Of a DNA stretch of 56,009 nucleotides, positions 1-56,009 are shown piece after piece. The notes under the pieces were generated by a model. The model searched no databases. It was not told the origin of the DNA and saw only the letters and a program-made list of their open reading frames with translations. Both the position numbers and the translations under genes were made by a program. The DNA lies in contig JAJQEV010000125.1 in the NCBI GenBank assembly GCA_021201475.1, positions 1 through 56,009 on the forward strand, written 5' to 3'. The stretch is from Clostridiales bacterium. Lineage in GTDB: Bacteria; Bacillota; Clostridia; Oscillospirales; Oscillospiraceae. Numbering within the stretch: the stretch's first letter is position 1; every line of letters begins with the position of its first letter.

Positions 1-1186
1 GGTCGAGCAGCTTTTCATACCGCCGTTTCCAGATGCCGGCGTCCTTCTGGGCACGAGCGACCTTTTCCTCCAGTTGCGACACCCTGTAATCAGCGGTCAC
101 GCCTTTTTTGGCAAGCTCCTTCAGTTCCCTGGCCTCGTCGGGTGCAAGAGCAATATTGCCAGTGATTGTTTTCTTTCCCATCGAATCGATTTTCATAAAG
201 GTCATGGACTGTGTGCGGAGCGCCTGCTCCGCTTTGGACATCTTCTTTTCAGCGGCATCGGCGGCTTTCTCTGCCTTGCGGGTGTTGCGCTCCATCTGTT
301 GAATGGCATCATGCCCGGAGGTAAGCTGCTGTTGTACCGCTGCCAGCTCCGTACCGGATTGCTCTATTTGCTCCGTCAGTCCCTCCAGTCGCTTCTCCTC
401 CTGCATGACCTTGAACTGAGTCACGGTCAGATGCTCCTCGCTGCTGCCACGTTCGCCCCGTTCCACATCGGTATAACCGGCAACCCTCATGTGCTGAAAG
501 AAGTCGTCCTGCAACACGGAATAGGACTTCTTCAATACCGGCTTGCCGTTCTTCTGGAGGATAGGGTTTCCCGCCTCGTCCAGCGCAGGCTTGGACAGCC
601 ATTTCTTACTGCTGCTGACCTGCATGATTGTCTCCTTGACGGTGCCGACCAGCGATTTGTCTTTGCAGCGCTTCGACCAGAGAATTTGCTTCTTTACTAC
701 GGGAATATAAACAACGTGGAGATGGTAGTGATATACGTCCTGCCCCAACGCCTCGGACATAGCCCGGTTGCGTTCGTCGGCGTGCATGACGGCTGAGAGG
801 ATATACTGCTCGCCGCCCACGATGTCCACGGCGGCCTGGTAAGCATCAGCATAGAATTGTTGTGCATACTCATAGCCGCCGTGATTGTGGAAATAAGCGG
901 AATTGACATCGAAAATCAGCTCCCCAAAAAGATGGGCATCCGATTTCAGCCCACGGGTGGAGATGGTCTTTTCCTCGACCATTGCATCAAAAACTTCCTG
1001 ATAGGAGCCGGACGGTGTTTTGAAGTGGACGTTCAGCGGAGTGCGTTCCGGGACGATGTCCTGGTTGACGTAGGATTCCTTTTCCCGTTCGTTGTGCCGC
1101 TGGACGTTGCCGATTTGAATTTTTGTCAGGTTGGCATTCCTGACTGTAGTGCGATGCACCCCATCATTTCTTGCGATAAATATCAC
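1..1186 (-). CDS. MobV (Pre/Mob) family relaxase, 3' end cut by window edge
   Basis: DNA strand-transferase that would nick the oriT and start conjugative mobilization. The reading frame runs without a stop from a GTG at 1186 to the left edge (395 codons). The GTG is preceded by GAAAGG, which decides the start. Family motifs are visible: RHNERE...N.DI near residues 30-44, the HADE motif at about 135-138, and the HYHLHVV metal-binding histidine cluster at 153-159. The rest is a charged coiled coil typical of MobV proteins. An oriT-like site lies about 45 nt upstream of the start, as in pMV158, where oriT sits just ahead of mobM. The C-terminus is outside the window. The family call is firm; the true length is unknown. 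Confidence 0.93.
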   Translation of the reverse strand, partial: MIFIARNDGVHRTTVRNANLTKIQIGNVQRHNEREKESYVNQDIVPERTPLNVHFKTPSGSYQEVFDAMVEEKTISTRGLKSDAHLFGELIFDVNSAYFHNHGGYEYAQQFYADAYQAAVDIVGGEQYILSAVMHADERNRAMSEALGQDVYHYHLHVVYIPVVKKQILWSKRCKDKSLVGTVKETIMQVSSSKKWLSKPALDEAGNPILQKNGKPVLKKSYSVLQDDFFQHMRVAGYTDVERGERGSSEEHLTVTQFKVMQEEKRLEGLTEQIEQSGTELAAVQQQLTSGHDAIQQMERNTRKAEKAADAAEKKMSKAEQALRTQSMTFMKIDSMGKKTITGNIALAPDEARELKELAKKGVTADYRVSQLEEKVARAQKDAGIWKRRYEKLLD

Positions 1187-1229
1187 CTTAACCTTTCGTA
1201 AATTTCATATTTGTGGCCACACGGGGAGG

Positions 1230-1288
1230 CACTTCTGCGAAGTGTAATAACCCACTATCACACTTTCAGACCGGCGGTCTGCAAAGTG
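1230..1288 (-). other. Putative oriT of the MobV relaxase
   Basis: Read on the minus strand, this contains TAGTGGGTTATTACACTT, which closely resembles the pMV158 MobM nick region TAGTGTG/TTATACTTTA (recalled). Hairpins flank it: CACTTC-tgc-GAAGTG at 1230-1244, and CACTTTCAGACC paired with GGTCTGcAAAGTG at 1261-1288. It lies directly upstream of the mob start codon. The nick position is inferred by analogy. Confidence 0.72.
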
Positions 1289-1347
1289 CCGTGGGCTCTC
1301 CGAGGGGGTGAGGGGCTTTACCCCTGTTGTCTGCGGACAACACCCCA

Positions 1348-1378
1348 GCAGGGCTGCCCTTTGAAAAGGGCACCCTGC
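1348..1378. terminator. Hairpin, possible terminator of the small HTH gene
   Basis: GCAGGG and GCCCTT pair with AAGGGC and CCCTGC around a TGAA loop. It lies downstream of the HTH gene on the minus strand. There is no clear T-run, so it may instead be part of the oriT/leading-strand structure. Confidence 0.35.
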
Positions 1379-1470
1379 ACCCCGCCTAAACTTTAGCACT
1401 CGCCGTTGGGCAGGAGGAAAAGGCACCGCCTTTCCCTCCACCCGGCTAGTGTATGAGCGCTCCATTCCTG

Positions 1471-1530
1471 TCAAGGGGTTCGGGTTGTATTGCCTTGCGG
1501 CAATCTCCACCCGCAGGTATGCCCCCTTGA
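1471..1530. repeat. Nested palindrome in the oriT-proximal intergenic region
   Basis: TCAAGGGG (1471-1478) pairs with CCCCTTGA (1523-1530) and encloses a second perfect hairpin, TTGCC-ttgc-GGCAA (1490-1503). The 379 bases between the relaxase and the HTH gene hold no convincing gene, only this structure, the 1348-1378 hairpin and the oriT. Confidence 0.45.
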
Positions 1531-1565
1531 CTGGCTTGGATCGCTCCGCAGAAGAAGCGCCCTTA

Positions 1566-1790
1566 TCATCGTGCTTCACGCTTCTTCTGCCAGACCAGCT
1601 CGTATCCCAGCACATCGGCAAGCTGTACGGCCTCCCGATAACGCAGGGATTCCCGCTGGAGTTTGTTGGACAGGTTAGAGACTGAATCGCTCCAGCCGTA
1701 CTCATCAGCCAGCAGGTCAACGACCTCCTGCATGGTCATACCCTGGCGTACGATGTACGCCTTGATCTCGTTTCGCATATCTGATTTCAT
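1566..1790 (-). CDS. Small HTH DNA-binding protein (DUF6471-like)
   Basis: A 74-residue all-helical protein. It resembles the small plasmid/transposon HTH proteins of the DUF6471 type: a first helix ending in GMTMQEVVDLL, a central segment SVSNLSNKLQRES that looks like a recognition helix, and a last helix LADVLGYELVW. The start is the ATG at 1790, because GGAGG lies eight bases upstream; an in-frame ATG at 1814 has no such site. A palindromic operator cluster sits just upstream (1824-1859 and 1993-2008), which suggests autoregulation and control of the adjacent mobilization or replication functions. The family assignment is by pattern recognition and is moderate; DNA binding is likely. Confidence 0.6.
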   Translation of the reverse strand: MKSDMRNEIKAYIVRQGMTMQEVVDLLADEYGWSDSVSNLSNKLQRESLRYREAVQLADVLGYELVWQKKREAR

Positions 1791-1823
1791 ACTGATAATC
1801 CTCCATAAATTCATAAAATTGGT

Positions 1824-1859
1824 TCGTGAATCTGTGATACTGATTCACGACTGAGTGAA
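1824..1859 (-). promoter_or_regulatory. Operator candidate: overlapping palindromes upstream of the small HTH gene
   Basis: TCGTGAATC (1824-1832) and GATTCACGA (1842-1850) form a perfect 9-bp inverted repeat with a 9-nt spacer. It overlaps a second palindrome, TTCACGACTGAGTGAA (1844-1859). The pair sits about 35-70 nt before the HTH start codon. Confidence 0.5.
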
Positions 1860-1992
1860 TAAAGTGCTGACGGAAAAATCCGCTCAAAATAATTCCCAGC
1901 GATGACCTGTCCACAATAGCACCTGTTCCGTTTCACGGTTCCGGTTAACAAGCGCCGAAACGGTGGGAACAAGTGAGAAACCGTGTATATGC

Positions 1993-2008
1993 TTCACGGC
2001 CTGGTGAA
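1993..2008. promoter_or_regulatory. Second copy of the TTCACG..TG.GTGAA palindrome
   Basis: TTCACGGCCTGGTGAA matches the palindrome at 1844-1859 in 13 of 16 positions, including both arms. The intergenic stretch 1791-2222 also holds CCGTTTC/GAAACGG arms around 1929-1965. I see no gene in it. Confidence 0.45.
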
Positions 2009-2140
2009 TCACGAAAACGGGAACCCGATACGGTTTGCCATGAGTCTTTTCACTAATCTCACAACCATTGATTTTGAAGCTGGGTTTTAGAGCCTCTGAT
2101 AGACAGACCCGACAGCCTGAAAATCATACAGAATTCAAAA

Positions 2141-2193
2141 CTGCTGTACGGTGTACGCTGTACGAAGGGCGTACACCGTACACCGTACAGCAG
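2141..2193. repeat. Iteron-like 24-bp inverted repeat at the 3' end of the primase gene
   Basis: Two 24-nt arms (2141-2164 and 2170-2193) differ at one position and are separated by AAGGG. Each arm is built of three tandem TGTACGG-type units. On the minus strand the arm is followed by a short T-run, so it could also terminate the primase transcript. The iterated units fit better with a protein-binding origin or operator. Confidence 0.5.
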
Positions 2194-2222
2194 AAAGAAA
2201 CTCCACATGAAACCAGCCGGGG

Positions 2223-3542
2223 TCACTTCCCAGGAAGGAACTCCGACTGATCCAGCAGCACTTTGACGCCTTCATATCCACGGCATCGCCGCTTTTTGAT
2301 ATAAAGGTTGTTTTTCAGATACTTCATGTGGTATCTCTCCTGATTCTCACGGAGGAACGTGGAGAACTCCCCAGACGAGAACGTCTTCTCTGCGTTATCC
2401 GCACACCAGACCCGATACGTTTCGTACAGCGCCTTTGTGCTGGCCTTGTTCCCTTCCTGAAACTCTACATAGCCCTCAGAGGCCATGAAGTCCAGATAAT
2501 TACGGGAGTTGTTTGCAATGGTATTGAGGTTGTCCATCGCCCGTTCGCTGATGGTGAACTGATAGTTGTTGGCGATCAGCCGGTTCAGGCCCTCCAGCAT
2601 CCAGAGGAAGATGCCCTCTTTCTCAGCCACCAGCTTCTCCGCAAGGAATGGGTCGTCTGTGCGGTCAGCGGGACGGTCTTTGGATGTCAGCAGGATCTGC
2701 CTGCGGAAGAATCCGTCCGTATGATCGTGAAGCGAAGTCAATGCTCCGTTTCCGAAACAAAGGAAGCGGGCGTAAATCTGAACCTGTTGGCTCTGGACAC
2801 CCTTGCGCTCCACGTCCATCTTGCACTCAGAGGTGACGATGGATTTAATGTGGTTCGTCTTGGGCAGGGCGTTCATGTCCATATCATCGTCCACCATCAG
2901 CAGCTTGCTTTCCAGGTCGGCCCGGGCGAAGCGGTTCGTCTCCACCTTCTGAATGCTGGTAGTGTTCATGCTGCTGCCGAAGATGGCGTTCATCACCAGA
3001 CCGATACGACTCTTGCCCTCGCCGCCCTTGCCGATGAGCATGAGCATCTTCTGTCCTTTGGTGGTGGGCAGCAGACAATAGCCCAGGTACTCCTGCATCG
3101 TGAGGATGTCCTCCTCATATAAAAGCTCCGAGAGAAATTGCAGCCATCTTGTAGGTGGCGGTGCTTTCGGATCAAAGTTGACGGTCAGACGGTTCATGCA
3201 GAACTCCTTGACCTCGGAAAACGTGCCGTCCATGTGATAGGTGCCGTTGGCCACATGGATGCGATCTGTTTGCAGAGGCGGCGGCCCTGAATAAGCTGTT
3301 ATTTTCAAGGCTTCATAGAGTTGCTTCACCTTTTTTGCTATCCCCGTGTCCACATATTCCTCGATGGCGCAATAGATGTCCCGCATGATGGAACTCTCGT
3401 CTGCCACCAGACCGTCCACGGTGTAGAAATGGTCATGGATACAGCGCATGGGGCAGTAGTCCAGGAACCATTCACAGAAGATCGGCTCGATGATGTGCTC
3501 GTTCCCGTCCAGCCATTCAGGTGTGCTAAACAATTCAGACAT
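2223..3542 (-). CDS. Phage/plasmid primase-helicase, D5/P4 type (SF3)
   Basis: A 439-residue replication helicase. It has an N-terminal D5_N-type region and an SF3 ATPase with Walker A GKGGEGKS at about 171-178. A Walker B-like LLMVDDDMD follows, then the sensor segment ARFLCFGNGAL and the RR finger FFRRQILL. Such proteins unwind and prime plasmid or integrative-element replication. The start chosen is the ATG at 3542, ten bases after GGAG; an ATG at 3551 would be almost on top of that site. There is no obvious AEP primase domain at the N-terminus, so helicase function is better supported than priming. Its neighbours are a MobV relaxase and an iteron-like repeat, so it probably belongs to the left mobilizable unit. 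Confidence 0.88.
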   Translation of the reverse strand: MSELFSTPEWLDGNEHIIEPIFCEWFLDYCPMRCIHDHFYTVDGLVADESSIMRDIYCAIEEYVDTGIAKKVKQLYEALKITAYSGPPPLQTDRIHVANGTYHMDGTFSEVKEFCMNRLTVNFDPKAPPPTRWLQFLSELLYEEDILTMQEYLGYCLLPTTKGQKMLMLIGKGGEGKSRIGLVMNAIFGSSMNTTSIQKVETNRFARADLESKLLMVDDDMDMNALPKTNHIKSIVTSECKMDVERKGVQSQQVQIYARFLCFGNGALTSLHDHTDGFFRRQILLTSKDRPADRTDDPFLAEKLVAEKEGIFLWMLEGLNRLIANNYQFTISERAMDNLNTIANNSRNYLDFMASEGYVEFQEGNKASTKALYETYRVWCADNAEKTFSSGEFSTFLRENQERYHMKYLKNNLYIKKRRCRGYEGVKVLLDQSEFLPGK

Positions 3543-3892
3543 TGGTTGCATACTCCTTTCTCCGCCCTCTTGGGCGGCTTCTGTTTTTGTGGTTGCTTTC
3601 GGTGGGCGGTCAATTTTGGTAGCCGCTACCGAAAATCCAGCTACATTAAAAATGAAATGCACTCTTGCCGTTCTCCCCATCCCGTTTCCTGGCAGGCAAC
3701 CCTGTTCGGCGCTGTGCCGTCCCCTTGCGGGGCGCTCGTTCCCTCTGCGAAAGTCATGGCGGTTTATCTAGGTCTGGACGGTCATTCAGTTGTAAAACCT
3801 CTGTTCCTGGTGGGATATAAGCCTATCTTACGGTAAAAAAAGAACGCTGTCCGATTTCGCACGAACAACGTAAACAGGGTCGAAATATGCTG

Positions 3893-3927
3893 TTGAAATT
3901 GCAAATTTGCACAGGGTATGCTATCAT
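3893..3927 (+). promoter_or_regulatory. Promoter and palindromic operator of the XRE regulator
   Basis: TTGCAA (3899-3904), a 17-nt spacer and TATCAT (3922-3927) form a plausible promoter. The perfect palindrome GCAAATTTGC (3901-3910) covers the -35 region and is a natural autoregulatory site. In the 3543-3952 gap I see otherwise only a CCGCCC/GGGCGG hairpin (3566-3581). Confidence 0.5.
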
Positions 3928-3952
3928 AGGAGCAGTGAGGAGGCGATGTGAA

Positions 3953-4780
3953 ATGAAAGAGGAGGAGATGAATCTGGACAAGGACAGCGTTGGCTATCGG
4001 GTAAAGGTGTTGCGGGAGAACCAGTTTATCAGCCAGAAGCAGCTGGCGGAGATCATCCATGTGACCCCGTCGCAGATTAGCCGACTGGAGCGAGGGGAGA
4101 CAGCCAATGCCGGCACGGAGCTGATTATCGCAATTGCAAAGTATTTCCGTGTCTCCACGGATTATCTGCTGGGTCTGACCCCAGTCAGCGCACAGAAAAG
4201 CTACGATATATCCACCCTCGGCCTGTCCGAAAAAGCTGTCCGCCGACTGATTACGGGACGAATTGATGCCGACGTTTTGAACCGGCTACTGGAGCATGAC
4301 AAGTTCCCGCAGCTGTGTGCACTGATCCGCAATTATTTCGATGGGACGATTGCCAGCGGCGTCATGGCGAGAAATGAGCTGATCGACCTGGCAACAGAAC
4401 CGCTGGCGGCATTAAAAAGCACCCCGACAGCCAACCGTGCCGAGGTGGTCAAAGGTCTGAACTTCCTGCGCTCGTCCAAGATGGGCGCAAATGAGGCAGA
4501 TATAGAAAAAATCAAAAATCTGTTCCTGTCTATTCTGCGGGACATTAAGAAGGATTTCCCGAACGACCCGTCTGGAGCAGCCGCAACCGCCACCGCTGTT
4601 CAGGGCATCCGTGAGGCGTTGCCGGACAAGCCGGAGGCAGAGTTGACCGCCGACGATGTTTCCTCCGCAATGGCTGCCTATGTGGAAACGGTTGCTCCGA
4701 TGGATGAGGAGAGCAGGGCACTGTTCCAGGAACTGGCAAAGCGGATGCTGGAGCAGGCGGGAGAGGAACCCGGTCAGTGA
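3953..4780 (+). CDS. XRE-family transcriptional regulator
   Basis: A 275-residue protein with an N-terminal Cro/CI-type HTH: YRVKVLRENQFISQKQLAE, then HVTPSQISRLERGE. The segment AKYFRVSTDYLLG follows, typical of element-borne regulators. The C-terminal 180 residues are helical and of no recognised family. The ATG at 3953 is nine bases after GAGGAGG; a second ATG at 3968 is too close to its own purine stretch. It is divergent from the primase gene and follows a palindrome-containing promoter. It may therefore repress itself and the replication genes. It ends before a strong hairpin shared with the convergent exporter operon. Confidence 0.85.
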   Translation: MKEEEMNLDKDSVGYRVKVLRENQFISQKQLAEIIHVTPSQISRLERGETANAGTELIIAIAKYFRVSTDYLLGLTPVSAQKSYDISTLGLSEKAVRRLITGRIDADVLNRLLEHDKFPQLCALIRNYFDGTIASGVMARNELIDLATEPLAALKSTPTANRAEVVKGLNFLRSSKMGANEADIEKIKNLFLSILRDIKKDFPNDPSGAAATATAVQGIREALPDKPEAELTADDVSSAMAAYVETVAPMDEESRALFQELAKRMLEQAGEEPGQ

Positions 4781-4824
4781 CAGTGACACAATGCGGCGTG
4801 CCGGAATAGAAGCTGCCTCAAAAC

Positions 4825-4877
4825 AAGAATCGCCGCCGCAGTCTACGAATATCGGGTAGACTACGGCGGCGATTCTT
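4825..4877. terminator. Long bidirectional hairpin between convergent genes
   Basis: AAGAATCGCCGCCG..AGTCTAC pairs almost perfectly with GTAGACT..CGGCGGCGATTCTT around an 8-nt loop. It separates the plus-strand XRE gene from the minus-strand ABC permease. It lacks a long T-run. Confidence 0.65.
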
Positions 4878-4999
4878 ATGAGGTCTCCGCTGGTTTTGTG
4901 CTGAGATCGGAAACAATTACTAATCTGTACTTATCTCTTATTGATACTTTAGGCTTATCTGCTGCTGCGGATTTCTGGTGTGCAGCATTTTCCCAGCCT

Positions 5000-7357
5000 T
5001 CATTTTTTGCAAAGGGAACAGGTGCAAATGCCGACCAATATAACCAGCAACAGATATACGGCTATGATTACATATCCTCCTCCTTTGCTGTCAGTCAGCA
5101 GCGGCATGACCTCTACCGGCAACACAAGAGACAGATACCGAAGCGGCTCCAAACCCATGTAGAGATAGAGCGCTGAAGGCAGAAGCACCGTTCCACAGGC
5201 GGCAATATAGGAAATATCCATTCGCTTCATAAATGCGGAAACGAGCATAGTCAACATGGCGCAGGCAAACAGTGCGAGCAGCCGCAGTAAATATAATCCA
5301 ATCAAGAAGGCTCTTATGCTGCATACGATACCGAAGTCCTCCAGTATGGAGAGATTTTGTACCGCTGCGGCCAGCGTATCCGCTCGGCATACGCCCCAAA
5401 AGACATAAATCTCCCGACCATATATGATTGCCCATACGAGTATAGTAATGACAACTGCCAGGGCGATTTTCCTGCGGAATAATTGTCCCCGTCCCCGCAG
5501 AGTAGAGGCCAGCAGCATATTCATTCCAGACTGCTGTTCATAGGCAAGAGAACCGGCCAGCAGCAGCGTTATCGCCATGAGTGCCACGAATGCCGCACTC
5601 TGTTGGTTGGAACGGGCTTCCTCGCCGTAGGTGCCCTGATACCGGCTTTCATCAATCAGCCAGGGAGCAAAGCCTTTCTCATTCCCCAGAACGCACAGTT
5701 CCTCCACTCGTTCCCGCACGATTGCAAGCCCCTCGCTTTTGGTTTGTGCCGCCTCCGCTTCACGGGCAAAGACATCGTACTGCGAATACTCTATTTCGCC
5801 GTTTTCGTATTGTACCACTGCCTCGCTATAAGCAGCAATGACCGCATCCAATTCAACCTGTATCAATTCGATTTGCTGCAACGTGTCATCTGTGATTTCC
5901 CCTTCCAATTCAGTGGTATACTGCCTCGCAGCGGCTTCTGAACTGGTGCTGACTGGAACGGATACAGTATAGGACAGTCCCGAAGCCAGGTAGCAAAAAA
6001 GCGCAAAGACAAGAACGCCTTTTTGAATGATCAATGTCTTGTACAGTTCCATTCCCAAAAGAGGAAGCCTGCACAACATACAGTCTGCCATGCGGTTGAT
6101 GCCGTAAGCAAACCTTCCCAGCAGGTCTTTTCCTGTGGCGGGCCTCTTTCGGCAATGGATCACAATGCAGACAAGACCCAGCAGAAGAATCAACGGCAGC
6201 CACGCAATTTCCGAAATCATGCGTATGCCGACCGGATAGCCAAACAGGTCTATGTTGAGATAGCGGGTATATAGGTCTGACAGGCTGATATAGGTAAAAA
6301 TATTAAAATATTTAACAAGGTTCCATCCGCTCTGTACGGGCAAAAAAGTGTAAAGGCTGTATTCCACTGCCAACACGCCTATTGCTATTATGATCGTGTA
6401 TCTGACATTGTTGATCGCTGTGAACAGCAGCCAGAGAAGCAGGGCGACAAGGAATGTTGCCCCGATACGAAACAGCAGATAAAAAGTCAGGAATTGCCCT
6501 ACGGTACAGGGGATGGTCATTTTGCCAAGTACCTCTACCGACTGCGCCGCCCGCCCCAAATCATCGGCTCCGCCGTAAATGGAAAAGCCAATGAACAAGT
6601 TCGTTCCATAAAACAGCAATGCGCCGAACGCTGACATAAAAAACAGGATACCCGTTCTTTGCAGTGCCAGCCGCAGGCGACCGTTTGGCGTGGCGTGGAC
6701 AGTGTTCCAGAGTCCCTTCTTTCGTTCTTCTAAAAAAGCAATACAGCCCAGGATGATTGCGACCAGAAGGAGATAGTCCGTCAGGGTGAACTCCAGGAGG
6801 GCTGTGACCGCACCATCTGCCCCGATGGTGAGCGTGCTGCTATCCAGCACTTCAAAATCTTCCGCTGTCTTGAGGATATTTCGTCCGGAAAAGCTATCCG
6901 TATCACCAAAAACAGAAAAAGAAAGCAACTGCTCTTTGCTTTCCTGAATTGACAAAAGATAGCTTTCGTAACCGGAAAGGTATTCCGCCTGGGCGAGAAG
7001 GTTGTTGACCGCGGCATATTCCGTGCGGGTTTCGTCCGAGGCGTCGGTGTCAAGCAGCTCGGCAAGGCGTTCCTTTTCCGCTTCCCAAAAAATGGACGCC
7101 TCACTTGGAGCGATGCCTTTGTATTCGTCTGTCAATGCCAGATACCGTGTCAATACGGCGCGGCTGTCCACACTTTCCCGTGCAAGCTCTATGTCTCCGT
7201 CCGAGCTGAAAACCCACTCAACCGCAGGCAACTCACAGTCCATACCGTAATCATTTTCGACCTGCTCACGGACGAACAAAAATCCGTTCAGCAGAAAAAT
7301 CAGCAGGAGTGCGGTGCAGATACGCCGGTTTCCGAAAATCCTTTTCCATTCAGCCAT
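5000..7357 (-). CDS. ABC-2 type transporter permease, large, with extracytoplasmic domains
   Basis: A 785-residue integral membrane protein, read as the permease partner of the ATPase directly upstream (7-nt gap). The N-terminal anchor ALLLIFLLNGFLF is followed by a large soluble, presumably external region (residues about 30-175). About six hydrophobic segments come next. A second soluble coiled region (about 470-570) precedes the C-terminal membrane block ending at SLCKK. This resembles two half-permeases fused in one chain. The start is the ATG at 7357, with GGAG upstream; an in-frame ATG at 7393 lies inside the ATPase gene. The substrate is unknown. The context (two-component system, lipoprotein) suggests an envelope-stress or antimicrobial-peptide response module. 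Confidence 0.8.
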   Translation of the reverse strand: MAEWKRIFGNRRICTALLLIFLLNGFLFVREQVENDYGMDCELPAVEWVFSSDGDIELARESVDSRAVLTRYLALTDEYKGIAPSEASIFWEAEKERLAELLDTDASDETRTEYAAVNNLLAQAEYLSGYESYLLSIQESKEQLLSFSVFGDTDSFSGRNILKTAEDFEVLDSSTLTIGADGAVTALLEFTLTDYLLLVAIILGCIAFLEERKKGLWNTVHATPNGRLRLALQRTGILFFMSAFGALLFYGTNLFIGFSIYGGADDLGRAAQSVEVLGKMTIPCTVGQFLTFYLLFRIGATFLVALLLWLLFTAINNVRYTIIIAIGVLAVEYSLYTFLPVQSGWNLVKYFNIFTYISLSDLYTRYLNIDLFGYPVGIRMISEIAWLPLILLLGLVCIVIHCRKRPATGKDLLGRFAYGINRMADCMLCRLPLLGMELYKTLIIQKGVLVFALFCYLASGLSYTVSVPVSTSSEAAARQYTTELEGEITDDTLQQIELIQVELDAVIAAYSEAVVQYENGEIEYSQYDVFAREAEAAQTKSEGLAIVRERVEELCVLGNEKGFAPWLIDESRYQGTYGEEARSNQQSAAFVALMAITLLLAGSLAYEQQSGMNMLLASTLRGRGQLFRRKIALAVVITILVWAIIYGREIYVFWGVCRADTLAAAVQNLSILEDFGIVCSIRAFLIGLYLLRLLALFACAMLTMLVSAFMKRMDISYIAACGTVLLPSALYLYMGLEPLRYLSLVLPVEVMPLLTDSKGGGYVIIAVYLLLVILVGICTCSLCKK

Positions 7358-7364
7358 AGCGCAC

Positions 7365-8228
7365 CTACTCTCCAAGATAATACAGATACACATCTTCCAG
7401 GGACAAATGTTCTTCTACATATCGTCCCTCTTCCGGAAGCTGGTCGCCGATGATGCGCACCCATGTCTCTCCATGACGGTTAAAGATGTTCCCCACCTTG
7501 TACTGTGCCTGTATCTGCTCCAAACTCTCCGGCGGACAGGGCATCTCCTTCACCTTATCTGCAACGCTATCGAGCAACTCCCCCGGCTCGCCCATTTTCA
7601 CTACCTGTCCCGTTTTCATCATCAGGATCTGGTCAGATATGGATTCAATGTCGCTGACGATATGGGTCGCCAGCAGGATAATACGCCCTCTGGATATGGA
7701 CGAGATAAAATTGCGGATACGGATACGCTCCTTTGGGTCAAGTCCGGCGGTAGGCTCGTCCAGGATAACCACCTTCGGGTCGCCCAAAAGCGCCTGGCAG
7801 AGCAACACCCGCTGTTTCATGCCGCCGGAATACCCGCCCAGCTTCCTGTGCCGCACATGAGACAGGTTTGTGATCTCCAATAAGCTGTCAATTTCCTGCG
7901 CTGCTTTTCTTTTGGGGATGCCCTTCAAATCAGCCATATAAAAGAGGAAGGTTTGTGCCGTCATGTGTTCGTAAAAGCCCTGCTGCTGCGGCATATAGCC
8001 AAGCACACGGCGAAACTCCTTCCCCAGCTTCAAAATGTCTGTGCCGTCAAACAGGATCTGTCCGTCCGTCCTCGCAATGTTATCCGTCAGCAGATTCATG
8101 GTAGTGCTTTTTCCTGCGCCATTTGCGCCGAGTATACCGTAAATCCCCTCTGTAAAGGTAACATTGATGTGGTCTAAGGCAACAAAATCACCGTACTTTT
8201 TCGTCAGGTCAATCAGTTCAAGCTGCAT
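7365..8228 (-). CDS. ABC transporter ATP-binding protein
   Basis: A 287-residue ATPase that would energise the downstream ABC-2 permease. It has Walker A GANGAGKST at 34-42, a Q-loop in YMPQQQGFYEHMT, signature YSGGMKQR, Walker B VVILDEPTAGLD and the switch histidine in LLATHIVSD. The C-terminal extension after about residue 215 is the short regulatory tail seen in ABC-2 exporter ATPases. The ATG at 8228 follows GGAGG-type purines (GAGGCGAGACG). It is co-transcribed with the lipoprotein gene upstream (13-nt gap) and the permease downstream. The family is certain; the transported substrate is not. Confidence 0.95.
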   Translation of the reverse strand: MQLELIDLTKKYGDFVALDHINVTFTEGIYGILGANGAGKSTTMNLLTDNIARTDGQILFDGTDILKLGKEFRRVLGYMPQQQGFYEHMTAQTFLFYMADLKGIPKRKAAQEIDSLLEITNLSHVRHRKLGGYSGGMKQRVLLCQALLGDPKVVILDEPTAGLDPKERIRIRNFISSISRGRIILLATHIVSDIESISDQILMMKTGQVVKMGEPGELLDSVADKVKEMPCPPESLEQIQAQYKVGNIFNRHGETWVRIIGDQLPEEGRYVEEHLSLEDVYLYYLGE

Positions 8229-8241
8229 CGTCTCGCCTCCT

Positions 8242-9552
8242 TCACTCTGCGGCAGTCCATCCAATCGAGTCATAATATACATCTGTCCAATGCAGATTCG
8301 TCAGCTCGCCCGATGTCAAGCTGGCGGCGTAAAGCGCATAGGATGTAGGGCTTGAAAAGCCAATGCCGTTCTCTGTACCCGATGTAACACTGCCGTTCCA
8401 GAAAAAATAGAGGCATCCATCAGAAATAAACAGCTCTTCTTCGCTGTAAGTATCCTCAAAGGAATCGAGCGGGATTTCATTCAGTAATTCTCCGCTGTAG
8501 TCATACACCAGAAGGGATTCCCACAGCACATAATCCTCAGCAGCCGACTCTGCGATAACAATACAGTCATCAGAAAAATAAGCGTAGCCGTGGGATGCTG
8601 ACACATCAGCAATTTTTTCGGTAGTTCCGGAAGATAACTCAGAACGCCACAAATCGCCCCCGGAAAGATAAAAGTAAATATACCCGTCGGACACATACCA
8701 TCCATTGACTTCAACGCCCGTTGTATCCCACTCGCCAACCTCAGATTTTTCAGGAACCTCCCAGACCTGTGTCACTTCATCGGTTTGCGCGTCATAAGCA
8801 AACAGGGTGTCCTTCCAGGTTCCATCTGTTTTCTGTACATTTGTCATAAAATAGACCGTATCTTCATCCGCCCAAAGCGTATAATCCTGTTCGTTGCCAA
8901 GGCTTATGACCGCGCCACCGGAGGTTTCCGCTTCGGTCGTCTCACCGAAAATCGCTTTCGCTTCGCTGGCATCCGCTCCTAACGGAACGGCATAAAGGAC
9001 TGCGGAGTACAGAAAATACACCATGCCTCTGTGAATGATTGGTTTTGCATAGCCGACATAGGAATCCCCGGCAGAGTCAATGTCCAGTGTCTGCACCAGG
9101 GTGTGATCTGTTCCATCTAAATTCATAGAATAGAGTTGCGTCCACGATGATCCGCTGTCGCTGAAATAATACAGTTTGCCGTCATAATAAGTGAGTGCAG
9201 TGCCTGCGTAGGCGTTGCAGTCCTCATCATCGTGGCTGCATTCAGGCTTGCCGCAGAGAATCGTGGTGCTTTCCGTTGCCTTGTCGATGTAGTATATATA
9301 CCCATTAGAGCCGACAAAGTAGTAACCGTCCTTGCTTTCACAGGGGTAGGTGAAGCTGACCTGGGTCTGTGCCATATTCTTCTGAAAATCTGTCCCCGAA
9401 GAGCTGCTGTCCTCATTGCCTGCGGATGAGAGATTTGCGTCCTCACTTGTCTCGGTGTTCGCATTGTCGTTGTTGCTGCTGCTGTTCCCGCAGGCTGTGA
9501 GCGATAAGGCAAGTGTGGCCGCAAAAAGAATCATAAGTATTCGTTTCACCAT
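8242..9552 (-). CDS. Secreted lipoprotein with beta-propeller-like (DUF5050-type) repeats
   Basis: A 436-residue protein with a lipobox signal peptide ending in ALSLTAC (Cys21) and a Ser/Asn/Glu-rich linker to about residue 60. A domain with recurrent YYDGKLYYFSDSG, GMVYFLYS, DGYIYFYLSGG and DGCLYFFW units follows. These periodic (D/N)G.(I/L)Y(Y/F) strands are typical of DUF5050/propeller sensor domains. It would be anchored outside the membrane. As the first gene of the lipoprotein-ATPase-permease operon, it is a candidate substrate receptor or sensor for the exporter. AGGAGG lies eight bases before the ATG. The fold is inferred from the repeats. Confidence 0.8.
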   Translation of the reverse strand: MVKRILMILFAATLALSLTACGNSSSNNDNANTETSEDANLSSAGNEDSSSSGTDFQKNMAQTQVSFTYPCESKDGYYFVGSNGYIYYIDKATESTTILCGKPECSHDDEDCNAYAGTALTYYDGKLYYFSDSGSSWTQLYSMNLDGTDHTLVQTLDIDSAGDSYVGYAKPIIHRGMVYFLYSAVLYAVPLGADASEAKAIFGETTEAETSGGAVISLGNEQDYTLWADEDTVYFMTNVQKTDGTWKDTLFAYDAQTDEVTQVWEVPEKSEVGEWDTTGVEVNGWYVSDGYIYFYLSGGDLWRSELSSGTTEKIADVSASHGYAYFSDDCIVIAESAAEDYVLWESLLVYDYSGELLNEIPLDSFEDTYSEEELFISDGCLYFFWNGSVTSGTENGIGFSSPTSYALYAASLTSGELTNLHWTDVYYDSIGWTAAE

Positions 9553-9576
9553 AATAATAGCCTCCTGAAATTGGAA

Positions 9577-9607
9577 ATCGTGCAGCCGTTTCTATTGGCT
9601 GCACGAT
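9577..9607 (-). terminator. Perfect 11-bp hairpin at the presumed 5' end of the exporter mRNA
   Basis: ATCGTGCAGCC pairs with GGCTGCACGAT around a 9-nt loop, 25 nt before the lipoprotein start codon. It either ends the two-component transcript with partial read-through or stabilises the 5' end of a transcript started at the promoter at 9609-9643. Confidence 0.5.
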
Positions 9608-9608
9608 C

Positions 9609-9643
9609 ATTTTAGGAGGTAATTCTAAATTGTTTCTCAAATC
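9609..9643 (-). promoter_or_regulatory. Promoter with direct-repeat response-regulator box ahead of the exporter operon
   Basis: On the minus strand TTGAGAAAC and TTTAGAATT are direct half-sites 11 bp apart (box 9623-9643). A TAAAAT -10 lies at 9609-9614. The same box and the same 20-nt gap to the -10 occur ahead of the response-regulator gene (11549-11583). Confidence 0.6.
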
Positions 9644-9658
9644 AGGGGGGGACTTTTT

Positions 9659-10861
9659 TCATCTGGTCGAAAATGACGCCGTTACAGAAGCCCCACCCGC
9701 CGGGGCATTTCCCAACTCCAGCCTGCCGCCATGTTTTTCGCAAAGGATACGGCAAATATGGAGGCCGAGGCCGAAATGGTACTCCTGTTTCTGTGCATCG
9801 TTGCTGTAATAGGGTTTGACCGCTTCTCTTAAATCCCTGGCAGAAAAGCCCCGGCCATCGTCTGTGACAGAAACAGAGAAAATATTCTCTGTCATACCAC
9901 AGTGGATCGCCACCTTATGGCGTGCAAAGCGGGCAGCATTGTTTATAATATTCTCATAGACCTGGATAACAACGGCTGGGTCAAGAAATAAATGCTCCGC
10001 ACTGACTGACGCATGAAATTCGCAGGTCATTCCGCTCCCCTGAAAAAGAATTTCCGCCGATTCCCGCAGATAATCCAGAAATTCCCGTGAATCAACCGGT
10101 TCTTTCTGAATCGGCATATCCTCCAGCTTTTGAGCGGTATTCATGCTGTCTGCAAACTGCTCCAGCCGTGACACCTGGGCTGACATGGTTTTCACGGTTT
10201 CCAGCACTTCCTCCAGCGACAGATTTCCAGAGGGAAGATATTTCACCAGCATATCGGTATAGCCCTTCAGGACAGCGATGGGTGTTCGCAAATCGTGCGT
10301 ATAGGCATCGTTCAGCTGCTTGCGCTCGTCCAACAGACGCAGCATTTGCCTGTTGTTTTCATCCAGCGCCGACCTCATTGTCTCAAAAGCGGCGCACAGT
10401 CTGGCCATTTCATCCTGCCCCTGGTAATCAAGCTGAAAGTCCAGGTCATTCCCTGCGATCTGGTTTGATGCCTTTGTCAGCAAATGCAGGGGTGTTCTCA
10501 GTTTTGTGAAGTAAAACAGAAGTGCAAAGACCAGAATACATACGGAATAAATGAACGCAGGAAAGAATCGCAGAATGAAGCTGTATATCTGATACAGTCG
10601 CCAGTCGTCCTCTGTATAATTTTCATAATTGAACGAAACCTCCACGATCTCATTTGCGTTTACGCCGCTGTATGTAATCTCACCGTCCTCTTCCGCACTG
10701 GTGATAGTGAGGTATTTGGACTGTAAAATCACATACTGCTCGTTCACAGTCTCTGTCACCGCCCCTGACAGGACAGAGGCCGACAGCAAAGCGAGGACAA
10801 TAACCGCAAACAAGGTCGCCCAAATCGGGATGCTCCGATACCACTCCTTTATTTTTCCCAT
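9659..10861 (-). CDS. Sensor histidine kinase (HAMP, HisKA, HATPase_c)
   Basis: A 400-residue membrane kinase. It has TM1 at about 13-35 and a short external loop to about 95, too small for a typical ligand domain. TM2 lies at about 97-118 and a HAMP linker at 119-170. The H-box THDLRTPIA carries the phospho-accepting His189. The N-box is NIINNAARFA, and the G boxes are DDGRGF and FGLGLHI. It overlaps the response-regulator gene by 13 nt, so the two are translationally coupled. The small external loop fits intramembrane-sensing kinases that partner ABC transporters, which matches the exporter operon downstream. The signal is unknown. Confidence 0.93.
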   Translation of the reverse strand: MGKIKEWYRSIPIWATLFAVIVLALLSASVLSGAVTETVNEQYVILQSKYLTITSAEEDGEITYSGVNANEIVEVSFNYENYTEDDWRLYQIYSFILRFFPAFIYSVCILVFALLFYFTKLRTPLHLLTKASNQIAGNDLDFQLDYQGQDEMARLCAAFETMRSALDENNRQMLRLLDERKQLNDAYTHDLRTPIAVLKGYTDMLVKYLPSGNLSLEEVLETVKTMSAQVSRLEQFADSMNTAQKLEDMPIQKEPVDSREFLDYLRESAEILFQGSGMTCEFHASVSAEHLFLDPAVVIQVYENIINNAARFARHKVAIHCGMTENIFSVSVTDDGRGFSARDLREAVKPYYSNDAQKQEYHFGLGLHICRILCEKHGGRLELGNAPAGGASVTASFSTR

Positions 10862-11526
10862 TTGTACCCGCTCCCCCAGACTGTCCGAATATATGGCTTG
10901 CAGCCTGCCTTTGCGAATTTAGAACGTATCTTGCTGATATGTTCCATAATCACATTCACATCGGCGTCGCTGTCCACATCCCATATATGTTCAAAAATAC
11001 GCTCTTTGCTGAACAACTGGCCAGGGTAGGAGGACAGCAGCTCGACAATTTCAAATTCCCTGGGCAGCAGAGGGAGTAATTCCCCCTTAAACCAGACTTC
11101 CTTTGCGGTATAGTCAATGATAAAGTTGTCGTCGAACTTCGTCCTCACCCGATTGCGCTGACGCCGTTCTTCCCGGCGCAGATGGGCATCTACCCGTGCG
11201 CCCAGTTCGTCAATGGAAAACGGCTTTACGATGTAGTCGTCTCCGCCTGCGGCAAACCCCCTCAGCTTATCCGCATCCTCCACCCGTGCGGTCAGGAAAA
11301 GAATCGGGCAGGAGACGAAATCACGAATTCTCCGGCAAACCTCGATTCCGTCAAGATCGGGCATATTGATGTCAAGCAGGATCAGGTCTGGCTGATTACC
11401 TGCCTTCTCAATCGCCTGCAAGCCGTTTTCCGCAATGGAGACATCATAGTGATTCCATTCAAAAAAACGCTTCAACATCATGCTCAGGTCTTCCTCGTCA
11501 TCTACAATCAATATTCTCTTGTTCAT
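10849..11526 (-). CDS. OmpR/PhoB-family response regulator
   Basis: A 225-residue protein with a receiver domain and a winged-helix DNA-binding domain. The receiver has DD at 9-10, phospho-acceptor Asp52 in LLDINMPDLDG, the LTAR motif and lysine in IVKPFS. The DNA-binding part shows LLPREFEIVELL, RIFEHIWD and the C-terminal VWGSGYKW wing. It is the first gene of an operon with the histidine kinase. The direct-repeat box at 11563-11583 in its own promoter recurs ahead of the exporter operon, so it likely activates both itself and the exporter. Confidence 0.95.
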   Translation of the reverse strand: MNKRILIVDDEEDLSMMLKRFFEWNHYDVSIAENGLQAIEKAGNQPDLILLDINMPDLDGIEVCRRIRDFVSCPILFLTARVEDADKLRGFAAGGDDYIVKPFSIDELGARVDAHLRREERRQRNRVRTKFDDNFIIDYTAKEVWFKGELLPLLPREFEIVELLSSYPGQLFSKERIFEHIWDVDSDADVNVIMEHISKIRSKFAKAGCKPYIRTVWGSGYKWEK

Positions 11527-11548
11527 GGCGCTTCACCTCCATCATGGA

Positions 11549-11583
11549 ATGATAGCACAGATTTCTAAATTATTTCTCAAATC
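11549..11583 (-). promoter_or_regulatory. Autoregulated promoter of the two-component system
   Basis: Direct half-sites TTGAGAAAT and TTTAGAAAT lie 11 bp apart (box 11563-11583). A TATCAT -10 lies at 11549-11554. The -35 is poor, as expected for an activator-dependent promoter. Confidence 0.6.
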
Positions 11584-11681
11584 GCACTTCCATACTTGTG
11601 TTTTATTATACAGGGAGTATGACAGCGTTTCAAGGTTGTGGAGGGGGAACAGGCTATGCTTCCAATATCATAATTCATAGG

Positions 11682-11727
11682 ACAAGCCACTGCCTGGGAA
11701 TGATCCATAGGCAGCGGCTTGTTTTTG
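11682..11727 (+). terminator. Rho-independent terminator, plus strand, with no gene upstream
   Basis: ACAAGCC.CTGCCT pairs with AGGCAG.GGCTTGT and is followed by TTTTT. No plus-strand gene precedes it, so it looks like a leftover from a deleted or rearranged gene near the junction of the two element units. Confidence 0.65.
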
Positions 11728-11773
11728 GGCGTTTCAAGTTGCCAGCTAATAGTTGGTAATCCTGTTTGCGTAA

Positions 11774-12019
11774 TCAGTCAATCATCCCATGCGTCCCAGC
11801 CATATCCATGGCATACTGCTCCAGTTCGCCGGAGAATACCAGCCTGGCATAGGTCAATGGCTCGTTGTAGATCAGCCAGTCGATTTCCGTCTGCATAGGG
11901 ACAGTGGGGCAAATCTCATCGTCCACCCCTGGGGTATAGATGCTGATTTCTGTTCCGTCATTGAACCGCAGCTCCACGCTGGCGGTGTCGATGTTAAACT
12001 CGCAACGTATCAATTTCAT
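11774..12019 (-). CDS. DUF6061 family protein
   Basis: An 81-residue acidic protein. It matches the pattern of the DUF6061 family found in clostridial integrative elements: MKLIRCEFNID..SVELRF.DGT at the N-terminus and EIDWLIYNEPLTYARL in the middle. AGGAGG lies five bases before the ATG. Function is unknown. It is divergently oriented just ahead of the serine-recombinase remnant, a frequent position for this family. No membrane segment or catalytic motif is visible. Confidence 0.7.
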   Translation of the reverse strand: MKLIRCEFNIDTASVELRFNDGTEISIYTPGVDDEICPTVPMQTEIDWLIYNEPLTYARLVFSGELEQYAMDMAGTHGMID

Positions 12020-12108
12020 AATGACCTCCTGTGTTGTTGGGACTTTGTCGGAGGTAAATCTGCTGCCATTTGCTGCTTCTTTTTATCGTTCTTTATGTAA
12101 GTCACTCT

Positions 12109-13581
12109 AACGAATGGTACGCACGGGACACAAGCAAGAAAGTCAGATCAGCTTTTCAGGCAAAGAACATGGCTGGGAAACCCACCGCCAGCTCTCCATC
12201 CTATGGCTATCTGAAATCACCGGACAACAAAGACCAGTGGATCATCGACCCGGTAGCAGCACCGATTGTGAAGCGGATATTCCAGTTGTCGATGGAGGGA
12301 AAAGGCCCATACCAGATTGCAAAGATTTTATCCGCAGAGAAGATCGACATACCAGCCTACCACCAGCAGAAGCTCGGCGTCGGCCTCTGGCAGAGCCGAG
12401 AGATCAAGAATCCGTATAACTGGGGAAGCTCCACCATCGTTCACATCCTTGAAAATCCGGTCTATCTGGGGCATACCTGCAACTTCAAGACCCGGAAGCA
12501 CTTCAAGGATAAGAAAAGCCACTACGTTGACCAGGACGAATGGACGATTATCGAAAATACACACGAGGCGATCATTGACCAGGACACTTTCGATAACGTC
12601 CAGCGTCTTCGGTCAAATATCCGGCGGTATCCGGACGGCTGGGGCGAGACCCACCCTCTCAGCGGACTTATGTTCTGTGCGGATTGTGGGAGCGTGATGT
12701 ATATCCACCGCGTCAACAATGGCAAGAGGATACCGACCTTTGACTGTGCCGCCTATCACAAGATTCCAGTGGGAAGCGCCTGCCCGTCAGCCCACAGAAT
12801 CCACGCTTCCGTTGTCCTGACTCTTGTGAAAGAGACACTCAGGGAGATCGTGAAATTCTCCGCGGAGGATGAGGCCGAGTTTAAGCGTCTCGTGGAAGAA
12901 TCAATCGCAGCGCAGCAGGACTCCACTGTTAAAGAAAAGAAAGCTCGTCTCACGACTTGCTTGAAGCGGCAGGAGGAACTGGAGGTGCTGATCTGCAAAA
13001 TCTATGAGGACAACGCTCTCGGCAAGCTGCCGGACAAACGCTATCAGATGTTGGATGCTCAGTACGCCAGTGAGCAGGACACTCTTGAAAGGGAAATACG
13101 CGAGCTGAAAGAGGTGGTTGCGAAATCGGAGAAGCAGGAACACTCCGCTTCCAAGTTTATCGCACTGGTTAAGAAATATAAGGACTTCGATGAACTGACC
13201 ACGCCCATGCTGATTGAGTTTGTGGACAAGATACTGGTTCATGAACGAGAAGTCAAAGGAAGAATAGATTCTCCGCAGACGATTGAGATTTACTTCAACT
13301 TCATCGGTAAATTCTCAGTACCGCGCGATGAAGCCGAGCCGACGCCGGAGGAAATCGAACTGGAGCAACGGAAAGAGCAAATCCGGCAGAAACGGCACGA
13401 GGAATATCTGAGAAGGAAGTCCACCGGTTGGCAGGCAACCTACTACTGGAAGAACAAGCGGGCGCTGAAAGAAAAGCGTGACGCGGCAAAGGAGAAAATC
13501 CGAGCCGAGGACAGGGAGAACGGGATTTATTATCTCCCAAAACAAAACGACAGTGACGAACCAAAGGAGGCAGCACTATGA
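12109..13581 (+). pseudogene. Large serine recombinase (TnpX-like) lacking its catalytic N-terminus
   Basis: About 490 residues are collinear with element-type large serine recombinases. Homology starts abruptly at NEWYARDTSKKVRSAF, which is normally the end of the resolvase catalytic domain. The recombinase domain (PSYGYLK...GPYQIAKIL, YLGHTCNFKTRKHFKD), the zinc-ribbon CADCGSVMY...CPSAHR and the coiled-coil tail are intact. The roughly 130 residues with the nucleophilic serine are missing: the upstream frame reads MLLLFIVLYVSHS after a stop and is unrelated. The remnant cannot catalyse strand exchange. No other integrase is visible in the window, so the right unit probably depends on a recombinase elsewhere. 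It overlaps tnpV by 4 nt. Confidence 0.85.
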
Positions 13582-13967
13582 AGGAATTGAAACCGAGAAT
13601 TCACGACGACAGCAACGGCCTGGACTATATTCTTGTCGGGGATTATTACATCCCCGCGCTGAAATTGGACGACCAGGAAGAACACCGCCCCATCGGGAAG
13701 TGGGGAAGGATGCACCTTCGGTATCTGAAGGAACACCGCCACATCACCTATGTGGAGCTGACATTCTCCGGCAGGATGGGAACCTACCTTGCGGACATCA
13801 ACGAACAGGCACAGGCGCGGCTTGAGCTGCTCATTGACCAGATGAAGGAGGCCGAGGGAGTGACCGAGGATTTGAAGCGCCGCGACTGGTGGAAATGGGT
13901 ACAGATGATGGGCAATATCCAGAACCGGGCGGAGGAAATCGTCCTGGCCGAGATCGTTTATCTGTAA
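13578..13967 (+). CDS. tnpV: TnpV family transposon-encoded protein
   Basis: A 129-residue protein matching the TnpV family of Tn4451-type elements. The signature segment is RPIGKWGRMHLRYLKEHR, followed by a helical region with YLADINEQAQARLELLIDQM. The family's molecular role is not established; it travels with large serine recombinases. Its ATG overlaps the recombinase stop by 4 nt, so it was part of the same operon. It appears intact although the recombinase is not. Confidence 0.85.
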   Translation: MKELKPRIHDDSNGLDYILVGDYYIPALKLDDQEEHRPIGKWGRMHLRYLKEHRHITYVELTFSGRMGTYLADINEQAQARLELLIDQMKEAEGVTEDLKRRDWWKWVQMMGNIQNRAEEIVLAEIVYL

Positions 13968-13977
13968 GGAGGCGGCT

Positions 13978-14169
13978 ATGAGATACCGGATTGAATACGC
14001 AGACGGAAGGTGCTGCAATTACGCGAACGGCAGGAAAGACCTGCTTGAATGGCTGAAACTGTTGAAGGACGAGACAATCACTGACATCAGGAAAGTTTAT
14101 AAGAGCGGAGTCACCGACTCCGTGATGGAAACCTATAAATCTTATCTCAACAAGACTGGAGGGAACTGA
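13978..14169 (+). CDS. Small element-encoded protein, unknown function
   Basis: A 63-residue protein, not recognised. A short beta-like N-terminus (YRIEYADGRCCNYANGRKD) is followed by a helix with LLEWLKLLKDETITDIRKVYKSG. AAGGAGG lies five bases before the ATG and it sits 10 nt after tnpV, so translation is plausible. It is one of a run of small genes between tnpV and the restriction cassette. No signal peptide or membrane segment is present. Confidence 0.6.
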   Translation: MRYRIEYADGRCCNYANGRKDLLEWLKLLKDETITDIRKVYKSGVTDSVMETYKSYLNKTGGN

Positions 14170-14170
14170 G

Positions 14171-14461
14171 ATGATTATGGAATTACTTTACAACGGACGT
14201 ATCTATCCGCAGGAGGCTATCATGTCACAGGACGAGCGTTTCACGGAAGCGGAGGAAAAAGTGAACGAGCTGTTTGATGACCTGCACGACAGGCTGAACG
14301 ACAAGGACAAAAAGCAGATTGAGGAAGTCCGGGACACGATGTATGAGAGCCAGAGCTACGCGGAGGAAGAACACTTCCGCTACGGCCTTACACTGGGAAT
14401 CCTGTTAATGCAGGAAATTTACGAGGTGTACGGCGCGAGATACTTCAAGCCAGATATGTAA
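14171..14461 (+). CDS. DUF6809-like small protein
   Basis: A 96-residue acidic, helical protein. It begins MELLYNGRIYPQEAI, with helices EKVNELFDDLHDRLNDKDKKQ and EEEHFRYGLTLGILLMQEIYEV. This layout resembles DUF6809, a family common in clostridial transposons. GGAGGGAACTGAG precedes the ATG at 14171. It is packed 1 nt after the previous stop, so it is co-transcribed. Function is unknown. The family name is a moderate-confidence recollection. Confidence 0.6.
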   Translation: MIMELLYNGRIYPQEAIMSQDERFTEAEEKVNELFDDLHDRLNDKDKKQIEEVRDTMYESQSYAEEEHFRYGLTLGILLMQEIYEVYGARYFKPDM

Positions 14462-14473
14462 GGAGGAACGACC

Positions 14474-14776
14474 ATGACCCTGTTATTAAAGATACCGTTG
14501 AAGATTATCGCCCTGCCGATGGCAGTGATCGTGACCGTTGCGAAGTGGTTCGGCGTTTTCCTGACCAGCTTCGCCGGAGCAATCTTCTACATTTTCTCCG
14601 GCCTGTGCTTTCTGGTGGCGGTACTGAGCTACCTGATGGGTATCAGCACCGGACGGGAGGCTGTCACGATACTGGTAACAGGGTTTGTGTCATTCACTCT
14701 CCCCTTTGCCACTGGTTGGCTGATCGGCAAGATCGCCGTGCTGAATGAAATCCTCTGGGACTTCATCAAGTCCTGA
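14474..14776 (+). CDS. Small membrane protein, CD1845-like
   Basis: A 100-residue hydrophobic protein with three predicted membrane helices: IIALPMAVIVTVAKWFGVFL, AIFYIFSGLCFLVAVLSYLM and AVTILVTGFVSFTLPFATGW. It resembles the CD1845-type small membrane proteins carried by Tn1549/CTn elements, which begin with a similar LKIPLKIIALP segment. AGGAGG lies seven bases before the ATG. It is the last gene of the recombinase-tnpV operon, ahead of a terminator at 14802. Role unknown. Confidence 0.65.
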   Translation: MTLLLKIPLKIIALPMAVIVTVAKWFGVFLTSFAGAIFYIFSGLCFLVAVLSYLMGISTGREAVTILVTGFVSFTLPFATGWLIGKIAVLNEILWDFIKS

Positions 14777-14801
14777 CACAGAAAACTGAATACAGATCGA
14801 A

Positions 14802-14836
14802 AGACCGTCTCTTGTATCACAGGAGGCGGTTTTTCC
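14802..14836 (+). terminator. Rho-independent terminator of the tnpV operon
   Basis: ACCGTCTC pairs with GAGGCGGT (one G-U pair) and is followed by TTTTT. Confidence 0.65.
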
Positions 14837-14902
14837 ATACATAGGGACTGTCATCGCGGCGGTTCCTAAATTTTTCTCAAAATCGAAAGGAGACCCAATG
14901 TT

Positions 14903-15493
14903 ATGACGTACTACTACAGATTCACCAACTACGAGAAGATGGCGCTGTGTGCGTTCGGCTGTTCGGACAAGGAACAGACCATCGACAACCTGAAGATCGC
15001 GGCGCTGATTGCGGTTCAGGAGGAAACCCGTGCAAAGCTGGAACGGCTGGCAAACAGGCTGAAGGATGTGATGGTGTTTACCGCCAACTACAGGCACGAC
15101 TTCTATCTCTGTGTTCATGAAATGGAACAGGGAATGATTCAGGAGGCACTGGACTATCAGGCGGCAACCGGTGACCTGGAAAACGGATGGCCCTGGAAGA
15201 ATTACGGCATGGCGCAGCTTGTCAACGCTTTCTGCAACGAGGACTACTACCCGACCATGAACCGGCTGGGTATCCTCTCCCGTACCGCTGTCATGCCAGC
15301 GTTTGGCTCTATCCTTACGGCGGTCATGATTACAGTCAGCAGCATTCATGAGGAAATGCCGGAGGAATATGGGAGCTATCTGAACCGGTGCCGGGAGATT
15401 GTCCGCCGCGGCGAGCTTCGTAAAAAGAAAGGCAAGGACAAGTACCGCCAGTATGTGTGGCAGACGCCGTCCGTCATGCCGGAATGGAGGTAA
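14903..15493 (+). CDS. Conserved element protein of unknown function
   Basis: A 196-residue soluble, mostly helical protein (for example QTIDNLKIAALIAVQEETRAKLERL and NRLGILSRTAVMPAFGSI). No known domain is recognised. GAAAGGAG lies ten bases before the ATG. It lies between the tnpV operon terminator and a structured non-coding segment, in the same orientation as the other transposon genes. Codon use matches the element, not the AT-rich cassette that follows. It is likely an accessory gene of the transposon. Confidence 0.6.
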   Translation: MTYYYRFTNYEKMALCAFGCSDKEQTIDNLKIAALIAVQEETRAKLERLANRLKDVMVFTANYRHDFYLCVHEMEQGMIQEALDYQAATGDLENGWPWKNYGMAQLVNAFCNEDYYPTMNRLGILSRTAVMPAFGSILTAVMITVSSIHEEMPEEYGSYLNRCREIVRRGELRKKKGKDKYRQYVWQTPSVMPEWR

Positions 15494-15560
15494 ATAAGTG
15501 ACCGCGATCCTGACCGGTAAAGGAGGTGAAGCCTATAAGACCTGAAAACAGGCAAAAATC

Positions 15561-15675
15561 ATTCGCCAATCGGTAAAAATGGCAAAACAGCGATTTTCGG
15601 CAGTCCCAGACGGATAACTCTCCATCTGGGGCTGTTAAAAATCGAAAATCGCTAAAAACGTCAATTCGCCAATCG
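15561..15675. repeat. Structured non-coding segment: nested hairpin flanked by direct repeats
   Basis: ATTCGCCAATCG occurs at 15561-15572 and again at 15664-15675. Between them AGCGATTTTCG (15589-15599) pairs with CGAAAATCGCT (15643-15653), enclosing CAGTCCCAGA paired with TCTGGGGCTG. The whole gap 15494-15732 has no gene. Confidence 0.6.
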
Positions 15676-15732
15676 AGGAAAATTGCCCGAAAATGGCTCC
15701 TTAGAGAAAATTTTTGATTTTGGAGGTAGTTT

Positions 15733-16041
15733 ATGTACAAGCTCACGAAAAAAGAGAGAGACACAGAGATTTATTACAACCAGTCCAGCGATCCCATGCA
15801 GATACGCACCAACGACCCGAAGCTCATCCGGAGGCTGAAAGGATTGAGCGAGGAATATCCGGAGCTTTGTAAGCTCACTGAAGAAGATGAAATCTGCGGC
15901 TGCTATTTCGATGTAGATAAGCGCCGGATCAGTATCCAGGTGACGCGCCCCTACTCTGAGGAACGCCGGAGGAAACAGAGCGAGTGGGCGAAGAAAAATG
16001 GATTGTGCAGAAATTCGTCGAGTCACATCACGAAAAGCTGA
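15733..16041 (+). CDS. Small conserved transposon protein (MYKLTKKER type)
   Basis: A 102-residue basic/acidic protein of a type I associate with clostridial conjugative elements. It starts MYKLTKKERDTEIYYNQSSD, with central SEEYPELCKLTEEDE and the C-terminal RPYSEERRRKQSEWAKKNG. GGAGG precedes the ATG by six bases. The last dozen residues (CRNSSSHITKS) look unlike the rest of the family as I remember it. They lie exactly where the AT-rich restriction cassette begins, so the cassette insertion may have replaced the original tail. Function unknown. Confidence 0.6.
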   Translation: MYKLTKKERDTEIYYNQSSDPMQIRTNDPKLIRRLKGLSEEYPELCKLTEEDEICGCYFDVDKRRISIQVTRPYSEERRRKQSEWAKKNGLCRNSSSHITKS

Positions 16042-16048
16042 TAAATTG

Positions 16049-16093
16049 TTGATTATTGGAGAAGCTTCTGCTATAATGTACACGCTACATTAT
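16049..16093 (+). promoter_or_regulatory. Promoter and C-box-like operator of the restriction cassette
   Basis: TTGATT (16049-16054), a 17-nt spacer and TATAAT (16072-16077). The perfect palindrome ATAATGTA-cacgc-TACATTAT (16073-16093) overlaps the -10 and start site, as expected for autorepression by the HTH controller. Downstream, tandem ATGATTTAT-type repeats (about 16099-16127) may be further half-sites. Confidence 0.7.
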
Positions 16094-16148
16094 GACGATG
16101 ATGATTTATGATGATTATGATTTATACAAATGCGAATAGGAGAAACTC

Positions 16149-16364
16149 ATGACATACAATTATGACGGACTCTGGAAGATGCTAATTGATAAAAAAATTA
16201 CAAAAACTGAGATGCGTAAGGATGCAGGAATAAGCACCAATGTACTTGCGAAGATGGGAAAAGGTGAATCTGTATCGTTAGAAAGTCTTGCTAAGATTTG
16301 TTTTGCCATGGGTTGCGGACTTGACGATATTGTAAAAATCGAAACAGATAACAAGATAGGATGA
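16149..16364 (+). CDS. Cro/CI-type HTH controller of the restriction-modification operon
   Basis: A 71-residue single-domain HTH protein of the YozG/Cro type. It has LWKMLIDKKITKTEMRKDAGIS, then STNVLAKMGKGESVSLESLAKICFAMGCGLDDIV. It sits 6 nt before the methyltransferase gene and shares its operon, the usual place of R-M controller proteins that time methylase before nuclease expression. AGGAG precedes the ATG by six bases. The palindrome over the promoter is the presumed binding site. Codon use is AT-rich like the other three cassette genes. Confidence 0.85.
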   Translation: MTYNYDGLWKMLIDKKITKTEMRKDAGISTNVLAKMGKGESVSLESLAKICFAMGCGLDDIVKIETDNKIG

Positions 16365-16370
16365 ATCTAA

Positions 16371-17570
16371 ATGGAAAAAATTAAAGTGCTTGATGTTTTT
16401 TCGGGTGCAGGAGGATTTAGTTGTGGATTTGAGATGGCCGGTTGCGAAATTATAGGTGCGATTGAACGTGATAAATGGGCAACAGACACTTTCCGACTTA
16501 ATCACCCAGCATCAAAAATTCTTTTAGGCGATATTGAGACTTTTACGAATGATTTCTTGCGTAAAGAAATAGAGCAGCCAGATATTATTATCGGAGGACC
16601 ACCTTGTCAAGGTTTTTCTGTATGTGTAAAAAATGCTGGTGATCCAAAAGACCCTAGGAATTCATTATTCATAGAGTTTATTCGTATGGCTCAAATCTTT
16701 TCGCCTAAAGTTATGGTCATGGAAAATGTGCCTAATATTGCAAAAGCCAAGACACAAGATGGGCGAAAAGTAATTGATATTATAAAAACAGAGTTTATTA
16801 AGTTGGGTTATAATGTATATTATAATATCCTTGCTGCTAGTGATTATGGTGTGCCTCAAATGCGCCAGAGATTTGTTTTAATTGCGTCAAAGGAGAAGCT
16901 AGAAGAACCATTTCCAAAAGCAACACATTTTGTGGCGGAAGATGAAAGTGATAATCATGGTGATTTGTTGAGATGTCCCACGCTTTGGGAAGCAATTTCA
17001 GATTTACCTGATATAGAGGCACGAGAAGGTGCGGAAGTCATGGCATATACTAAGCCAGCTACTAACGATTATCAAAAAATGTGCCGCAATGAAGCTTCTG
17101 AGTTGCATAACCATTTAGCAATGAAGCACACAAAAAGGTTGGTAGAAAGATTTAGTCATATGACATGGGGGCAATCAGTTTCTGATATAGATGATGATAA
17201 TTTGAAGCAACGAAAAAGAAATGGAAATGGTGCGGTTTCGGATTCTCCTTATGATCAAAATAACCGGCGGATGCATCCGGACAAAATCTGCCACACTATA
17301 ACGGCAACCTTTTATGGAAATTTTGTTCATCCATATAAGAACAGAAATTTTACCGCACGAGAAGGAGCGCGAATTCAATCTTTTCCTGATACATATGTAT
17401 TTTTAGGGAAACCTACGGTTGTTAGTAAAAAACTTTTAATGAAAGAAGGTCGAACCGCAGAGGCTTTTCTTTGTCAATATAGTCAAATTGGTAATGCTGT
17501 GCCGCCTTTAATGGCTCGTGCAATTGCAGAAAATATAATAAGGCAAATTAATTTTACAGAGGAGAAATAA
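16371..17570 (+). CDS. DNA (cytosine-5) methyltransferase
   Basis: A 399-residue modification enzyme that transfers a methyl group from SAM to cytosine C5. All core motifs are present in order: motif I DVFSGAGGFSCGFEMAG (about 7-23), motif IV GGPPCQGFSV with the catalytic Cys, motif VI MENV, motif VIII QMRQRFVLIA, motif IX-like ARIQSFPDTYVF and motif X IGNAVPP. The target-recognition region (about 185-330) is of ordinary length. It is immediately followed by a restriction endonuclease gene (1 nt apart), so it protects the host from that enzyme. Specificity cannot be read from sequence. AT-rich codons mark the cassette as foreign to the element. Confidence 0.96.
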   Translation: MEKIKVLDVFSGAGGFSCGFEMAGCEIIGAIERDKWATDTFRLNHPASKILLGDIETFTNDFLRKEIEQPDIIIGGPPCQGFSVCVKNAGDPKDPRNSLFIEFIRMAQIFSPKVMVMENVPNIAKAKTQDGRKVIDIIKTEFIKLGYNVYYNILAASDYGVPQMRQRFVLIASKEKLEEPFPKATHFVAEDESDNHGDLLRCPTLWEAISDLPDIEAREGAEVMAYTKPATNDYQKMCRNEASELHNHLAMKHTKRLVERFSHMTWGQSVSDIDDDNLKQRKRNGNGAVSDSPYDQNNRRMHPDKICHTITATFYGNFVHPYKNRNFTAREGARIQSFPDTYVFLGKPTVVSKKLLMKEGRTAEAFLCQYSQIGNAVPPLMARAIAENIIRQINFTEEK

Positions 17571-17571
17571 G

Positions 17572-18447
17572 ATGAGTACATATGTTCACGGAGACAATAT
17601 TGCACAGAAGGAAAATCATCGTAAAAAATATCAGGATGCTCTTTCGCGGCAATACTTATCAGAAATTCGAACACGATATGAAGAGTGGAAAGCTGCAAAT
17701 ATAGCGTTGCTAGGTCCGTTTAAAACACCAGAGGACAATGATCTACAGATTATTGAGCAACGAGTCGAATTGTTTAATGAGTATAAAGATTTTATTGATC
17801 AGCAAAAATATGCTGAACAGTTTGACTCTCGTTCAAACCTTCATTCATCGGCACTTGAGGAGTTCATGTATTATCTGTTTAAAGATTTGACGGCTGATTT
17901 TTCTACAGATGCGCTTATTGGGAAATCAAGGGCATTTAAGGATTTATCATTTAAGAGTGATAGTTACACAAGCATGTTATCACATCCAGGGGCGTTGCTG
18001 GAAGTAAAAGATTATGATTTTGTGATAGGGGCTACAATTAATGCTGAATTTCATTGCAAAGGTGTAGATGAAGAAGAACGTGAAAGCTTCGATATGCCTG
18101 CTGTAGCTATCGAATGCAAAACTTACTTGGATAAAACAATGTTGGAATCTTGTTCAACTACGGGTGAGCAGTTAAAGAAAAATAATCCTAATGCTCTTTA
18201 TTTTGTGGTTGCAGAAAGACTAAAATTAAGTGAAGCAGTTAATCTTAAAAATTGTAAGATTGATCAGATTTATATTTTGAGAAAGCAAAAGAATACTGAC
18301 CGAGAAGACCGGTTTTTGGAAGGGTATGTTGCTAATCCAATATATGCTGATGTGGTGTGGCATTTGTTTAATTCTGTAAGAGAATATCTTTCCTCTGACT
18401 GGGGAGGAAAAATTGCAGATGGATTGCAGCGAGGTTACTTAATGTAG
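17572..18447 (+). CDS. Type II restriction endonuclease, PD-(D/E)XK, possibly Bpu10I family
   Basis: A 291-residue protein. A helical N-terminus leads to a core with LEVKDYDFVIGATI and the metal-site motif AIECKTYLDKTMLE (E-x-K), then ALYFVVAERLKLS. The size and core layout resemble the Bpu10I-type family, whose subunits are about this length; that name is a recollection, not a search result. Its position 1 nt after the m5C methyltransferase, in one operon, is strong contextual support. GAGGAG lies seven bases before the ATG. If it is truly Bpu10I-like, a second subunit would be expected. The next gene does not look like one, so it may act as a homodimer. Confidence 0.8.
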   Translation: MSTYVHGDNIAQKENHRKKYQDALSRQYLSEIRTRYEEWKAANIALLGPFKTPEDNDLQIIEQRVELFNEYKDFIDQQKYAEQFDSRSNLHSSALEEFMYYLFKDLTADFSTDALIGKSRAFKDLSFKSDSYTSMLSHPGALLEVKDYDFVIGATINAEFHCKGVDEEERESFDMPAVAIECKTYLDKTMLESCSTTGEQLKKNNPNALYFVVAERLKLSEAVNLKNCKIDQIYILRKQKNTDREDRFLEGYVANPIYADVVWHLFNSVREYLSSDWGGKIADGLQRGYLM

Positions 18448-18493
18448 TCGATTTATGTTAATGCCTACGGTAATAAATATGTGAGGTGATTAT

Positions 18494-19507
18494 GTGGCAA
18501 AAAGAAAAATGATACAAAATAATTTGATTAAAAACTCAATGGCTGCATATTATGCCGCAATTGAAATTCACAATAAGCCAAGTATCGCATATAGATATGA
18601 AACCGTTACGCTTCTTATGATGAATGCCTGGGAACTTGCTCTAAAAGCTTATGTAAAGAAGTATATTAAAAATCGTTCTATCTTTACAGCGGACGGCCAT
18701 ACTATAAGCATAGATAAAGCTTTAGATTATGTGACGGAACATCGAAACCACGTAAAGGCTAATAGTTTTACTGCTGTACAACAGAATATCCTTGCAATAG
18801 AGAAGTATCGTAATAACATCACACATTTTTATTGTGATGAGTTGGAACCATATATTTTTATGTTGGTTGCTCGATCGGCTCTTAATTATGTTGATTTTGT
18901 CAAAGAATATTTAGGAAAGGATGTGATGGCTGATCAAGGATTGTTTATTTTACCGCTTGGTTTCAAGTTGCCTTTTATGCCGGAAGATTTTTTGTCTGAC
19001 AATGTAGCAAAATACGCTGCTTCATCAGAGGCTAAGAAGTTTATCAAGGACATTGTACAAATTATCACCGATTTAAATGAGAATGGGATTGAGGATTCTA
19101 TTGTTTTAGGATTTGATTTGTATTTTGAAAGCGTTAAAAAACAAACCAATAGTTCAATCCTTGCGGCTATTACAAGTGAGGAGAATGCTGATGTAAATTT
19201 TGCAAAAGTTACATCTGTTCGCTTCTCTGAAGATGCAAGTCAAGTTGTTAGCATGAGTGATGATGAATTCAGAAAAATATGGAAGTATTCGCATTCAGAG
19301 GTTGTTGAATGGTGCAAAGAAAATATTCCTCAATTTAAACAGGGAAAATTGTTCAATGACGCCAAGAAATCAATCGCGACAGATCAAAATTGCGTTTATG
19401 TGAAAAGATTGGATTCAACGAATAGTAAATCTGCATCACAAAGGTTTTATACGGATACTGCATTGACTAAAATAAGAGAATATTATCTTCATCATAATCA
19501 AAATTGA
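18494..19507 (+). CDS. DUF3644 protein with a HEPN-type RNxxxH motif
   Basis: A 337-residue soluble protein. The N-terminal part matches DUF3644: AYYAAIEIHNKPSIAYRYET and MMNAWELALKAYVKKY. It carries KYRNNITHFY with R106, N107 and H111, the R-x4-H signature of HEPN ribonucleases, followed by a long helix (IFMLVARSALNYVDFVKEYL). The C-terminal half (about 150-337) is unassigned. The start is GTG 18494 after GAGGTGA; the overlapping ATG at 18492 leads to a stop within seven codons. It lies 46 nt after the nuclease gene, shares its AT-rich codon use and ends at a terminator, so it is the fourth gene of the cassette. RNase activity is an inference from the motif. Confidence 0.75.
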   Translation: MAKRKMIQNNLIKNSMAAYYAAIEIHNKPSIAYRYETVTLLMMNAWELALKAYVKKYIKNRSIFTADGHTISIDKALDYVTEHRNHVKANSFTAVQQNILAIEKYRNNITHFYCDELEPYIFMLVARSALNYVDFVKEYLGKDVMADQGLFILPLGFKLPFMPEDFLSDNVAKYAASSEAKKFIKDIVQIITDLNENGIEDSIVLGFDLYFESVKKQTNSSILAAITSEENADVNFAKVTSVRFSEDASQVVSMSDDEFRKIWKYSHSEVVEWCKENIPQFKQGKLFNDAKKSIATDQNCVYVKRLDSTNSKSASQRFYTDTALTKIREYYLHHNQN

Positions 19508-19535
19508 ACATAGTGGCACTAAAAATGGCCAAGCG

Positions 19536-19574
19536 AAAAGCTCTCAACCGTAACAAGTTGGGAGCTTTTCTTTT
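19536..19574 (+). terminator. Terminator of the restriction/DUF3644 cassette
   Basis: AAAAGCTCTCAAC pairs with GTTGGGAGCTTTT (one wobble) and is followed by CTTTT. It may have belonged to the interrupted transposon operon. CGAAAAGCT inside it also occurs at the left side of the cassette (16031-16039). Confidence 0.75.
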
Positions 19575-19612
19575 GCCCATTTTTCAAATCACACAGAAAG
19601 GAGATCATGCTT

Positions 19613-19939
19613 ATGGGACGCAGAAAGACACCAGAGACCAGGGAGGAAATGCAGGCCGAGATCGCTTACACCGAGGACAAGATCAGGCAGCTGCACAACC
19701 AGGAGACGGCACTGACCGCCGCTTATTCCAAAGAGGAACGCCGGGTGCGGACGAGACGGCTCTGCACGGAGGCCGGTATCCTGGAACACTATGTGCCGGA
19801 GCTGAAGACGATGGACGAGCGAAACGCCAGTGATTTCATTCGTCTGATTGCCTGCTCCGAGGTGGCGAAGAAATTTTTACGAATGAGAGGACTGAGGAAC
19901 GATGAAGTACCGACCAACCCGGATACGGGAATTAACTAA
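19613..19939 (+). CDS. DUF3847-like mobilization accessory protein
   Basis: A 108-residue protein. It has an N-terminal coiled coil (TREEMQAEIAYTEDKIRQLHNQE) and a basic segment (SKEERRVRTRRLCTEAGILE), in the style of DUF3847 proteins encoded just before relaxases in clostridial elements. The ATG at 19613 is nine bases from AAAGGAG; the ATG at 19607 would be only three bases away. Its coiled coil and basic patch fit an oriT-binding relaxosome accessory protein, and an oriT-like site follows its stop codon. That role is inference. Confidence 0.65.
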   Translation: MGRRKTPETREEMQAEIAYTEDKIRQLHNQETALTAAYSKEERRVRTRRLCTEAGILEHYVPELKTMDERNASDFIRLIACSEVAKKFLRMRGLRNDEVPTNPDTGIN

Positions 19940-19952
19940 TGAATCCGTTGAG

Positions 19953-19992
19953 GCGCACTTATACATTCTCTTCGAGAATAGTGCGTCCTTCG
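19953..19992 (+). other. Putative oriT of the MobA/MobL relaxase (MobQ/RSF1010 type)
   Basis: The inverted repeat ATTCTC-ttc-GAGAAT (19965-19979) is nested within CGCACT/AGTGCG arms. It is immediately followed by AGTGCGTCCTT, close to the RSF1010/R1162 nic sequence TAAGTGCG/CCCT, which also follows a TTCTC/GAGAA hairpin (recalled). The expected nick is near 19985/19986. It lies about 200 nt upstream of the relaxase gene. Confidence 0.75.
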
Positions 19993-20185
19993 GAGACTCC
20001 TACCGATACCGCTGCTGCGTTATCTGCGGAGCGCTGGCACCTACGGTGCGGCAAGGGACACTTCGTTTCCCTTACGCCGGTGAGACCGGCTATCCCTTTT
20101 CCAACCCACCGCCGCCAAATCTCTATGAGATATTCGCTGTCGGTGTGGTGCTGCTCTACTTCTTGCAGAAAGCGAGGTGATGACG

Positions 20186-21682
20186 ATGGCGATTTATCAT
20201 TGTGCCATGCAGGTGATCGGACGGAGCAGCAACCGGAGAACGAACAGTGCTGTTGCGGCTGCGGCCTACCGAAGCGGCTCTCAGATTTACGATGAGTGGC
20301 GCGGGATAAATGAGGACTACAGGAGAAAGAAGGAAGTTGTCTACTCAGAGATCATGCTGCCGGACAATGCACCAGAGGCATTCAAAGATCGCGCTACCCT
20401 CTGGAACTCTGTCGAGTTGTTCGAGACCAGAAAGAACGCCCAGCTTGCCAGGGAGATTGAAGTGTCACTTCCTGTTGAGCTGGATTTAGATGAACACGTT
20501 AAAATCATCCACGACTACTGTGAGCCGTTCCGAGCCGCCGGTATGTGCGTGGATTTTAATATTCATCAGAAACCGAACAACCCCCATTGCCATATCATGC
20601 TGACGCTCCGGCCTCTGGACGAACATGGACAGTGGATGCCGAAAGGAAAATTTGTCTATGACCTTGATGAGAACGGCGAGCGTATCCGTCTCCCCAGCGG
20701 GAAATGGAAATCCCACAAGGAACCGACCGTTGACTGGAGCGAACAGGGCAAGGCCGAGGAATGGCGAGCTGCATGGGCAGATGTTGTGAACCGCCATCTT
20801 GAAATGAATGGCTTCACAGAACGTATTGACCACCGCAGCAACGCCGACCGTGGCATTGAAGAAATCCCAACTATTCACATGGGGCCTGCCGCCTGTGCGA
20901 TGGAGAAGAAAGGTATTCGGACAGAGCGCGGCGACATCAACCGGCAGATCAAAGCGGCTAACAAGCTTATCAAGGAAATCCGGACAAGGATTAACGATCT
21001 GAAAGACTGGCTGTCCGCTCTCACCGCAGCCATGAAGGAAGTCATTGATGAGGCGAAGTCTCCCAGCCTGGCCGATCTGATGGTGCAGTATATGGAGCTG
21101 GAGAGCCAGCGTGTGCAGAAGTATTCCGGCAGATTTCGTTTGAATCACAGCGTTTCCGTTTTTGAAGATGTGAAGAAGTCCATCGACGATTTGAATGCCG
21201 ACGGTATCTACACACTGGACGATCTGGAGAAAGCGATTGCCAAAGTGAAGGACAAATCTTATTCCACTCAGCAGAGCGTCCGCAAAAAGGAACGCCGGAT
21301 GAAGGAATTGGAGAAGCTGATCGACCAGGGCAAACAGTATCAAACGAACCTCCCTGTCCGGAAACAGTACAACGCGATCAAGCGTCAGAAAAAGAAAGAG
21401 GCGTTCGAGGAAGAACACCGCCCGGAAATGATTCTCTGGAATACGGCGAACCGCTTCCTTCATGCCAACCACATCGAGCCGGATACTCTGCCGATTAAGC
21501 TGAAAGAATGGAAAGATGAATTGCTTGAGCTGACCATCGCGCACAATGAACAGTATGAGGAATTGAAAGAGATCAGGGAGGAAGTTGACAAGCTGAATGC
21601 CGTCCACCGCCAGGTGGAGAAAGTGTTGACTCCGGCACAGGAACAACAGCAGAGAAAAAAGAGAGATATGGATTTGTCATAA
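20186..21682 (+). CDS. MobA/MobL family relaxase
   Basis: A 498-residue relaxase that would nick the oriT upstream. The N-terminal catalytic domain (about 1-220) starts MAIYHC and contains SAVAAAAYRSG, the NNPHCHIMLTLR metal-binding motif (H134, H136) with upstream H127, and GIRTERGDINRQIKAAN. The C-terminus (about 250-490) is a long coiled coil without a primase domain. The ATG at 20186 is chosen because GAGG lies eight bases upstream; GTG 20177 and ATG 20180 overlap that site. This is the second, unrelated relaxase of the element. It is followed by a terminator and then replication-like genes. Confidence 0.93.
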   Translation: MAIYHCAMQVIGRSSNRRTNSAVAAAAYRSGSQIYDEWRGINEDYRRKKEVVYSEIMLPDNAPEAFKDRATLWNSVELFETRKNAQLAREIEVSLPVELDLDEHVKIIHDYCEPFRAAGMCVDFNIHQKPNNPHCHIMLTLRPLDEHGQWMPKGKFVYDLDENGERIRLPSGKWKSHKEPTVDWSEQGKAEEWRAAWADVVNRHLEMNGFTERIDHRSNADRGIEEIPTIHMGPAACAMEKKGIRTERGDINRQIKAANKLIKEIRTRINDLKDWLSALTAAMKEVIDEAKSPSLADLMVQYMELESQRVQKYSGRFRLNHSVSVFEDVKKSIDDLNADGIYTLDDLEKAIAKVKDKSYSTQQSVRKKERRMKELEKLIDQGKQYQTNLPVRKQYNAIKRQKKKEAFEEEHRPEMILWNTANRFLHANHIEPDTLPIKLKEWKDELLELTIAHNEQYEELKEIREEVDKLNAVHRQVEKVLTPAQEQQQRKKRDMDLS

Positions 21683-21719
21683 GCGTCTGATTCTGAAATG
21701 AAGATCAGGCGCTTTTTTC
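21682..21719 (+). terminator. Terminator of the relaxase gene
   Basis: AGCGTCTGAT (21682-21691) pairs with ATCAGGCGCT (21704-21713), followed by a T6 run. Confidence 0.8.
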
Positions 21720-21740
21720 ATTTCTGGGAAGGAGGACGTG

Positions 21741-22442
21741 ATGAATGTATTTGAAGCTGTCCGGGATTCTGTCACGGCACGGGAGGCCGCAGAAAGCTAC
21801 GGTATTAAAGTCAATCGTAACGGGATGGCGGTCTGCCCGTTCCACAACGACAGGAACCCCAGCATGAAACTGGACAAGAGATACCACTGCTTCGGCTGTC
21901 AGGCCGACGGCGACGCAATCAGCTTCGTGTCCAGATATTTTGAACTGAAACCCATCGACGCCGCAAAAAAGTTAGCGGAGGACTTCGGTATCTCTTACGA
22001 TGAACGAACGCACGATCCGCCCAGGCCAAAGCCGAAACCGAAGATTTCCGCACAGTTGGAATTTAAGAAAACAGAAAGCTACTGCTACCGTGTCCTCTGT
22101 GATTATCTTCATTTGCTTGAGAAATGGCAGACGGACTTCGCACCAAGAGCGCCGGACGAGGAATGGCACCCGCTTTTTGTGGAAGCACTTCAAAGAAAAA
22201 ATTATGTGGAGTATCTGCTGGACGATGTGTTCCTGAACGGGAGCGTCGGGGACAAGGCAGAGTTTATCAAGCTCCACGGAAAGGATGTGACCAGACTTGA
22301 AAAACGAATTCGAGAGTTTACCGCAGGCCGAACAGGAGGCCGTAATTCAGACGATGAAAGAGATGGAGAAGCTGAGAGCCTCACCGCCCCGCTTCGACCC
22401 CAACGTCGATCTGCACACAGTCACGATGACCGAGCTTTATGA
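21741..22442 (+). CDS. CHC2 zinc-finger (DnaG-type) primase-like protein
   Basis: A 233-residue protein with an N-terminal CHC2 zinc ribbon: CPFHNDRNPSM, then YHCFGCQADGDAISFV (zinc ligands C-x2-H...C-x2-C). The rest is helical and lacks a TOPRIM catalytic domain, so it is not a complete primase; it may recruit or load one at the element's origin. The ATG at 21741 has AAGGAGG five bases upstream. Its last 146 nt overlap the following ATPase gene out of frame, so the low-complexity C-terminal tail (about residues 190-233) may be partly a by-product of that overlap. It forms a replication module with the ATPase. Confidence 0.85.
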   Translation: MNVFEAVRDSVTAREAAESYGIKVNRNGMAVCPFHNDRNPSMKLDKRYHCFGCQADGDAISFVSRYFELKPIDAAKKLAEDFGISYDERTHDPPRPKPKPKISAQLEFKKTESYCYRVLCDYLHLLEKWQTDFAPRAPDEEWHPLFVEALQRKNYVEYLLDDVFLNGSVGDKAEFIKLHGKDVTRLEKRIREFTAGRTGGRNSDDERDGEAESLTAPLRPQRRSAHSHDDRAL

Positions 22443-23436
22443 CACAGTGTTTCCACCGAGGACGCCGCTTATAGACGGGCTGCTTTACAGCGGCACCTAT
22501 CTCTTTGCCGGTTCCCCGAAAATCGGCAAGTCCTTCTTTATGATGCAGCTTGCCTACCATGTGGCGATGGGCATTCCGTTATGGAACTATCCTGTCCGGC
22601 AAGGAACAGTCCTCTATCTCGCCCTGGAGGATGATTACGCCAGACTGCAAGGGAGGCTTGTCCAGATGTTTGGAGTGGAGTCCACGCCGAACCTGATCCT
22701 GACCACGCAGTCCAGGACACTGACCGGCGGTCTCACCGAGCAGATGGAACGCTTCATGCAGAGAAACACCAATACCCGGCTTATCATCGTGGACACGCTT
22801 CAAAAGGTCAGGGAGATCGGGAACGAGGCGTACAGCTATGCAGCCGATTATCAGAATATTACAGAATTGAAATCCTTCACGGACAGGCACAACCTCTGTG
22901 TGCTGATTGTTCACCATACCAGAAAGATGGAGGCGAGCGACAGCTTTGACATGATTTCCGGCACCAATGGCTTGCTGGGTGCCGCGGATGGCGCGATTAT
23001 CCTGCAAAAGAAAAAGCGTGTGGAGAACACCGCAAAGATGATGATCGTCGGTAGAGACCAGGAAGATCAGGAACTGACATTAGAGTTTGACCGTGAGCAT
23101 TGCTTCTGGAAACTGACCAAGGCTGAGAAAGAGCTTCTTAAACGAACACCCGACCCGATTGTCATTACCATCGCCGAATTTATGAAAGACCGGCAGGAAT
23201 GGACAGGGAGCGCCACCGACCTTCTGGAGCTTTTGCCGGATATGCAGCTCAAGCCGCATACCCTGACCAGAAAGCTGAATGTCAATGTGTCGGTGCTTTA
23301 TAACGACTTCGGTATCAGCTACACCCCGAACAGCCGGAGCCGGGAGAAACGCACCTTCACTCTGAAAAAACTGAATACAGACGAGGAAGGCGCTGCTTCC
23401 GGTGACGCTATTTCCGTGACGCTATCTGGTATATAA
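22297..23436 (+). CDS. RepA-type RecA-fold ATPase (AAA_25)
   Basis: A 379-residue hexameric-helicase-like ATPase. It has Walker A AGSPKIGKSFF, the acidic ALEDD after strand 2, Walker B RLIIVDTLQKV and the VHHTRK motif, as in plasmid RepA/DnaB-like proteins. The C-terminus (about 285-350) looks like a winged helix. The frame opens at TTG 22297 (AAAGGA 11 bases upstream), inside the CHC2 gene; the first ATG, at about 22354, lacks a good site. The 3' end of the gene and the following bases carry inverted GTGACGC/GCGTCAC iterons, a plausible binding site for an element origin. It is translationally linked to the CHC2 protein. Confidence 0.88.
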   Translation: MKNEFESLPQAEQEAVIQTMKEMEKLRASPPRFDPNVDLHTVTMTELYDTVFPPRTPLIDGLLYSGTYLFAGSPKIGKSFFMMQLAYHVAMGIPLWNYPVRQGTVLYLALEDDYARLQGRLVQMFGVESTPNLILTTQSRTLTGGLTEQMERFMQRNTNTRLIIVDTLQKVREIGNEAYSYAADYQNITELKSFTDRHNLCVLIVHHTRKMEASDSFDMISGTNGLLGAADGAIILQKKKRVENTAKMMIVGRDQEDQELTLEFDREHCFWKLTKAEKELLKRTPDPIVITIAEFMKDRQEWTGSATDLLELLPDMQLKPHTLTRKLNVNVSVLYNDFGISYTPNSRSREKRTFTLKKLNTDEEGAASGDAISVTLSGI

Positions 23437-23465
23437 AAATAGCGTCACAGCGTCACAAGCGTCAC
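23402..23465. repeat. GTGACGC/GCGTCAC iteron cluster
   Basis: GTGACGC occurs at 23402-23408 and 23416-23422; its complement GCGTCAC occurs at 23442-23448, 23450-23456 and 23459-23465. The 10-bp arms GTGACGCTAT/ATAGCGTCAC (23416-23425 and 23439-23448) are a perfect inverted repeat around an AT-rich centre. The first two copies lie in the ATPase coding end. Confidence 0.7.
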
Positions 23466-23528
23466 ACATCAACCATGCCGAGCCTGCAAAGACAGACCGG
23501 CTATTTTTATTTTACGGAGGTTTTGCTT

Positions 23529-23699
23529 ATGGATAATACCAACACCACGACTCAGGAAGTCCCCTATATCAAGCGTACCATCGACGGACGCACCTACACA
23601 GTCAAGATACACTTCAACACCGAGACCAAAGAGACCGCCAAGGACAAGGTGAAGCGGCTGCTGACCAGAGAGCTGCAAAGCCAGCGCCACGCCGGATAA
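23529..23699 (+). CDS. tnpW: TnpW family transposon-encoded protein
   Basis: A 56-residue protein with the TnpW pattern: YIKRTIDGRTYTVKIHFNTE followed by KETAKDKVKRLL. TnpW proteins are short conserved genes at the end of Tn4451-like elements; their role is unknown. GGAGG lies eight bases before the ATG at 23529. It is the last gene of the element, 10 nt before a terminator, and supports placing the right boundary within the next 100 nt or so. Confidence 0.8.
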   Translation: MDNTNTTTQEVPYIKRTIDGRTYTVKIHFNTETKETAKDKVKRLLTRELQSQRHAG

Positions 23700-23707
23700 G
23701 CATATTG

Positions 23708-23757
23708 CAGGCTCCTGTCTCCTGCCGGACGGGAGCCTGTCTGCAAATTTTTTTGAG
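23708..23757 (+). terminator. Terminator at the right end of the element
   Basis: CAGGCTCC (23708-23715) pairs with GGAGCCTG (23732-23739), extended by TGCA/TGCA, and is followed by a T-rich run. The element boundary probably lies just beyond, between about 23757 and 23800. Confidence 0.7.
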
Positions 23758-23789
23758 CAAGGTACTAAAAAGTTCTTGACATTTAGTCT

Positions 23790-24199
23790 CAGGTGCAGCC
23801 AGTCCCAAAGCTGCTTACACCAGTACACTGCGCCGATCAGCGTGATACACAGCCCGGTACACAGGAAGGTGGCTCCGTCCTCCAGCACGCCGCCGGTTAT
23901 CAGCGCCTCGCCCCCGGCAAAGGTACGAATGACCAGCAGCAGGCCGCACAGAAGGGCTACCGTCATGGCGATTTTTCCGCCGGATTCCCGAACCCCCTCG
24001 TAGGCATCCCGCAAAATCATCTGCGTGATGCAGACAGTGACAGGGGGCCAGATGGCAAAGGAAAACAGCGTATACGGTGCAAACGCCACGCCGCAGGTGG
24101 TCAGCAGGCACAATGCCCGTCCGTCAAAATGCAGGCGAAGAAGCCCCACTGGAACGCCTTGCCCCGCTCCAGCTTTTGCCGTTCATCAAACTGTTCCAT
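23790..24199 (-). pseudogene. Frameshifted multi-pass membrane protein (DUF6773-like), 3' end at the element boundary
   Basis: From ATG 24199 the frame reads MEQFDERQKLERGKAFQWG, then a first hydrophobic stretch. It stops at 24101 after 32 codons. Shifted by one base, the sequence continues as membrane helices (LCLLTTCGVAFAPYTLFSFAIW, IAMTVALLCGLLLVI, ATFLCTGLCITLIGAVYW) to about 23,790. This looks like a single-base loss at about 24,105-24,120, or a sequencing error. The product is of the type encoded with a small XRE regulator (stop/start overlap TAATG). After DWLHLRLN the frame runs into transposon sequence, so the element may have truncated the 3' end. The DUF6773 name is tentative. Confidence 0.65.
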
Positions 24200-24399
24200 T
24201 ACGATTCCTCCCCAAACAGCTCATCCAGCGTCTTGCCCAGCACCTTGCAGATGGCCCTGCAAAGCCTGATGGTGGGATTGTAGGTGCCCTGTTCGATGGC
24301 GTTTATGGTCTGGCGGGAAACGCCTACGGCAGAGGCCAACTGGGCCTGGGTCATGTCCTTCTCCGCCCGGGCCACCTTGATTGCGATGTTGCGTCCCAT
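24199..24399 (-). CDS. Small XRE-family regulator
   Basis: A 66-residue Cro/CI protein: IKVARAEKDMTQAQLASAVGVSRQTINAIEQGTYNPT, then LCRAICKVLGKTLDELF. Its partner is the membrane-protein gene that overlaps its stop codon, a common pair in Firmicutes. AGGAGG lies seven bases before the ATG at 24399; in-frame upstream codons lack such a site. CGACAAAA repeats placed 21 bp apart around the -35 box are the likely autoregulatory operators. The regulator is intact although its partner is frameshifted. Confidence 0.92.
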   Translation of the reverse strand: MGRNIAIKVARAEKDMTQAQLASAVGVSRQTINAIEQGTYNPTIRLCRAICKVLGKTLDELFGEES

Positions 24400-24418
24400 C
24401 GTCCCACCTCCTACTGTG

Positions 24419-24462
24419 ATTCTAGCATAGAGCCGACAAAATGTCAAGTATATACGACAAAA
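24419..24462 (-). promoter_or_regulatory. Promoter and repeated operator of the small XRE gene
   Basis: On the minus strand: TTGACA (24447-24442), a 17-nt spacer and TAGAAT (24424-24419). The plus-strand word CGACAAAA occurs at 24434-24441 and 24455-24462, two helical turns apart. Confidence 0.7.
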
Positions 24463-24551
24463 ATTCAGATAAAAACGGCATGTCCGCAGCGCGTCCATGC
24501 CGTTAGCAATGGTTTTTAGCCATAGGAAAGGAAAGCTCTGCCCTCCAGCCG

Positions 24552-26192
24552 CTATCCCCCAACCTTATATCGCTTGATCTTGGCGGTAGCCGTCTTTTCA
24601 AAGGGGGTATCCCGCACCACCAGCTTCTGAACGTGCTTGCAGGCGGGGAGGGTGGCGTTCATTTTCTCCATCTTCTGCTGGATGCGGCGGACGACCTCCT
24701 GACGGGGGAGGTCGCTCTCCTCCGGGTACACCTCCGCCGTGATTTTGCCGTCCCGCTCGTAGACCACTACCTCGCTGACCTCGCTGATGCGGGCTACAGC
24801 CTGCTCCAGCTCCTCCGGGGAGACGTTTTCCCCGTTGGACAGGATGATGAGGTTCTTCTTCCGCCCGGTGATGAAGAGGAACCCATCCTTATTCAGATAC
24901 CCCCGGTCGCCGGTGTGAAACCAGGGGCCTTCCATGACCTGGGCGGTGGCGGCAGGGTCGTTGTAGTAGCCCAGCATGACCACCTTGCTGTCCACGCAGA
25001 CCTCGCCTTCACCATGCTTGTCCGGATCGTCGATTTTGAGCTGAACGCCGGGCAGCACCTGACCCACGGAGCCGTCGCAGACCCAGTGGTTCCGGTTCAC
25101 CGCCAGCACCGGGGAGCACTCCGTAATGCCGTAGCCGTTCAGGATTTCCACCCCCAGGCTGCGGAACTCCTTCACATAGCGGGGGTCCAGGGGCGCGCCG
25201 CCGCAGATGATATACTCCAGGTCGCCGCCGAATTTGGAGAGGACGCTGTCGAACAGCTCCCTGCGCCGGTCAACGCCCACCTTCAGCAGGGCGTCGGACA
25301 GGCGCATCCCGCTGCGCAGCTGTTTGGCCTGACCCTGCTTCTCCGCTGTGCGCCAGATCGTCTTGGAAAAGGTCTCCACAAACAGAGGCACCAGGAACAA
25401 AATCTGGGGCTTGGCGATGGGCACCTCCCGCATGAAGTTGGCCAGATTTCCGCAGATAAAGATGGGGACGTGATAGTGAATGGGCATCATCACCGAGGTC
25501 ACCAAACCGAAGGCGTGATGAAAGGGCAGCACCGCCATGGTGGGGCCGCCGGGGACGAAGTTCTGCACGGCGTAGTTGATGTCCGCCACCATATTCGTCT
25601 GGGAGAGCATGACCCCCTTGCTGAATCCGGTGGAGCCGGAGGTGAAGAAGATGGTGCACAGGGCGTCCGGGTCGATCTCCAGGGATACAAAGTCATACTT
25701 GCCCCGCTTCAGGTACCGCTGTCCCTTCTCCAGGGCGCGGGGGGCCAGCTCCAGGGAGAAGTACCGCTTCTTCCGGCCGAAGGTCTGTTTGCAGAAGGCG
25801 GCCTTTGCCTCGCACTGGGGGCTGTAAACCAGCATACTGGCGTCGCTCTGCCGCATCAGCTGGACTGCCTCCACGTTTCCGGCATCCCTGGCGATTAGCA
25901 CCGCCACATTCCCCGTCAGCACGATGGCGAAATAGGCCACCAGCCAAAAGTAGGAATTCTCCCCCATCAGGGCGATGTGCTGCCCCCGCAGCCCGTACTT
26001 CATCACATAGGCGGCGGCCCGCTGCACGTCCTGATAGAACGCCAGATAGGTTTTTTCCCGCAGGGTCTTGCGGCCCTCCATCCATCGGAACACCACGTCC
26101 AGGGGATAAGCGTCCCGTTTCAGCTCCAGCAGTTCCCGCAGGGAATGCAGCTCCGGCAGGAAGTGATACAGGGGGTAGTTTTTGTTTTTCAT
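24552..26192 (-). CDS. AMP-dependent acyl-CoA synthetase / acid-CoA ligase
   Basis: A 546-residue adenylate-forming enzyme that would activate a fatty or other carboxylic acid to an acyl-CoA (or acyl-ACP) via acyl-AMP. It has the P-loop FFTSGSTGFSKGVML, the motif GYGITECSPVLAVN, the ribose-binding HTGDRGYLNKDGFLFITGRKK split by the hinge, and the C-terminal lysine region PFEKTATAKIKRYKV. It is shorter than eukaryotic-type FadD and lacks an N-terminal membrane anchor. It is a monocistronic gene behind its own promoter (TTGACT-17-TAAACT at 26232-26260). The substrate cannot be named from sequence. Confidence 0.9.
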   Translation of the reverse strand: MKNKNYPLYHFLPELHSLRELLELKRDAYPLDVVFRWMEGRKTLREKTYLAFYQDVQRAAAYVMKYGLRGQHIALMGENSYFWLVAYFAIVLTGNVAVLIARDAGNVEAVQLMRQSDASMLVYSPQCEAKAAFCKQTFGRKKRYFSLELAPRALEKGQRYLKRGKYDFVSLEIDPDALCTIFFTSGSTGFSKGVMLSQTNMVADINYAVQNFVPGGPTMAVLPFHHAFGLVTSVMMPIHYHVPIFICGNLANFMREVPIAKPQILFLVPLFVETFSKTIWRTAEKQGQAKQLRSGMRLSDALLKVGVDRRRELFDSVLSKFGGDLEYIICGGAPLDPRYVKEFRSLGVEILNGYGITECSPVLAVNRNHWVCDGSVGQVLPGVQLKIDDPDKHGEGEVCVDSKVVMLGYYNDPAATAQVMEGPWFHTGDRGYLNKDGFLFITGRKKNLIILSNGENVSPEELEQAVARISEVSEVVVYERDGKITAEVYPEESDLPRQEVVRRIQQKMEKMNATLPACKHVQKLVVRDTPFEKTATAKIKRYKVGG

Positions 26193-26231
26193 AACGTCAT
26201 GCCACTCCGTAACTTCAAGTAGGATGATATC

Positions 26232-26260
26232 AGTTTAAAAGGTGTCATTACAAAAGTCAA
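26232..26260 (-). promoter_or_regulatory. Promoter of the acyl-CoA synthetase gene
   Basis: TTGACT (26260-26255), 17-nt spacer and TAAACT (26237-26232) on the minus strand, about 40 nt before the start codon. Confidence 0.55.
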
Positions 26261-26320
26261 GGGCAAAATCAGGGGAATGAGGTACATTCCACCGGCAGCG
26301 CCGCTTTTCAGGCAAAAGAT

Positions 26321-26352
26321 TATCCCGCCCCGGAAAACCGGAGCGGGATAAC
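26321..26352 (-). terminator. Strong hairpin in a gene-free interval
   Basis: TTATCCCGC-CCCGG pairs with CCGGA-GCGGGATAA; on the minus strand it is followed by a T-rich stretch. The interval 26193-26849 has no convincing gene. It holds this hairpin, a 36-nt all-purine run (26356-26391) and the terminator at 26738. A short minus-strand transcript ending here (possibly a small RNA) is conceivable. Confidence 0.5.
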
Positions 26353-26737
26353 CCAAAAGAAAGGAGAGAGAAAAAAGAGAGAAAAGAGGGCTTTATGATA
26401 TGTTCCTGCTGCTGGTATTATAGTACCGCAAAGCCTGCCAGAAGTGTTGAACAGTTTGTAGCAAGTTTGTAAATGGTTTGTGAACATAGTTGCCATCCGA
26501 AGGGGAATGGTATGAACACAAAAAACCGGTCTGGTGCGGAGAACGGCACAGCCGGACAAGCCCTTTATGGCGCATCATATCAAAGGAACAATCCTCATCG
26601 GTTTCCCCTCTGTTCACAAACGCTTTACATTTTTTTAGAACTCTGTTCAAGATTTTTCCGCCGGGGTGTAGTACCATATACTCAGACGATGACAGTTGTT
26701 TCAAGTATGTGTTTTTCTCCTCTCTCTTTCAAAAGCA

Positions 26738-26771
26738 AAATCCGCAGGGCGAACGCCCTGCGGATTTTGTC
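26738..26771. terminator. Bidirectional terminator hairpin
   Basis: AAAATCCGCAGGGC-gaac-GCCCTGCGGATTTT is a perfect 14-bp stem with A/T runs on both sides. Confidence 0.85.
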
Positions 26772-26849
26772 TGTTCTGACGGTTCCCTTTTCCCGCCGCG
26801 TTCGCTATACTAAAGGGCAGAAAAACCCATCGGAAAGGCAAGGCGAACC

Positions 26850-27029
26850 ATGATGAGTATGCCCAAGGACCCCGTTATCCTGCTCAGCTATGTGAACACC
26901 CTCCTGCGGGACCGCTACCCCTCCCTGACGGAGCTGTGTAAGTCGGAGTGTGTGGAGGAGGAGGCGCTGAAAGCCGCCCTCGCCGCCATCCAGTATGAGT
27001 ATGACGGCAAGCTGAATAAATTTATCTGA
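26850..27029 (+). CDS. DUF4250 domain small protein
   Basis: A 59-residue protein: MPKDPVILLSYVNTLLRDRYPSL, then LCKSECVEEEALKAAL and AAIQYEYDGKLNKFI. The whole length matches the DUF4250 family, widespread in Firmicutes and of unknown function. The helical middle with a short C-terminal strand looks like a small HTH-like fold. Three ATGs are in frame (26850, 26853, 26859); the purine stretch GGCAAGGCG favours the first two. It is a single gene between two strong terminators. Confidence 0.8.
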   Translation: MMSMPKDPVILLSYVNTLLRDRYPSLTELCKSECVEEEALKAALAAIQYEYDGKLNKFI

Positions 27030-27046
27030 CCCCGCCTAAAAACGCC

Positions 27047-27082
27047 GCTCCGCGAACCGGATGTCCGGTTCGCGGAGCGTTT
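27047..27082. terminator. Bidirectional terminator between DUF4250 and the Cthe_2159-type gene
   Basis: GCTCCGCGAACCGGA-tg-TCCGGTTCGCGGAGC forms a long perfect stem, followed by GTTTTCC on the plus strand and preceded by an A-run that serves the minus strand. Confidence 0.85.
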
Positions 27083-27098
27083 TCCTTCGCGCAGGACG

Positions 27099-29030
27099 TT
27101 ACCACCTGCCGCCACGGCCGTTCATGCCGCCTGTGCCGGTCATGCCGGAGCTGCCGCTGTAAATCAGGCTGCTCAGGGTGAACTCCGTGGAAGCGCCGTC
27201 CACCACCAGGGTGTAGGTCTCCCCCTGGGCCAGTTCCGGGGTGCTGATTTGGACGCAGCCGAAGCTCTTCTCCGCCGTGACGGAGAGCAGTTCATTTCCG
27301 TTGCTGTCCAGCAGCTGCACCACGCTGCCCTCAGTGCCGCTGGCCGTGACCATGATTGCCCCCTGGGTGGCGGAGGTGAAGTTCTCCGCCATGCCGGAGA
27401 CCCCCAGGGCCACAAACACGCCGCCGGTGATCTCTGCGGAGATGCCGTAATCCAGCGCACCGTTGCCGGTGTAAGTGGGGCCGTACACATAAATCGTGCC
27501 GCCGGTAATGGTCAGGTAGCCGTTGGAGTCGATGCCGTCCCCTTCCGCGTCGATAACCAGGGTGCCGCCGGAAATCAGGATGGAGGCGTCGCTGTCCGTG
27601 TCAAAGGCGTCCATCCGGTTCCAGCCGCCGTAGGTGCCGCTGGCGTCGTTGCCTCCGGCGGCGTTGATGCCGTCGTCCGTGGCGGTGAGCTGGATGTCCC
27701 CGCCGGAGACCTCCACAGTCTGGCCCTCCAGGCCCTCGTAGCAGGTGGAGATGGTGATAGTTCCGTCGGTGACAGTCAGGGTGCTGTCCGCATGGAAGCC
27801 ATCGTCTCCGGTGGCGATTTGGAAGGTGCCGCCGGTAACGGTGATGTCAGCGTTGGAGTGTACCGCATCGTCCGCCGCGTCGATGGTGAAGGTGCCGCCG
27901 GTAATCATCAGGTCGCCGATGGCCTTCAAGCCCTTGGTGCTGGTGGAGGTGTCCTCCGCAGCATCGCTGATGGCGGAGGTCAGGGTGGCGGAGGTGGAGG
28001 ATGCCGTGGTACCATTCGAGCCGCCGGACTGCCCTCCCCGGTCGCCGCCGGACTGCTGGAAGCGGTCATAGCGCTCCTCAAAGCTCTCCCCGGAGGCCTC
28101 CGCCCCGTCGCTGCCGCCCCCGGCGGTAACGGTGAAGGTTCCGCCCTCGATGAGCAGGGCGGCGCTGGCGCTGATGCCGTCCCCGTCCGCCGTCAGCACA
28201 AAGGCGCCGTCCGCGATATAGACGTAGCCCAGGGCGGCGTCGTCGGAATTGTCCGCCTGGATGGCGTCCTTCCCGGCGGTGACGGTGACGGTGCTGCCGG
28301 TGATGCGGATGCTGTCATTGGCGGAAAGGCCGTGGCTGGCCGCCGTGATGGTGTAGCTGCCGCCTGCCAACACTAAATCGTCCTTGGAGACGATGCCGTG
28401 TCCGCTGGGGGATGCGATGGTCAGGGAGCCGCTGCCGTTCAGGGTCAGGTCGTCCTTGGAGAAAATCACCGCATCAATGTTGTTATCGTCAATGGCCACA
28501 TACTCCTCCCCGCTGGAGAGGGTGTTCTCCGTCCCCTCCGCCAGGGTGACAAAGACCTTGTCCGCCTGGCAGACATAGAGGGCGGCGGAGGTCTCGCTGT
28601 GAATGGTGACGCCGTTTAAGACCAGCTGCACCTTGGCCTGGCTGTCTGCGTTGACGATAACCATGCCGTCCGTCAGGGTGCCGGAGAGGAGGTAGCAGCC
28701 CTCCGCCGTGATGGTGACGGTGCTGCCGGAGATGTCCACCCCGTCCCCGTCGCAGGAGGCGGCGTCGCCGTCTAAGGTGATGGTAACGGCGCTGCCTGCG
28801 TCATAGCTGCCCGACAGATCCCGGTCAGTGAACATATCAGAGGTGTCCAGGGCGTAGGAAACGTCTGCGGCGGTGTTCTCCGTCTCAGTATCGCCGCCCT
28901 CAGACGCGGCGCTGCCTTCCGCCGTGGAGGTGGTCTCGGTGCTGCCCGCTGCGGTGCTGGCAGTCCCGCCGCAGGCGGACAGCGTCAGCGCCAGGGTCAG
29001 CCCCAGGGCGAGGGAGCGAAGCAGTTTCAT
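27099..29030 (-). CDS. Cthe_2159-type carbohydrate-binding beta-helix lipoprotein
   Basis: A 643-residue exported lipoprotein. The signal peptide ends in LALTLSAC, followed by a Ser/Thr/Glu linker. Many turns of a right-handed beta-helix follow, with recurring units such as GGTFTVTAGG, GGTFTIDAADDAVHSNADITV, GGTFQIATGDDGFHADSTLTV and GGTLVIDAEGDGIDSNGYLTI. Acidic DDG.H/N turns probably bind calcium or sugar acids. The prototype Cthe_2159 binds cellulose/pectate (family knowledge). The start is ATG 29030, eight bases after AGGAG. It is the last gene of an operon with a DUF4956 membrane protein and a VTC-domain polymerase, a recurring but unexplained cluster in Clostridia. It ends in a Gly-rich tail (GGMNGRGGRW). 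Confidence 0.85.
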   Translation of the reverse strand: MKLLRSLALGLTLALTLSACGGTASTAAGSTETTSTAEGSAASEGGDTETENTAADVSYALDTSDMFTDRDLSGSYDAGSAVTITLDGDAASCDGDGVDISGSTVTITAEGCYLLSGTLTDGMVIVNADSQAKVQLVLNGVTIHSETSAALYVCQADKVFVTLAEGTENTLSSGEEYVAIDDNNIDAVIFSKDDLTLNGSGSLTIASPSGHGIVSKDDLVLAGGSYTITAASHGLSANDSIRITGSTVTVTAGKDAIQADNSDDAALGYVYIADGAFVLTADGDGISASAALLIEGGTFTVTAGGGSDGAEASGESFEERYDRFQQSGGDRGGQSGGSNGTTASSTSATLTSAISDAAEDTSTSTKGLKAIGDLMITGGTFTIDAADDAVHSNADITVTGGTFQIATGDDGFHADSTLTVTDGTITISTCYEGLEGQTVEVSGGDIQLTATDDGINAAGGNDASGTYGGWNRMDAFDTDSDASILISGGTLVIDAEGDGIDSNGYLTITGGTIYVYGPTYTGNGALDYGISAEITGGVFVALGVSGMAENFTSATQGAIMVTASGTEGSVVQLLDSNGNELLSVTAEKSFGCVQISTPELAQGETYTLVVDGASTEFTLSSLIYSGSSGMTGTGGMNGRGGRW

Positions 29031-29042
29031 CCTCAGCACTCC

Positions 29043-29738
29043 TTACAGTTCCGCCAGGTGGTTCTCCTGGCGGGAGATGGTGATTTCCAGGTTGCCGTTG
29101 CGGCAGCGGAGCTGATCCAGTAGCTCCTTCTCCCTGGCGGCGTCCTTCAGGGTCAGGTCATAGGTCAGGCGGAACAGGCTGCCCATGTTGGTGGTCTTGA
29201 CGGAGGACAGGGTGCAGCTGGTGGTATACGCCTCGAACAGGTCGTCAAAGACGCCGGTATAGTCCAAATCCTCCGGAATGGTGATGCGCAGCGTCCGGTA
29301 CAGGGAGTCCCGCTGTTCCACGGCAGACCCTATCCGGCTATAGAGCATACCGATGAGGCTCATCAGGAGGGTGAACAGGAAGGCGTAGCCCAGGTAGCCC
29401 ATGCCGGTCAGCAGACCAGCCCCCATAGCCATGAAGATGACGCTGATCTCCTCCCCGGTGCCGGGGGCGGAGCGGAACCGCACCAGGCTGAACGCCCCCG
29501 CCACGGCCACGCCCACGCCCACGTTGCCGTTCACCACCATGATAACCACGCAGACCACGGCAGGCAGCAGCGCCAGGGTGATGGCAAAGCTCTTGGTGCA
29601 GCGGTTCCCGTACAGGTGGGCCAGGGCCAGCACCAGGCCGCAGACCAGCGCGCTACCCAGGCACAGCAGGAAGTCGGACACGGCAATCACCGCCGTCTGG
29701 CTGGTGTCAAACAGCCCGTTGAACAGTTCGCTCAGCAT
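29043..29738 (-). CDS. DUF4956 membrane protein
   Basis: A 231-residue protein with four hydrophobic segments in the first 135 residues: FLLCLGSALVCGLVLALAHL, FAITLALLPAVVCVVIMVV, VFMAMGAG-type and YAFLFTLLMSLIGML. The hallmark loop NVGVGVAVAGAFSLVRFRSA lies between them. The C-terminal 90 residues form a cytosolic alpha/beta domain (LRITIPEDLDYTGVFDD...NLEITISR). DUF4956 proteins are encoded beside VTC-type polymerases. AAAGGAG lies eight bases before the ATG, which overlaps the VTC gene by 32 nt, so the two are coupled. A role in moving or anchoring the polymer product is speculation. Confidence 0.85.
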   Translation of the reverse strand: MLSELFNGLFDTSQTAVIAVSDFLLCLGSALVCGLVLALAHLYGNRCTKSFAITLALLPAVVCVVIMVVNGNVGVGVAVAGAFSLVRFRSAPGTGEEISVIFMAMGAGLLTGMGYLGYAFLFTLLMSLIGMLYSRIGSAVEQRDSLYRTLRITIPEDLDYTGVFDDLFEAYTTSCTLSSVKTTNMGSLFRLTYDLTLKDAAREKELLDQLRCRNGNLEITISRQENHLAEL

Positions 29739-30471
29739 AGTAAAAGCTCCTTTCTGCCGCCGGGGCGGCGGGGCGGGTCTTGGGGCAAATCATCTGCCCA
29801 TAGGCCGCGCCGTATTTGGAGAAGGAGGTGCGGTAAATCCGCCCCTCCGTCAGCAGCCGGGTCAGCCACAGGGGGTAGCCGCCGGAGGTTTTGACCTCCA
29901 TCAGCGTCCTGTCCTCCGTCAGCACCGGGGTACCGTAGGCCGGGCTTTGGAGGGAGAGGTCAGTCTGCCGGGCCAGAATGTTCTCATCAAAGGTGATGCG
30001 CAGGTCGCTGCCGTCCAATGCGTAGAGGGCCTCCCGCTCATAGGACAGGAATACCCTCGGTTTTAACCCTCGATAATAATCCAGGAAGTAGGCGATTTCC
30101 CGGCCGATTTGGGCGTCCGGGGCCTGCGCCGTCCCCTCCAGCAGCCAGGCCGTGGCCGCCTGCTCCGGCAGGGAGATGCGGCGCTTGTAGACCACGGCGT
30201 CATACTTCTTTTTCAGCTCCACAAAGACGGGGGAAGCCTCCGTGGCCTGGGCGTAGCTGCGCAGGCGGAGCTTCTCCTTATAGGCGGGCTTCTCCAGGGA
30301 GCGGCGGGCCAGCCGGAAGGTGTCCGTGTCAAAGTAGAGGTTGCGGATGGTGGTGCGCCGGTACTGGTCCAGCTGCATATAGGGGGCGATGCCCTCCAGC
30401 ACTGCCCGCTTCTGGGCGGGGGTCAGCAGATATTTCAGCTCGTAGCGCTTGAACGTGCCCTGGTATGCCAT
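29707..30471 (-). CDS. VTC-domain polyphosphate polymerase-like protein
   Basis: A 254-residue single-domain protein of the VTC/CYTH-like tunnel fold that makes polyphosphate from ATP in the yeast homologue. Conserved basic and acidic tunnel residues are visible: FKRYELKYLL near the start, IRNLYFDTDT, YKEKLRLRSYA, VFVELKKKYDAVVYKRR, LRITFDENI and LMEVKTSGGYP. The ATG at 30471 lies eleven bases after AGAGGAG; an upstream TTG frame is possible but less likely. It is the first gene of the VTC-DUF4956-Cthe_2159 operon behind a consensus promoter. Polymerase activity is by homology only. Confidence 0.85.
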   Translation of the reverse strand: MAYQGTFKRYELKYLLTPAQKRAVLEGIAPYMQLDQYRRTTIRNLYFDTDTFRLARRSLEKPAYKEKLRLRSYAQATEASPVFVELKKKYDAVVYKRRISLPEQAATAWLLEGTAQAPDAQIGREIAYFLDYYRGLKPRVFLSYEREALYALDGSDLRITFDENILARQTDLSLQSPAYGTPVLTEDRTLMEVKTSGGYPLWLTRLLTEGRIYRTSFSKYGAAYGQMICPKTRPAAPAAERSFYYAERTVQRAV

Positions 30472-30561
30472 GGGGGATGATGCTCCTCTCAACGTTTGTA
30501 AGGAAAGAATACCCGGAATAGCTTAAACCAACTTGAAAAAACGTCAATCCTTTGTAAATGA

Positions 30562-30590
30562 ATTGTAAAGGAAAAGTCTGCCTTTGTCAA
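30562..30590 (-). promoter_or_regulatory. Consensus promoter of the VTC operon
   Basis: TTGACA (30590-30585), 17-nt spacer and TACAAT (30567-30562) on the minus strand, leaving a leader of roughly 90 nt. The remaining 30591-30770 stretch shows no gene. Confidence 0.7.
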
Positions 30591-30773
30591 TAAATCAGGA
30601 AGGGAATCGAATTGAGGCCGCAGGTAAGAGGAGGGGCAGCATTCGGGCTCGCCGGAAGGGGAAACCCGCTTTTCCTTCCACCCTCCCCCTGTGCGGAAGA
30701 AACCGCCTTCCATCATGGGTTCTGCCACACGGAGAGAGCTGACAGACGGCACATAAAAAATTCTCAAAAACAG

Positions 30774-30805
30774 TTGCAATTCCCGCCGGGATGTGCTATT
30801 ATAAT
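30774..30805 (+). promoter_or_regulatory. Promoter of rpmE
   Basis: TTGCAA (30774-30779), 17-nt spacer and TATTAT (30797-30802), overlapping an alternative TATAAT at 30800-30805. Confidence 0.6.
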
Positions 30806-30857
30806 TGTTGCTTTGTAGAAAACTAGCTCTATCTTTTCATGAGAGAGGTGAACCAAT

Positions 30858-31061
30858 ATGAAAGCAGGTATCCATCCCAATTATCAGCAGACCACCATTC
30901 GCTGCGCTTGCGGCGCTGTCTACCCCACCGGCTCCACCAAGAAGGACATCCGCGTGGAGGTGTGCGCCAAGTGTCACCCCTTCTTTACCGGAAAGCAGAA
31001 GATGGTGGATACAGGTGGTCGTGTCAGCCGCTTCAATAAGAAGTTCGGTCTGGACAAGTGA
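30858..31061 (+). CDS. rpmE: 50S ribosomal protein L31, zinc form
   Basis: A 67-residue large-subunit protein. It begins [19 protein letters not shown]; zinc ligands are C16 and C18 with C36 and C39 (CAKCHPFF). The conserved end [13 protein letters not shown] is present. This is the zinc-binding, not the C-minus, paralogue. GAGAGGTGAACCAAT precedes the ATG. It is transcribed alone from the promoter at 30774 to the terminator at 31072. Confidence 0.97.
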
Positions 31062-31071
31062 CTTGTATGTG

Positions 31072-31107
31072 AAAAACGCTGCATTGAACGAGGGTGCGGC
31101 GTTTTTT
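31072..31107 (+). terminator. Terminator of rpmE
   Basis: AAAAACGCTGCA pairs with TGCGGCGTTTTT and is followed by T. Confidence 0.8.
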
Positions 31108-31156
31108 CCATCTGCGGCAATCTTTGCCCGTATTTTATCAGTTGGAGGGAACCAGT

Positions 31157-31660
31157 ATGATTCAGAAAATCGACCCGAAGGACATCACCAGAAACCCCTT
31201 TACCATGATTGCCGACGATTGGATGCTGATCACCGCCGGAAATCAGGAGAAATGCAACACCATGACGGCCAGTTGGGGCGGCCTCGGCATCCTGTGGGGC
31301 AGGCCGGTGGCCACCTGCTATATCCGCCCCCAGCGGTACACCAAGGAGTTTGTGGACAGGGAGGGCTACTTCACCCTGTCCGTCCTCCCGAAGGAGTATC
31401 GGAAGGCCCTGAACTTCTGCGGCTCCAGGTCCGGCCGGGACTATGACAAGTTTAAGGAGACCGGCCTGACCCCCGCCTATGCCGACTGCGGCGCACCCTA
31501 TATTGCCCAGGCGGAACTGGTGCTGGTGTGCAAAAAGCTGTACGCCCAGGAGCTGACACCGGAACATCTCACCGACCCATCCATTGACGGCGCCATTTAT
31601 CCTCATCACGACTGGCACACCATGTATGTCGGTGAAATCGTGGAGGCCTATCAAAAATAA
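31157..31660 (+). CDS. Flavin reductase-like FMN-binding split-barrel protein
   Basis: A 167-residue flavin-binding protein of the flavin reductase family: NPFTMIADDWMLITAGN, then CNTMTASWGGLGILWGRPVATCYIRPQRYTKEF, GYFTLSVLPKEY, and the C-terminal H-D-W-H region with YVGEIVEAY. Family members reduce free FMN/FAD or act as flavin-dependent oxidoreductases of unknown substrate. The ATG at 31157 has GGAGG eight bases upstream; an earlier in-frame start lacks one. It lies between rpmE and hflX in the same orientation. Confidence 0.88.
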   Translation: MIQKIDPKDITRNPFTMIADDWMLITAGNQEKCNTMTASWGGLGILWGRPVATCYIRPQRYTKEFVDREGYFTLSVLPKEYRKALNFCGSRSGRDYDKFKETGLTPAYADCGAPYIAQAELVLVCKKLYAQELTPEHLTDPSIDGAIYPHHDWHTMYVGEIVEAYQK

Positions 31661-31662
31661 TC

Positions 31663-31700
31663 GCCGTTCTGCCGCCCCTCGGGGCAGCGCGGCAGAACGG
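31663..31700 (+). terminator. Hairpin between the flavin reductase and hflX genes
   Basis: CCGTTCTGCCG pairs with CGGCAGAACGG around a GC-rich loop, without a T-run. It is a weak terminator or mRNA stabiliser. It overlaps the leader of hflX. Confidence 0.45.
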
Positions 31701-31714
31701 AGAAATTGCACACA

Positions 31715-33040
<1,326 letters not shown>

Positions 33041-33222
33041 CTCCCCCCACGGCTCGTATCGGTGAGACAATGCCAATTGCATTGACGTTTCCCATCCTGT
33101 AATGAACTGTGACAATCAAGGTAACAAACAAAAACTGCCGCCTGCAAGGGCGGCGGTTTCCCTTTGCCCTTCTGAATGTATACCACATCAGTGATATGAC
33201 TACAACTCTCCCGCATTCCCCC

Positions 33223-33969
33223 TCAGCATCTCCGCTGCTGGGTCAGCAGGCGCTGCAGGCTGGATGCATCCTGCCGCTGCACCGTTTCCGCGTTCAGCGT
33301 TTGCAGAAGATGCACCTCCGCCCGCAACCGAATTCTTTCCTTGGAGAGCTGCGCGTTCTTCGTCCCTGTGACAGTAATAATCTGTATGGGCAGATGGTTC
33401 GTCTGGGCGAGCTGCAACGCGCTGCGCACCATAGCACGGTTCTTCTTCGGAACGGAATAGAACACGCTGCGGCCCAGCCGCACCCGCTGCGACAATTCCT
33501 CCTGGTTTTCCTTTTCCCCGCCTCGGCAGCAGCCCGCCCGCTCCAACAGCAGAGGGAAAGTTCTGCCCGTGGTAAAGTCATCCCGATAGCACAGGAGCAG
33601 GTTGGCATCCCGCAGGCTGGACAGCACAATGGGCGCATCCAGTTCACTGACCTGCAGGCAAAGTATAATCTTCTGCCCGCCCTCCTTCAGAGGGGCCAGA
33701 CTCTTCCGGTTCAGCCGTGCGCCGGTCACGAAGCATACCAGGTCGTACACCCCAAGTGCCAGCCAACGGGCGGCGGGATGCTCCCTGCCGTCCGACCCCT
33801 GCCGCCCGACCAGACGGCACAGCAGCATGAACAGCGCATACAACAGCAGCATCGCAGCTAAAACCACTGCAAAAGCCAGCAGCAGTCTCCAGCCAAACGC
33901 CAGGCTGGAGAAAAGGAAGGCAAGCACACCTGCCACAACGCTGATTGCCAGAAAAATCATAAACAACAT
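33223..33969 (-). CDS. Membrane protein with degenerate acyltransferase (PlsC-like) domain
   Basis: A 248-residue protein. It has two N-terminal membrane helices (MIFLAISVVAGVLAFLFSSLAF and LLLAFAVVLAAMLLLYALFML) and a cytosolic domain that follows the layout of 1-acyl-glycerol-3-phosphate acyltransferases. The positions of the family motifs are recognisable but altered: the HxxxxD site reads QVSELDAPI (Gln for His), the FPEGTRS block is replaced by FYSVPKKNRAM, and the PVVPVAIxGT block reads LPIQIITVTGTKNA. If the homology is right, it has lost the catalytic His and may be a pseudo-enzyme or lipid binder. The ATG at 33969 is preceded by GAGG; GTG 33984 is the alternative. Monocistronic, convergent with hflX. 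Confidence 0.55.
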   Translation of the reverse strand: MLFMIFLAISVVAGVLAFLFSSLAFGWRLLLAFAVVLAAMLLLYALFMLLCRLVGRQGSDGREHPAARWLALGVYDLVCFVTGARLNRKSLAPLKEGGQKIILCLQVSELDAPIVLSSLRDANLLLCYRDDFTTGRTFPLLLERAGCCRGGEKENQEELSQRVRLGRSVFYSVPKKNRAMVRSALQLAQTNHLPIQIITVTGTKNAQLSKERIRLRAEVHLLQTLNAETVQRQDASSLQRLLTQQRRC

Positions 33970-34069
33970 AACATTTCGCCTCACTGCCCACTATTTTACA
34001 GGATTCCGCAGTCCTTTACAAGACAGTCCGTCCGTCGGAAGCGCCGCAGCCCTCCGGTGCGCCGGGAAG

Positions 34070-34100
34070 GGCGGCCTCTGCATCAGCAGAGGCCGCCTTT
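34070..34100 (-). terminator. Terminator of pheST
   Basis: GGCGGCCTCTGC-atca-GCAGAGGCCGCC is a perfect 12-bp stem, serving either strand. Confidence 0.8.
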
Positions 34101-34124
34101 GACATCGGATGCGTTGGCGGCAGC

Positions 34125-36824
34125 TCAGCGCAGCACAGCGCCCAGCTCCCGTTCCAGAGCGGCCAGAACGGCCTTCACGTCCTCATCGGCCTCGGCGTCG
34201 GTGAGGGTGCGGTCATTGTGGCGCAGCTTCAGGGCGAAGGCCACGCTCTTCTTGTCGGCGGGGATGGGCTTGCCGGTGTACACGTCGAACAGCTCCACCT
34301 CGGCCACCAGGCCCTTGCCGCTCTTACGGATGCAGGCCTCCAGGTCGGCCACCGGGGTATCCAGGTCGCAGACCACCGCAATATCCCGCTCCACGGCGGG
34401 GAACTTGGGCAGAGGCTGATAGACGATGGCGTGGGGCTGGGCATCCAGGATGGCCTGGAAGCTGATTTGGGCGGCATACAGCGGCACGTCCACGTCGTAA
34501 TTGGCGGCGGTCAGGGGGTGCAGCTGACCCAGGATACCAATCACTTTGCCATTCAGCAGGATGTTGGCGCAGCGGCCGGGGTGCCAGGTGGGGTTCTCCC
34601 GCTCCGCCTGATAGGTCACGCCCTGGATACGGAAGGCGTCGAACAGGGCCTCCACGTCCCCCTTCAGGGTGAAGAAGCTCTGCTTCCCGCCGTAGCCGCC
34701 CAGGGAGACGATTTGCCGTTCGTCCGCCATGGCGGTGCCCTCCTGGGGCAGGTAGATACGGGCCAGCTCATATAGCTTGGCCACGGGGTTGCGGTACTGG
34801 TAGTTTCTGGCCAGCGTCTCCAGCAGGGAGGGGAGGGCGGTGGTGCGCATGATGGAGGTATCCTCCCCCAGAGGGTTCAGGATGCGGATGCTATTGCGCT
34901 CCGGCGCGTCCTCCGGCAGGCGGATCTTGTTATAGTAGTTGGGGCTGATGAAGGAGTAGGTCATGATTTCGTCATAGCCCTGGCCCCGGCAGACGCTGCC
35001 CACCAGATGCTCCCCCTGCTGCTTCACGGTCAGGCCGCCACGGGTGGTGTCCCCCCGCATCAGGGTGGTGGGCAGGTTGTTGTAACCGGTGAACCGGGCC
35101 ACTTCTTCCGCAATGTCGGAGTAGTGGGACACGTCGCCCCGCCAGGAGGGCACCACCAGCACATCGTCCTCCATCAGCTGGAAGCCCAGGTGCAGCAGAA
35201 TGGCGGTCATCTCCTCTTTGGAGAAGGCGGTGCCCAGCAGGCCGTTGACCTTGTCCGGCTCCAGCTTCACCAGGGTGGGGACGTAGTCCTGGGCCACCGC
35301 GTCAATGACGCCGTCCACCACGTCGCCGCAGCCCAGCAGCTCCACCAGCTCGCAGGCCCGCTGCACGGCGGGAAGGGTGTTCATGGGATCCAGCCCCTTC
35401 TCGTACCGGGCGGAGGCCTCGGTGCGCATCCCCAGGGCCATGGCGGTCTTGCGGACGGAGACGCCGTTGAAGTTGGCGGACTCGAAGAACACCTCAGTGG
35501 TGCCGTCGGTGATTTCCGAGTTCTCGCCGCCCATGACACCGGCCACGCAAATGGGCTTTACCTCGTCGGCAATGACCAGCATGGATTCATTCAGCTTGTG
35601 GGGCTTGCCGTCCAGGGTGGTCATGTTCTCTCCGGGATAGGCCCGGCGGACGTTGATGTGATGCCCCTCCACGCAGGAGAAGTCAAAGGAGTGCATGGGC
35701 TGGCCGTACTCCAGCATGACGTAGTTGGTGATGTCTACGATGTTGTTGATGGGGCGGACGCCGGAGGCGCGGAGCCGCTCCCGCATCCACTTGGGGGAGG
35801 GGCCGATTTTTACGTTCTTCACCAGGCGGCCGCAGTAGCGGGGGCACAGGTCGCCGTCCAGGATGTCCACGTCGGCGTAGTCCAGAATGCTGCCGCCAGC
35901 CCCCTGAATCTCCGGCTCGTGGAGCTTGAGAGGATGGCCGAAGGTGACGGCTGCCTCCCTGGCCAGCCCGATAACGCCCAGGCAGTCCGGGCGGTTGGGG
36001 GTGATTTCAAACTCCACCACATGGTCGTCCAGGCCCAGCACGGCGGGAATGCTGTCGCCGGGCTGGCAGTCCTCGTCCAGGATGAAGATGCCGTCCTCAA
36101 TGCAGTTGGGGAACTCCTTCTGCTGGGCGTGGAGGCCTGCCAGGGTCAGCACCTCGCCGGAGGCGGTGTTGACGCAAATCATGTCCCCTTCGTGGATGTT
36201 GGCGCAGCGGGTGGAGACTGACTTCTCCCCCTTGCCCCAGTCCACGGTGAGCTGATAGGTGGAGTAGGCCACCGTCTCGCAGGAGAGGACTTTGGCGGTG
36301 TACACCTTGCCATAAATGCGCAGGCCGGGCTGAACGTCCTCCGGGATAGAGGGCTTCTCACCGGGGAGGACGTGGTAGTCCCCCAGGATGGCGGCGGCCT
36401 GAATGGTGGCGTAGGGGAAGTCACGGGTGTCCACCCCCAGCTCCGCCAGGGAGCAGAGCATTCCGTTGGAGAGGACGCCCCGCAGCTTGCCCCTGGTGAT
36501 TTTCACGCCGCCGGGCAGCAGGGCGTTGTGCCGGGCCACCGGCACCAGGTCGCCCACATGGATGTTCCACGCGCCGGTGCAGATTTGGACAGGCTCCGCC
36601 TCCCCCACGTCCATCTGGACGACCCACATATGGTCGGAGTTGGGGTGCTTCTCCATGGACAAAATCTTGCCCACCACCACGTTCTTGAACTGGGCGGCGT
36701 GGTCCTCAACCGTCTCCACCTTGGAGCCGGACAGGGTCATGGCCTCGGAGAAAGCCTTGTCGCTGACCTCCGCCACGGACACCCCGTCCACAAATTCATT
36801 CAGCCATTTTCTGGATAAAATCAT
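34125..36824 (-). CDS. pheT: Phenylalanyl-tRNA synthetase beta subunit, with an internal extra domain
   Basis: An 899-residue subunit of the (alpha-beta)2 enzyme that charges tRNA-Phe. It has an N-terminal EMAP/OB tRNA-binding domain (about 47-120), B3/B4 editing domain (RPINNIVDITNYVMLEYGQPMHSFD...ICVAGVMGGENSEI), B5 domain, catalytic-like core (RILNPLGEDTSIMRTTALPSLLE) and C-terminal anticodon-binding FDX-ACB domain (KFPAVERDIAVV...LTDAEAD). It is about 100 residues longer than usual. The extra segment (about 138-240) splits the OB region and contains a second OB-like stretch (GKVYTAKVLSCETV...CANIHEGDMICVNT) resembling the first (GKILSMEK...GAWNIHVGDLVPVA). Translation starts 17 nt after the pheS stop. 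Confidence 0.95.
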   Translation of the reverse strand: MILSRKWLNEFVDGVSVAEVSDKAFSEAMTLSGSKVETVEDHAAQFKNVVVGKILSMEKHPNSDHMWVVQMDVGEAEPVQICTGAWNIHVGDLVPVARHNALLPGGVKITRGKLRGVLSNGMLCSLAELGVDTRDFPYATIQAAAILGDYHVLPGEKPSIPEDVQPGLRIYGKVYTAKVLSCETVAYSTYQLTVDWGKGEKSVSTRCANIHEGDMICVNTASGEVLTLAGLHAQQKEFPNCIEDGIFILDEDCQPGDSIPAVLGLDDHVVEFEITPNRPDCLGVIGLAREAAVTFGHPLKLHEPEIQGAGGSILDYADVDILDGDLCPRYCGRLVKNVKIGPSPKWMRERLRASGVRPINNIVDITNYVMLEYGQPMHSFDFSCVEGHHINVRRAYPGENMTTLDGKPHKLNESMLVIADEVKPICVAGVMGGENSEITDGTTEVFFESANFNGVSVRKTAMALGMRTEASARYEKGLDPMNTLPAVQRACELVELLGCGDVVDGVIDAVAQDYVPTLVKLEPDKVNGLLGTAFSKEEMTAILLHLGFQLMEDDVLVVPSWRGDVSHYSDIAEEVARFTGYNNLPTTLMRGDTTRGGLTVKQQGEHLVGSVCRGQGYDEIMTYSFISPNYYNKIRLPEDAPERNSIRILNPLGEDTSIMRTTALPSLLETLARNYQYRNPVAKLYELARIYLPQEGTAMADERQIVSLGGYGGKQSFFTLKGDVEALFDAFRIQGVTYQAERENPTWHPGRCANILLNGKVIGILGQLHPLTAANYDVDVPLYAAQISFQAILDAQPHAIVYQPLPKFPAVERDIAVVCDLDTPVADLEACIRKSGKGLVAEVELFDVYTGKPIPADKKSVAFALKLRHNDRTLTDAEADEDVKAVLAALERELGAVLR

Positions 36825-36841
36825 GGTATTCCTCTCCTCTC

Positions 36842-37888
36842 TCAGAACTGCTCCAGGAAGCGGACGTCGTTCTCAAAGCACAGCTTCAAATTGTTGATGC
36901 CGTAGCGCATCATGGCAAGGCGCTCCACGCCCATGCCGAAGGCCCAGCCGGAGTAGACGTCCGGGTCAATGCCGCAGCCCTCCAGCACCTTGGGGTGAAT
37001 CATCCCGGCGCCCAGCACCTCGATCCAGCCCTCGCCCTTGCAGACGGAGCAGCCCTTGCCGTGGCACTCGAAGCACTGCACATCCACCTCGCAGCTGGGC
37101 TCGGTGAAGGGGAAGTGATGGGGGCGGAACCGGGTCTGGGCGTCCTCCCCATAGAGGCTCTTGACTACCTCGTTCAGGGTGCCTTTCAGGTCGGCCATGG
37201 TGATGCCCTTGTCAATGGCCATGCCCTCGATTTGGTGGAACATGGGGGAGTGGGTAGCGTCGGCCTCGTCCTTGCGGTACACCCGTCCGGGGGCCACGAT
37301 GCGGATGGGGGGCTTCCGGGTCTCCATGGTGCGCACCTGCATGGGGGAGGTCTGGCTCCGCAGCAGGACGGCGTCGTTCTTGGGGTCTACGTCGCCGGGG
37401 GTGATATAGAAGGTGTCCGTCCACTCCCGGCCGGGGTGGCCCTCCTCGGTGTTCAGCTTGGTGAAGTTATAGGCGGCCAGCTCCACCTCCGGCCCTTCCA
37501 CCACCTGGAAGCCCATGCCGATGAACACGTCCGTCACCTCGTCAATGACCATGGTGATGGGGTGCTTGTGGCCCACGGCCTGCCGCTGGCCGGGCATGGT
37601 GACGTCCACCGTCTCCGCCTTCAGCTTCAGGTTCAGGGCCACGTCGGCCAGGGCCTTGCTCTGCTCGGTGATGGCGTCGGTCAGGGCGGCGCGCACCTCG
37701 TTGGCCATCTGGCCCATGACGGGCCGTTCCTCGCTGGGCAGCTTGCCCATCTGCTTCAGGACGGCGGTCAGCTCGCCCTTCTTGCCCAGGTATTTCACCC
37801 GGACGGCGTCCAGCTCGTCAGACTGCCCGGCGGCGTGGATGGCGGCCAGAGCGTCCTCTTTGATTTTTGCCAGTTGCTCCTTCATCAT
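36842..37888 (-). CDS. pheS: Phenylalanyl-tRNA synthetase alpha subunit
   Basis: A 348-residue class II catalytic subunit. It has an N-terminal coiled coil, then HPITMVIDEVTDVFIGMGF, the motif 2 region QTSPMQVRTME...PIRIVAPGRVYRKDEADATHSP, phenylalanine-pocket FRPHHFPFTEPSCEVDVQC, and motif 3 GWAFGMGVERLAMMRYGINN. The ATG at 37888 lies ten bases after GGAG; an ATG three bases downstream is equivalent. The open frame extends far upstream through the T-box leader, but that part is non-coding. It is the first gene of the pheST operon under T-box control. Confidence 0.97.
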   Translation of the reverse strand: MMKEQLAKIKEDALAAIHAAGQSDELDAVRVKYLGKKGELTAVLKQMGKLPSEERPVMGQMANEVRAALTDAITEQSKALADVALNLKLKAETVDVTMPGQRQAVGHKHPITMVIDEVTDVFIGMGFQVVEGPEVELAAYNFTKLNTEEGHPGREWTDTFYITPGDVDPKNDAVLLRSQTSPMQVRTMETRKPPIRIVAPGRVYRKDEADATHSPMFHQIEGMAIDKGITMADLKGTLNEVVKSLYGEDAQTRFRPHHFPFTEPSCEVDVQCFECHGKGCSVCKGEGWIEVLGAGMIHPKVLEGCGIDPDVYSGWAFGMGVERLAMMRYGINNLKLCFENDVRFLEQF

Positions 37889-37933
37889 AACAGGAATACT
37901 CCTCTCCTCAGTACGGAAATTCAGCCGGGCGGG

Positions 37934-38165
37934 GCAAAAAAGAAACCCTCCATCCTGCCAACAGCAGGACGAAAGGCAAACCCTTCCGCGGTACCACCCG
38001 CATTGCCCGCAAGACCTGCGGGCCGCTTGACGCCTTAACGCGGACGAACGGCTTGTGTCTCCACAGCGGCTCCCGGGCGAACCAGGCGGGTGTACGCTAC
38101 CCCTGCTTTCAGCCGGTGACAGGGGCTCTCTGCCGCGCACAGGCTCCGCCATTTTCCCATTCTCA
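37934..38165 (-). promoter_or_regulatory. T-box riboswitch leader of pheST
   Basis: The minus strand carries the antiterminator T-box core GGGTGGTACCGCGG (within 37986-38004). It is followed by a terminator hairpin with CGTCCTGC/GCAGGATG and a T-run ending near 37935. Upstream is a stem I with an AGAGAG motif. A UUC triplet suited to tRNA-Phe occurs in GGTTCGCCC. Uncharged tRNA-Phe would stabilise the antiterminator. Confidence 0.92.
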
Positions 38166-38303
38166 GCCTGTTGATTTAAGTTATAGCACAGCGGCAACCG
38201 TTTTGCAAGAGGAAAAACCGAAAAAATCGGCTATTTGATGGCTTTGCCTGTGGGACTGGGGGCGGTGCGGGGGAGAAATCCCGTTCCACCGGTGATTTTC
38301 CGC

Positions 38304-38332
38304 TTGCCATTTAGCGGGGAACGTGTTATAAT
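38304..38332 (+). promoter_or_regulatory. Promoter of the tRNA-Leu gene
   Basis: TTGCCA (38304-38309), 17-nt spacer and TATAAT (38327-38332), 13 nt before the mature tRNA end. Confidence 0.75.
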
Positions 38333-38344
38333 AAGTCCTGTAAT

Positions 38345-38431
38345 GCCGGTGTGTTGGAATTGGTAGACGAGGCGGACTCAAAATCCGTTGCCAGCGATGG
38401 CGTGTGGGTTCGAGTCCCACCACCGGCACCA
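38345..38431 (+). tRNA. tRNA-Leu (anticodon CAA), CCA encoded
   Basis: The acceptor GCCGGTG pairs with CACCGGC. There is a D-arm, an anticodon arm GCGGA-CTCAAAA-TCCGT reading UUG codons, a long class II variable arm (TTGCCAGCGATGGCGT) and T-arm GTGGGTTCGAGTCCCAC. The 3' CCA is present. A terminator-like hairpin, AACCCCTATG/CATAGGGGTT (about 38436-38475), follows. Confidence 0.96.
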
Positions 38432-38435
38432 ACGC

Positions 38436-38477
38436 GAAAACCCCTATGGCGATGCTCCGATTGTCATAGGGGTTTCT
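38436..38477 (+). terminator. Terminator after tRNA-Leu
   Basis: AAACCCCTATG pairs with CATAGGGGTTT around a 16-nt loop. Confidence 0.75.
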
Positions 38478-38601
38478 GCGTAGCAAAAGCGCCTCTTTCG
38501 CCCCATCCAACCGGAGAGGCGCGTCCTCTTCCCCAATATTGAATACAGTTTGTGCCAAATATCTACATATTGTGCCAGTGAATCCATTTTCAAAAACAAT
38601 C

Positions 38602-38709
38602 TGCTATAATAGAAGGGAAAGCCGCAAACGCGGCATCCTGTCCCCGGCGGACAGCCCTTGGAGAGGGGCTATAAACACTACTACTACTTTAGAAAAGGAA
38701 CGACAACTG
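38602..38709 (+). promoter_or_regulatory. Extended -10 promoter and structured leader of the pgmB operon
   Basis: TGCTATAAT (TATAAT at 38605-38610) is an extended -10 element with no good -35. The leader of about 95 nt contains three consecutive small hairpins (CCGC/GCGG, CTGTCC/GGACAG, AGCCCTT-type/GGGGCT), which could be regulatory. Confidence 0.5.
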
Positions 38710-39354
38710 ATGAAATTTGAGAAGAAAGCGGTCATCTTCGACCTGGACGGCGTCATCTGCTTCACTGACAAGTACCACTACCAGGCATGGAAGGCCCTGG
38801 CCGACCGGCTGGGCATCTACTTTGACGAGAAGATCAACGACCGGCTCCGCGGCGTCAGCCGCATGGCCAGCCTGGAGATCATCCTGGAGCGGGCCACCGA
38901 GACCTATACCGAGGAGCAGAAGGAAGCCTTCGCCACCGAGAAGAACGACACCTATCGCGACCTGCTGAAGAACATGAGCCCCGCCGACCTGACCGACGAG
39001 GTGAAGGACACCCTGAACGAGCTGCGGAATCGCGGCTACAAGCTGAGTATCGGCTCCTCCAGCAAGAATACCAAGTTCATCCTGGGTCAGTTGGGCCTGG
39101 GCGACTTCTTTGACGCCATCGCCGACGGCACTGACATCACCCACTCCAAGCCCGACCCCGAGGTGTTCCTGAAATCCGCCGCCAAAATCGGCATCGACCC
39201 GGCGGACTGCGCCGTGGTGGAGGACGCCAAGGCCGGCATCGAGGCGGCGAAGGCCGGCGGCATGACCGCCCTGGCCCTGTTTGGGGACGCCAAGGGCTGC
39301 GGTATGGAGGACTATGACCTGACCTCCTTCTCCGATTTGTTGAATATCCTGTAA
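38710..39354 (+). CDS. pgmB: Beta-phosphoglucomutase
   Basis: A 214-residue HAD-family mutase that converts beta-glucose 1-phosphate to glucose 6-phosphate. It has motif I VIFDLDGVICFTDKYHYQAW (nucleophile D11, acid/base D13), the cap signature RLRGVSRMASLEIIL that reads the sugar, motif II SIGSSSKN, motif III HSKPDPEVFL and motif IV VVEDAKAGIEAAKAGGM. These cap residues separate it from phosphoglycolate phosphatases. The ATG at 38710 lies ten bases after AAAAGGA. It is first in an operon with a ROK sugar kinase and a GH65 phosphorylase; it uses the beta-glucose 1-phosphate made by that phosphorylase. Confidence 0.95.
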   Translation: MKFEKKAVIFDLDGVICFTDKYHYQAWKALADRLGIYFDEKINDRLRGVSRMASLEIILERATETYTEEQKEAFATEKNDTYRDLLKNMSPADLTDEVKDTLNELRNRGYKLSIGSSSKNTKFILGQLGLGDFFDAIADGTDITHSKPDPEVFLKSAAKIGIDPADCAVVEDAKAGIEAAKAGGMTALALFGDAKGCGMEDYDLTSFSDLLNIL

Positions 39355-39386
39355 CGCCGACAGATTGGAAAGGCGGAGGAAAAGCA

Positions 39387-40334
39387 ATGTTACCATATGT
39401 CTTTGGTGTGGACATCGGCGGCACTGCCATCAAGCTGGGCGCCTTCCGGACGGATGGGACGCTGCTGGAAAAGTGGCAGATTCCCACCCGAACTGAGGAC
39501 GGCGGGAGCCATGTTCTGCCGGACGCACTGGACGCCCTTCGGGGCTGGATGGCCCAAAATCAGGTGTCCTGGAGCCAGGTGGAGGGCGTCGGCATGGGGG
39601 TGCCGGGGCCGGTGAAACAGGACGGGACTGTTTTGCAGTGCGTCAATTTGAACTGGGGGGAGCAGAGCCTGCCGACGGTCATGCAGGAATTGGAGCCTGG
39701 TATCACCAAATTCCGGGTGACCAATGATGTGAACGCCGCCACCCTGGGGGAGCTGTGGAAGGGCGCAGCCAACCACTGCAACAGTGCGGTCATGGTGACC
39801 CTGGGCACCGGCATTGGCTGCGGCGTCGTAGCGGATGGACGGGTCATGTCCGGCAGCGAGGGCGCCGCAGGGGAGATCGGCCACTTCTGCGTAGACAGAA
39901 ACGCAACCGTTCCCTGCAAGTGCGGAAAATACGGCTGTCTGGAGCAATACTGTTCCGCCACCGGCCTGTTGCGCTGCGCGAAACTGGAGCTTTTCCGGCA
40001 GGCGTCCAGGCCCTCCATTTTGCGGGATAAAAAGCGGCTGAGCGCAAAGGATGTCTGCGATGTGGCGCGGGAAGGAGACCCTCTTGCGCTGGAGTTGCTG
40101 GACGAACTGGGCGAGAAGCTGGGCTGGGCGCTGACCGCCATGGCCAGCACCGTGAACCCGGAGATGTTCCTCATCGGCGGCGGTCTGTCCAAGGCGGGAG
40201 ATGTGCTGCTTGCGCCAATCGAGCGCAGCTATCGGAAGTATGCGTTCCGCGCCTTTCGCAATACGGAATTTGCCCTGGCGGAACTGGGGAACGATGCAGG
40301 CATTTACGGCTGCGCCAAGATGGTGCTGGGCTGA
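39387..40334 (+). CDS. ROK family sugar kinase (likely glucokinase)
   Basis: A 315-residue kinase. It has the ATP phosphate-1 motif VFGVDIGGTAIKLG, adenosine segment TLGTGIGCGVV, catalytic VTNDVNAATLGELW (D in NDVNAA), and the ROK zinc site GEIGHFCVDRNATVPCKCGKYGCLEQYCS. There is no N-terminal HTH, so it is an enzyme, not a repressor. GGAGG lies seven bases before the ATG. Its position between pgmB and a GH65 phosphorylase indicates that it phosphorylates the free glucose released by phosphorolysis. Specificity for glucose is inferred from context. Confidence 0.92.
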   Translation: MLPYVFGVDIGGTAIKLGAFRTDGTLLEKWQIPTRTEDGGSHVLPDALDALRGWMAQNQVSWSQVEGVGMGVPGPVKQDGTVLQCVNLNWGEQSLPTVMQELEPGITKFRVTNDVNAATLGELWKGAANHCNSAVMVTLGTGIGCGVVADGRVMSGSEGAAGEIGHFCVDRNATVPCKCGKYGCLEQYCSATGLLRCAKLELFRQASRPSILRDKKRLSAKDVCDVAREGDPLALELLDELGEKLGWALTAMASTVNPEMFLIGGGLSKAGDVLLAPIERSYRKYAFRAFRNTEFALAELGNDAGIYGCAKMVLG

Positions 40335-40364
40335 GCAACGCCGCAATCACAGCGTTATATTCTG

Positions 40365-40388
40365 ATATATCATTATATTATGATATAT
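40365..40388. promoter_or_regulatory. Perfect AT-rich palindrome before the GH65 gene
   Basis: ATATATCAT-tatatt-ATGATATAT (9-bp arms, 6-nt spacer) lies 33 nt before the GH65 start codon, in an otherwise GC-rich region. It is a likely operator for an unseen sugar regulator. Confidence 0.5.
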
Positions 40389-40421
40389 AATAAATCAGAT
40401 ATTGTAAGGAGCTGAAACACT

Positions 40422-42737
40422 ATGTTAGATTTTAGCCGCGAAGGCCAGTGGGAGATTGTAGAAACCAGTTTCGACCCCAACGCCCTGGGCAAGGTGGAAG
40501 CCAACTTCTGCCTGGGCAACGGCTACCTGGGCCTGCGCTCCGCTACAGAGGAGCAGTACCTGGGGGAGACCCGTGATCTGCTGGTGGCGGGTACCTTTGA
40601 CCAGTTTTCCCCGGAGGAGGTCACGGAGCTGCCCAACGCTGCCGACGTGACCAACATCGAGCTGACCCTGAACGGAGTACGGTTCGACCTGACCCAGGGC
40701 ACCATCCACAGCTACGCCCGGACGCTGAGCCTGAAAACCGGCCTGCTGACCCGTGAGGTGGAGTGGAGCGCACCGGACGGCGCACGCTACCAGCTGAACT
40801 TTGAGCGCATCGTCTCCCTGAAGCGGCTGCACACCATTGCAGCCCGGGTCTCCGTGACCCCCTGCCAGGATTCCACCGTCACCCTCCAGTCCGGCATCGA
40901 CGGGCGGGTGGCCTGCGACGGCTCCCAGCACTTCACTGAGGGTCAGACCCGATTCTATGACAAGAAGTACCTCCAGTTCATCCCCCGCACCATTCAGTCC
41001 AACATCACCTTTGTGGTGGACGCCACCCATCGGTTCACCCTGGACGGGGCGGAGGCCGTCCCCACGAGCGACATCAACATCCTCCGCCGCCGGATGTTCT
41101 CCAAATTCACCTTCCAGGTGAAGGCGGGCCAGACCCTGGTGATGGAGAAGTTCTCCAACGTCTACACCACCCGGGACAAGGAGGCTGCAAACCTGACCGT
41201 GGCCCAGGTGCAGGAGTACGCTCTGGAGCAGCTGAAAGCGGACGAGGCCGCGGGGTTCGACGCCCTGGCTGCGGAATCCGCCGCCTGCTGGCAGGAGAAG
41301 GTGTGGGATCGGGTGCCCATCACCATTGACGGCCCCGCCTTTGACCAGCTGGTGATCCGCTTCGCCCAGTACCATATGCAGCTGATGACCCCCGCCCATG
41401 ACAACCGGATGAACATCGGCGCCAAGGGCTTCTCCGGCGAGGGCTACAAGGGCCACACCTTCTGGGATACGGAGGTTTTCCTCCTGCCCTACTTCACCTT
41501 CACCATGCCGGAGGTGGCCCGGAGTTTGGAGGAGTACCGCTACCTCTCCCTCCCCGGTGCGCACGCCAAGGCAAAGCACAACGGCTATCAGGGCGCCCAG
41601 TTCCCCTGGGAGTCCGCCTGGCTGGATGACGGCGAGGTGACGCCGGAGTACATGGGCACCGATGTTGTCACCGGCCAGCTCATCAAGGTCTGGACGGGCT
41701 TCATTGAGATTCACATTACCTCCGACGTGGCCTTCGGCGTGTGGCAGTACTATGAGTGCACCGGTGACCAGGACTACATGGACAAGTACGGCTATGAGCT
41801 GATTCTCGACTGCGCCAAGTTCTGGAGCAGCCGCCTGGAGCCAGGCGAGGACGGCAAACTCCACATCAACGATGTGGTCGGCCCCGACGAGTACAAGGAG
41901 CACGTCAACGACAACGCCTATACCAACTACATGGCCTGGTGGAACATGGGCAAGGCCATCGAGTACACCGACCTGCTGAAGGCGGAGAAGCCGGAACTGT
42001 ACGCCGCCCTGGACGCCAAGCTGGGCCTGGCAGAGTGCTACGCCCAGTGGACGGAGCAGCGGGATAAGATCTTCCTGACCCAGCCCACGGAGGACGGCGT
42101 CCTGCCTCAGGACACCACCTATCTGACCCTGAAGGACATCGACCTGACCAAGTACAAGCAGCAGGCCCACGTCGGCGGCATTTATAAGGACTACAACCAG
42201 GAGCAGATCACCAAGATTCAGGTCTCCAAGCAGGCGGACGTGATGGTGCTGTTCTATCTGCTGGAGGAGCTGTTCCCCCACGAGGTCAAGCTGGCCAGCT
42301 GGGACTACTACGAGCCCCGCTGCCTCCACGACTCCAGCCTGAGCCTCTCCACCCACTCGGTGCTGGCCTGCGACATTGGCAACCCGGAGCTGGGCTATCA
42401 GATGTTCGAAAAGGCCTGCATGATCGACCTGGACAACGCCAACCCCCACTCCTCCGACGCGGGCATCCATGCGGCCTCCTACGGCGGCCTGTGGCAGTGC
42501 GTAACCTACGGCTTCGGTGGCCTGCGGATGCTGGGCGGCAAGCTCCGCATCAGCCCGAACCTCCCCGATGCGTGGAACAAACTGGACTACACCATCCTGT
42601 GGCGCGGGCAGAAGCTGAGCGTCACCGTTACGCCGGATACGGTCTCCATCGTCAACGAGGACAAGACCGCCCCTGTCGCCCTGGAGATTTGGGACAAGCA
42701 GTATGAGTTTACGGATGCGCTGACCGTAAACAAGTAA
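40422..42737 (+). CDS. GH65 disaccharide phosphorylase (maltose/kojibiose/trehalose type)
   Basis: A 771-residue inverting phosphorylase that cleaves an alpha-glucobiose with phosphate to beta-glucose 1-phosphate and glucose. It has an N-terminal beta-sandwich (about 1-270), linker, (alpha/alpha)6 barrel with GHTFWDTEVF, AQFPWESAW and the general acid in VGPDEYKEHVNDNAYTNYMA, and phosphate-site residues near LHDSSLSLSTHSVLA. The small C-terminal domain is complete. Length and motifs fit the phosphorylase branch, not hydrolases. The substrate linkage cannot be read with certainty. TAAGGAG precedes the ATG. No transporter is encoded alongside, so uptake must be elsewhere. Confidence 0.93.
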   Translation: MLDFSREGQWEIVETSFDPNALGKVEANFCLGNGYLGLRSATEEQYLGETRDLLVAGTFDQFSPEEVTELPNAADVTNIELTLNGVRFDLTQGTIHSYARTLSLKTGLLTREVEWSAPDGARYQLNFERIVSLKRLHTIAARVSVTPCQDSTVTLQSGIDGRVACDGSQHFTEGQTRFYDKKYLQFIPRTIQSNITFVVDATHRFTLDGAEAVPTSDINILRRRMFSKFTFQVKAGQTLVMEKFSNVYTTRDKEAANLTVAQVQEYALEQLKADEAAGFDALAAESAACWQEKVWDRVPITIDGPAFDQLVIRFAQYHMQLMTPAHDNRMNIGAKGFSGEGYKGHTFWDTEVFLLPYFTFTMPEVARSLEEYRYLSLPGAHAKAKHNGYQGAQFPWESAWLDDGEVTPEYMGTDVVTGQLIKVWTGFIEIHITSDVAFGVWQYYECTGDQDYMDKYGYELILDCAKFWSSRLEPGEDGKLHINDVVGPDEYKEHVNDNAYTNYMAWWNMGKAIEYTDLLKAEKPELYAALDAKLGLAECYAQWTEQRDKIFLTQPTEDGVLPQDTTYLTLKDIDLTKYKQQAHVGGIYKDYNQEQITKIQVSKQADVMVLFYLLEELFPHEVKLASWDYYEPRCLHDSSLSLSTHSVLACDIGNPELGYQMFEKACMIDLDNANPHSSDAGIHAASYGGLWQCVTYGFGGLRMLGGKLRISPNLPDAWNKLDYTILWRGQKLSVTVTPDTVSIVNEDKTAPVALEIWDKQYEFTDALTVNK

Positions 42738-42764
42738 TTTCCCCGCCTCGTTGGAGGCACAAAG

Positions 42765-42802
42765 AAAAACCAGTGAGACGATTGCTCGTCTCACTGGTTT
42801 TT
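42765..42802. terminator. Perfect bidirectional terminator
   Basis: AAAAACCAGTGAGACGA-ttgc-TCGTCTCACTGGTTTTT is a 17-bp perfect stem with A and T runs. It separates the convergent GH65 and LTA-synthase genes. Confidence 0.92.
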
Positions 42803-42820
42803 CTCTGTTTAGGTGGCGGC

Positions 42821-44800
42821 TCAGTCCGCTTCGTACCCGTCCAGGTAGTAGAAGCTGGTCACCGTCTCATCGTCGGTGCGCTGGAACAGGCTGTAGTAGG
42901 AGAGGTAGGAGTACTGAGCCAGCAGTTCCTGCTGCTCCTCCGTCAGCTCGCTGCTGTCGTCGGTGATGTTGCCGTCCTTGTCGATGTAGGCGATGGGGTT
43001 GATGACCGGCAGCTCCTCATACAGATTCGCCAGGAACTGCTGATAGCCGGTCATGGGCAGGTTGGTCTGGGCCACCATCAGGGTGCTCAGGTAGTTGGTG
43101 GAAATCATCACGTCCTGGGCCTCCTCGATGTCATAGTTGGCCCAGATGAAGAAGGGGGTGATGTACTGCTGCTCCACCTCGGCCAGGGTGCGGTCGTCCA
43201 GGTCTTTGCCATACAGGGCCTCATAGACCTCCGTGTCCAGCTTGCCCTGATGGTCGCCGAAAAAGACGATGATGGTAGGCTCGTCAACGCTGCTGTAGTA
43301 GGTAATTAACTCCTCCAGAGCCTCGTCGGTGGCCCGCATCAGGTCCAGGAACTGCTCCGTAGTCTCGTCCTCACCGGCCTGCTCCTCCCCCACGGTCAGG
43401 TAGCGGGTCAGGTTGCTCCAGCTTTGCGCGTAGCCGCCGTGGTTCTGGATGGTGACGTTGAAGATGAAGCTCTTCTCGCCGTTGGCGTTCTGTTCCTCAG
43501 TGATTTGCATAAGGGTCTGGAAGTCGAAGGAGTCGGAGACGTAGCCCCGGATGAACTCCTTATCCGTCAGGTCGGTGGTGTAGATTTGGTCGTCAAAGCC
43601 CATGTAGGTGTACACCATGGGCCGGTTCCAGCCAGTGGAATAGTAGGGATGGAAAGCGGTGGTGCTGTAGCCCAGGGCGGCGGCCCAGGAGACCAGGGAG
43701 GGCTGCTCGTCCTTCACATACAGGTCATAAGCCACGGTACCCTCCGGCAGGAAGGTCTGGGAGTTGCCGGTCAGGAACTCATACTCCACCGAGGCGGTGC
43801 CGCCGCCTGTGACCGGGGAGTACATCCAGCCCTTGATGGTGTTCTCCTGGAGGGAGTGGAAGAAGGGGCAGGTGTCGCCGCTGACATCCAGGGCGTCAAA
43901 GATGCTCATGTCGGCAAAGGTCTCGTCCATGATGCAGATGATGTTGGTGGGGGTGACGGTTTCGTCCGGGTCGCTGTCGTAGTCCCCGGCCTCCAGCATC
44001 TGGAAGGAGGAGAAGTTGTAGTCCTGAATCACCTCCATGGTAGTGTCCTCGTCCGCCTGCTCCTCCGTCAGGGTGGTAATCAGGTCGGTCAGCGCCTCCG
44101 TGGAGTAGCCCTCCGGCTCCTCCACGCTGCTGTAGCGCAGGGCGATGGAAAAGTTCAGCAGGAAGCCGTTGCTCTGGGTTTTCCACTGCTGCACCTTAAT
44201 GCCCGCATCGGGCAGCCAGCTGGAGAAGAAGAAGGCGAAGACGTAGCACGCGGAGGCCAGGCCCACCAGCACCTCCGGGATGTGCTTCTGCTTTGGGAAA
44301 CCGGAGCGGTGGCTCTGCGGCACCATGACGAACTTGATGAGCAGCAGGTAGGCCACAAAGACCGCCAGCGCCCCAAAGAACCAACCGTCCGGCGTGAAAT
44401 CATAGGTGCCGGCCACATTGGCCGCCGTCTGCCAGGAGGTGATATCCGAGGGGAACAGGATTTTCCCCCGGAAACGCACCACATAGTAGTTCACCGTGCC
44501 GAACAGGAAGCAGAAGGCGGAAACTACCGCCGCCGTCCGCCGCCTGCGCCCCAAAATCAGCCACACCACGGCGTACAGGAGGATATACAGTGCCAGGTTC
44601 ATCCAGAATTCGGTAAAATTCAGGTTGTCGAAGGGATTCTTCTGGTTCAGCAGTTCCACCATCAGCAGGTTGATGAAGGGGCCTGCCCAGAACAGCACTC
44701 TGCTGACCCATTGGAGGATGGCGTCCTTGTGGTTCCGGAAAAGGGCGGGGCCGCCGCGCGGTTTTCTTGCATTGACTCGGTTTTCTTTTTGCTTGTTCAT
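42821..44800 (-). CDS. LTA synthase family sulfatase-like membrane enzyme
   Basis: A 659-residue membrane enzyme of the alkaline-phosphatase superfamily that transfers glycerol phosphate (or a related group) outside the cell. Five N-terminal membrane helices span about 27-200. The external catalytic domain shows metal/nucleophile sites IICIMDETFADMS, GGGTASVEYEFLTGN (putative nucleophile Thr), NHGGYAQ and FFGDHQGKLD. The acidic C-terminal tail is unusually rich in Glu and Tyr. The ATG at 44800 is nine bases after GAAAGG. It lies 16 nt downstream of the RlmA-type methyltransferase gene and is probably co-transcribed with it. Whether it makes lipoteichoic acid or modifies another polymer is open. 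Confidence 0.88.
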   Translation of the reverse strand: MNKQKENRVNARKPRGGPALFRNHKDAILQWVSRVLFWAGPFINLLMVELLNQKNPFDNLNFTEFWMNLALYILLYAVVWLILGRRRRTAAVVSAFCFLFGTVNYYVVRFRGKILFPSDITSWQTAANVAGTYDFTPDGWFFGALAVFVAYLLLIKFVMVPQSHRSGFPKQKHIPEVLVGLASACYVFAFFFSSWLPDAGIKVQQWKTQSNGFLLNFSIALRYSSVEEPEGYSTEALTDLITTLTEEQADEDTTMEVIQDYNFSSFQMLEAGDYDSDPDETVTPTNIICIMDETFADMSIFDALDVSGDTCPFFHSLQENTIKGWMYSPVTGGGTASVEYEFLTGNSQTFLPEGTVAYDLYVKDEQPSLVSWAAALGYSTTAFHPYYSTGWNRPMVYTYMGFDDQIYTTDLTDKEFIRGYVSDSFDFQTLMQITEEQNANGEKSFIFNVTIQNHGGYAQSWSNLTRYLTVGEEQAGEDETTEQFLDLMRATDEALEELITYYSSVDEPTIIVFFGDHQGKLDTEVYEALYGKDLDDRTLAEVEQQYITPFFIWANYDIEEAQDVMISTNYLSTLMVAQTNLPMTGYQQFLANLYEELPVINPIAYIDKDGNITDDSSELTEEQQELLAQYSYLSYYSLFQRTDDETVTSFYYLDGYEAD

Positions 44801-44816
44801 TGCGAAGTACCTTTCT

Positions 44817-45644
44817 TCAGAGTGTTGTGCGGCGGAATACGTGTATGTCAAAGGAACTCTGAACGTCCAGCGCGTCGCACTGCGCCAGCCGCTCAGCACC
44901 CTCTCTCGGCGTTTTCCAGTAGTAGGGGGTCATCTGGAACAGGTCGTGAATGGCCTCCTGATTGGGCAGGTGGATGTGCCCTTCCACCCGCACCACGCGG
45001 TCATAGCGGAACCCCTCGTAGGGGATGCGCTGCTCCTCGTTCCGGTAGGGCCGGTCATAGAGGATCTGCTTCAGCTCCCACAGATGCTCCGGCCCAGGCA
45101 CCACATAGAGGAAGGCGCCCCCCGGTTTCAGCACCCGGCGGAACTCCCCGATGGCCAGCGGGGAGAAGCAGTTCAGCAGCAGATCCACGCTGCCGCTTTC
45201 CACCGGCAGGCGGTAAGCGGAGGCCACGGCGAAGTCGATGCCCTTCTCCCGTTTGGCGGCCCAGCGCAGGGAGAATTTGGAGATGTCAATGCCGGTGGCG
45301 TCCACCGCCTTCCCCGCCTGGCACAGGGTATGATAGACGCCTGCGGTGTAGTACCCCTCGCCGCAGCCGGAGTCCAGCAGGGTGACGCTGTCCCCGGTGA
45401 GTTCCACCGCCAGCCCCTCCAGCGCCTCCCGCAGGGGGCGGTAATAGTCACGGGTGAGAAAGCGGTTCCGGGCCGCCGCCATCCCCTTATCGTCGCCGGG
45501 GGCCTTGGAGTGCTTTTGGTTGGCGGGCAGCAGGTGGACGTAGCCCTCCTTCGCAATATCGAAGCTGTGCCGCCTGGCGCAGCGCCAGGCAGTTTCCTCC
45601 CGCTCCAGCGGAAGCCCGCACACCGGGCAGCATAGAATAGACAA
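44817..45644 (-). CDS. rlmA: 23S rRNA (guanine-N1) methyltransferase, RlmA family
   Basis: A 275-residue SAM-dependent enzyme. It has an N-terminal zinc site (CCPVCGLPLEREETAWRCARRH, ligands C-x2-C..C..H), the conserved FDIAKEGYVHLLP...GDDKGMAAARNRFL linker, SAM motif LLDSGCGEGYYT, acidic loop GIDISKFSLRWAAKR, and NCFSPLAIGEFRRVLKPGG. This is the RlmA/TlrB arrangement that methylates G745 or G748. The TTG at 45644 is chosen: AGGAGG lies seven bases upstream and the zinc site follows directly. The open frame further upstream has no family homology. Which of the two guanines is modified is not decidable here. Confidence 0.9.
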   Translation of the reverse strand: MSILCCPVCGLPLEREETAWRCARRHSFDIAKEGYVHLLPANQKHSKAPGDDKGMAAARNRFLTRDYYRPLREALEGLAVELTGDSVTLLDSGCGEGYYTAGVYHTLCQAGKAVDATGIDISKFSLRWAAKREKGIDFAVASAYRLPVESGSVDLLLNCFSPLAIGEFRRVLKPGGAFLYVVPGPEHLWELKQILYDRPYRNEEQRIPYEGFRYDRVVRVEGHIHLPNQEAIHDLFQMTPYYWKTPREGAERLAQCDALDVQSSFDIHVFRRTTL

Positions 45645-45702
45645 CCCTTGCCCTCCTTCGCGCAAAAACAGCGTTATGACACCTGTCAAGACAAATTGGC
45701 CC

Positions 45703-45731
45703 TTGCATTTCTGTCCTATTCCTCTTATAAT
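45703..45731 (+). promoter_or_regulatory. Promoter of pncB
   Basis: TTGCAT (45703-45708), 17-nt spacer and TATAAT (45726-45731). It leaves a leader of about 180 nt. Confidence 0.75.
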
Positions 45732-45737
45732 AGACAA

Positions 45738-45919
45738 AAAACTGAAATGCATCTGAAACCGCCGGAATCGCGCTTCCGCTTTGGATGGCTCCGGCAAACC
45801 ATGATGCAGCCCCGCACCCCGCCCCGGGAACGGGCACGGCGCACACAGAAAACCTCTGCCGCCGCTTGGGAGGTTTTCTGCCCTTTTTGCCAACGCATAG
45901 CGGCAGAATGGAGATTTAT
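45738..45919 (+). promoter_or_regulatory. Long pncB leader with an attenuator-like hairpin
   Basis: GAAAACCTC (from about 45848) pairs with GAGGTTTTC (to about 45876) and is followed by TGCCCTTTTTGCC, an intrinsic terminator 40 nt before the start codon. The GC-rich upstream part (45760-45840) could form competing structure. This suggests transcription attenuation. No known riboswitch class is recognised. Confidence 0.5.
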
Positions 45920-47365
45920 ATGAAAGCTCAGACAAACTATACCATGCTCTGCGATTTTTACGAGCTGACCATGGCCAACGGCTACTTCCAATCCCCCATG
46001 CGGGACCAGATAACCTATTTCGACGTATTCTTCCGGGACGTGCCCGACGGAGGGGGCTTTGCAATCGCCGCCGGTTTGGAGCAGGTCATTGACTATATCC
46101 AGAACCTCCGCTTTGATGAGGAGGACATCGCCTACCTCCGGGGGAAGGGCTGCTTCCAGGAGGAATTTCTGGACTATTTGCGCACTTTTAAATTCACCGG
46201 CGACATCTGGGCCGTGCCGGAGGGCACCCCCATCTTTCCCAGGGAGCCGATCCTGACCGTCCGGGCCCCGGCCATCCAGGCCCAGTTCATCGAGACCTAT
46301 CTGCTCCTCTGCCTGAACCATCAGAGCCTCATCGCCACTAAGGCCAACCGCATCGTTCGGGCGGCGGAGGGACGCCCCATCTCTGAGTTCGGCTCCCGCC
46401 GGGCCCAGGGTGCGGAGGGAGCCATCCTGGGGGCGCGGGCCGCCTACATCGCCGGCTGCACCGGCACTGCCTGCGTCCAGGCCGACCGGGATTATCAGGT
46501 GCCCGCCACCGGCACCATGGCCCACTCCTGGGTGCAGATGTTTGACGACGAGTATACCGCCTTCAAGACCTACTGTGAGCTGTACCCCAACAACGCCACC
46601 CTGCTGGTGGACACCTACAACGTGCTGAAATCCGGCGTCCCCAACGCCATCCGCGCCTTCAAGGAGGTGCTGCTGCCCAAGGGCATTACGAAGTGCGCCA
46701 TCCGGCTGGACTCCGGCGACCTGACCTACCTCTCCAAAAACGCCCGTAAGATGCTGGACGATGCCGGGCTGACGGAGTGCAAAATCGTGGCCTCCAATTC
46801 GCTGGATGAGTACCTGATCCGCGACCTGCTCCAACAGGGGGCCCAACTGGACGCCTTCGGCGTAGGCGAGCGGCTCATCACCTCCAAGAGCACGCCGGTG
46901 TTCGGCGGCGTATACAAGCTGGTGGCCGTGGAGGACGAAAACGGCGTTGTGCAGCCCAAAATCAAAATCTCCGAGAACCCGGAGAAGGTTACCGTCCCCC
47001 ACTTCAAGAAGGTGTACCGCCTGTATGACAACGAGACGGGGAACGCCTTTGTGGACGTACTGTGCGTCCACGATGAGGAAATCGACGACAGCAAGGATTT
47101 GGAGCTGTTCGACCCCCGCTACAACTGGAAACGGAAGACCTTCACCAACTTCCACTCCCGCAACCTGCAGGAGCCGATTTTCCTGGGCGGCAAGCTGGTG
47201 TACCAGTCCCCCTCCATCCAGGACATCCAATCCTACTGTGCCGGACAGATCGACCTCCTGTGGGACGAGGTGAAGCGGTTTGAAAACCCCCACACCTACT
47301 ATGTGGACCTGTCCCCCAAGCTGTGGCAGATTCGGCAGGATCTGCTGAACAAAAAGCGATTCTAA
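45920..47365 (+). CDS. pncB: Nicotinate phosphoribosyltransferase
   Basis: A 481-residue enzyme of NAD salvage that joins nicotinate to PRPP with ATP hydrolysis. It begins with LCDFYELTMANGYFQ, has the PEGTPIFPREPILTVRAP loop, the catalytic-loop segment ISEFGSRRAQGAEGA, GTMAHSWVQMF with the phosphorylated histidine, LLVDTYNVLKSG and the phosphate-binding RLDSGDLTYLSK...IVASNSLDEY. The ATG at 45920 is six bases after TGGAG; the open frame upstream has no homology. It ends before a terminator at 47379. Control is probably through its long leader. Confidence 0.95.
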   Translation: MKAQTNYTMLCDFYELTMANGYFQSPMRDQITYFDVFFRDVPDGGGFAIAAGLEQVIDYIQNLRFDEEDIAYLRGKGCFQEEFLDYLRTFKFTGDIWAVPEGTPIFPREPILTVRAPAIQAQFIETYLLLCLNHQSLIATKANRIVRAAEGRPISEFGSRRAQGAEGAILGARAAYIAGCTGTACVQADRDYQVPATGTMAHSWVQMFDDEYTAFKTYCELYPNNATLLVDTYNVLKSGVPNAIRAFKEVLLPKGITKCAIRLDSGDLTYLSKNARKMLDDAGLTECKIVASNSLDEYLIRDLLQQGAQLDAFGVGERLITSKSTPVFGGVYKLVAVEDENGVVQPKIKISENPEKVTVPHFKKVYRLYDNETGNAFVDVLCVHDEEIDDSKDLELFDPRYNWKRKTFTNFHSRNLQEPIFLGGKLVYQSPSIQDIQSYCAGQIDLLWDEVKRFENPHTYYVDLSPKLWQIRQDLLNKKRF

Positions 47366-47378
47366 ACAGCCGCTTCCC

Positions 47379-47409
47379 AGAGCGCCGGAGATTCCGGCGC
47401 TCTTTTTTG
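47379..47409 (+). terminator. Terminator of pncB
   Basis: AGCGCCGGA-gat-TCCGGCGCT followed by CTTTTTT. Confidence 0.9.
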
Positions 47410-47446
47410 GCCTTCAAGCGGCGAACCGGGCCACTAAGACGGAAAC

Positions 47447-47476
47447 AGCCGTCACCTGAATGAGTAACGGCTGCCT
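47447..47476 (-). terminator. Terminator of the GT2 gene
   Basis: ACAGCCGT pairs with ACGGCTG. On the minus strand it is followed by TTTCCGTCTT, 30 nt after the stop codon. Confidence 0.6.
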
Positions 47477-47503
47477 GGGTCGTTTCCCCCGATGTGGGAA
47501 TGT

Positions 47504-48526
47504 TTAGTTGAATTTATAGACCTTTTGCACCAGATGATACACCCGAACGGTGAGCTTCCGGCCCTGGTAGGTGGGCAGCATGGTCATGGTAGCCAGGCTG
47601 CGGTGGCGAATCTTCTCATAGAGATGCGCATCCGACTGCTTCAGGTAGGCCCAGATGTCCTCCCGCTTTTGCAGCGCTTCGTCGCTGCCGTCAATGATCA
47701 GGAACATGGAGCAGATACACATCATCATGGTCAGGTAGCGGGTCATATAAACCGCCACCTTCTTCCGGCGCTGGCGCAGCGCCGTCAGGTCGCAGCAGTC
47801 GATCATCAGCCGGGTGACCAGCAGCTGCTGGTCAATGCGCTTCACCATCACCGCCTCGTTGACGCTCTGGTCGGCCCGGCCGATGAAGTAACGGTACAGG
47901 TCCAGATTCATGTAGTACATGGTATACACGCTGGGCAGGGGCTGATAGACGAAGATATTGTCCACATAGAAGGTGTGCTTGGGCAGCTCCAGCCCGCAGT
48001 CCCGCAGAAGCTGGGTACGGTAAATAACAGAGTGCATCAGCAGATACTGGCTGACCCCCCAGTGACCCACATCGTCCCAGGTGAACACTCTGTCCTCCGG
48101 GAATACCCTGTGATAGTCTACGGTATGGTGGGTGCCGTCCTCTACGTGCTCATAGACGTAGTTGGCAATGACCATGTCCACCGGCTTCGGCTGGGCGGCA
48201 AACTCCCGCAGCTTCGCCATCACCTGGCTCAGCGCCTGCGTATCCAGCCAGTCGTCCGAATCCACCACCTTGTAATAGACCCCGGCGGCATTCCGGACGC
48301 CCTGATTCACGCCCTCGCCGTGGCCGCCGTTGGGCTGATGAATGACCCGCACGATGGTGGGATACTGCTCCGCATAGGCGTCGGCGATGGCTCCCGTCTC
48401 ATCGGTGGAGCCGTCGTCCACCAGAATAATCTCCGCCTCCTCCCCTGCGCTGAGCAGTGTTTCAATGCAGTGGGACATATAAGCCGCAGAGTTGTAGCAG
48501 GGGACGGCAAAGCTAATCAGCTTCAA
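47504..48526 (-). CDS. Family 2 glycosyltransferase
   Basis: A 340-residue inverting GT-A enzyme. The nucleotide-sugar fold starts FAVPCYNSAAYMSHCIETLL, with EIILVDDGSTDETG, the NGGHGEGVNQGVRNAAG loop and the DxD motif KVVDSDDWLD. The C-terminal 150 residues are mixed helices without clear membrane spans, so it is likely a soluble or peripheral transferase for cell-surface glycans. The start is TTG 48526, nine bases after AAAGGAG. It stands alone behind an extended -10 promoter at 48668. Donor and acceptor are unknown. Confidence 0.92.
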   Translation of the reverse strand: MKLISFAVPCYNSAAYMSHCIETLLSAGEEAEIILVDDGSTDETGAIADAYAEQYPTIVRVIHQPNGGHGEGVNQGVRNAAGVYYKVVDSDDWLDTQALSQVMAKLREFAAQPKPVDMVIANYVYEHVEDGTHHTVDYHRVFPEDRVFTWDDVGHWGVSQYLLMHSVIYRTQLLRDCGLELPKHTFYVDNIFVYQPLPSVYTMYYMNLDLYRYFIGRADQSVNEAVMVKRIDQQLLVTRLMIDCCDLTALRQRRKKVAVYMTRYLTMMMCICSMFLIIDGSDEALQKREDIWAYLKQSDAHLYEKIRHRSLATMTMLPTYQGRKLTVRVYHLVQKVYKFN

Positions 48527-48667
48527 GTTGATCTACTCCTTTGTAATCGTATCGTTTTGGTTCCGACCGACAGGATCGGCGGGAGGCTCCTCCCTGAAAA
48601 AACGCCATTCCGCCCTCAAAACGGGCAAAAACAGCGGCAGACAGACAACAAACGCCATCGACAAAAT

Positions 48668-48676
48668 ATTATAACA
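48668..48676 (-). promoter_or_regulatory. Extended -10 promoter of the GT2 gene
   Basis: TGTTATAAT on the minus strand (TATAAT at 48673-48668), without a good -35. The remaining 48680-49029 stretch contains short inverted repeats but no gene that I can support. Confidence 0.5.
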
Positions 48677-49029
48677 CATTTATTCCGAAAATGGAACCGG
48701 CTTTTCAAATTTTAATAATTTTGTAAGACTTTCTCGTAGGGTCAGGCCGTCCTGAGGCAAGGCGCCAGAGAGAGGAGCGCTTCTCTCCCCGGGAACGTTT
48801 TGAGAACAGCTTTGGAGCCTTCTGAACAGAGGAGACTGCGGCGTCAAAATGGCAAGGGCCGTGGTTCCAATTTCTGCCCCCTTCCATAGGAGAAACGCGA
48901 ACAGTTTGCGTGGACACAGACGATTGCGTATGCGCATACCAGGCAAATCACTGCCCACGCTCCCGACAGGCCGAGCGCCCATCACCGGCCGCCATTTCTT
49001 AAGGTTTTCTTACAATTTCTCCCATCTGA

Positions 49030-49058
49030 TTGACGTTTCGCCTCCTGAAACCTATAAT
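49030..49058 (+). promoter_or_regulatory. Promoter of the amidase gene
   Basis: TTGACG (49030-49035), 17-nt spacer and TATAAT (49053-49058). Confidence 0.75.
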
Positions 49059-49119
49059 GAGGGCAACGATTTTGTCAAAACAGGTCGTTTCCCACCTTTA
49101 TACGAAAGGAGGCCCTTCC

Positions 49120-49869
49120 ATGGCCAGGCGTTCCGATACCCCTGCACCGCAGCACACCCCGCCCTCTCGGGCGCGGAAGAGCAAGCGCCATCCGCTGCGC
49201 AATATATTGCTGATTGCCGCAGCCGCCGCGGCGCTGCTGATGTTCCTGGAAACGGACGGCCTCCCCACCCTTTCGGCGTCCTCCCCCAGCCCCACTGCGG
49301 ACAGCGGCAGCTTCGTCGTCTGCATCGACCCCGGCCACGGCGGCAGCGACCAGGGCGCCAGCTACCAGGGCCGCCTGGAGTCGGAGGACAATCTGGCCCT
49401 GGCTCTGGCGGTGCGGGAGGCCATGGAGGCCCAGGGCATCACCGTGGTGATGACCAGGGAGGACGACACCTACGTCTCCCGGGCCGAACGAGCCGCCATC
49501 GCCAACGACGCGGGGGCGGACTTTTTCCTTTCCTTACATAGGAACGCCTCCTCGGACGGCAGCGGCAGCGGTATTGAAATCTGGTACTCCACCGCAGCCT
49601 CCGCCACAACGGTGGACTGGGCCGCCCAGGTGGAGGACGCCCTAGCAGCGGCGGGGGTCTCCGGCAGCCGAGGCTGCCACAGCGGCTCCCAGACCAACCC
49701 CAACGAGGACTACGACGTGTGCCGCCTGACCAAAATGCCCGCTCTGATCGTGGAGATGGGTTTCCTGCAAAACGAGGAGGACAACCGCCTCTTTGACAGC
49801 CGGATGGAGGACTATGCCGAAGCCCTCACCGATGCGGTGCTGGCCGTCTGGGCGGAGGCGGGAACCTGA
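49120..49869 (+). CDS. N-acetylmuramoyl-L-alanine amidase (Amidase_3), membrane-anchored
   Basis: A 249-residue zinc amidase that cuts the lactyl-peptide bond in peptidoglycan. It has a basic N-terminus, one membrane helix (NILLIAAAAAALLMFL, about 28-43), and a Ser/Pro linker. The catalytic domain has zinc ligands in IDPGHGGSD (His), LESEDNLALAL (Glu) and FLSLHRNAS (His), and the catalytic Glu in LIVEMGFLQN. There is no SH3 or LysM wall-binding module, so it stays near the membrane. AAAGGAGG lies seven bases before the ATG at 49120. It resembles CwlD-type amidases in size; a spore-cortex role is possible but unproven. Confidence 0.93.
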   Translation: MARRSDTPAPQHTPPSRARKSKRHPLRNILLIAAAAAALLMFLETDGLPTLSASSPSPTADSGSFVVCIDPGHGGSDQGASYQGRLESEDNLALALAVREAMEAQGITVVMTREDDTYVSRAERAAIANDAGADFFLSLHRNASSDGSGSGIEIWYSTAASATTVDWAAQVEDALAAAGVSGSRGCHSGSQTNPNEDYDVCRLTKMPALIVEMGFLQNEEDNRLFDSRMEDYAEALTDAVLAVWAEAGT

Positions 49870-49895
49870 ATCTGAATACGCTTCTCCTTTCTTCC

Positions 49896-49936
49896 GGGCT
49901 GCCCTGTGGGGATTCCCTGCGGGGCAGCCCTTTTTG
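49896..49936 (+). terminator. Terminator of the amidase gene
   Basis: GGGCTGCCC (49896-49904) pairs with GGGCAGCCC (49922-49930), followed by TTTTT. Confidence 0.85.
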
Positions 49937-50090
49937 CCTCTTTGGGGGTGGCGGTAACTTGGGGGTACACTTCTTAACCTGACAACACCCCCGGAGGGAA
50001 CCGGCGGCATTTTCCAGCGCCGCCGCACTTGCCTATCAGCCCTACGGTGTGGTAAAATGGAGGTACCTGAACCGGAAAGGGGTGCACCCC

Positions 50091-51233
50091 ATGCCACAGC
50101 AAAAACCGACGATACCCTCCCGCCTCCGCAGCCTGGGCTGGCTGTGGGTCAGCCTGGCCTGGGCAGCCGTTCCCGCCGCCCTGCTGGGGCTGTTCCAGCT
50201 CTGCAAGGGCAACCAGGCGTGGATGAACGTTTGGGTGCGGCAGGTCACCTCCCCCATCAAAAGCGGCGTCTCCTGGCTGTGCGCCTTCCTGCCCTTCGGC
50301 GTGGCGGAGGTCATTTGGGCGGCGGCGATACTCGCCGGGGTGGGATTCCTGGCGCGCACCGTGTACTTACTGATTACCCGCAAGGGGCGGTGCAAGCGGC
50401 TGCTCCGCCGGGCGCTGGCCCTGGGCAGTGCGGCCCTCATCGCCTATACCGGCTACACCCTGATGTGGGGGGCCAACTACTACGCCGACAGCCTTGCCGA
50501 CATGACCGGCCTGGTTGACCGGGGCACCAACGCCTCGGAGCTATACACCCTGCTGGTGGCCTTCTCCGACCGGGCCAGCGGACTGGCGGAGGCGGTGGAG
50601 CGGGACGAGGACGGCCTGTACATTCAGGATTCGGACGCCCTGTTCGCCCAGGCCACAACGGTCTATGACGGCCTGCTGGAGGAATTCCCCTGTCTGGAGG
50701 GGGCCGTCCGGCAGCCCAAGCCCATGGTGTTCTCCCGCATCCTCAGCTATATGGGCTTCACCGGCTTCTACTTCCCCTTCACCGGGGAATCCATGGTGAA
50801 TGTGGATCAGCCGGAGTACCTGGTGCCCTTCACGCTGCTCCACGAGCTGTCCCACCAGCGGAATATCGCCTCGGAGGAGGAGTGCAACTTCCTGGCCATC
50901 CTGGCCGGGGCCCAGAGCGACAATGTGGATTTCGCCTACTCCGCCTGCATGGCGGCTTACATCCATCTCAGCAACGCCCTGTACAAGGCGGACGCCACCC
51001 TCTGGGCGGACGCCGCCGCCCACCTCAGCGCGGCAGCCCGGGCGGACAACACCGCCAACAGCCGCTACTGGGCGGCGCTGGAAAGCCCCGCCAAGACCGC
51101 CAGCCAGAGCGTTTACTCCGGCGTAGCGAAAAGCTACGGGGAGGAGGATGTCATGGCTAGCTACGGCGCATGTGTCGATTTGCTGGCCGCCTACTACTTT
51201 GACTATGACCCTGACGCCCAGTTTTGGAACTGA
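50091..51233 (+). CDS. DUF3810 membrane protein with a HELSH zinc-protease motif
   Basis: A 380-residue protein. It has three N-terminal membrane helices (about 17-35, 62-84, 102-118) and a DUF3810 domain: TGYTLMWGANYYADSLADM, RILSYMGFTGFYFPFTGESMVN and LLHELSHQRNIASEEECNFLA. HELSH followed by EEECN fits an HExxH...E zinc-metalloprotease active site, facing either side of the membrane. The ATG at 50091 follows AAAGGGG by eight bases. It is 31 nt upstream of cdd and may be co-transcribed with it. Substrate unknown; protease activity is inferred from the motif. Confidence 0.85.
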   Translation: MPQQKPTIPSRLRSLGWLWVSLAWAAVPAALLGLFQLCKGNQAWMNVWVRQVTSPIKSGVSWLCAFLPFGVAEVIWAAAILAGVGFLARTVYLLITRKGRCKRLLRRALALGSAALIAYTGYTLMWGANYYADSLADMTGLVDRGTNASELYTLLVAFSDRASGLAEAVERDEDGLYIQDSDALFAQATTVYDGLLEEFPCLEGAVRQPKPMVFSRILSYMGFTGFYFPFTGESMVNVDQPEYLVPFTLLHELSHQRNIASEEECNFLAILAGAQSDNVDFAYSACMAAYIHLSNALYKADATLWADAAAHLSAAARADNTANSRYWAALESPAKTASQSVYSGVAKSYGEEDVMASYGACVDLLAAYYFDYDPDAQFWN

Positions 51234-51265
51234 TATGATATACAGGACATGACAGGAGGGATTTT

Positions 51266-51679
51266 GTGACCCCGGAAGAACTGATTCAGCAGGCCAGCGC
51301 CATGCTGCCCCTGGCCTACGCCCCCTACTCCGGCTTCCCGGTGGGGGCGGCGCTGGAGTGCGCCGACGGCACGGTGTACACCGGCTGCAATGTGGAGAAC
51401 GCCGCCTACGGCTCCTCCCTCTGCGCGGAGCGCACCGCCCTGGTGAAGGCGGTCAGCGAAGGCCGCCGGAACTTCACCCGGCTGGCAGTGGTGGGGGACA
51501 CGGAGGACTTCTGTACCCCCTGCGGAGCCTGCCGCCAAATGCTGTACGAGTTCGCCCCTGACCTGACCGTTTACATGGCCAACCGGCGGGGGGAGTACCG
51601 CACCGCGTCCCTGGCGGAACTGCTGCCCCACGGCTTCGGCCCAGACGCCCTTGGCTCTGAGGCAATGTCGTCAACTTAA
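51266..51679 (+). CDS. cdd: Cytidine deaminase
   Basis: A 137-residue zinc enzyme of pyrimidine salvage that deaminates cytidine and deoxycytidine. It has the substrate loop YSGFPVGAALE, VYTGCNVENAAYGSSLCAERTAL (catalytic CAE) and the second zinc motif CTPCGACRQMLYEF. Homotetrameric short form. The start is GTG 51266, six bases after GGAGG. The last residues (GPDALGSEAMSST) are slightly longer than usual and lead into repeat-rich non-coding DNA. Confidence 0.96.
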   Translation: MTPEELIQQASAMLPLAYAPYSGFPVGAALECADGTVYTGCNVENAAYGSSLCAERTALVKAVSEGRRNFTRLAVVGDTEDFCTPCGACRQMLYEFAPDLTVYMANRRGEYRTASLAELLPHGFGPDALGSEAMSST

Positions 51680-51873
51680 AGGGATTGCTTTCCTTAGATA
51701 ATGTTCGCTGTAGAGATTTTGTCCGGCCTTCCCTTGCCAGGGAAGCGGGGCCTGACTGCTGCGCTATCACTTTTAACATATCCTCCTCGGTCAGTGAGCC
51801 TTGCCAGCATAGCTGGCTGCGGTTTTCGGCTAAAAATATGCCGCTGGCATATTTTCTTAACGCCGCAAACTCA

Positions 51874-52172
51874 CTCCGCCGAGAAAAGTAGCAAAAGAGG
51901 GCGGCTCAGGGGGGAGCTTCGGGGCCTCGCTCCCCCCTAAGAACCCTCCTCCTATCCCACTGGGGCTTCGCGCTATCCAATCTATAAGTGGTCTATCAGG
52001 CAACAGACGATGTAACTTATTGCGCACCAAAGCTGCCGCCGATGGCGGCTGGCGGGGATTGCCGCCCACGTTCCCGCCTTACGGCGGAACGGGCGTCAAT
52101 TTTGTCATCCTTTCATCGCTGAAATCTGACTGTACGGCTACGTTACCCCCCTAACCCAAGATAGATTGCATC
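51874..52172 (+). repeat. Long non-coding repeat, left copy
   Basis: About 300 nt beginning CTCCGCCGAGAAAAGTAGC and ending ATAGATTGCATC. It recurs in opposite orientation at 55751-56009. The first 70 nt are practically identical between copies; the middle has diverged but keeps GCCGCC.ATGGCGGCTGG and AAATCTGACTGTAC. A hairpin with GGGGGGAGC/GCTCCCCCC lies near its start. The whole interval 51680-52211 has no gene. Confidence 0.8.
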
Positions 52173-52211
52173 ATAAATTGATGTCATTGGCCCACAAGAA
52201 GGAGTAACATC

Positions 52212-53318
52212 ATGGACAAAAAACTGATTATCTTCGACTTTTTTGGTGTCATTTCCACTGAGGTGGCCCCTCAGTGGTTCCGGCGGTACTTCCCGCCGGA
52301 GGAGGCCGACCGGCGGAAGATGGCCCTGTGCATCCCCGCCGACCGGGGGGACATTGACGAGACGGAGTACTTCTGCCGCCTCAGCGCCCTGACCGGGGAG
52401 GACCCGGGGCAAATCATGGCGGACTGGATGGAGCTGGCCGTCCTCCATCGGGACATCCTGCCCCTTCTGGCCCGGCTCCGGGCCTGCTGCCAGGTGGCGC
52501 TGCTGTCCAACGCCCCCGCCGGGTACCTCCATCGGGTGCTAAGCCGGGAGCATCTCTACAGCGCCTTTGACAGCATCGTCATCTCCAGCGAGGTACATCT
52601 GGTGAAGCCAGACCCCACCCTGTTCCGGCTGCTGCTGGAGCGCCGGGGGGTGGCCCCGGAGGAGGCCGTCATGATTGACGACAATGTGGGCAACCTCCAG
52701 GGGGCCGCAGAAGCGGGCATCGACGGCATTCACTACACCGGCGTGCCCCAGCTGTGGGAGGCCCTGAAGCCGTTGGTGCCCGCCTTGGCAGAGCCGGGGG
52801 AGGCGGTGCTGTGCGTTCCCAACGTTTGCCACACTGCCGAAATCGCCGCCTATCGGCAGGAACTGCTGGACGCGGGCAGCGACATGGACGGCTGCGGCTC
52901 CCTGAGGCGGCGGGAGGACCCTCTGGGCTGGCTGGACGACTGCCAGCGGCTCAGCCGCCCGGACACGGTACCGGAGGGGATGATGCCCTCTACCCAATAC
53001 GTCTATGTCCGCAAGTCGGACGGCAGACTGCTGGGGATGATTCAGCTCCGGTGGGAACTGAACGACTATCTGACCTACGCCGGACACATCGGCTATTCCG
53101 TCCGCCCCTCGGAGCGGCGCAAGGGCTACGCCAAGGCCATGCTCCGGGCGCTGCTCCCTCTGTGCAAGGCCGGAGGGCTGGACAAGGTGCTGATTGCCTG
53201 CCTGCCGGAGAACGAGGCCAGCCGCCGCACCATCCTGGCCTGCGGCGGGGTGTACCATTCCACCGTAACGGAGCCCAGGGAGGGCAGGGTGCTGGAGCGG
53301 TACTGGATCACGCTGTAA
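52212..53318 (+). CDS. HAD phosphatase-GNAT acetyltransferase fusion
   Basis: A 368-residue two-domain protein. Residues about 1-195 are a HAD-IA domain: motif I IIFDFFGVIS (nucleophile D9; the usual second Asp is Phe, as non-Asp residues occur in YihX-like members), motif II VALLSNAPAGY, motif III LVKPDPTLF and motif IV VMIDDNVGNLQGAAEAG. Residues about 205-368 are a GNAT domain with the acetyl-CoA loop GYSVRPSERRKGYAKAML and VLIACLPENEASRRTI. AAGGAG lies seven bases before the ATG. The two activities are fused in one frame with no stop, so they likely act on one metabolite. Which metabolite is unknown. Confidence 0.88.
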   Translation: MDKKLIIFDFFGVISTEVAPQWFRRYFPPEEADRRKMALCIPADRGDIDETEYFCRLSALTGEDPGQIMADWMELAVLHRDILPLLARLRACCQVALLSNAPAGYLHRVLSREHLYSAFDSIVISSEVHLVKPDPTLFRLLLERRGVAPEEAVMIDDNVGNLQGAAEAGIDGIHYTGVPQLWEALKPLVPALAEPGEAVLCVPNVCHTAEIAAYRQELLDAGSDMDGCGSLRRREDPLGWLDDCQRLSRPDTVPEGMMPSTQYVYVRKSDGRLLGMIQLRWELNDYLTYAGHIGYSVRPSERRKGYAKAMLRALLPLCKAGGLDKVLIACLPENEASRRTILACGGVYHSTVTEPREGRVLERYWITL

Positions 53319-53329
53319 ATCGCATAAAA

Positions 53330-53372
53330 TAAAAACGAGCGATACCTGCCACTGCAGGTACCGCTCGTTTTG
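53330..53372. terminator. Bidirectional terminator
   Basis: AAAACGAGCG.TACCTGC-cact-GCAGGTA.CGCTCGTTTT, a near-perfect stem between convergent genes. Confidence 0.9.
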
Positions 53373-53381
53373 GGTCTTCGG

Positions 53382-54758
53382 TTATTTGCCTGGCCCCTGC
53401 TCCAGAATGCCGTTCAGGTGGGTGAAGAACATGATAGCCGTCACGACGGCGGCGAGGATGTCGCTGACCGGCTCGGCCAGCAGCACGCCGAACACCTTGT
53501 TCCCGAAGAAGTTGGGCAGAATATAAATCAGGGGGATCAACAGGATGATCTTCCGCAGGCAGGCCAGCAGCAGGCTGATCCTGGCCTGGCTCAGAGCCAT
53601 AAAGCTCTGCTGGCAGCACATCTGCACCCCCATGGAGAAGGCTCCCGCCATGTAGATGCGCATGGCCCAGGCGGTGTAGCTGATCATCTCCGCATCCGAG
53701 GAGAAGATGCCCGCCATCACCGTGGGAGCCAGCTCCGCCACCACGCAGAACAGACAGGAGAAGGCCACGCAGATGACCAGCAGGTACCGGAAGGTCTGCC
53801 GCACCCGGTCGTTCTTCCTGGCGCCGAAGTTGAAGCTCATCAGGGGCTGGGCGCCTTGGCACATTCCCATCAGAGGCAGGCTCAGACACTGCATACAGCT
53901 GCTGATGATGGTGAAGGAACCCACGGCCACGTCCCCGCCGTACTTGGCCAGGCTGGAGTTGAAGCAGACGTTCAGAATGGCCTCGGTGCTCTGCATCACG
54001 AAGGGGGAGACTCCCAGCGCCATACAGGGCAGCAGCACGTCGCCCCGAATGGGCAGGTGCTCCTTTTTCAGCTTGAGGACGGTCTTCTTCCCCAGCAGGA
54101 ACCGCAGCACCCACACGGCGCTGACCCCCTGGCTGAGGATGGTGGCGGTAGCCGCCCCCCGCACCCCCATGTTCAGGCCGAAAATCAGGATGGGGTCCAG
54201 GATGATGTTGCACACCGCGCCGATGACCGTGGTCAGCATACTGAAGTTGGCGAAGCCCTGGGCAGTGATGAACACATTCATCCCCAGGACGGTCATGACG
54301 AACAGCGTCCCCATGACGTAGATGCGCATATAGCTCAGGGCGTAGGGCAGGGTGCTGTCGCTGGCCCCGAAGAGGCGCAGCATCGGCTCCGCAATGACCT
54401 GGAACACCACCGTCAGCACAACGGCTATGAGGATTAACGCGGTGAAGCAGTTACCCAGAATTTTCTCCGCCGTCTTGTTGTCCTGCTTGCCCATGTAAAT
54501 GGCGGCACGGGGTGCGCCCCCCGCCCCCACCAGGGAGGCAAAGGCGGAAATCAGAATGATGACCGCGAAGCACAGCCCCAGGCCGGTCAGGGCCAGGCTG
54601 CCGTCCTCCGGCATGTGGCCGATGTAAATGCGATCCACAATGTTGTAGAGCATATTGATGAGCTGGGCCACCACGGAGGGGATGGCCAGCCGCAGCAGCA
54701 GCCTGCCGACGTTGCCCTCCCCCAGATTGGCGCTTTGGTTGGATTCCGACTTTGCCAT
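53382..54758 (-). CDS. MATE family efflux transporter
   Basis: A 458-residue integral membrane protein with 12 predicted helices. It shows the MATE hallmarks LAIPSVVAQLINMLYNIVDRIYIGHM in helix 1-2, GLGLCFAVIILISAFASLVGAGGAPRAAI, and the internally repeated second half starting MALGVSPFVMQSTEAILN with MGMCQGAQPLMSFNFGARK. It would export cationic drugs or metabolites with Na+ or H+ antiport. It starts at ATG 54758 after GGAAGGGAAAATC. It is 32 nt downstream of the HAD phosphatase gene in the same direction and is probably co-transcribed. Substrate unknown. Confidence 0.95.
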   Translation of the reverse strand: MAKSESNQSANLGEGNVGRLLLRLAIPSVVAQLINMLYNIVDRIYIGHMPEDGSLALTGLGLCFAVIILISAFASLVGAGGAPRAAIYMGKQDNKTAEKILGNCFTALILIAVVLTVVFQVIAEPMLRLFGASDSTLPYALSYMRIYVMGTLFVMTVLGMNVFITAQGFANFSMLTTVIGAVCNIILDPILIFGLNMGVRGAATATILSQGVSAVWVLRFLLGKKTVLKLKKEHLPIRGDVLLPCMALGVSPFVMQSTEAILNVCFNSSLAKYGGDVAVGSFTIISSCMQCLSLPLMGMCQGAQPLMSFNFGARKNDRVRQTFRYLLVICVAFSCLFCVVAELAPTVMAGIFSSDAEMISYTAWAMRIYMAGAFSMGVQMCCQQSFMALSQARISLLLACLRKIILLIPLIYILPNFFGNKVFGVLLAEPVSDILAAVVTAIMFFTHLNGILEQGPGK

Positions 54759-54790
54759 GATTTTCCCTTCCTTTCTCTCTCTTTTTGGTG

Positions 54791-55444
54791 CTATTTGGGG
54801 AGGAGGATGCGCCGCATCTCCTCAAAATCCCCGCAGATGTAGTCCGCTCCGGCCTGGAGGAACTCCTCCCGGCTGCCGTAGCCGTAAAGCACCCCCATGG
54901 CGGCGATGCCGTTGGCCCTGGCCCCCTCGATGTCGTGCTTCCGGTCGCCGATCATCAGGGCGGAGACACGGTCGGTGACGCCGCAGGCGGCCAGGGCGTC
55001 CGCCACGATGAGGGGCTTCGCGCAGTGCCGCTCGTCCAGGCTGCCGCCGCAGATGGCGCTGAAATACTCCGTCAGATGGAACATCTCCAGCACCTGCTCC
55101 ACCAGATGCTGGGGCTTGGAGGAGGCCAGGGCCAGGGTGTACCCCGCCGCCTTCAGGTCGGCCAAAAACTCCGCCACACCGGGGTAGGGGGCGTTTTCGT
55201 ACACGCCGATGGGATTGTAATAGGCCCGGAAGCTGGTGATGGCCCGGTCTGTCTCCTCCCGGCTCAGGCCGTACCAGGTCTGGAAGGAGGTGTGCAGCGG
55301 CGGGCCGATGAACCGGTACAGCTCCTCCCGGGGCGGGACGGGAATATTCAATTCCGTCAGGGCGTGCATCACCGCGTTGGTGATGCCCAGGCCCGGGTCG
55401 GTCAGCGTTCCGTCCAGGTCAAACAGCAGGACTGAATAGGGCAT
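54791..55444 (-). CDS. HAD-family phosphatase, phosphoglycolate phosphatase-like (Gph/PgmB type)
   Basis: A 217-residue HAD-IA hydrolase: VLLFDLDGTLTDPGLGI (D8, D10), helical cap with YRFIGPPLHTSFQTWYGLS, motif II TLALASSKPQHLVEQVL, Lys in CAKPLIVADAL, and motif IV ALMIGDRKHDIEGARANGI. The cap motif FIGPPL is typical of phosphoglycolate/5'-nucleotidase-type members. GGAGG lies seven bases before ATG 55444; an upstream in-frame ATG at 55486 lacks a site. It is the first gene of a pair with the MATE exporter. The physiological substrate is not known. Confidence 0.92.
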   Translation of the reverse strand: MPYSVLLFDLDGTLTDPGLGITNAVMHALTELNIPVPPREELYRFIGPPLHTSFQTWYGLSREETDRAITSFRAYYNPIGVYENAPYPGVAEFLADLKAAGYTLALASSKPQHLVEQVLEMFHLTEYFSAICGGSLDERHCAKPLIVADALAACGVTDRVSALMIGDRKHDIEGARANGIAAMGVLYGYGSREEFLQAGADYICGDFEEMRRILLPK

Positions 55445-55505
55445 TTTGGTTCCTCCGTCTCGTATAAAACTGCTGAAAGGGTACATACTGTTTCAAGTCA
55501 AACAC

Positions 55506-55750
55506 CTAGTAGAGCGTGAAAACTAAAACTTTGTTTTGTTCAACCATCACAAAATACCAGCGGACAGACTGCGGCATCACCCCTCAGTCTGGCCTTACGG
55601 CCAGCCACCTCCCCTTTCAGGGGAGCCAATGACGCAGAATTTATGACAACTTCTTGCCTCCCCTGAAAGGGGAGGTGCCTCCGAAGGAGGCGGAGGGGTT
55701 TGCAGCCGCCCCTACAAAAAAGTGAAGATTTAGGCTTCACGCTCTACTAG
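55506..55750. mobile_element. 245-bp MITE-like element
   Basis: Perfect 15-bp terminal inverted repeats, CTAGTAGAGCGTGAA (55506-55520) and its complement (55736-55750). They are extended imperfectly by CTAAA/TTTAG and bound an interval with no gene. Inside, a perfect 20-bp inverted repeat built on CACCTCCCC..GGGGAG (55606-55625 and 55658-55677) forms a large cruciform. The left end lies about 60 nt from the HAD start codon and the right end abuts the long repeat. Confidence 0.7.
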
Positions 55751-56009
55751 GATGCAATCTATCCTGGGTTAAGGAGAACAGCGCAACGGTACAGTCAGAT
55801 TTCCTCGACCAAATGATAACAGGAAAGTTTGCCAGCCGCCATAGGCGGCAGTCTCACCAGTGAGAAGTCACATCGTCTCTAACGGGATAGACCACTTATG
55901 GACTGGACAGCGCGAAGCCCCAGTGGGATAGGAGAGGGGTTCTTAGGGGGGAGCGAGGCCCCGAAGCTCCCCCCTGAGCCGCCCTCTTTTGCTACTTTTC
56001 TCGGCGGAG
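55751..56009 (-). repeat. Long non-coding repeat, right copy, cut by window edge
   Basis: Inverted copy of the 51874-52172 repeat, read on the minus strand from 56009 (CTCCGCCGAG) to 55751 (GATTGCATC). It ends exactly where the MITE-like element begins. I see no gene. Confidence 0.8.

Follow-up and report, generated by a model that had tools for sequence, protein, structure and literature searches.

The DUF3644 domain was called a new HEPN domain in 2013, and the part of that paper drawn on here reports EC042_2821, which overlaps DUF3644, in restriction–modification (R-M) operons (PMC3710099). EC042_2821 is described in the same portion of the source (Anantharaman 2013) with an N-terminal wHTH in some cases and a C-terminal REase-like domain; the clade considered below is without the N-terminal part seen in our loci L043 and L044, and its C-terminus is modelled as winged-helix-like. 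PADLOC-DB holds the family as well: its model PDLC04955 (PDC-S19) matches our DUF3644 protein near full length (residues 1–334, E 6.2e-141), with neither a description nor a mechanism attached to the entry. We take PDC to stand for phage defence candidate.

The other point of comparison is PrrC–EcoprrI, in which the HEPN RNase gene of an anticodon nuclease lies among type Ic R-M genes, much as DUF3644 lies among R-M genes here. The published order is hsdM-hsdS-prrC-hsdR, and all 19 PrrC orthologues considered in one review are linked to type Ic genes (PMC3014915). PrrC has an ABC-type NTPase domain, whereas Pfam assigns no ATPase family to DUF3644, and the partner of PrrC is type Ic, whereas that of our DUF3644 protein is type II. 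We know of no multi-subunit complex in which a type II endonuclease masks a nuclease, and therefore PrrC-style masking cannot simply apply.

The locus discussed here lies in a window of 56,009 nucleotides (the whole stretch of DNA analysed) from a Clostridia-like bacterium. An initial annotation had singled out its R-M plus HEPN pairing as the best candidate there for an incompletely described system. This is fair insofar as we found no experimental paper on DUF3644 in an open-access library; it is too strong for the family itself, whose HEPN assignment and R-M operons under EC042_2821 have been in print since 2013 (PMC3710099, in the part cited above) and which PADLOC-DB already contains. We lean, by a modest degree, toward reading the cassette as a type II R-M system joined to a PrrC-like second-layer RNase that lacks PrrC's ATPase.

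A type II R-M cassette in a cargo slot

By open reading frames and Pfam, the cassette consists of four AT-rich plus-strand genes (16149–19507) within a mobilizable element, as the initial annotation had said. An HTH_26 (Cro/C1-type) regulator of 71 aa (16149–16364; E 1.3e-18) is followed by an m5C DNA methyltransferase of 399 aa (16371–17570; C-5 cytosine methylase, E 7.6e-70), a BbvCI/Bpu10I-type restriction endonuclease of 291 aa (17572–18447; RE_Bpu10I, E 2.1e-26) and a DUF3644 protein of 337 aa with a GTG start (18494–19507; E 1e-38). The insert is AT-rich: the cassette genes have a GC content of 34–37% (GC3 26–33%), and the seven flanking element genes that we measured have 50–55% (GC3 55–73%).

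The cargo proper runs from about 16002–16006 to about 19525. On its left, DNA homology to sister elements ends at 16001–16005, within a plus-strand element ORF of 102 aa (15733–16041). On its right stands a terminator hairpin (19526–19577, + strand), followed on the same strand by the element's DUF3847 gene (19607–19939, by Pfam) and its MobA/MobL relaxase gene (20177–21682). The hairpin is strong (–22.4 kcal/mol, z –5.2, folding in 19530–19585), although a consensus scan does not list it; a terminator at this end had been proposed, and that much stands. It is probably element backbone rather than part of the cassette, because the segment 19526–19577 is 85% identical in L168, where different cargo precedes it. 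The insertion point is a cargo slot, with R-M genes of differing types in five of its six two-sided copies, type I and type III systems among the occupants and a non-R-M AAA/DUF4143 gene in L166; no empty slot was seen among the loci read. It illustrates the modular exchange of several R-M types among elements of the same genus.

The probable cassette promoter, TTGATT-17-TATAAT with a TG before the second hexamer (16049–16077, + strand), is the best-matching plus-strand site and lies just upstream of the first gene. A promoter at this end had been suggested earlier, but such sites occur in the region at chance level (13 vs 12.9 in shuffles). An inverted repeat, ATAATGTA-5-TACATTAT (16073–16093), spans the –10 hexamer and is a candidate operator on which the HTH_26 regulator would probably act at its own promoter; arms of at least 8 arise in 2.2% of 1000 Markov-1 leaders. 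The first three genes had also been called a controlled type II R-M system. The type II families bear out the R-M part; the "controller" is only a candidate, an HTH_26 protein that scores below the Pfam cut-off for HTH_3, with a single inverted repeat over the –10.

The methylase has the catalytic motifs PCQ (at 78), ENV (at 118), RQR and GNAV, and the PD-(D/E)XK endonuclease adjoining it falls in a type II family already known. As a near full-length homologue of BbvCI R2 (residues 4–289, E 3.7e-37), the endonuclease belongs with BbvCI, BlpI and Bpu10I and has the same active-site pattern, likely D149...E181-C-K183. At the positions proposed to set specificity, its residues are also of the R2 type: K218, N241, M190 and R87 fit the pattern that has been tentatively published for GCTN half-sites around an unspecified centre, and on that pattern we predict the target GC^TNAGC. 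Encoded by one gene, the enzyme is probably a symmetric homo-oligomer. The target of BbvCI is asymmetric, whereas a single endonuclease gene and a single methylase gene lead us to expect a symmetric, BlpI-like target here. The endonuclease did not turn up in the plasmid or phage records searched. The window itself contains 12 GCTNAGC sites, compared with 16.9 (sd 4.6) in shuffles, and none left of 26882; this count does not bear on whether the predicted target is right.

A HEPN-like DUF3644 protein

What type of protein is the product of the fourth gene? Its predicted structure has a HEPN-like helical bundle at about residues 1–140 and a confident winged-helix-like C-terminal part at about 256–335. 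R106 and H111, which had been placed at exactly these positions before, lie in the bundle, and this R-x4-H pair, which fits the R-x4-6-H motif of HEPN proteins, is invariant in 22/22 aligned DUF3644 proteins and in 41/41 rows of a second alignment (the two alignments have three rows in common). The first nine PDB fold matches are all titled HEPN (probabilities 0.87–1.00, E 0.06–0.18), led by 2hsb (probability 1.00, target TM 0.74), for a model that is middling overall (mean pLDDT 71.5, pTM 0.51) and has no fold match with E below 0.001 (best 0.06). Matches 10–15 are toxin–antitoxin complexes, presumably of the HEPN-MNT type. Families, motifs and predicted fold thus agree with the earlier description, in which an RNase-like protein of HEPN type accompanies a type II R-M system, and we infer that DUF3644 is an RNase.

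The N-terminus, modelled as helical, contains no ABC-type NTPase family by Pfam, and the C-terminal part gave no convincing match to a named DNA-binding family. A PDB sequence search also returned WD40-like matches at about 237–265. We dropped these as chance, because they are weak (only two of the 60 listed have a stretch that passes alone, E 0.28) and the model, of low confidence there, shows no propeller.

Gene neighbourhoods of DUF3644

The new observation is that the window protein's DUF3644 clade lies beside R-M genes in six of seven loci, window included, with changing partners: type I genes three times in the order hsdM-hsdS-DUF3644-hsdR, type I genes in a different arrangement, a DpnII-type system and the type II system of the window. 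Among the relatives, type I genes are found in L013, L046, L014 and L004, and in the first three DUF3644 occupies the hsdS/hsdR interval, the very position of prrC. There, DUF3644 and hsdR overlap by 17–20 bp (longest reading frames); for example, the L013 gene lies 13 bp from hsdS and overlaps hsdR by 17 bp. In L018 and L019, DUF3644 comes directly after an S gene. Independent events are fewer than loci, because L013 and L046 (DUF3644 98.5% identical) are kin, as are L018 and L019 (81%).

Recurrent R-M linkage, the check that had been proposed, is found for the clade of the window protein but not in viral contigs, where an R-M gene is near 1 of 80 DUF3644 genes (Fisher P 1e-7; leaving out the window, 1e-6); the clade was screened with 8-kb flanks and Pfam, the viral contigs more crudely, with flanks of at most 4 kb, often incomplete, home-made profiles and many near-identical rows. 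No close relative of the window protein was found in the viral contigs searched, and DUF3644 without R-M neighbours is frequent in phages, satellites and plasmids. Across other genomes and records, DUF3644 has a match to an N6 or m5C methylase no more than 3 kb away in 6/22 (expected 0.28, P 9e-8), or in 4/20 with one locus per kin pair (expected 0.26, P 7e-5), both excluding W02, a circular plasmid with a weak N6_Mtase match (37 bits) 2.9 kb from DUF3644; including it gives 7/23 (P 4e-8).

The more specific expectation of linkage to m5C methylase/PD-(D/E)XK pairs is not borne out: type I systems account for four of the six loci linked to R-M, and the closest such pair found (58% and 62% identical; L039/L040, near-identical contigs counted as one) is without DUF3644 in the stretch read. 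That absence makes the partnership a loose one. DUF3644 is likewise absent from the stretches fetched at four further Bpu10I-type loci (L048–L051), which together with L039/L040 leads us to reject a specific link to Bpu10I-type R-M.

Alternative explanations

DUF3644 could instead be an independent abortive-infection gene that senses phage alone, with R-M genes nearby only through the clustering of defence genes in islands and slots. We give this possibility real, if minority, weight. It fits the 79 of 80 viral-contig loci that have no R-M match in the stretch screened, satellite phage Javan50, where DUF3644 sits between the integrase and the repressor genes on its opposite side, L003, whose DUF3644 is 70% identical and has zero R-M matches within 8 kb, and the slot's non-R-M cargo in L166. 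However, a gene inside the hsd operon that overlaps hsdR, as in L013, L046 and L014, or that immediately follows an S gene, as in L018/L019, is placed more tightly than loose clustering would lead one to expect.

Could the cassette be mainly a stability module, with element loss allowing the endonuclease, and perhaps DUF3644, to kill the cell? Type II R-M systems are discussed as possible addiction systems in integrative and mobilizable elements in the part of the source consulted (PMC5704250), and R-M genes recur in the carrier-element slot. Yet that slot also takes type I and type III systems, which are generally poor addiction modules, and Pfam identifies no antitoxin for DUF3644 among the four cassette genes, leaving this explanation improbable. 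Least probable is that the fourth gene is a passenger of no present function, caught during slot assembly. DUF3644 genes do decay, since the G1055 relative is split between two frames, but in the window the gene's reading frame is open and retains the residues that do not vary among 22 DUF3644 proteins, and the 70–74% identical relatives in L003 and L004 are also open frames.

Proposed mechanism and outlook

Under the reading that we favour, R-M plus a PrrC-like RNase, a mobilizable element would have acquired a two-layer defence operon in a slot that mostly holds other R-M systems in its sisters. Layer one would be an ordinary type II R-M system of HTH_26 regulator, m5C methylase and BbvCI-R2-like endonuclease. 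Layer two would be the HEPN RNase-like DUF3644 with its winged-helix-like C-terminal part, from a clade that has repeatedly joined R-M operons of different types. DUF3644 probably stays inactive as long as restriction holds and the DNA is intact; once activated, it would cleave RNA (tRNA or mRNA) to halt phage growth, the role that PrrC plays alongside EcoprrI. The computation gives the gene content, the families, the predicted fold, the invariant R/H pair, the recurrent R-M neighbourhood and the slot; RNase activity, trigger and cooperation of the two layers are what we infer. The relatives beside other kinds of R-M suggest a reusable second line of anti-phage defence.

A bolder proposal, which we offer tentatively, is that the clade acts as a partner-swapping guard, with a single HEPN RNase serving type I, DpnII-type and BbvCI/BlpI-type R-M systems; such a guard would therefore read a signal shared by all. 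The signal might be restriction-made DNA ends, unmodified invading DNA or the loss of restriction, sensed perhaps via the winged-helix-like part and not through masking by one R-M complex, as for PrrC.

Gene neighbourhoods have prompted proposals of a coupling between HEPN proteins and R-M since 2013; our worked example, PrrC, combines an NTPase domain with a type Ic partner. Here is a small, ATPase-less HEPN protein that takes the position of prrC in type I operons and has sisters with type II systems. With the DUF3644 clade one can test cleanly whether a single suicide effector is able to guard restriction systems of unrelated kinds, and which signal it responds to.

A four-gene cassette and its carrier

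Four genes at 16149-19507 on the + strand are identified by family matches as, in order, an HTH_26 regulator (71 aa), a C-5 cytosine DNA methylase (399 aa), an RE_Bpu10I endonuclease (291 aa) and a DUF3644 protein (337 aa), separated by gaps of 6, 1 and 46 bp. Their GC content is 34-37% (GC3 26-33%) versus 50-55% (GC3 55-73%) in seven element genes measured on both flanks, bearing out the initial annotation of four same-strand, AT-rich genes amid ordinary element genes. The carrier, with TnpV, a MobA/MobL relaxase, a CHC2 zinc-finger protein and an AAA ATPase, has the content of a mobilizable element. A serine recombinase gene at 12070-13581 matches the Recombinase, Zn-ribbon and DUF4368 domains, with the N-terminal Resolvase domain unmatched; it looks truncated on its 5' side near 12100, behind an opposite-strand DUF6061 gene.

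By DNA homology, the left flank (15560-16005) and the right flank (from 19526-19566) of the cassette recur around other cargo in same-genus genomes. Both sides are found in six copies of this slot, and five carry restriction-modification (R-M) cargo: type II genes with DUF3644 in the window, type III genes at L169, type I genes in the window's own genome (L170, contig C11, where the right side consists of relaxase and CHC2 genes), and an Eco57I-type methylase with a ResIII-type protein at L167, which has a resolvase beside the cargo (Pfam), and at L168, where the right side is a 52-bp piece at 85%. The sixth, L166, carries non-R-M cargo (AAA_14/DUF4143). R-M genes adjoin the left flank in 7 of 14 loci (the window and 13 of 14 retrieved), counting L176 (two m5C methylases and Vsr) and L177 (type I), where the left-flank match is only 57 bp; none were found beside it in L166, L171, L172, L173, L175, L178 and L179, several of which are short contigs or lose homology before the slot edge. 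R-M systems in integrative and mobilizable elements have been discussed in print as possible addiction modules (PMC5704250).

The restriction-modification genes

The type II R-M system of the cassette is ordinary. The PCQ, ENV, RQR and GNAV motifs of m5C methylases are all found in the methylase, and the endonuclease (residues 4-289) matches BbvCI subunit 2 with an E-value of 3.7e-37, its match to subunit 1 being weaker (3.4e-11). In a tentative proposal for BbvCI R2 (PMC6326814, Discussion), Lys214 and Asn236 determine the outer G:C, Met186 imposes no choice at the central base pair, and T:A goes with either Arg or Gln at the minor-groove position; the window residues at these positions, mapped by eye on the alignment, are K218, N241, M190 and R87. 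Because of these residues, and because there is only one endonuclease gene, we predict the target GC^TNAGC, which would be symmetric like that of BlpI. GCTNAGC sites are absent from 1-26881 of the window; all 12 lie to the right, and their total is within expectation.

The first gene had been labeled a controller; an HTH_26 regulator gene is indeed present, but it is not recognised as a classical C protein. The likely -10 is covered by an 8-5-8 inverted repeat, with arms of a length seen in 2.2% of simulated leaders, which would suit autorepression by this candidate regulator. HTH_26-like genes are found at other loci too: ahead of two N6/N4-type methylases in L055, and ahead of one in each of L048 and L049, which are Bpu10I-type loci. 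In the latter two, which are without DUF3644, the HTH protein (56% identity with the window's across 61 residues) and the methylase stand ahead of the endonuclease.

The DUF3644 protein

The AlphaFold model of the DUF3644 protein (30-row alignment; mean pLDDT 71.5, pTM 0.51) has a confident N-terminal helical bundle, a middle that is poorly modelled (below 50 at 153-177 and 198-250), and a C-terminal part, again confident, of helices and two strands that looks winged-helix-like from its secondary structure. In a Foldseek search of the PDB, matches 1-9 carry HEPN in their titles, the best being 2hsb (probability 1.00, target TM 0.74), with a best E-value of 0.06; matches 10-15 are toxin-antitoxin complexes, which we take to be of the HEPN-MNT type. 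The viral structure library gave nothing with E <0.001. Of the RNxxxH motif noted in the initial annotation, R106 and H111 are kept in 22/22 and in 41/41 aligned proteins. The protein matches the PADLOC-DB family PDC-S19 at 6.2e-141; we found no mention of PDC-S19 in the open-access literature.

Close relatives are rare. A scan of genome contigs gave 2 loci; PF12358 was found in 2/148 sampled relatives' genomes and 8/398 of the phylum, and PDLC04955 in 2/394 of the order and 8/391 of the class, the window genome counted each time. Besides that genome, close relatives occur in four (G364, G422, G874 and G1055), and the remaining matches are distant DUF3644; the families of G364, G422 and G874 yielded none beyond the centre genome itself. 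In a tree of 31 proteins, from which L055 (48% identical over 288 residues) was left out, the window protein clusters with L004, L003, L013, L046 and L014 (95/90).

Linkage to restriction-modification genes

R-M genes lie beside DUF3644 in 6 of the 7 loci of this clade, window included. The order is hsdM-hsdS-DUF3644-hsdR in L013 and L046, HTH-hsdM-hsdS-DUF3644-hsdR in L014, and hsdR-hsdS-hsdM-DUF3644 in L004, with hsdM split in two frames; in L055 a split DUF3644 lies between a D12 methylase/DpnII endonuclease/N6-N4 methylase set and two methylases behind the HTH_26-like gene, and in the window the partners are the m5C methylase and Bpu10I-type endonuclease. L003 has no R-M match. Independent cases are fewer than loci, since the L013 and L046 proteins are 98.5% identical; their S genes differ by length. 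At L055:8030-9093 (G1055) the relative is broken into two reading frames with two methylase or R-M sets around it, and L003:5820-9023, on a stretch that also carries relaxase and resolvase genes, has a 708-aa DUF4379 protein and, after it, a 70% identical DUF3644. The recurrent linkage anticipated for m5C methylase/PD-(D/E)XK pairs is supported, in this clade, for R-M genes of several types, but the partners are mostly type I and the nearest pair found lacks DUF3644 in the 10 kb covered.

Of 25 DUF3644 loci (L055 and those of 24 genomes or records), 11 have a gene for an R-M protein or DNA methylase adjoining or within ~3 kb (window, L004, L013, L046, L014, L018, L019, L044, L047, L026 and L055), leaving out L017 (G373; the sole match is a short m5C fragment at 2 kb) and plasmid W02 (L022; a weak N6_Mtase match 2.9 kb off across the record start). 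Absence is soft at L015, L020 and L045, which stop at contig edges. A placement model using N6 and m5C Pfam families only, with the window and W02 left out, the G373 fragment uncounted and clustering of defence genes ignored, gives 6/22 near DUF3644 versus 0.28 expected (P 9e-8); when each kin pair is reduced to a single member, the result is 4/20 versus 0.26 (P 7e-5).

Against a tie between the two, the closest methylase and endonuclease pair to the window's (58%, 62%) lies on two near-identical viral contigs with no DUF3644 in 10 kb, and DUF3644 is absent from the stretches examined at four further Bpu10I-type loci. Phages and satellites commonly carry DUF3644 with no R-M gene beside it. Matches occur in 37/50,697 phage records, 27 of them Streptococcus phages or satellites, and in 6/72,556 plasmid records; among these six, L026 has an EcoRI-family methylase near, L024 a methylase ~6 kb off, and W02 the weak match given above. 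In Javan50 (L180), one phage record examined for context, DUF3644 has the integrase on one side and repressor genes on the other. On viral contigs, an R-M match lies near 1 of 80 DUF3644 loci (best 80 of 122), as judged by home-made profiles cruder than Pfam on stretches of median 6.5 kb (12 below 6 kb, many near-identical); this match, at L094:2527-3960, is a type I-like N6 methylase profile adjoining DUF3644. Copies of DUF3644 with no R-M partner thus evidently exist, and its functional tie to R-M in the window is one that we infer.

Outlook

The fold and general hypothesis for DUF3644 are already known, since PMC3710099, the only open-access paper we found on DUF3644 or EC042_2821, names DUF3644 a new HEPN domain, places the overlapping EC042_2821 group in R-M operons, and proposes PrrC-like RNase release upon restriction failure for HEPN-R-M neighbourhoods. 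The published order for PrrC is hsdM-hsdS-prrC-hsdR (PMC3014915), and DUF3644 takes the same place between hsdS and hsdR in L013, L046 and L014; PrrC, however, is ATPase-bearing. What makes the locus interesting is its fourth gene, whose HEPN clade lacks an ATPase domain and combines this PrrC-like position with a change of partners.
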